Both the position numbers and the translations under genes were made by a program. Below, piece after piece: positions 1 to 18,167 of a DNA stretch of 18,167 nucleotides (its first letter is position 1; each line of letters begins with the position of its first letter). The notes under the pieces are model-generated. The model had not been told where the DNA came from. It did not search any database and worked only from the letters and a program-made list of their open reading frames with translations. The DNA comes from an uncultured Mycoplasma sp. Its GTDB lineage: Bacteria > Bacillota_I > Bacilli_A > Mycoplasmatales > Mycoplasmoidaceae. The stretch is taken from positions 1-18,167 of the forward strand of contig CAMWHH010000001.1 of assembly GCA_947174035.1 (NCBI GenBank), read 5' to 3'.

Positions 1-57
1 AAATTATTTTGATCTATAGCTTTTGATAAAAGATGGAAATTATATCTTTATATATAA
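1..57 (+). other. possible 3' end of an upstream gene
   Basis: With TGA read as Trp, the frame starting at base 1 stays open for 18 codons and closes at a TAA (55-57). It would encode a short hydrophobic and aromatic tail with two Trp. The other two forward frames close quickly. Eighteen codons are too few to identify a protein, and the stretch could equally be non-coding. A weak 6-bp inverted repeat (about 29-48) is visible but has no convincing T-run. Confidence 0.2.
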
Positions 58-83
58 AATAAAAGTTTGAAACTTAACTTAAG

Positions 84-92
84 TGATATAAT
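84..92 (+). promoter_or_regulatory. extended -10 promoter of the S10 operon
   Basis: TGATATAAT fits the extended -10 consensus (TG, one base, TATAAT) exactly. A TTGAAA lies at 67-72, but the spacer to the -10 is only 14 nt, so it is probably not a functional -35. Extended -10 promoters tolerate a poor -35. Transcription would start near base 99, leaving a leader of about 125 nt before rpsJ. No comparable promoter is seen again until after rplQ. Confidence 0.6.
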
Positions 93-98
93 TATCAA

Positions 99-225
99 GT
101 ATGCATTAATTATTGAGATTGCTGATACACCAATATTAGTTGTCGGGATTATCAGGGAACTCATTGTTAGTGGTAAGTTGGTTTAAAACCAATAGTATTT
201 TGAAAGGACAACTTAGAAATAAATT
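99..225 (+). promoter_or_regulatory. 5' leader of the S10 operon, possibly structured
   Basis: This non-coding leader is more GC-rich than the spacers around it and contains two visible pairings. AGTTGTC (138-144) is exactly complementary to GACAACT (207-213). Inside that, TTGGTT (178-183) and AACCAA (187-192) can form a tight hairpin. The right arm of the long pairing overlaps the only purine-rich Shine-Dalgarno-like motif, AAAGGA (203-208), which sits an unusual 17 nt before the rpsJ ATG. S10-operon leaders in other bacteria can carry r-protein-responsive structures (L4 in E. coli). Whether this one does is inference, and no resemblance to a named leader family was recognised. Confidence 0.4.
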
Positions 226-534
226 ATGAAAAATGAGATGAAAATTAAATTATTTTCTTATGATCATAGGTTGCTAGATCAATCTGTAAGAAAAATAATT
301 AAAAGTTCACAAGATAGTGGTGCTAAGGTTAAAGGACCTATTCCACTTCCTACAAAAAAAGAAATATTTACGATTTGTCGTTCTCCACACGTAAATAAAA
401 CTTCTAGAGAACAATTTGAAAGAAGAACACATCAACGTTTGATTATTTTGGTTAATACTACAGAAAAAACAAAAGAATACTTGAAAAATATCATAATACC
501 TTCTGGAGTTGATATCCAAATTACACTTAAATAA
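226..534 (+). CDS. rpsJ: 30S ribosomal protein S10
   Basis: S10 is a small-subunit head protein near the tRNA sites; in other bacteria it is also the NusE antitermination factor. The 102-residue length is normal. The family signature is clear: YDHRLLDQS near residues 12-20, a central PLPTKKE segment, and [13 protein letters not shown] in the loop. ATG 226 is the best start, because the frame is closed upstream by TAG (214-216). A second ATG at 238 has no ribosome site of its own. The nearest AAAGGA is 17 nt upstream, unlike the 4-11 nt spacing of most genes here. First gene of the operon; L3 follows after 20 nt. Confidence 0.97.
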
Positions 535-554
535 TTATTTGGAGGATTAATATT

Positions 555-1445
555 ATGAAAATGATTCTTGGAAGAAAAATAGGTATGATTCAAAGTTTTT
601 TAGAAGATGGAACTAAGATACCTGTTACAGTTATTCAAGCTGAACCAAATGTAGTATTAGAAAATAAAACAAAAGAAAAAAATGGCTATGTAGCAACAAA
701 AATTGCTTATGGTAAAGTTGAAGAAAAAAAATTAAACAAACCACAAAAAGGTTATTTTAAAAAACTTAAAGTGGAACCACATAAGTACACTAAAGAATTA
801 AGAGATGTATCAGGTTATAATGTTGGCGACAAAATTTTAGTTGATATTTTTAATTCTGGTGATAAAGTAGATGCCCAAGGAATTACTAAAGGAAAAGGGT
901 TTACTGGTGCAATTAAAAGATGAAACTTTAAAATTGGACCTTTAGGTCATGGTGCTGGTTATCCTCATAGATATCAAGGATCTATCTCTTTTGGTAGAGG
1001 GGGAAGCCAAGGTCAAAGAGTACCTAAAGGACAAAGAATGTCTGGACACTACGGACATGAACTTGTAACTATTAGCAATTTAACTGTTGTTGGTATTGAA
1101 GTAGAAAAAAACTTGATTTTAATAAAAGGTTCAGTGCCTGGACCAATTAATAGTTTGATTTTGTTAAAAACAACTGTTAAAAGAAAAAAACAAGTTAATC
1201 CTTTAAAACTTTCTGATCCTGAAGCAGTTGCTAGAGCTATTAGAGAAAAAGAAGAACAAGCTAAACTTGCGCAAGAAGCTAAAAAAGCAGAAGCTCATCA
1301 AAAAGCAGAAGCTGAAAAAGAAGCAAGAAAGCAAGAAATGATAGCTAAACAAAAAGCTGCTGAGGAAAAACAACATGCTCAACAAGAAGCAAAAGCAGAA
1401 GCTAATGAAAATAAAACTGATGAAAAGAAAGAAGGAGATAAATAA
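555..1445 (+). CDS. rplC: 50S ribosomal protein L3 with long helical C-terminal extension
   Basis: L3 is a primary 23S rRNA binder that reaches to the peptidyl transferase centre. The start is supported by GGAGG at 541-545. TGA 921-923 is a Trp codon in the conserved region after IKR; the frame then continues through [13 protein letters not shown] and RMSGHYGHE, both L3 landmarks. The protein has 296 residues against about 210 usually. From about residue 215 on, the tail is almost only Ala, Glu, Lys and Gln, with heptad-like spacing, so it should form a single helix or coiled coil. Extended L3 is also known in Mycoplasma pneumoniae. The stop overlaps the rplD start (TAATG, 1443-1447), suggesting coupled translation. 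Confidence 0.97.
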
Positions 1446-2083
1446 TGAGTTCTGTTAAATTATTAAAAGACCTTTTAGGAAATACTGAAGAAGTAGAACT
1501 AAAAAATAATAAACTTTTCATCAAAGAAATTAATACTCAAGAATTATTTAATTCAGTATTAGTAGCTAATGCTAATGAAAGACAATCAACTGCTTCAACT
1601 TTAACAAAAGCTGAAGTTAGAGGTGGGGGAAGAAAACCTTATAAACAAAAACATACAGGTAGAGCTAGACAAGGTTCAATTAGAAACCCTCATTATGTAG
1701 GTGGTGGTAGAGCTTTTGGACCAACTCCTGAAAAAAACTATACTTTAAAGCAAAATTCAAAAGCATATAAATTAGCTTTTAAATCAGCAATGACTTTAAA
1801 GTTAAATGAAAAGGGACTGAATTTATTAAGTAACAAAATTGAAATGAAAGAACCTTCTACTAAAACAATTTCTAAATTGTTAAAAAAAGTTTCATATGAT
1901 GATAAAAAAATTCTTTTTGTTATTAATGAAACAAAAAATGAAAACTTTTTAAAATCTTGTCAAAACTTAGAAAAAGTAGTTTCAAAAACATGAAATCAAG
2001 TTTCTGCAAAAGATATTCTTAACAGTGATATAGCTGTTATTCAAGAAGATGCTTTTAATAAAATTAGTGAGGTATTTGCATAA
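1445..2083 (+). CDS. rplD: 50S ribosomal protein L4
   Basis: L4 (212 residues, normal size) binds 23S rRNA domain I and sends an extended loop into the exit tunnel. That loop is visible at about residues 58-88, with GGGRKPYKQKHTGRARQGS and the following GGGRAFGP. The ATG lies 7 nt after AAGGAG (1432-1437), which is within the end of rplC. TGA 1991-1993 encodes Trp and the frame runs on to TAA 2081-2083, which overlaps the rplW ATG (TAATG). No terminal extension is present, unlike L3, L22, L23 and L29. In E. coli L4 represses its own operon through the leader; nothing here proves this. Confidence 0.97.
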
Positions 2084-2502
2084 TGGATTTGTTAAGTGTA
2101 ATTGTAAAACCACTTCATTCAGAAAAATCTTATTCATTAAGAAATGAAGATGTTAAAAAATATGTTTTTGAAGTAAACAAAAATGCTAATAAATATGAAA
2201 TTAGTTTAGCATTTCAATTAATTTATGGAATTGCTCCTGAAAAAGTTAATGTTGTTAACAGAAAACCAGCTCCTACAAGAACTGGTACTAGAAATCCAGG
2301 AATGACTAAAGCAAAAAAAATTGCTTATATTACTTTACCTCATGGTGTTGATATTCAAATAGAAGAAGATCAACCTAAAGAAAAAGAAACAAAAAAAGAC
2401 ATTCCAAAAGATTTAAAAAAAGAAAATAGAGAAGAAAAAAAAGAAAAACCTAAAAAAGGTGTTTTATCAAAATTAGTAAAAACTTCTCCAAAAGCAAAAT
2501 AA
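2083..2502 (+). CDS. rplW: 50S ribosomal protein L23 with lysine-rich C-terminal tail
   Basis: L23 lies at the nascent-chain exit and is the docking point for trigger factor, SRP and the Sec translocon. The core (about residues 1-95) shows the usual IVKPLHSEKS start, YVFEVNKNANKYEI and the VNVVNRKPAP loop. The protein is 139 residues, about 40 more than a typical bacterial L23. The extra part (about 96-139) is a charged Lys/Glu tail ending in a basic KLVKTSPKAK. The start codon overlaps the rplD stop, with GTGAGG (2067-2072) as a modest ribosome site. A 35-nt spacer separates it from rplB. Confidence 0.96.
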   Translation: MDLLSVIVKPLHSEKSYSLRNEDVKKYVFEVNKNANKYEISLAFQLIYGIAPEKVNVVNRKPAPTRTGTRNPGMTKAKKIAYITLPHGVDIQIEEDQPKEKETKKDIPKDLKKENREEKKEKPKKGVLSKLVKTSPKAK

Positions 2503-2537
2503 AAATATAGTTAGGCGAAAAGCGAAAGGAAGCAGAT

Positions 2538-3377
2538 ATGCCAATTAGAAGAGTCAAAGCAAGAAGTAGCGGAATCAGACAAACAATTATTATTGATTAC
2601 AAAAAAGTTTTAACTACTTCTGTTCCTGAAAAATCTTTAGTAGTAGCTATTAAAAAACATTCAGGAAGAAATAACAATGGAAAAATAACTGTAAGACACC
2701 ATGGTGGTGGTTACAAAAAGAAATATCGTATTATTGATTTTAAAAGAGACAAAATTAATAAAGTTGCTACAGTTAAATCAATTGAATATGACCCAAACCG
2801 TACATCTTTTATATCTTTAGTGGTATATGAAGATGGTGAAAAAAGATATATTATTACTCCAAAAGATTTAAAGGTTGGAGACAAAATATTATCAAGTAAC
2901 AAACAAATAGATATTAAAGTTGGTAATGCTTTACCAATTTCATTAATTCCAGAAGGTACATTTGTTCATAATATTGAACTTTATCCAGGTCGTGGAGGAC
3001 AAATGATTAGATCAGCAGGTTCTTCAGCACAAATATTGGGTAAAGATGAAACTGGAAATTATATGATTGTAAAACTTTCGTCTGGTGAAGTAAGAAAAGT
3101 ACCTAATTTATGTATGGCAACAGTTGGTGTTGTTTCAAACGAAGAACACAACTTAGTTGTTGTAGGGAAAGCTGGTATCAACAGACATAAAGGTATCAGA
3201 CCAACAGTAAGAGGTTCAGCAATGAATCCAAATGATCACCCACATGGGGGTGGTGAAGGAAGATCACCAGTTGGACATGATGCACCAAGAACTCCATGAG
3301 GTAAAAGACACATGGGTGTTAAAACTAGAAATAAAAAGAAAGCATCTAATGCACTGATTGTTAGAAGAAAGAAATAA
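2538..3377 (+). CDS. rplB: 50S ribosomal protein L2
   Basis: L2 is needed for subunit joining and peptidyl transferase activity. The 279 residues match the family length. The C-terminal hallmark around residues 229-242, [12 protein letters not shown], includes the conserved histidine near the catalytic centre. TGA 3297-3299 encodes the Trp of the conserved PWG motif, and the frame continues through [10 protein letters not shown] to TAA 3375-3377. AAAGGA (2525-2530) sits 7 nt before the ATG. No extension is present. S19 follows after 18 nt, the universal order. Confidence 0.97.
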
Positions 3378-3395
3378 TATTGAGAGGTTAATAGG

Positions 3396-3674
3396 ATGTC
3401 AAGAAGTTCAAAAAAAGGTCCATATGTTGAACCAAGTTTAATGAAAAAAGTGCAAGCAATGAAAGAAAGCGATAAAAAGAAACCAATCAAAACATGATCT
3501 AGAAGAAGCACAATTTTTCCAGATTTTGTTGGTTTAACTTTTGAAGTTCACAATGGAAAATCATTTATTAATGTTTATGTAACTGAAGATATGATTGGGC
3601 ACAAACTTGGAGAGTTTGCGCAAACAAGATCATTCAAACAACACACAAGCAATAGAAAAGATTTAGTTAAATAG
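3396..3674 (+). CDS. rpsS: 30S ribosomal protein S19
   Basis: S19 is a head protein next to S13 that contacts the A-site finger of the 50S subunit. The 92 residues carry the family signature: [18 protein letters not shown] at the start, [12 protein letters not shown], and [19 protein letters not shown]. The Trp at residue 34 is TGA (3495-3497), so a standard-code search would miss the gene. GAGG (3383-3386) precedes the ATG by 9 nt. The stop is TAG, and rplV follows after 14 nt. Confidence 0.97.
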
Positions 3675-3688
3675 TTAAGGAGTAAACA

Positions 3689-4324
3689 ATGCAAGCAAAA
3701 GCAAGTCAAGCAAATATTCATGTTTCACCAAGAAAAGCTAAATTAGTGTGTGACTTAATTAAAAATAGACCAGTTACAGAAGCTTTAACAATTTTAGAAA
3801 ACACTCACAAAAAAACTGCTGTATTTCTAAAAAAATTATTGCATCAAGCAATTGCTAATGCAACTAACAATCATGCAATGCAAGCTGATAAATTATATGT
3901 TTATACAGTTGTAGCAAATCAGGGATCAACATTAAAAAGAACAATGCCAAGAGCAAAAGGGTCTGCTGATTTAATCAGAAAAAGACACACTCATTTAAAA
4001 ATTGTTTTATCAGATGATCAAAACGAAAGAAAAAAAGAAATTGAATCTATCAAAAAAAGAATTAAAAAAAGAGCTGCTAATAATAAAGGTTATTCGGCAA
4101 AACAAAGAGCTGCAAATGAAAAAGGTTTAAAAACAGTTGAAAAAACTAAAAAAGTAAAAACAACTAAACCTGTTGCAAAACCTGAACCAAAAAAAGAGGT
4201 TGCTAAAGTTAGCAAACCAGTTTCTAAAGTTCAACCAAAAAAAGAAGATAGCAAAGTTACTAAGCCAGTTAGTAGTAAAAACAAACCAAGTGTTTCAAAA
4301 ACAAACAAAGCAAAAGCAAAATAG
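3689..4324 (+). CDS. rplV: 50S ribosomal protein L22 with about 100-residue basic tail
   Basis: L22 lines the exit tunnel with a long beta hairpin and opens at the tunnel mouth. Residues 1 to about 110 are a standard L22: VSPRKAKLVCDLIKNRPV, ANATNNHAM, and the tunnel hairpin with TMPRAKGSAD followed by RKRHTHLKIVL. A typical L22 ends there. This one runs to 211 residues. The added part is Lys/Val/Pro/Ser-rich with repeated KPVSKV- and PKKE-type units and is probably disordered. AAGGAG (3677-3682) is 6 nt before the ATG. A 21-nt tail sequence recurs in rpmC. Confidence 0.96.
   Translation: MQAKASQANIHVSPRKAKLVCDLIKNRPVTEALTILENTHKKTAVFLKKLLHQAIANATNNHAMQADKLYVYTVVANQGSTLKRTMPRAKGSADLIRKRHTHLKIVLSDDQNERKKEIESIKKRIKKRAANNKGYSAKQRAANEKGLKTVEKTKKVKTTKPVAKPEPKKEVAKVSKPVSKVQPKKEDSKVTKPVSSKNKPSVSKTNKAKAK
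4177..4197 (+). repeat. 21-nt repeat copy 1 (L22 tail)
   Basis: A 21-nt identical sequence is shared with 5060-5080 in the rpmC tail. Both copies are in the same orientation and reading phase and encode KPEPKK. It is rich in A and could arise from similar codon choice, but exact identity over a stretch that includes the CCTGAACC core is notable. Confidence 0.6.
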
Positions 4325-4342
4325 CAAATTTAAGGAGTTATT

Positions 4343-4765
4343 ATGTTAGAACCAAAACGTACAAAATATAGAAAGCCACATAAAGTAAGTTATGAGGGAA
4401 AAGCCAAAGGTAATAAATATGTAGCTTTTGGTGAATTTGGATTAATGGCAACTTCAGGGGCATGAGTTTCAAACAGACAAATTGAATCAGCTCGTATTGC
4501 TATTTCAAAAGCACTTGGAAAAACAGGAAAAATGTGAATTAGAATTTTTCCACACTTATCATTAACAAAAAAACCTTTAGAAGTTCGTATGGGTTCTGGG
4601 AAAGGTTCACCAGAAAAATGAGTTGCTGTAGTTAAAAACGGAACTGTTATGTTTGAAGTTGCAAACATTCCAGAAGAGGCAGCAAAAGCAGCATTAAAAA
4701 ATGCAGGCAACAAACTTTCTGTTAATTGAAAAATAGTTAAGAAGGGAGAAATTGCACATGATTAA
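4343..4765 (+). CDS. rplP: 50S ribosomal protein L16
   Basis: L16 sits at the base of the central protuberance and helps position A-site tRNA. The 140 residues match the family. [42 protein letters not shown] and the KGSPE loop are all typical. Four Trp codons are TGA, breaking the gene badly under the standard code. AAGGAG (4333-4338) precedes the ATG by 4 nt. The last eight bases overlap the start of rpmC, so the two are probably translationally coupled. Confidence 0.97.
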
Positions 4766-5336
4766 GGATTTAAGAACAAAAAGCGATAATGAATTGGGTA
4801 ATTTAATTTCTAAACTAAAAGTTCAATTACTAGAAATGAGATTTAAGATTGCCAACGGTGAAGTAGAAGGCGTTCATAAATTAAAAGAAATTAGAAAAAC
4901 TATTGCAATGGCAATGACAGTTCTTTCTGAGAGAAATGTGAAAATTTCTTTTTCAACATTTAATACACAGTTAATTAAAGAAAAAGGTGGTAAGCAACAA
5001 ATTATTGGTTTACCAATTGTCACTGAAAAGGATAGTAAAACAGTTTCTAATCACAAACAAAAACCTGAACCAAAAAAAGAAACTGATAAAAATGTAAATA
5101 AAACAAATCAAGAAGTGAAAAAAGAAACAACTTTGAAAAAAGTTGAAACAAAAAAAACTGATAACAAAAAATCAGAACCTAAAAAGAATACTAATAAACC
5201 AGTTAGTGCAACTAAAACATCAACAACTGATTCTAAAGTTGTTTCAAAAAACAAACCAAAAACTGCTAATAAATCAGCTAGCAAAAAACCTACATCTTCA
5301 ACAAAACCAAAAACACCAGCGAAAGGAAAAAAATAA
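4758..5336 (+). CDS. rpmC: 50S ribosomal protein L29 with about 125-residue basic tail
   Basis: L29 is a small two-helix protein at the tunnel exit beside L23, usually 60-70 residues. Residues 1 to about 65 fit: [20 protein letters not shown], then LLEMRFKIANGE and KEIRKTIAMAMTVLSER. The chain then continues to 192 residues with a Lys/Thr/Pro/Ser/Asn-rich low-complexity tail ending in PAKGKK. I chose ATG 4758, with AAGGGAGA at 4742-4749 about 8 nt before it, over an upstream in-frame TTG at 4752, because L29 proteins begin at this Met. It overlaps rplP by 8 nt. Long L29 tails are known in several mollicutes. Confidence 0.94.
   Translation: MIKDLRTKSDNELGNLISKLKVQLLEMRFKIANGEVEGVHKLKEIRKTIAMAMTVLSERNVKISFSTFNTQLIKEKGGKQQIIGLPIVTEKDSKTVSNHKQKPEPKKETDKNVNKTNQEVKKETTLKKVETKKTDNKKSEPKKNTNKPVSATKTSTTDSKVVSKNKPKTANKSASKKPTSSTKPKTPAKGKK
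5060..5080 (+). repeat. 21-nt repeat copy 2 (L29 tail)
   Basis: Exact match to 4177-4197 in the L22 tail. It encodes KPEPKK at a similar position, shortly after the folded core. The two tails also share KPVS and SKNKP units at the protein level. Confidence 0.6.
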
Positions 5337-5338
5337 TT

Positions 5339-6580
5339 ATGGGTCAAAAAGTTAATCCAAATGGTTTAAGAATTGGAATTATTAGAAATTGAGAATCAAG
5401 ATGAATTGCTAAAGACAACAAACAAACAGCTTTATGATTGGTTCAAGATGACAAAATAAGAAAACACATTTTCAAAGTTTGTAAAGCAGCACAAGTTTCA
5501 CATGTTGAAATTGAAAGACAGCAAAACAAAATTGATATTTTCATTCATTGTTCTCAACCTGGAATTGTTTTAGGTAAAGATATGGTTAATTTAAAAGCTT
5601 TGAAAAAGCAATTAAATTATATTGTAGGTAGAAAAACAAAAGTTAATGTAAATGTATTACCAATTGATAAACCAACTTTTTCTGCAAGAATTATTGCAAG
5701 AGAAATTGCTGATGCAATTGAAAACAGATTTTCTTTTAGAAATGCTCAAAAGATTGCAATTAAAAAAGTATTAGCTTCAGGTGCAAAAGGAATTAAAACA
5801 AATGTATCTGGTCGTTTGGGTGGTGTTGAAATGGCTAGAGAAGAGGGATATTCTGAAGGAATTGTTCCTTTAACAACTTTAAGAGCAAATATTGATTATG
5901 CTTTAGAAGAAGCTTGAACAACATATGGTTTAATTGGAGTAAAAGTTTGAATTAATCGTGGGGAACTTTTCAAAAAATCAAATTCACAATTTAATAAATT
6001 TGAAAGAAAACCACTTGAAAAAAGAAAACCTGAAATCCAACAACCTAAACCTGAGTTTAAAAAACCAGTTGAAAAACCAGTTGAAGAAGAAAAACCAGCT
6101 AAGCCAGTAAAAGCAGAAACTTTAAAACGTGAAAAAGAAGTTTTAAAAGTAGTTGAGTCTAAAGCTGATGAAACTGGTAAAAAAGGTAAAGTTGAAGAAA
6201 CAGCAATTATTATGATTTCAACTAAACATGAATATGCTGACAACTTATTAAATGAAGACTTAAACAAAAATGTTTTCTTTTACAAAGTTACACCAGTTAA
6301 CCCAATTGAAAGAGTTTTAGTTTATACAACTACAGGTAAAAAAGAAGTTATTGGTGAATTCGATTTGGAAAAAATTGAAATTTTATCAATCGAAAGTGCT
6401 TGAAGAAAATATGGTAAACAATCTTGTATGTCAAAAGCAGATTTTGATGAATATTATAAAGATTATAATGGTGAAGCACACGTACTTATTTCTAAAGAAG
6501 CTTTTAAATATAGCAGATCTAAAAAACTTGAAAACTATGGAATGAAAAAAGGCCCAAGTGGTTTCCAATACTTAAAATAA
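5339..6580 (+). CDS. rpsC: 30S ribosomal protein S3 fused to a C-terminal ASCH (PUA-like) domain
   Basis: S3 forms the mRNA entry site with S4 and S5. Residues 1 to about 210 are a full S3: [16 protein letters not shown], the KH domain, [24 protein letters not shown] and GLIGVKVWINRGE. The usual length is 210-275; this chain is 413. About 211-288 is a Lys/Pro/Glu linker with repeated [14 protein letters not shown] units. Residues 290-413 form a second domain that fits the ASCH pattern: a [15 protein letters not shown] first helix, [21 protein letters not shown] strands, [19 protein letters not shown], and a final GPSGFQYL. Many TGA Trp codons occur, and the frame is continuous to TAA 6578-6580. 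In the KH loop GKKG is replaced by GKDM (residues 79-82). AAAGGA (5322-5327) is 11 nt before the ATG. Confidence 0.93.
6206..6577 (+). other. ASCH-like domain encoded in rpsC (residues 290-413)
   Basis: ASCH proteins are PUA-related beta-barrels; stand-alone bacterial members typically run from a K-x-EYA helix through Y-x-S/T-x-P-x-K-x-V-x-GEF to SKEEFxxYFxG and end in PPQSFxYL. Here the order is HEYADNLL, Y329[12 protein letters not shown]341, [14 protein letters not shown], then G405-PSGFQYL412. The two most conserved family spots have changed: the EFRK-like segment after the first helix reads VFFYKV, and PPQSF reads GPSGF. An RNA-binding role without the enzymatic activity reported for some ASCH proteins is plausible. 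Assignment is by eye. Confidence 0.7.
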
Positions 6581-6600
6581 TTTAGTGAAAGGATAAGATT

Positions 6601-6873
6601 ATGAGCAATCAAGTTAGTACAAGAGACAGCAGAAGAAAAATTTTGCAAGGAACTGTAGTTTCTGACAAAATGCAAAAAACTATTGTTGTACAAGTTGAAA
6701 CTAAGTCTAAACACAGACTTTATAAAAAATTAGTAATTACTCACAAAAAATATCATGCACATGATGAAAAAGAAGAATGCAAAATTGGTGATTTTGTTGA
6801 AATCATGGAAACTAGACCGTTAAGTGCTACAAAGCGATGAAGATTAAATAAGATCATTCAAAAAGCTAAATAA
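6601..6873 (+). CDS. rpsQ: 30S ribosomal protein S17
   Basis: S17 is an OB-fold primary binder of 16S rRNA. The 90 residues show [22 protein letters not shown], then HKKYHAHDE and [18 protein letters not shown], all diagnostic. The Trp of KRW is TGA (6838-6840), and the frame ends at TAA 6871-6873. The N-terminus ([11 protein letters not shown]) is slightly longer than the shortest family members. AAAGGA (6588-6593) precedes the ATG by 7 nt. Confidence 0.97.
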
Positions 6874-6900
6874 TTTTTAAAAAATTAAGGGGTAAATAAT

Positions 6901-7269
6901 ATGATTCAATTTATGACAAAACTTAATGTAGCAGATAATACTGGTGCTAAACAAGTGGGAGTAATTAAAGTATTGGGTGGAACTAAAAGAAGATATGCTT
7001 CAGTTGGAGATATTGTAGTAGTTTCAGTAAAAAAAGCTCAACCTGATGGAATTGTTAAAAAAGGTCAAGTTTGTAAAGCTGTTGTAGTACGTGTAAAAAA
7101 GAATATTTTAAGATCAAGTGGTAATTCACTATCTTTTGATGATAATGCTTGTGTAATTATTAAAGAGGATAAAACACCAAGAGGTTCACGGATTTTTGGA
7201 CCAGTAGCAAGAGAACTAAGAGACAAAGGGTTTTCTAAAATTGTTTCTCTAGCTTCAGAAGTACTTTAA
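6901..7269 (+). CDS. rplN: 50S ribosomal protein L14
   Basis: L14 is a highly conserved 23S-binding protein at the subunit interface, where it forms part of bridges to 16S rRNA. The 122 residues are the standard length. The start [17 protein letters not shown] matches the family, so ATG 6901 is secure, with AAGGGG (6887-6892) 8 nt upstream. [12 protein letters not shown], the FDDNACVII region and GTRIFGP-like [13 protein letters not shown] are present. One Arg in that last motif is the rare codon CGG. This is the first gene of the classical spc cluster, but only a 27-nt spacer without a promoter precedes it. Confidence 0.97.
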
Positions 7270-7280
7270 GGAGTTAAATA

Positions 7281-7601
7281 ATGCAAAGATTAAAAAAAGG
7301 TGACAAAGTTAGAGTTATTTCAGGTTCTGAAAAAGGAAAAGAAGGAACAATTTTAAAAGTTTATCCAAAACTAAATAAAGCACAAGTTGAAGGAGTTAAT
7401 GTTAGAAAAAAACACATTAAACCAAACCAAAACAAACAAGAGGGTGGAATTGAAGAAGTAGCAATTCCAGTTAATATGTCAAAATTAGCTTTGATTGATT
7501 ACAAAGCAAAAGGTAAAACAACAAGAATTAAATTTGGTTTTGACAAAAATAATAAAAAAGTTAGAATTTCAAAAATTTCTAACAATGAAATTACTAAGTA
7601 A
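7281..7601 (+). CDS. rplX: 50S ribosomal protein L24
   Basis: L24 initiates 50S assembly and lies near the tunnel exit with L22, L23 and L29. The 106 residues begin with a KOW motif ([18 protein letters not shown]) and contain [14 protein letters not shown] and the [15 protein letters not shown] segment. Unlike its exit-site neighbours, it has no Lys-rich tail. AAGGAG (7268-7273) overlaps the rplN stop and lies 7 nt before the ATG. Confidence 0.97.
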
Positions 7602-7615
7602 GGAGGAAAGAAGTT

Positions 7616-8179
7616 ATGGCTAGTAAAACAAGTCTTTATGATAAATATAAAAAAGACATTTCAAAGTCTTTAATGAAAGAATTTAATTACAAATCTGTAA
7701 TGGAAGTTCCTCGTCTAGAAAAAATTGTAATTAATTCAGGTTTAGGTGATGCTACTTCAGATTCAAAAATAATTGAAATAGGTTTAAAAGAATTACACTT
7801 AATTACTGGACAAAAACCAGTGGCAACTAAATCAAAAAAATCAATTGCTACTTTCAAATTAAGAGAAGGTCAAGCAATTGGTGCTAAAGTAACACTTAGA
7901 AAAGAAAACATGTGAAATTTTTTAACTAAGTTAATATCTGTTGCAATTCCTCGGATTAGAGACTTTAGGGGTTTATCAGTTAAATCTTTTGATGGAAAAG
8001 GTAATTATACATTTGGAATAAAAGAACAAATTATTTTTCCAGAAATTGTTTATGATGATGTAAAAAAAATTAGAGGATTTGATATCACAATTGTGACTTC
8101 AGCAAAAACAGATAAAGAAGCATTATTTTTATTAAAAGAATTAGGAATGCCTTTTGTAAAAACAAAGGAGACAAAATAG
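7616..8179 (+). CDS. rplE: 50S ribosomal protein L5
   Basis: L5 binds 5S rRNA in the central protuberance and contacts S13. At 187 residues it is close to the family size (about 180). Features include [49 protein letters not shown] and the C-terminal [19 protein letters not shown] 7913-7915 encodes Trp within KENMWNFL, after which [10 protein letters not shown] follows; the first Arg of that motif is CGG. GGAGG (7602-7606) precedes the ATG by 9 nt. The stop TAG is one base before rpsN. Confidence 0.97.
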
Positions 8180-8180
8180 T

Positions 8181-8366
8181 ATGGCAAAAAAATCATTAAT
8201 TGTTAAACAAAAAAAACATCCTAAGTTTAAAGTTAGAGCTTATACAAGATGTGAAAGATGTGGTAGACCAAGAGCTGTAATTAGAAAATTTGGAATTTGT
8301 CGTTTGTGTTTCAGAGACCTTGCATATAAAGGTGCAATTCCTGGTGTTAAAAAGGCGTCTTGATAG
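8181..8366 (+). CDS. rpsN: 30S ribosomal protein S14, zinc-binding type
   Basis: This is the short, zinc-binding (C+) S14 of Gram-positive lineages. In its 61 residues, Cys24, Cys27, Cys40 and Cys43 form the C-x2-C-x12-C-x2-C site. The final residue is Trp, encoded by TGA (8361-8363) and followed at once by TAG, giving the KKASW end typical of the family. Under the standard code the gene would lose its terminal Trp. AAAGGAG (8164-8170), inside the end of rplE, serves as ribosome site. One base separates the rplE stop from this ATG. Confidence 0.97.
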
Positions 8367-8383
8367 GATAGGAGGATTTTAAT

Positions 8384-8779
8384 ATGTACATGGATCCAAT
8401 TTCAGATTTACTGTTAAGAATTAAAACAGGAACAAAAATTAAAAAATCTCATGTTGTTGTTAGAACATCTAAATTAGTTACAAACATTTTAAAAATATTA
8501 AAAAATGAAGGTTATATTGTTGATTTTAAAAATGAATCAATTGGTAAAAACAAAACACAAACAGTTGTATTTTTAAAATATAAAAATAATGTTTCATCAA
8601 TAACAGGATTAAAACAAATTTCTAAGCCAGGTCTAAGAATTTATAGTGAAGCTCAAAAATTACCTAAAGTTTTAAATGGTTTAGGTATTGCAATTATCTC
8701 AACTAGTATGGGTTTAATGACTGATAAAAAAGCAAAACAAAACAACATTGGTGGCGAAGTTATTGCTTATATTTGATAG
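8384..8779 (+). CDS. rpsH: 30S ribosomal protein S8
   Basis: S8 organises the central domain of 16S rRNA; in E. coli it is the repressor of the spc operon. The 131 residues include MDPISDLLLRIKTG at the start, KPGLRIYSEAQKLPKVLNGLGIAIISTS and a final GGEVIAYIW. The last Trp is TGA (8774-8776), directly followed by TAG. ATG 8384 is preferred over ATG 8390, because GGAGGA (8371-8376) is 7 nt from the first and 13 nt from the second. Confidence 0.97.
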
Positions 8780-8788
8780 GAGAAAAAA

Positions 8789-9340
8789 ATGTCAAGAGTT
8801 GGAAATAGATTATTATCAATCCCAAGTGGTGTTAATGTAGAAATTGAAAAATTTCTTGTTAAAGTAAGTGGGAAACTTGGAACATTAGCAATTCCTTTTG
8901 ATAATAAAAAATTATCAGTATTAAACAAAGATTCAATGATTATTGTAAAAAGAGCTAATGATGAAAAACAAACAAAAATGCTTCATGGAACAACTAATGC
9001 TAACATTAAAAATGCACTAGTTGGTGTGAGTGAAGGCCATACAAAAAAATTAAAAGTTACAGGTGTTGGTTATAGAGCAGCAGTTAGTGGTAGCAAAATT
9101 ACTTTAAGTTTAGGATATTCACACCCTGTTATTTTAGATATTCCACAAGGTTTAACTGTAACATGTCCCCAAGTTACAGAAATTGTAATTACAGGTGCTG
9201 ATAAAGCTGTTGTTGGACAGTTTGCAGCAGTTATTAGAAGCAAAAGACCACCAGAACCTTATAAAGGTAAAGGTGTTGCTTATGCTGATGAAGTGATTGT
9301 TAGAAAAGTTGGTAAAACAGCTGAAGGTTCTAAAAAATAA
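8789..9340 (+). CDS. rplF: 50S ribosomal protein L6
   Basis: L6 lies near the GTPase-associated region and consists of two similar alpha/beta domains. At 183 residues it is slightly longer than usual. MSRVGNRLLSIPSGV starts the protein. GVGYRAAVSGSKITLSLGYSHPV and the C-terminal RPPEPYKGKGVAYADEVIVRKVGK signature are unmistakable. AGGAG (8778-8782), overlapping the rpsH TAG, is 6 nt before the ATG. No extension is visible beyond a short EGSKK end. Confidence 0.97.
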   Translation: MSRVGNRLLSIPSGVNVEIEKFLVKVSGKLGTLAIPFDNKKLSVLNKDSMIIVKRANDEKQTKMLHGTTNANIKNALVGVSEGHTKKLKVTGVGYRAAVSGSKITLSLGYSHPVILDIPQGLTVTCPQVTEIVITGADKAVVGQFAAVIRSKRPPEPYKGKGVAYADEVIVRKVGKTAEGSKK

Positions 9341-9355
9341 TTTAGGAGTTAGTTT

Positions 9356-9715
9356 ATGAAAAATATTAATCTTAATAGAAAAGAAAAAAGAGTTGAACGT
9401 CATAAAAAAGTTCTTAGAAAATTTAGAAGAATTGATAACGGTTTACCAAGACTACGTGTTACAAAAACTAATCAGCACATCTTTGCACAATTGTTAGATG
9501 ACAACAAAAACATTGTGCTTGCTTCTAGTTCATCTTTACAACTTAAACTAGCTAATGGAAATATTGAAAACAGCAAAAAAGTTGGTGAAGATATTGCTAA
9601 AAAAGCTTTAAACAAAAAAATTAAATCAATTAATTTTGATTGTGGGGGATCAAAATACCACGGAAGAATATCAGCATTAGCAGATGCTGCAAGAAAAGCA
9701 GGATTAAAATTTTAG
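9356..9715 (+). CDS. rplR: 50S ribosomal protein L18
   Basis: L18 binds 5S rRNA with L5. The 119 residues match the family, with an Arg/Lys-rich N-terminus (RKEKRVERHKKVLRKFR), PRLRVTKTNQHIFAQLLDD, and the C-terminal YHGRISALADAARKAGLKF ending. AGGAG (9344-9348) is 7 nt before the ATG and 3 nt after the rplF stop. The order L6-L18-S5 is the conserved one. Confidence 0.97.
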   Translation: MKNINLNRKEKRVERHKKVLRKFRRIDNGLPRLRVTKTNQHIFAQLLDDNKNIVLASSSSLQLKLANGNIENSKKVGEDIAKKALNKKIKSINFDCGGSKYHGRISALADAARKAGLKF

Positions 9716-9733
9716 GATATTAAGGATATAAAA

Positions 9734-10441
9734 ATGGAAGAAATTAAACAAGCGACTTCTGAAACAGAAAAAAAATCAGAAGTAAAAGAAGGTAGTAATA
9801 ATACCTTAGAAAAAAACAAAAAACAATTTATTAAAGCTAATTCATCAAATATAAAACCATTTGAAAAAAAATCAGCACCAGGTAACAAAAAATCTTTTTC
9901 AAAAGATGGTGCAAGTTCAGGCGGTGGAAACAGACCAGCAAAAATTTCTAAACAATCAGTTACAGGTTATGAAGAAAAAATTGTAGGGGTTAAAAAGATT
10001 TCTAAAACTACAAAAGGTGGTAGAAATATGAGATTTTCTGCCTTAGCAGTTATTGGTGATAGAAAAGGAAATGTGGGATTTGGATTAGGTAAATCTATTG
10101 AAGTTCCAGTTGCAATTCGTAAGGCTTTAAAAAGCGCTAAAAACAACATGTATAAAATAAAAATGAACAAAAATTTCACTTTATACCATGAAGTAATTGG
10201 TAAACATGGTGCTGGTAAAGTTTTAATTAAACCAGCTCCAAAAGGTACTGGGGTAATTGCTGGTGGGCCAATTAAGGTTGTTTTAGAGTTATGTGGTTTT
10301 AAAGATGTTTATTCAAAAAACTTAGGAAGAAATACTTCTTTAAACATGGTTAGAGCTACTATTAAAGGCTTACAAATGCAAAAATCTCCTAAAGAATATG
10401 CTGCTCTTAGAGATAAGCAATTAAAAGAAATATGGGAGTAG
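9734..10441 (+). CDS. rpsE: 30S ribosomal protein S5 with N-terminal extension
   Basis: S5 shares the mRNA entry site with S3 and S4 and influences decoding fidelity. The conserved part begins near residue 78 ([19 protein letters not shown], double-stranded-RNA-binding type fold) and continues through [18 protein letters not shown] to [22 protein letters not shown] and LKGLQ-type end regions. In most bacteria this core starts near residue 10-20. About 60 residues are added in front: a Ser/Lys/Asn/Glu-rich, probably disordered segment. The total is 235 residues. AAGGA (9722-9726) is 7 nt before the ATG, so the extension is translated rather than a misplaced start. The next gene is rplO, not rpmD. 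Confidence 0.96.
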
Positions 10442-10444
10442 AAT

Positions 10445-10888
10445 ATGAAATTAGAAAGTTTAAAAAGCAATAAAGGTTCTAGACATAAAACTAAACGTGT
10501 TGGTAGAGGTTTTGGTAGTGGAATAGGAAAAACTTCTACACGTGGAAGTAAGGGACAAAAATCTAGAAAATCAGGTCACACAAGACCAGGTTTTGAAGGT
10601 GGTCAAACTACTTTATATAGAAGAATTCCTAAGATTGGTTTTAATAATAAAAATTTTGCTAATGAATATAATGTAGTAACTTTATCTAATATTGTTAAAT
10701 TAGATATTGCTAATGTTGATAAAAAAGTTTTATTAGAAAAAAAATTAATTGATAACAATAAGTTACCAATCAAAGTAATTGGTGTTGCTGAAATCAAAAA
10801 ACCAATTTCAGTTTCAGCTCATAAATTTTCAAAAGGTTCTTTGCAAACCCTTGAAAAAAGCAAGTCAAAAGCAATCATAATTAAATAA
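10445..10888 (+). CDS. rplO: 50S ribosomal protein L15
   Basis: L15 is a late-assembly 23S-binding protein. The 147 residues start with a Gly/Arg/Lys-rich extended arm ([20 protein letters not shown], then [19 protein letters not shown]), followed by [10 protein letters not shown], all characteristic. GGGAG (10434-10438), inside the end of rpsE, serves as ribosome site 6 nt before the ATG. In most bacteria secY follows immediately. Here the stop is followed by a terminator hairpin. Confidence 0.97.
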
Positions 10889-10895
10889 TTTTCAA

Positions 10896-10939
10896 TATTA
10901 AAACAAGTGTTAATCACTTGTTTTAATAATTTATTTTTT
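10896..10939 (+). terminator. intrinsic terminator after rplO
   Basis: A perfect 14-bp inverted repeat (arms 10896-10909 and 10915-10928) surrounds the loop TTAAT. A T-rich stretch (10930-10939) follows. The base of the stem is A/T, and its upper part (ACAAGTG) provides the GC. It should end or strongly attenuate transcription of the S10-spc unit, at the point where secY would be expected. Confidence 0.85.
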
Positions 10940-10969
10940 AAAAATAAAAAATTTTGAACGGGTTTTAAA

Positions 10970-11623
10970 ATGAAATTAGTTTTACTGGGTGCGCCAGGAT
11001 CTGGAAAAGGCACTTTTTCTGAATATATAGTTAAAAATTACAATTTAGTTCATCTATCAACTGGAAATATTTTTAGAAAGACTATGGATGAAAAAAGCTT
11101 GTATTGGGAAGAATTAAAAAGTTATATGTCTAAAGGTTTATTAGTTCCAGATGAATTAACAAACAAGATTGTTAAATCAACTTTAGACTCATATGGTAAT
11201 TCTAAAAGTTTTATTTTAGATGGATACCCAAGAACAATTGCACAAGCAGATTTTTTGTCAGCAATCACTGATATTGATGTTGCAATTTATTTAAATGTTC
11301 CTTTAGATGAATTAGAAAAAAGATTAATTGGAAGAAGAATTTGTAATAAATGTAAAAGAATTTATAACATTTACTACAGTAAGCCAAAACAATTTGATAT
11401 TTGTGATGATGATGGTGAAACTTTAATTCAAAGAAAAGATGACCAAAAAGAAGTTATTGAAGAAAGAATGAGAGTTTATAAAATAAATACAGAACCATTA
11501 GTTGACTATTACAAAAAAATCAACAAGTTATTTACAATTTATAACAAAGAATTTGATTCAATAACTAATGATATTGATGATTTATTAATTAATAAATTTA
11601 ATTTAAGAAAGAATAAAAATTAA
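10970..11623 (+). CDS. adk: adenylate kinase with zinc-type LID domain
   Basis: Adenylate kinase converts ATP plus AMP to two ADP in the cytosol. The 217 residues contain the P-loop GAPGSGKGT (7-15), the AMP-site LSTGNIFR, and DGYPRT (84-89). The LID is the long form with a structural zinc site, C125-x2-C128-x16-C145-x2-D148, the Cys3-Asp variant seen in Gram-positive enzymes. It follows a terminator by about 30 nt. There is no clear ribosome site (only ACGGG near 10958) and no convincing promoter, although TTGTTT (10918-10923) and TAAAAA (10939-10944) are a weak pair. Adk next to map is standard; the missing neighbour is secY. Confidence 0.97.
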   Translation: MKLVLLGAPGSGKGTFSEYIVKNYNLVHLSTGNIFRKTMDEKSLYWEELKSYMSKGLLVPDELTNKIVKSTLDSYGNSKSFILDGYPRTIAQADFLSAITDIDVAIYLNVPLDELEKRLIGRRICNKCKRIYNIYYSKPKQFDICDDDGETLIQRKDDQKEVIEERMRVYKINTEPLVDYYKKINKLFTIYNKEFDSITNDIDDLLINKFNLRKNKN

Positions 11624-11624
11624 T

Positions 11625-12365
11625 ATGATTTATATAAAATCAGATTATGAAATTGAACAAATTAAAAAAGCATGTGAAGTTTGAAAAAAAGTAAAACAAG
11701 TTTTATTAGAAAACACAAAACCAGGTAAATCATTAATTGAACTGGATGAGTTAGCAAAAAAAGTAACTTTAGAAAATGGGTGTACAACACCTTTTCACAA
11801 ATATCATGGTTTCCCAGGTTATAATTGTATTTCAGTGAATGATGTAGTAATTCACGGAGTCCCAACCAACTACAAATTAAAAAATCTAGATATTGTTACA
11901 TATGATGTTGGTGTTGCATATAATGGTTACATATGTGATGCTGCTTTTAGTGTTGTTTTAGGAAACAATAAAGAAGCTGAAAAAATTAATGAAGTTTGTT
12001 TTAACTCTTTAATGGAAGGAATTAAACAAATTAAACCTAACAATCATATTGGTGACATATCTAGTGCTATTGAAGACTATGTTAACAAACATGGTTATCA
12101 TGTAATTCAAGATTTTGGTGGACATGGGTGTGGTAGAAAATTACATGAAGATCCCATTATTTTGAATTACGGAAAAAAAGGATCAGGTCCTTTAATAAAG
12201 AAAAACATGGTTTTATGTATTGAACCAATGATTTTCACAAATAATGCAAATTATTATATTGATAAAGACAAGTGATCAGTTATAGCAGAAAACCATTTAC
12301 TTACATGCCATTGAGAACATATGGTTTTAGTAACAGAAAATGGTTGTGAAATACTAACTGAATAG
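11625..12365 (+). CDS. map: methionine aminopeptidase, type I
   Basis: Map removes the initiator methionine from new proteins as they leave the ribosome. In the 246 residues, the two-metal ligands expected for the family are present: D94 and D105 (YDVGVAYNGYICDAAF), H167 (GGHGCG), E200 (IEPM) and E231 (WEHMVLVTE). The substrate-side His77 is also present. Three Trp codons are TGA, so standard-code searches recover only the middle of the gene. There is no ribosome site; the ATG is one base after the adk stop, so coupled translation is likely. The stop TAG is 7 nt before infA. Confidence 0.97.
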
Positions 12366-12372
12366 AGGTTAA

Positions 12373-12591
12373 ATGTCAAAAGAAGGAAAAATAACATTAA
12401 AAGGTAAAGTAACTACTGCTTTACAAGGAGGACAATTTAAAGTCCTTTTAGAAAACAATGTTGAAATTACGGCAAACGTATCTGGTAAAATCCGTGTTTA
12501 TAAAATACAGATTTTAAAAGGTGATACTGTTGAAGTTGAGTTAAGTCCATATGATTTAACACGTGGTCGTATTATTTATAGAATATCTTAA
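12373..12591 (+). CDS. infA: translation initiation factor IF-1
   Basis: IF-1 occupies the A site of the 30S subunit during initiation. The 72 residues are a single OB fold of standard length: [20 protein letters not shown], then [46 protein letters not shown] (12364-12368), overlapping the map stop, is 4 nt from the ATG. Its position between map and rpmJ is conserved in Firmicutes and Mollicutes. Confidence 0.97.
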
Positions 12592-12615
12592 TTTAAATAG
12601 GGGGAGAGAATAATA

Positions 12616-12729
12616 ATGAAAGTTAGATCTTCAGTTAAACCTATTTGCAAAGATTGCAAAGTTATCAACAGACACAGTCGTGTTATGATTATTTGTAAAA
12701 CTGCAAAACATAAGCAAAGACAAGGATAA
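12616..12729 (+). CDS. rpmJ: 50S ribosomal protein L36
   Basis: L36 is the smallest ribosomal protein (37 residues here). It reads [20 protein letters not shown] at the start, and Cys11, Cys14, Cys27 and His32 form the usual zinc site. A strong purine-rich ribosome site (AGGGGGAGAG, 12599-12608) precedes the ATG. It fills the gap between infA and rpsM, exactly where the family is found in related genomes. Confidence 0.96.
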
Positions 12730-12747
12730 TAAAATTTTGGAGGAAAG

Positions 12748-13122
12748 ATGGCTCGTATATTAGGGGTTGATATTCCAAATAATAAAAGAGTGGTAATCTC
12801 TTTAACTTATATTTTTGGAATTGGAAAATCAAGAAGTCAAGAAATTTTATCAAAAGCAAAAATCGATGAAAACAAAAAAGTTTCTTCTCTTTCAGAAGAA
12901 GAATTAGCTACGATTAGAAAAATAGCAAGTGAATATGTAATTGAAGGTGATTTACGTAGAGAAGTTGCTATGAACATTAAACGTTTAATGGAAATTGGTT
13001 CTTATAGAGGAATTCGTCACAGAAGAAATTTACCTGTTAGAGGGCAAAGAACAAAATGTAACGCAAGAACAAGAAAAGGACCAAGAAAAACTGTAGCAAA
13101 CAAAAAAATTGAAACTAAGTAA
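12748..13122 (+). CDS. rpsM: 30S ribosomal protein S13
   Basis: S13 is a head protein that contacts P-site tRNA and forms bridges with L5. The 124 residues begin [20 protein letters not shown], followed by [14 protein letters not shown], and end with the basic [20 protein letters not shown] and RKGPRKT region that reaches the tRNAs. GGAGG (12739-12743) is 4 nt before the ATG. It is the first gene of the alpha cluster in other bacteria; no separate promoter is visible. Confidence 0.97.
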
Positions 13123-13143
13123 TAATTAGGAGGATATTTATAT

Positions 13144-13515
13144 ATGGCAAAGAAAAGAAAAAAGAAGTTAAGTTCTCCTGAGGGAATTGCTCACATTCAT
13201 GCATCTGCTAACAATACAATTGTTACATTAACAAATACTGGTGGCGATGCAATTGCTTGATCAAGTTCTGGGTCAATTGGTTATAAGGGTTCAAAAAAAT
13301 CAACTCCATATGCTGCTGGTGTTGCAGCTGAAACAGCTGCTAAAGTAGCAATGGATTTAGGTTTAAAAAAAGTTATAGTCAAAGTAAATGGAACAGGTAG
13401 TGGGAAAGATACTGCAATTAGAAGTTTACATGTAGCAGGATTGGAAATAACTGAAATTCATGATGTTACACCAATTCCACATAATGGTTGTAGACCACCT
13501 AAAAAACCAAGATAA
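13144..13515 (+). CDS. rpsK: 30S ribosomal protein S11
   Basis: S11 lies on the platform near the E site and the mRNA exit. The 123 residues show [28 protein letters not shown], with the Trp encoded by TGA (13258-13260), then [18 protein letters not shown] and the ending [17 protein letters not shown]. Under the standard code the gene would be cut after about 38 residues. AGGAGG (13128-13133) precedes the ATG by 10 nt. rpsD (S4), present here in some bacteria, does not follow. Confidence 0.97.
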
Positions 13516-13533
13516 TCTAAGGAGAATAAATAA

Positions 13534-14526
13534 ATGGAAAAGTTTTTAAGATATAGTATTCAAATTGGGAAAGACCAAAATAAAGATTCAGACTATGGGA
13601 TTTTTGTTATTAAACCATTAGAAAGAGGTTTTGGAAATACAATTGGTAATAGTTTGAGAAGAGTTTTATTAAGTAACATTGTAGGACACAGTTTATTTGC
13701 TGTAAAAATTCCTGGCATTACACATGAATTTCAACCAATTAAAGGTGTTAAAGAAGATTTAACTCAAATCATTTTAAATTTAAAAAAACTAGTTGTAAAA
13801 ATCGACCAACAAATTTTTGGTGAAGATGAACAAAAAGAAACAAGCTTAGAAAAATGACCAACACTAAAAATTGATTTCTCAAAAGGTGGAGTAGTTAGAG
13901 CTTCTGATATTGAAACACCAGTTGGTTTTGAAATTATCAACAAAGATATGTATATTGCTACAGTTGATAGTGGTGCAAAATTAAAAATGGAACTTTTTGT
14001 AAAAACTGGAAGAGGTTTTGTTACATTTAGTGAAAACAAAGAATTAATCAATGCAATTAATGTTATTGCAGTTGACTCAAATTTTTCACCAGTTATTAAA
14101 GTTGGTTACAAAGTTAGTGATATTAAAACTACAAAAAATGAAATCAATGATGTTTTAGAATTAGAAGTTGCAACAAATGGTTCAATTTCTGCTGCTGAAG
14201 CAGTGGCAATGAGTGCAAAGATTTTAGAAGAACATTACAAACCAATTGTTACTGAACTTTTTGAGAACTATAATGACCTTAAAGTTATTAATGAAGAAGC
14301 AACAATTCCTACAAGCAAGTCTTCATTAGCAATTTCAATTGATGAATTAGAATTATCAGTTCGTTCTTACAATTGTTTAAAAAGAGCAGGTATTCATACA
14401 ATTACTCAGTTAACTGATAAAACAAAAAGTGAAATTGAAAAAATTAGAAATCTTGGTAAGAAATCATTCAAAGAAATTATTAAAAAAATTCAAGACAGAA
14501 ATTTAAAATTAAAAGAAGAACAATAG
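13534..14526 (+). CDS. rpoA: RNA polymerase alpha subunit
   Basis: Alpha nucleates RNA polymerase assembly. The N-terminal domain (about residues 1-235) contains [20 protein letters not shown] near 30-50 and the dimerisation and beta-contact strands. The C-terminal domain (about 265-325) has [18 protein letters not shown]; Arg277 corresponds to the DNA-contacting Arg265 of E. coli, and [10 protein letters not shown] follows. At 330 residues it has full length with a short linker. TGA 13855-13857 encodes Trp. AAGGAG (13518-13523) is 10 nt before the ATG. The retained alpha-CTD suggests that UP-element or activator contacts remain possible. Confidence 0.97.
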
Positions 14527-14535
14527 GAGTATTTT

Positions 14536-14895
14536 ATGTCTTATATCAACAAAAAAGGTAAAACTACTTCTTGGAGAAAAATGGTAATTCGTCAACAAGT
14601 TTCTGAAGTTATTGCTAATAATCAAATTAAAACAACATTAACAAAAGCAAAAGAAACTAGAAAACATGTAGATAAAATTATCACATTAGCTAAAAAAGAT
14701 ACATTAGCTTCTAAAAGAGCAGCAGCAGCAATTCTTTTAGATACATCTATTTCAACAAAATCTCAATTACTGCAAAAATTATTTAATGATTTACAAAAAA
14801 AATATAAAAGCAGAAATGGTGGATATACAAGAATTTTAAAACTTGGAAAACGTCAAGGTGATAATGTTGAAGAAGCTATTCTTCAATTAGTTTAA
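14536..14895 (+). CDS. rplQ: 50S ribosomal protein L17
   Basis: L17 lies near the tunnel exit region on the 50S back side. The 119 residues include TTSWRKMVIRQQVSEVIANNQI, the TKAKETRKHVDKIITLAKKD helix, and the C-terminal KSRNGGYTRILKLGKRQGDN signature. AGGAG (14525-14529), overlapping the rpoA stop, is 6 nt before the ATG. The Trp here is TGG, so both codons are in use. It is the last gene before the second terminator. Confidence 0.97.
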   Translation: MSYINKKGKTTSWRKMVIRQQVSEVIANNQIKTTLTKAKETRKHVDKIITLAKKDTLASKRAAAAILLDTSISTKSQLLQKLFNDLQKKYKSRNGGYTRILKLGKRQGDNVEEAILQLV

Positions 14896-14897
14896 TT

Positions 14898-14932
14898 AAA
14901 ATCTATGCTTAATGCATAGATTTTTTATTTTA
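14898..14932 (+). terminator. intrinsic terminator after rplQ
   Basis: An 11-bp perfect stem (arms 14898-14908 and 14914-14924) with loop TTAAT is followed by a T-rich run. It closes the ribosomal supercluster. The pentaloop is the same as in the terminator after rplO. Confidence 0.85.
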
Positions 14933-14936
14933 TAAT
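14931..14936 (+). promoter_or_regulatory. candidate -10 for the peptidase pair
   Basis: TATAAT lies immediately after the terminator and 33 nt before the first peptidase ATG, which would leave a short leader containing the AAGGGGA site (14954-14960). No recognisable -35 exists, because the expected place falls in the terminator stem. In AT-rich DNA such hexamers occur by chance, so the support is mainly positional. Confidence 0.4.
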
Positions 14937-14969
14937 TATTTAATGTTTTAAAGAAGGGGAATTTAATTT

Positions 14970-16499
14970 ATGATGGAACAAAAAAAGAAGGTAAACTTAC
15001 AAGATTTATTAGATTTACAAAATGAATTATTAAAAGACAATTCTTTTCATGTTAGTCAAAATGCTTTAGTAAAAAATAGTTTAGATAGTGTTGCAATTAA
15101 CTATCAAAATATAACTAAATACAATGAAGAATACAGCAATAACATTAAACAAACATCTGCTAAAATAACAGACCAAAAAAATTCAGGTAGATGTTGAATT
15201 TTTGCTGCATTGAACATGATAAGAGATAAATTTATTGTTGATAATAATATTGAAAATTTTGAGTTTTCCCAATCTTATTTACATTTTTATGACAAGTTAG
15301 AAAAAGCAAATGTTTTTTTAAACCAAATGATTGATATGGTTGATGTTGATACAACTGATAGAGTTTTATTTAGTTTGTTAAGTGATCCAGTTTCTGATGG
15401 TGGGTTTTTTGAATGGGCACAAAACCTTATTTTAAAGTATGGGGTTGTTCCAAAAAGTGAAATGGAAGATAGCTTTTCAAGTGCAAATACTTATACATTA
15501 AATAAATTAATAGACATTAAATTAAAACAGGCTTTAGTGGAAATAAGACTAAACAAAACAAGTAAATCAGCAATGTTTGATATTAAAGAAAAATATTTGT
15601 TTGAAATTTACAAAATTTTGTTATCTACATATGGAACTCCACCTAAGAAATTTAATTTGAGTTTAAAAGATAAAAAAACAAGTAAAGTTAAAAAATTTTA
15701 TAACTTAACTCCACATACTTTTTTGAAAAAAATTAAATTTGATTTTAATGATTATGTTACTGTTGCATACACTCCTTACAAAAAAATAAAACTTTTTCAA
15801 AGATATGAATTAGACTATGCAAACGTGATGCAAGAAAAAGGGAATTTAATTTTTTCTACTGTTGATAAACAAACTTTTAAATTATTAGCTTTAGCAATGT
15901 TGTATAAAAACAAATCTTTATGATTTGCTTGTGATGTTGATCATTTTTATAATGGTAAAAAAGGTGTTTGAGCAAATGATTTATATGATTATGAAAAGTT
16001 TTTTAATATTAAGTTTGATAATAACCTTTCACAACACATTGAATACAGACATGTTGCAACAAATCATGCTATGACTTTGCAAGGGTTTGATTTTGATGAA
16101 AAAGAATGAGAAAAAAACCAAAAAGAATATTTTTCAAAAGTAAAAAACAGAAAATTAAGTGTTAATGATTTAAAAGACTTAGTTGATTTATTTCCAATTA
16201 AAAAATGAAATGTTGAAAATAGTTGGGGTGAAAAAAGGGGTAATAAAGGTTTTTTTGTAATTTCTCAAGAATGATTTGAAAGTTATGTTTATGAAGTTGT
16301 AGTTAGCAAAAAAACAATTGTAGAGTTTTTAAAAAATCCTGATTTTCTATCTAAAAAAGATTATGCAAAATTTAAAAATTTTGCAACTAATCAAAGTAAA
16401 GCAGATGCATTTTATAATGAATTACTTGGCAACACTTTTAAAACAAAACCAATTAAACTACCAATTTGAAGTCCATTTAATAAAAAACTGAAAGGATAA
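14970..16499 (+). CDS. C1B cysteine aminopeptidase (PepC/bleomycin-hydrolase type), divergent C-terminus
   Basis: The papain-like triad is complete: Cys75 in QKNSGRCW (with Gln69 for the oxyanion hole), His366 in ATNHAMTL and Asn417 in ENSWGE. The large insertions between Cys and His place it in family C1B, cytosolic hexameric aminopeptidases that trim peptides. There is no signal peptide. At 509 residues it is longer than typical PepC (about 440-450). The family's C-terminal end, PWDPMGALA, which reaches into the active site and enforces aminopeptidase action, is missing: the chain ends LPIWSPFNKKLKG after an extra helical segment. Specificity may therefore differ. TGA is used for several Trp. 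AAGGGGA precedes the start. Confidence 0.9.
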
Positions 16500-16502
16500 G
16501 TT

Positions 16503-17954
16503 ATGAAAAGAAACATAGATATCGAATTAATAGAAAAATTCAATAATAATATTTGTCAAAAAAATATTAGTAAAACTAGCAATATTTTATTTAATACATC
16601 AATCTATCAAGCAAGTTATAATGCTTTAAAGTTTAATGAACTTAACCATTCAAATTTTGCAATTAATTTAATTGGTTTACCAGTTGAAAATCAAAAGAAA
16701 AGTGGAAGATGTTGATTATTTGCTGCAACTAATTTTATGAGAGAACAAATAGCTAAGAAATTAGATTTAGAAGATTTTTCTTTATCAAATGCTTATTTAG
16801 CATTTTGGGACAAAATAGAAAGATCCAATTTCTTTTTAGAAGCAATCATTAACAATATAGATTCACCAAGTGATGACAGACTAGTTTCACATTTTTTATC
16901 AACAGGTATTGAAGATGGTGGACAATGGGACATGGCTGTGAATTTAATTGAAAAATATGGAATTGTTCCATACGATGTAATGAAAGATACATATCATGCT
17001 GGTGATACACAAAAAATTAATTATTTACTAAATTGAAAATTAAGAGATTTTGCTGCTGATTTAAGAAAAGAAAAAGACAAGTCATATGATAATTTATCTA
17101 ACATCAAGAAAATAATGATGAAAGATATTTTCAAATTATTACAATCTTTTTATGGCAAAATTCCAACAAATTTTGATTTTGAATATAGCGTAGAAATTAA
17201 ACAAGATTCACAGTATGTAAATAGTTATAAAGATTTAAATAAAAAAATGATTGTTGATAAAAATTTAACTCCACAAACATTTTATGAAAAATATGTGGAT
17301 TTAAAATTAAATAAATTTATCAGTATTATTCATGCTCCACAAAAATCAAAAGATTTTTACAAACTTTATTCTTTCCAATATTTAAATAATGTGATTGAAG
17401 GAAAACCAATCATGCACTGTAATGTGGAAATAGAAGTATTTAAATATTTAATTGTTAATCAATTAAAAAATGGACTACCTGTTTGATTTGGTTCTGATGT
17501 TGGTTGATTCAGAGATTGAATTTCTGGTAATTGAGATGATCAATTATTTGATATTACTAATTTGTTTAACACTTCTTTTGAGTTGAACAAAGGAGATCAA
17601 TTATCTTATCGAACAAGTTTTATGACACATGCAATGCTAATTGTGGGTGTTAATTTAGATTTAGATAAATTAAAAGAATTTGATGATAAACAAATTACAA
17701 ATTACACTACTTTAGCAAGTGCAATGAAAAATTTAAATATTAACCGTTGAAGAATTCAAAACAGCTGAGGTGATGATTTAGGTGATTATGGATATTGAAC
17801 AATCAGTGATTCATGATTTGATAAATATACTTATCAAGCAGTTGTTTTGAAAAGTGATTTGGAAAACATTTTAAAAAAATTAGACTTACCAAGTTTGAGT
17901 GAACAAGAAGTTATAAATTTAGATCCTTGAGATCCTATAGGAACATTAGCATAA
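16503..17954 (+). CDS. pepC: C1B cysteine aminopeptidase, PepC type (second tandem copy)
   Basis: This paralogue of the preceding gene has 483 residues. The catalytic triad is Cys70 (QKKSGRCW, with Gln64), His376 (MTHAMLIVG) and Asn420 (IQNSWGDD). It ends in LDPWDPIGTLA, matching the family's C-terminal gate almost exactly, so ordinary aminopeptidase C activity on small peptides is expected. Amino acids from imported or recycled peptides would suit a mollicute with few biosynthetic routes (inference). AAAGGA (16491-16496), inside the end of the first copy, acts as ribosome site 6 nt before the ATG; the two stop/start codons are 3 nt apart. The stop overlaps the next ATG (TAATG). Confidence 0.93.
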
Positions 17955-18167
17955 TGAATTTATTTTTAAATTTAAATGAAAATGATAAATGATTAGAAAA
18001 AAACTTTCCAATTCACTTAAATAAAACAAATGTTTTTATTGATAAAAAAGAAATTGAATCAATTGATGATTCTTTTTGAAATTGACTAGATACCCAAAAA
18101 GAAAAGAAAAATAACATTACATCAATTAATTTGCTTTTTCGTTTGAAAAACTACAAAGAATATGAAT
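17954..18167 (+). CDS. unrecognised protein, 5' part only
   Basis: An ATG overlaps the pepC stop (TAATG, 17952-17956), and the frame stays open for 71 codons to the window edge, with three Trp encoded by TGA. The visible part is hydrophilic, Asn/Lys/Glu/Ile-rich, starts MNLFLNLNENDKW and contains SFWNWLDTQKE. There is no signal peptide, membrane segment or motif that I recognise. Stop/start overlap with pepC suggests co-translation and perhaps a related function. Base and codon use match its neighbours. Confidence 0.7.

What the first reader, a model, noticed from the sequence alone, without database searches (positions are those of the whole stretch)
5339..6580. Ribosomal protein S3 fused to an ASCH/PUA-like domain
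The S3 frame does not stop at the usual end but continues through a Lys/Pro/Glu linker (about residues 211-288) into a second, folded-looking domain (290-413). Its motif order fits the ASCH family: HEYADNLL, then [34 protein letters not shown] and GPSGFQYL at the end. ASCH domains are PUA-related RNA or nucleoside binders, some with enzymatic activity. The S3 C-terminus is on the solvent side close to the mRNA entry, so every ribosome would carry an RNA-binding module on a flexible arm at the place where mRNA is fed in. I know of no described S3-ASCH fusion. It could act in mRNA capture, stress response, collision sensing or hibernation. The altered EFRK-like and PPQSF motifs suggest binding rather than catalysis.
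Basis: partly seen in the sequence, partly recalled or inferred. Interest (0 to 1): 0.88.

Follow-up and report, generated by a model that had tools for sequence, protein, structure and literature searches.

The report
Travelling RNA-binding-type domain on ribosomes
In tiny parasitic bacteria of the Malacoplasma and Ureaplasma group, an extra folded domain hangs on a long tail from a ribosomal protein, and related species carry the same domain on a different ribosomal protein or on the ATP synthase, so evolution seems to keep the domain while changing what it is attached to.

The parts
5339..5959 (+). ribosomal protein S3 core (residues 1-207; KH_2 and S3_C domains)
   Evidence: Pfam hits; translation with code 4
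5960..6106 (+). Lys/Pro/Glu-rich linker (residues 208-256), probably flexible
   Evidence: composition and variable length: 44-61 residues from the S3 core to the RE motif in 20 S3 rows, duplicates included. No secondary structure and pLDDT about 23-45 in the full-length model, but that model also gives 25-47 to the known S3_C domain, so it is not good evidence of disorder
6107..6157 (+). RE helix (residues 257-273, [17 protein letters not shown]), the first part of the shared module
   Evidence: Arg-Glu in 61 of 62 module rows on S3, L22, S20, S16 and AtpA; pLDDT 89 (first ten residues) and 80 (next ten) in the module model, about 45-55 in the full-length model
6158..6199 (+). variable spacer (residues 274-287)
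   Evidence: pLDDT about 57 for residues 277-286 in the module model; length varies
6200..6577 (+). ASCH-fold barrel (residues 288-413)
6551..6577 (+). strictly kept C-terminus GPSGFQYLK (residues 405-413), followed by the stop codon 6578-6580
   Evidence: GP[SK]GF[QTR]YLK in 39 of 40 proteins (the other is cut) and 23 of 23 strong genome hits
3689..4324 (+). ribosomal protein L22, 211 residues, with a Lys/Pro tail but no module; in M. penetrans-like G024 a similar tail leads into the module
4752..5336 (+). ribosomal protein L29 with a Lys/Pro tail; lies directly before S3, which is displaced from its usual place after L22
   Evidence: S3 directly after L22 in G022, G023, G027, G030 and four Ureaplasma

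Best explanation
S3 here carries a C-terminal module (RE helix + derived ASCH barrel) that evolution moves between abundant housekeeping proteins. SHOWN: the fusion, its presence on S3, L22, S20, S16 and ATP synthase alpha, purifying selection, and that modules do not descend strictly with their carrier. PREDICTED: the fold. INFERRED: it is a non-catalytic binding module, most likely for single-stranded RNA or a nucleotide, whose work needs ribosome attachment and high copy number but no fixed site on the ribosome; the long linker lets it sample the surroundings, and loss from one carrier is tolerated when another ribosomal protein bears it. On ATP synthase a second population, with a slightly different end (GFTYLK), would bind the same kind of target at the membrane.
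For: At least one ribosomal protein bears it in 10 of 10 Malacoplasma (g1) genomes and 4 of 4 genomes of the Ureaplasma clade of the S3 tree (100/100), while the carrier changes. AU tests reject one clade of S3 modules and one of L22 modules. In G024 the S3 and L22 copies are 98% identical in protein with dN 0.010, dS 0.284, so both positions bear the same constraint. The nearest solved relative binds ssRNA/ssDNA through Tyr47, Lys53 and Ser128 (PMC5615036, abstract and passages). By my alignment (the Zm numbering is mapped by me and the paper's residue names) Tyr47 is kept in 53 of 54 modules, Tyr90 in 52, Thr49 in 48, Lys53 as Lys/Arg in 34. Net charge of the last 125 residues is positive in 54 of 54 (+1 to +10).
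Against: 5 of 10 g11 genomes (G087, G089, G091, G092, G093; completeness 74-93%) have no hit at all, so the family can live without it. ATP synthase is not an RNA machine. Residues for RNA in the Z. mobilis protein are lost: Arg32 place is Tyr in 48 of 54, Gln127 place Ser in 52 of 54, Ser128 place Gly in 54 of 54. In G022 and G030 the S3 and L22 modules are only 77-79% identical and group by carrier, so homogenisation is not general. The module evolves faster than the S3 core (dN/dS 0.054-0.267 against 0-0.063). No binding was measured. Own genome is 79.7% complete, so other carriers could be missing.
Confidence: 0.4

Rival explanations
1. Docking tag: the module binds one protein partner (cytoskeleton, membrane or itself) and ties big complexes, ribosomes and ATP synthase, to it. 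The RNA cleft is a remnant.
For: Explains why both ribosomal proteins and F1 alpha carry it, why the site on the ribosome does not matter, and why the polar pocket became hydrophobic/aromatic (E place F/L/V/I in 54 of 54, R place Y/F in 51 of 54) with a new near-invariant end GPSGFxYLK. In 2 of 2 g6 genomes a distant form also ends a Pro-rich protein of unknown function.
Against: No partner known; no oligomer modelled; retained Tyr47/Tyr90/Thr49 places and positive charge fit nucleic acid better.
Confidence: 0.3
2. Expression hitch-hiking: the module works on its own, and fusion to very abundant proteins merely secures high copy number, perhaps with proteolytic release, as ubiquitin fused to ribosomal proteins in eukaryotes (analogy recalled).
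For: Carriers are abundant housekeeping proteins (general knowledge); carrier identity does not matter.
Against: No standalone copy of this module among proteins of about 83-264 residues (4 hits, all S20 fusions); all 23 strong hits in 320 genomes of the order are fusions. Linkers vary and I recognised no constant cleavage site except possibly the RE motif, which the module model folds with good confidence.
Confidence: 0.15
3. Largely neutral or selfish passenger: recombination copies a 3' gene end onto other genes, and selection only keeps it from misfolding.
For: Homogenisation in G024, modules not following carriers; loss from single carriers is common; 5 of 10 g11 genomes have none.
Against: Kept on a ribosomal carrier in 10 of 10 Malacoplasma and 4 of 4 Ureaplasma-clade genomes; dN/dS well below 1 in 7 of 7 pairs; residues invariant in 54 of 54 across carriers.
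Confidence: 0.12
4. S3-specific device at the mRNA entry.
For: S3 is a carrier in 8 of 10 Malacoplasma genomes.
Against: Same module on L22, S20, S16 and AtpA, same constraint on S3 and L22 copies of G024; S3 lacks it in G025, G023 and four Ureaplasma.
Confidence: 0.03

Closest known systems
ZmASCH of Zymomonas mobilis (5guq, 5gus, 5y6b, 5y6c; PMC5615036: abstract, passages and section 16 seen)
   Different: fused to ribosomal proteins/AtpA; Glu30 and Arg32 places hydrophobic/aromatic, Gln127-Ser128 places Ser-Gly; ends at GPSGFxYLK. [quoted passage not shown] its supplement was not seen
Standalone ASCH proteins of Mollicutes (own genome L001:1177-1548)
   Same: homologous over the whole barrel (prob 99.7)
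   Different: keep G19, K21, E24, R26, Y40 and PQSF in 8 of 8; not fused
Ribosomal-protein extensions of Mycoplasma pneumoniae (PMC9534751, passages seen)
   Same: long C-terminal tails on ribosomal proteins of a related bacterium
   Different: there mostly predicted disordered, with secondary structure in S6, L22 and L29; S3 extension only 17 residues; no folded ASCH domain in the passages seen
Ubiquitin- or Fubi-ribosomal protein fusions of eukaryotes (recalled)
   Same: one small domain fused to different ribosomal proteins
   Different: N-terminal, cleaved off, ubiquitin fold

Membership tests
ASCH domain (Pfam PF04266) | ASCH/PUA-like beta-barrel fold | tested here: met
   predicted model
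ASCH domain (Pfam PF04266) | sequence homology to ASCH proteins | tested here: met
   hhalign prob 99.7, E 3.5e-25 against 8 standalone Mollicute ASCH; PDB profile search E 1.3e-13
ASCH domain (Pfam PF04266) | GxKxxxxR signature (PMC5615036 passage), with E before the R in 8 of 8 standalone Mollicute ASCH | tested here: not met
   K kept 51 of 54; G 0, E 0 and R 0 of 54
ASCH domain (Pfam PF04266) | P-Q-S-F near the C-terminus (8 of 8 standalone Mollicute ASCH) | tested here: not met
   P and F 54 of 54, Q 0 and S 0 of 54
ASCH domain (Pfam PF04266) | passes Pfam's gathering score | tested here: not met
   no PF04266 hit for the window protein at E up to 1 nor for 4 other fusions at E up to 0.1 (L008, L010, L017, L028); standalone L001 passes
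ASCH nuclease of ZmASCH type | cleft residues Tyr47, Lys53, Ser128 (PMC5615036) | tested here: inconclusive
   Tyr 53 of 54, Lys 33 (plus Arg 1) of 54, Ser 0 of 54, by my own mapping
ASCH nuclease of ZmASCH type | Mg-dependent cleavage of ssRNA | not testable with these tools
   needs protein
YqfB ac4C amidohydrolase | catalytic residues and activity | not tested
Ribosomal protein S3 | KH_2 and S3_C domains | tested here: met
Ribosomal protein S3 | incorporation in the ribosome with its tail | not testable with these tools
   needs ribosomes or mass spectrometry

The most novel reading that the evidence does not exclude
A carrier-switching accessory domain of the ribosome: a function that these bacteria need at the ribosome is held by one module that changes its carrier among S3, L22, S20 and S16, with copies at times kept alike by recombination, while a second copy on ATP synthase alpha binds the same target and couples ribosomes, RNA or membrane to F1. 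This would be an unknown way to build and maintain a ribosome function.
Probability: 0.27. Interest if true: 0.93.

Novelty: new variant of a known kind. Interest (0 to 1): 0.82.

Why it matters
A folded domain that stays with the ribosome while its attachment point changes from small to large subunit, and that also sits on ATP synthase, is not what one expects of the most conserved machine in the cell. Data-bank entries with it bear the names Malacoplasma penetrans (S3, L22), Ureaplasma urealyticum (ATP synthase alpha), U. diversum and U. canigenitalium, annotated only as S3, L22 or ATP synthase alpha where a name is given, so ribosome structures and proteomics can test it. It gives a natural test of whether a ribosome-tethered function depends on place or only on being tethered, and a case of a domain evolving across unrelated essential genes.

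Tried and rejected
Assembly error or hidden stop: rejected (many genomes, dN/dS). S3-only device: rejected (other carriers). Standalone version of the module: none found (candidates of about 83-264 residues sharing exact words, 320 genomes), within the sensitivity of those searches. Replacement of a hibernation factor: HPF (PF02482) is in 0 of 15 module-bearing genomes and 35 of 80 others of the family (Fisher p 0.0008), but 5 of 5 module-less genomes of g11 also lack it and the S3 tree offers only 1-3 independent pairs, so nothing can be concluded. Collision factor Smr (PF01713): 0 of 95, uninformative. Rfam on the window: no match. ATP synthase alpha of Malacoplasma: one search shows what I take for the alpha gene in 8 of 10 genomes (one, L086, read out and cut by its contig end; none seen in G000 and G026), and no ASCH hit lies there; I did not read their C-termini. 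Full-length S3 model: poor (mean pLDDT 58.7, pTM 0.34); it gives low confidence even to the known S3_C domain, so its low linker values prove nothing. First S3 tree dropped 8 of 29 genomes through a start-motif filter; repeated with 28 of 29, G011 left out; G093 gave no S3 hit. The end GP[SK]GF[QTR]YLK was also the filter for the module set: it drops P0041 (cut) and the distant g6 forms. Eight identical rows were merged (62 to 54). The AU tests left out G090_S16 (53 rows) and were run after I had seen the tree, though carriers are natural groups. On re-checking this report I lowered the best explanation from 0.42 to 0.40 and the novel case from 0.30 to 0.27 and raised the neutral rival from 0.10 to 0.12, because the module-less g11 genomes and the unhomogenised copies of G022/G030 had been left out.

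Full report
What is there. The window is the S10-spc-alpha ribosomal operon of a Mollicute that reads TGA as Trp; its genome (G000) is held as 787,487 bases in 139 contigs, 79.7% complete. S3 (5339-6580) is a single 413-residue frame under code 4. Pfam sees only S3 domains in it above cut-off (KH_2, Ribosomal_S3_C), which may be why data-bank relatives are annotated as plain S3.

It is not an S3 feature. A search of 5.8 billion proteins with the S3 domain returned 40 proteins, S3, L22 and S20 fusions (candidates limited to 0.55-1.75 times the query's length). In the profile search of 320 genomes of the order, 23 hits score E 2.5e-54 or better, all in genus g1 (10 of 10 genomes) and g11 (5 of 10); the next score is 1.7e-23. 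The 23 lie on S3, L22, S20, S16 (G090) and ATP synthase alpha. Alpha fusions are named Ureaplasma urealyticum, U. canigenitalium, U. zalophigenitalium, U. miroungigenitalium and Ureaplasma sp. in the data banks; U. diversum NCTC 246 and U. canigenitalium ATCC 51252 each show two loci. Two g6 genomes carry a distant form on ATP synthase alpha, inside a full atp gene cluster, and on a Pro-rich protein. Of 14 weaker loci that I read out, 8 are plainly standalone ASCH of 123-128 residues, one more was seen, and the other five were not resolved. In the named genome collection the end pattern [KR]GPSGF[QT]YL occurred in 17 stretches, 15 of them true relatives in 14 loci.

Carriers per genome: S3 only in G000, G026, G027, G028, G029; S3+L22 in G022, G024, G030; L22 only in G025; L22+S20 in G023; L22+AtpA in G085, G086, G088, G094, which form the Ureaplasma clade of the S3 tree (100/100); S16 in G090 (64% complete). 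G087, G089, G091, G092 and G093 of g11 have none (74-93% complete). L22 of G000, G026, G028 and G029 keeps a Lys/Pro tail like the one that leads into the module in G024, which looks like loss of the module there.

Modules do not follow their carriers. In a tree of 54 modules and 6 outsiders the labels need 13 changes where 6 would be the least. On 53 modules one clade of S3 modules is rejected (AU p 4.8e-5), one clade of L22 modules too (p 7.8e-7), while the Ureaplasma modules on L22 and AtpA form one clade (98/94.8). In G024, S3 and L22 tails are 90.7% identical over 571 aligned bases from inside the linker to the stop; the modules are 98% identical in protein (dN 0.010, dS 0.284), against 75% between the L22 modules of G024 and G025. 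P0006 (L22) and P0007 (S3) also pair (100/98), though I do not know that they share a genome. Against a general rule: in G022 and G030 S3 and L22 modules are 77-79% identical and group by carrier; L22 and S20 of G023 are 69% identical; 21 of 57 inner branches are weak, and long rows (G090, G027, g6) are placed uncertainly.

It is under selection. dN/dS of the last 125 codons is 0.054-0.267 in 7 of 7 close S3 pairs; the S3 core lies at 0-0.063.

It is a derived ASCH. Among 54 distinct modules, the signature K is kept in 51, but G, E and R in none (E place hydrophobic 54 of 54, R place Tyr 48); the Gln-Ser of PPQSF is Ser/Lys-Gly in 54 of 54; new fixed residues are a Phe and a Lys beside the old motif, GEF, and the end. 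The residue before YLK goes with the carrier: Gln on S3, L22 and S20 (49 of 49), Thr on AtpA (4 of 4), Arg on S16 (1). Of the ZmASCH cleft residues shown or modelled to matter (PMC5615036, passages; mapping mine), Tyr47, Tyr90 and Thr49 places are mostly kept, Lys53 in about two thirds, Arg32, Gln127 and Ser128 lost. By the membership rule it should not be filed as an ordinary ASCH member: homologous and of the same predicted fold, but signature features are not met.

How it most likely works. A tethered, non-catalytic binder, probably of RNA or nucleotides, that needs the ribosome but not a place on it (0.40 for the whole statement). A docking tag for a shared protein partner (0.3) explains the ATP synthase copies better and is the strongest rival. 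No step of function is shown.

What is known. Searches for ASCH with ribosomal protein, Mycoplasma, or PUA/fusion and for Ureaplasma alpha-subunit or L22 extensions listed no paper that, by title and start of abstract, describes these fusions; two searches found no paper at all. PMC5615036 remarks on homology of ASCH domains with ribosomal proteins (section 16). PMC9534751 describes ribosomal extensions in M. pneumoniae, most predicted disordered (passages). The library holds open-licence papers only, so an unheld report is possible.

Side findings: in the window S3 lies after L29 instead of after L22; in G026, G028, G029 and G025 L16 likewise lies between L22 and S3, and a 1.17-kb gap fits the same order in G024; S3 directly follows L22 in G022, G023, G027, G030 and four Ureaplasma. 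SecY is missing from the spc operon of the window and lies on another contig.

Noticed in passing
window 3689-6580: S3 is displaced: order L22-L16-L29-S3-S17 instead of L22-S3-L16-L29-S17; L16 also lies between L22 and S3 in G026, G028, G029 and G025 (L29 hidden by my ORF filter there), probably in G024; S3 directly follows L22 in G022, G023, G027, G030 and four Ureaplasma.
   Followed up: partly
window 10888-10970: SecY is absent between L15 and adenylate kinase; it lies on another contig in G000, G028 and G029, was not found in G026, and lies in the operon region in G024, G025 and G027.
   Followed up: yes
window 14970-17954: Two tandem, divergent Peptidase C1-like (Peptidase_C1_2) genes after L17.
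   Followed up: no
window 1203-1445, 4121-4324, 4950-5336, 9734-9960 (approximate): Long Lys/Pro/Glu/Ala-rich tails also on L3, L22, L29 and an N-terminal one on S5; L22 and L29 tails look alike by eye.
   Followed up: no
L094-L103: ATP synthase beta of Malacoplasma has N-terminal extensions of very different length (open frames of 504-774 residues); no ASCH hit there.
   Followed up: no
L017:1501-2994 (-): S16 of G090 is about 485-498 residues long, with a long acidic stretch and a further unassigned region before the module.
   Followed up: no
L080:5678-6979, L081:5625-7118: Pro/Gln-rich protein of unknown function with an alike N-terminal region and a distant ASCH-type end in two g6 genomes; no Pfam hit for the one tested (L018).
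   Followed up: no
L001:49-1548: Own genome's standalone ASCH gene, with intact signature, lies directly after a gene with a Fic-type motif (HPFNDGNGR; motif recalled).
   Followed up: no
family f1: Hibernation factor HPF had no hit in any of the 20 genomes of g1 and g11 but in 35 of the other 75.
   Followed up: partly
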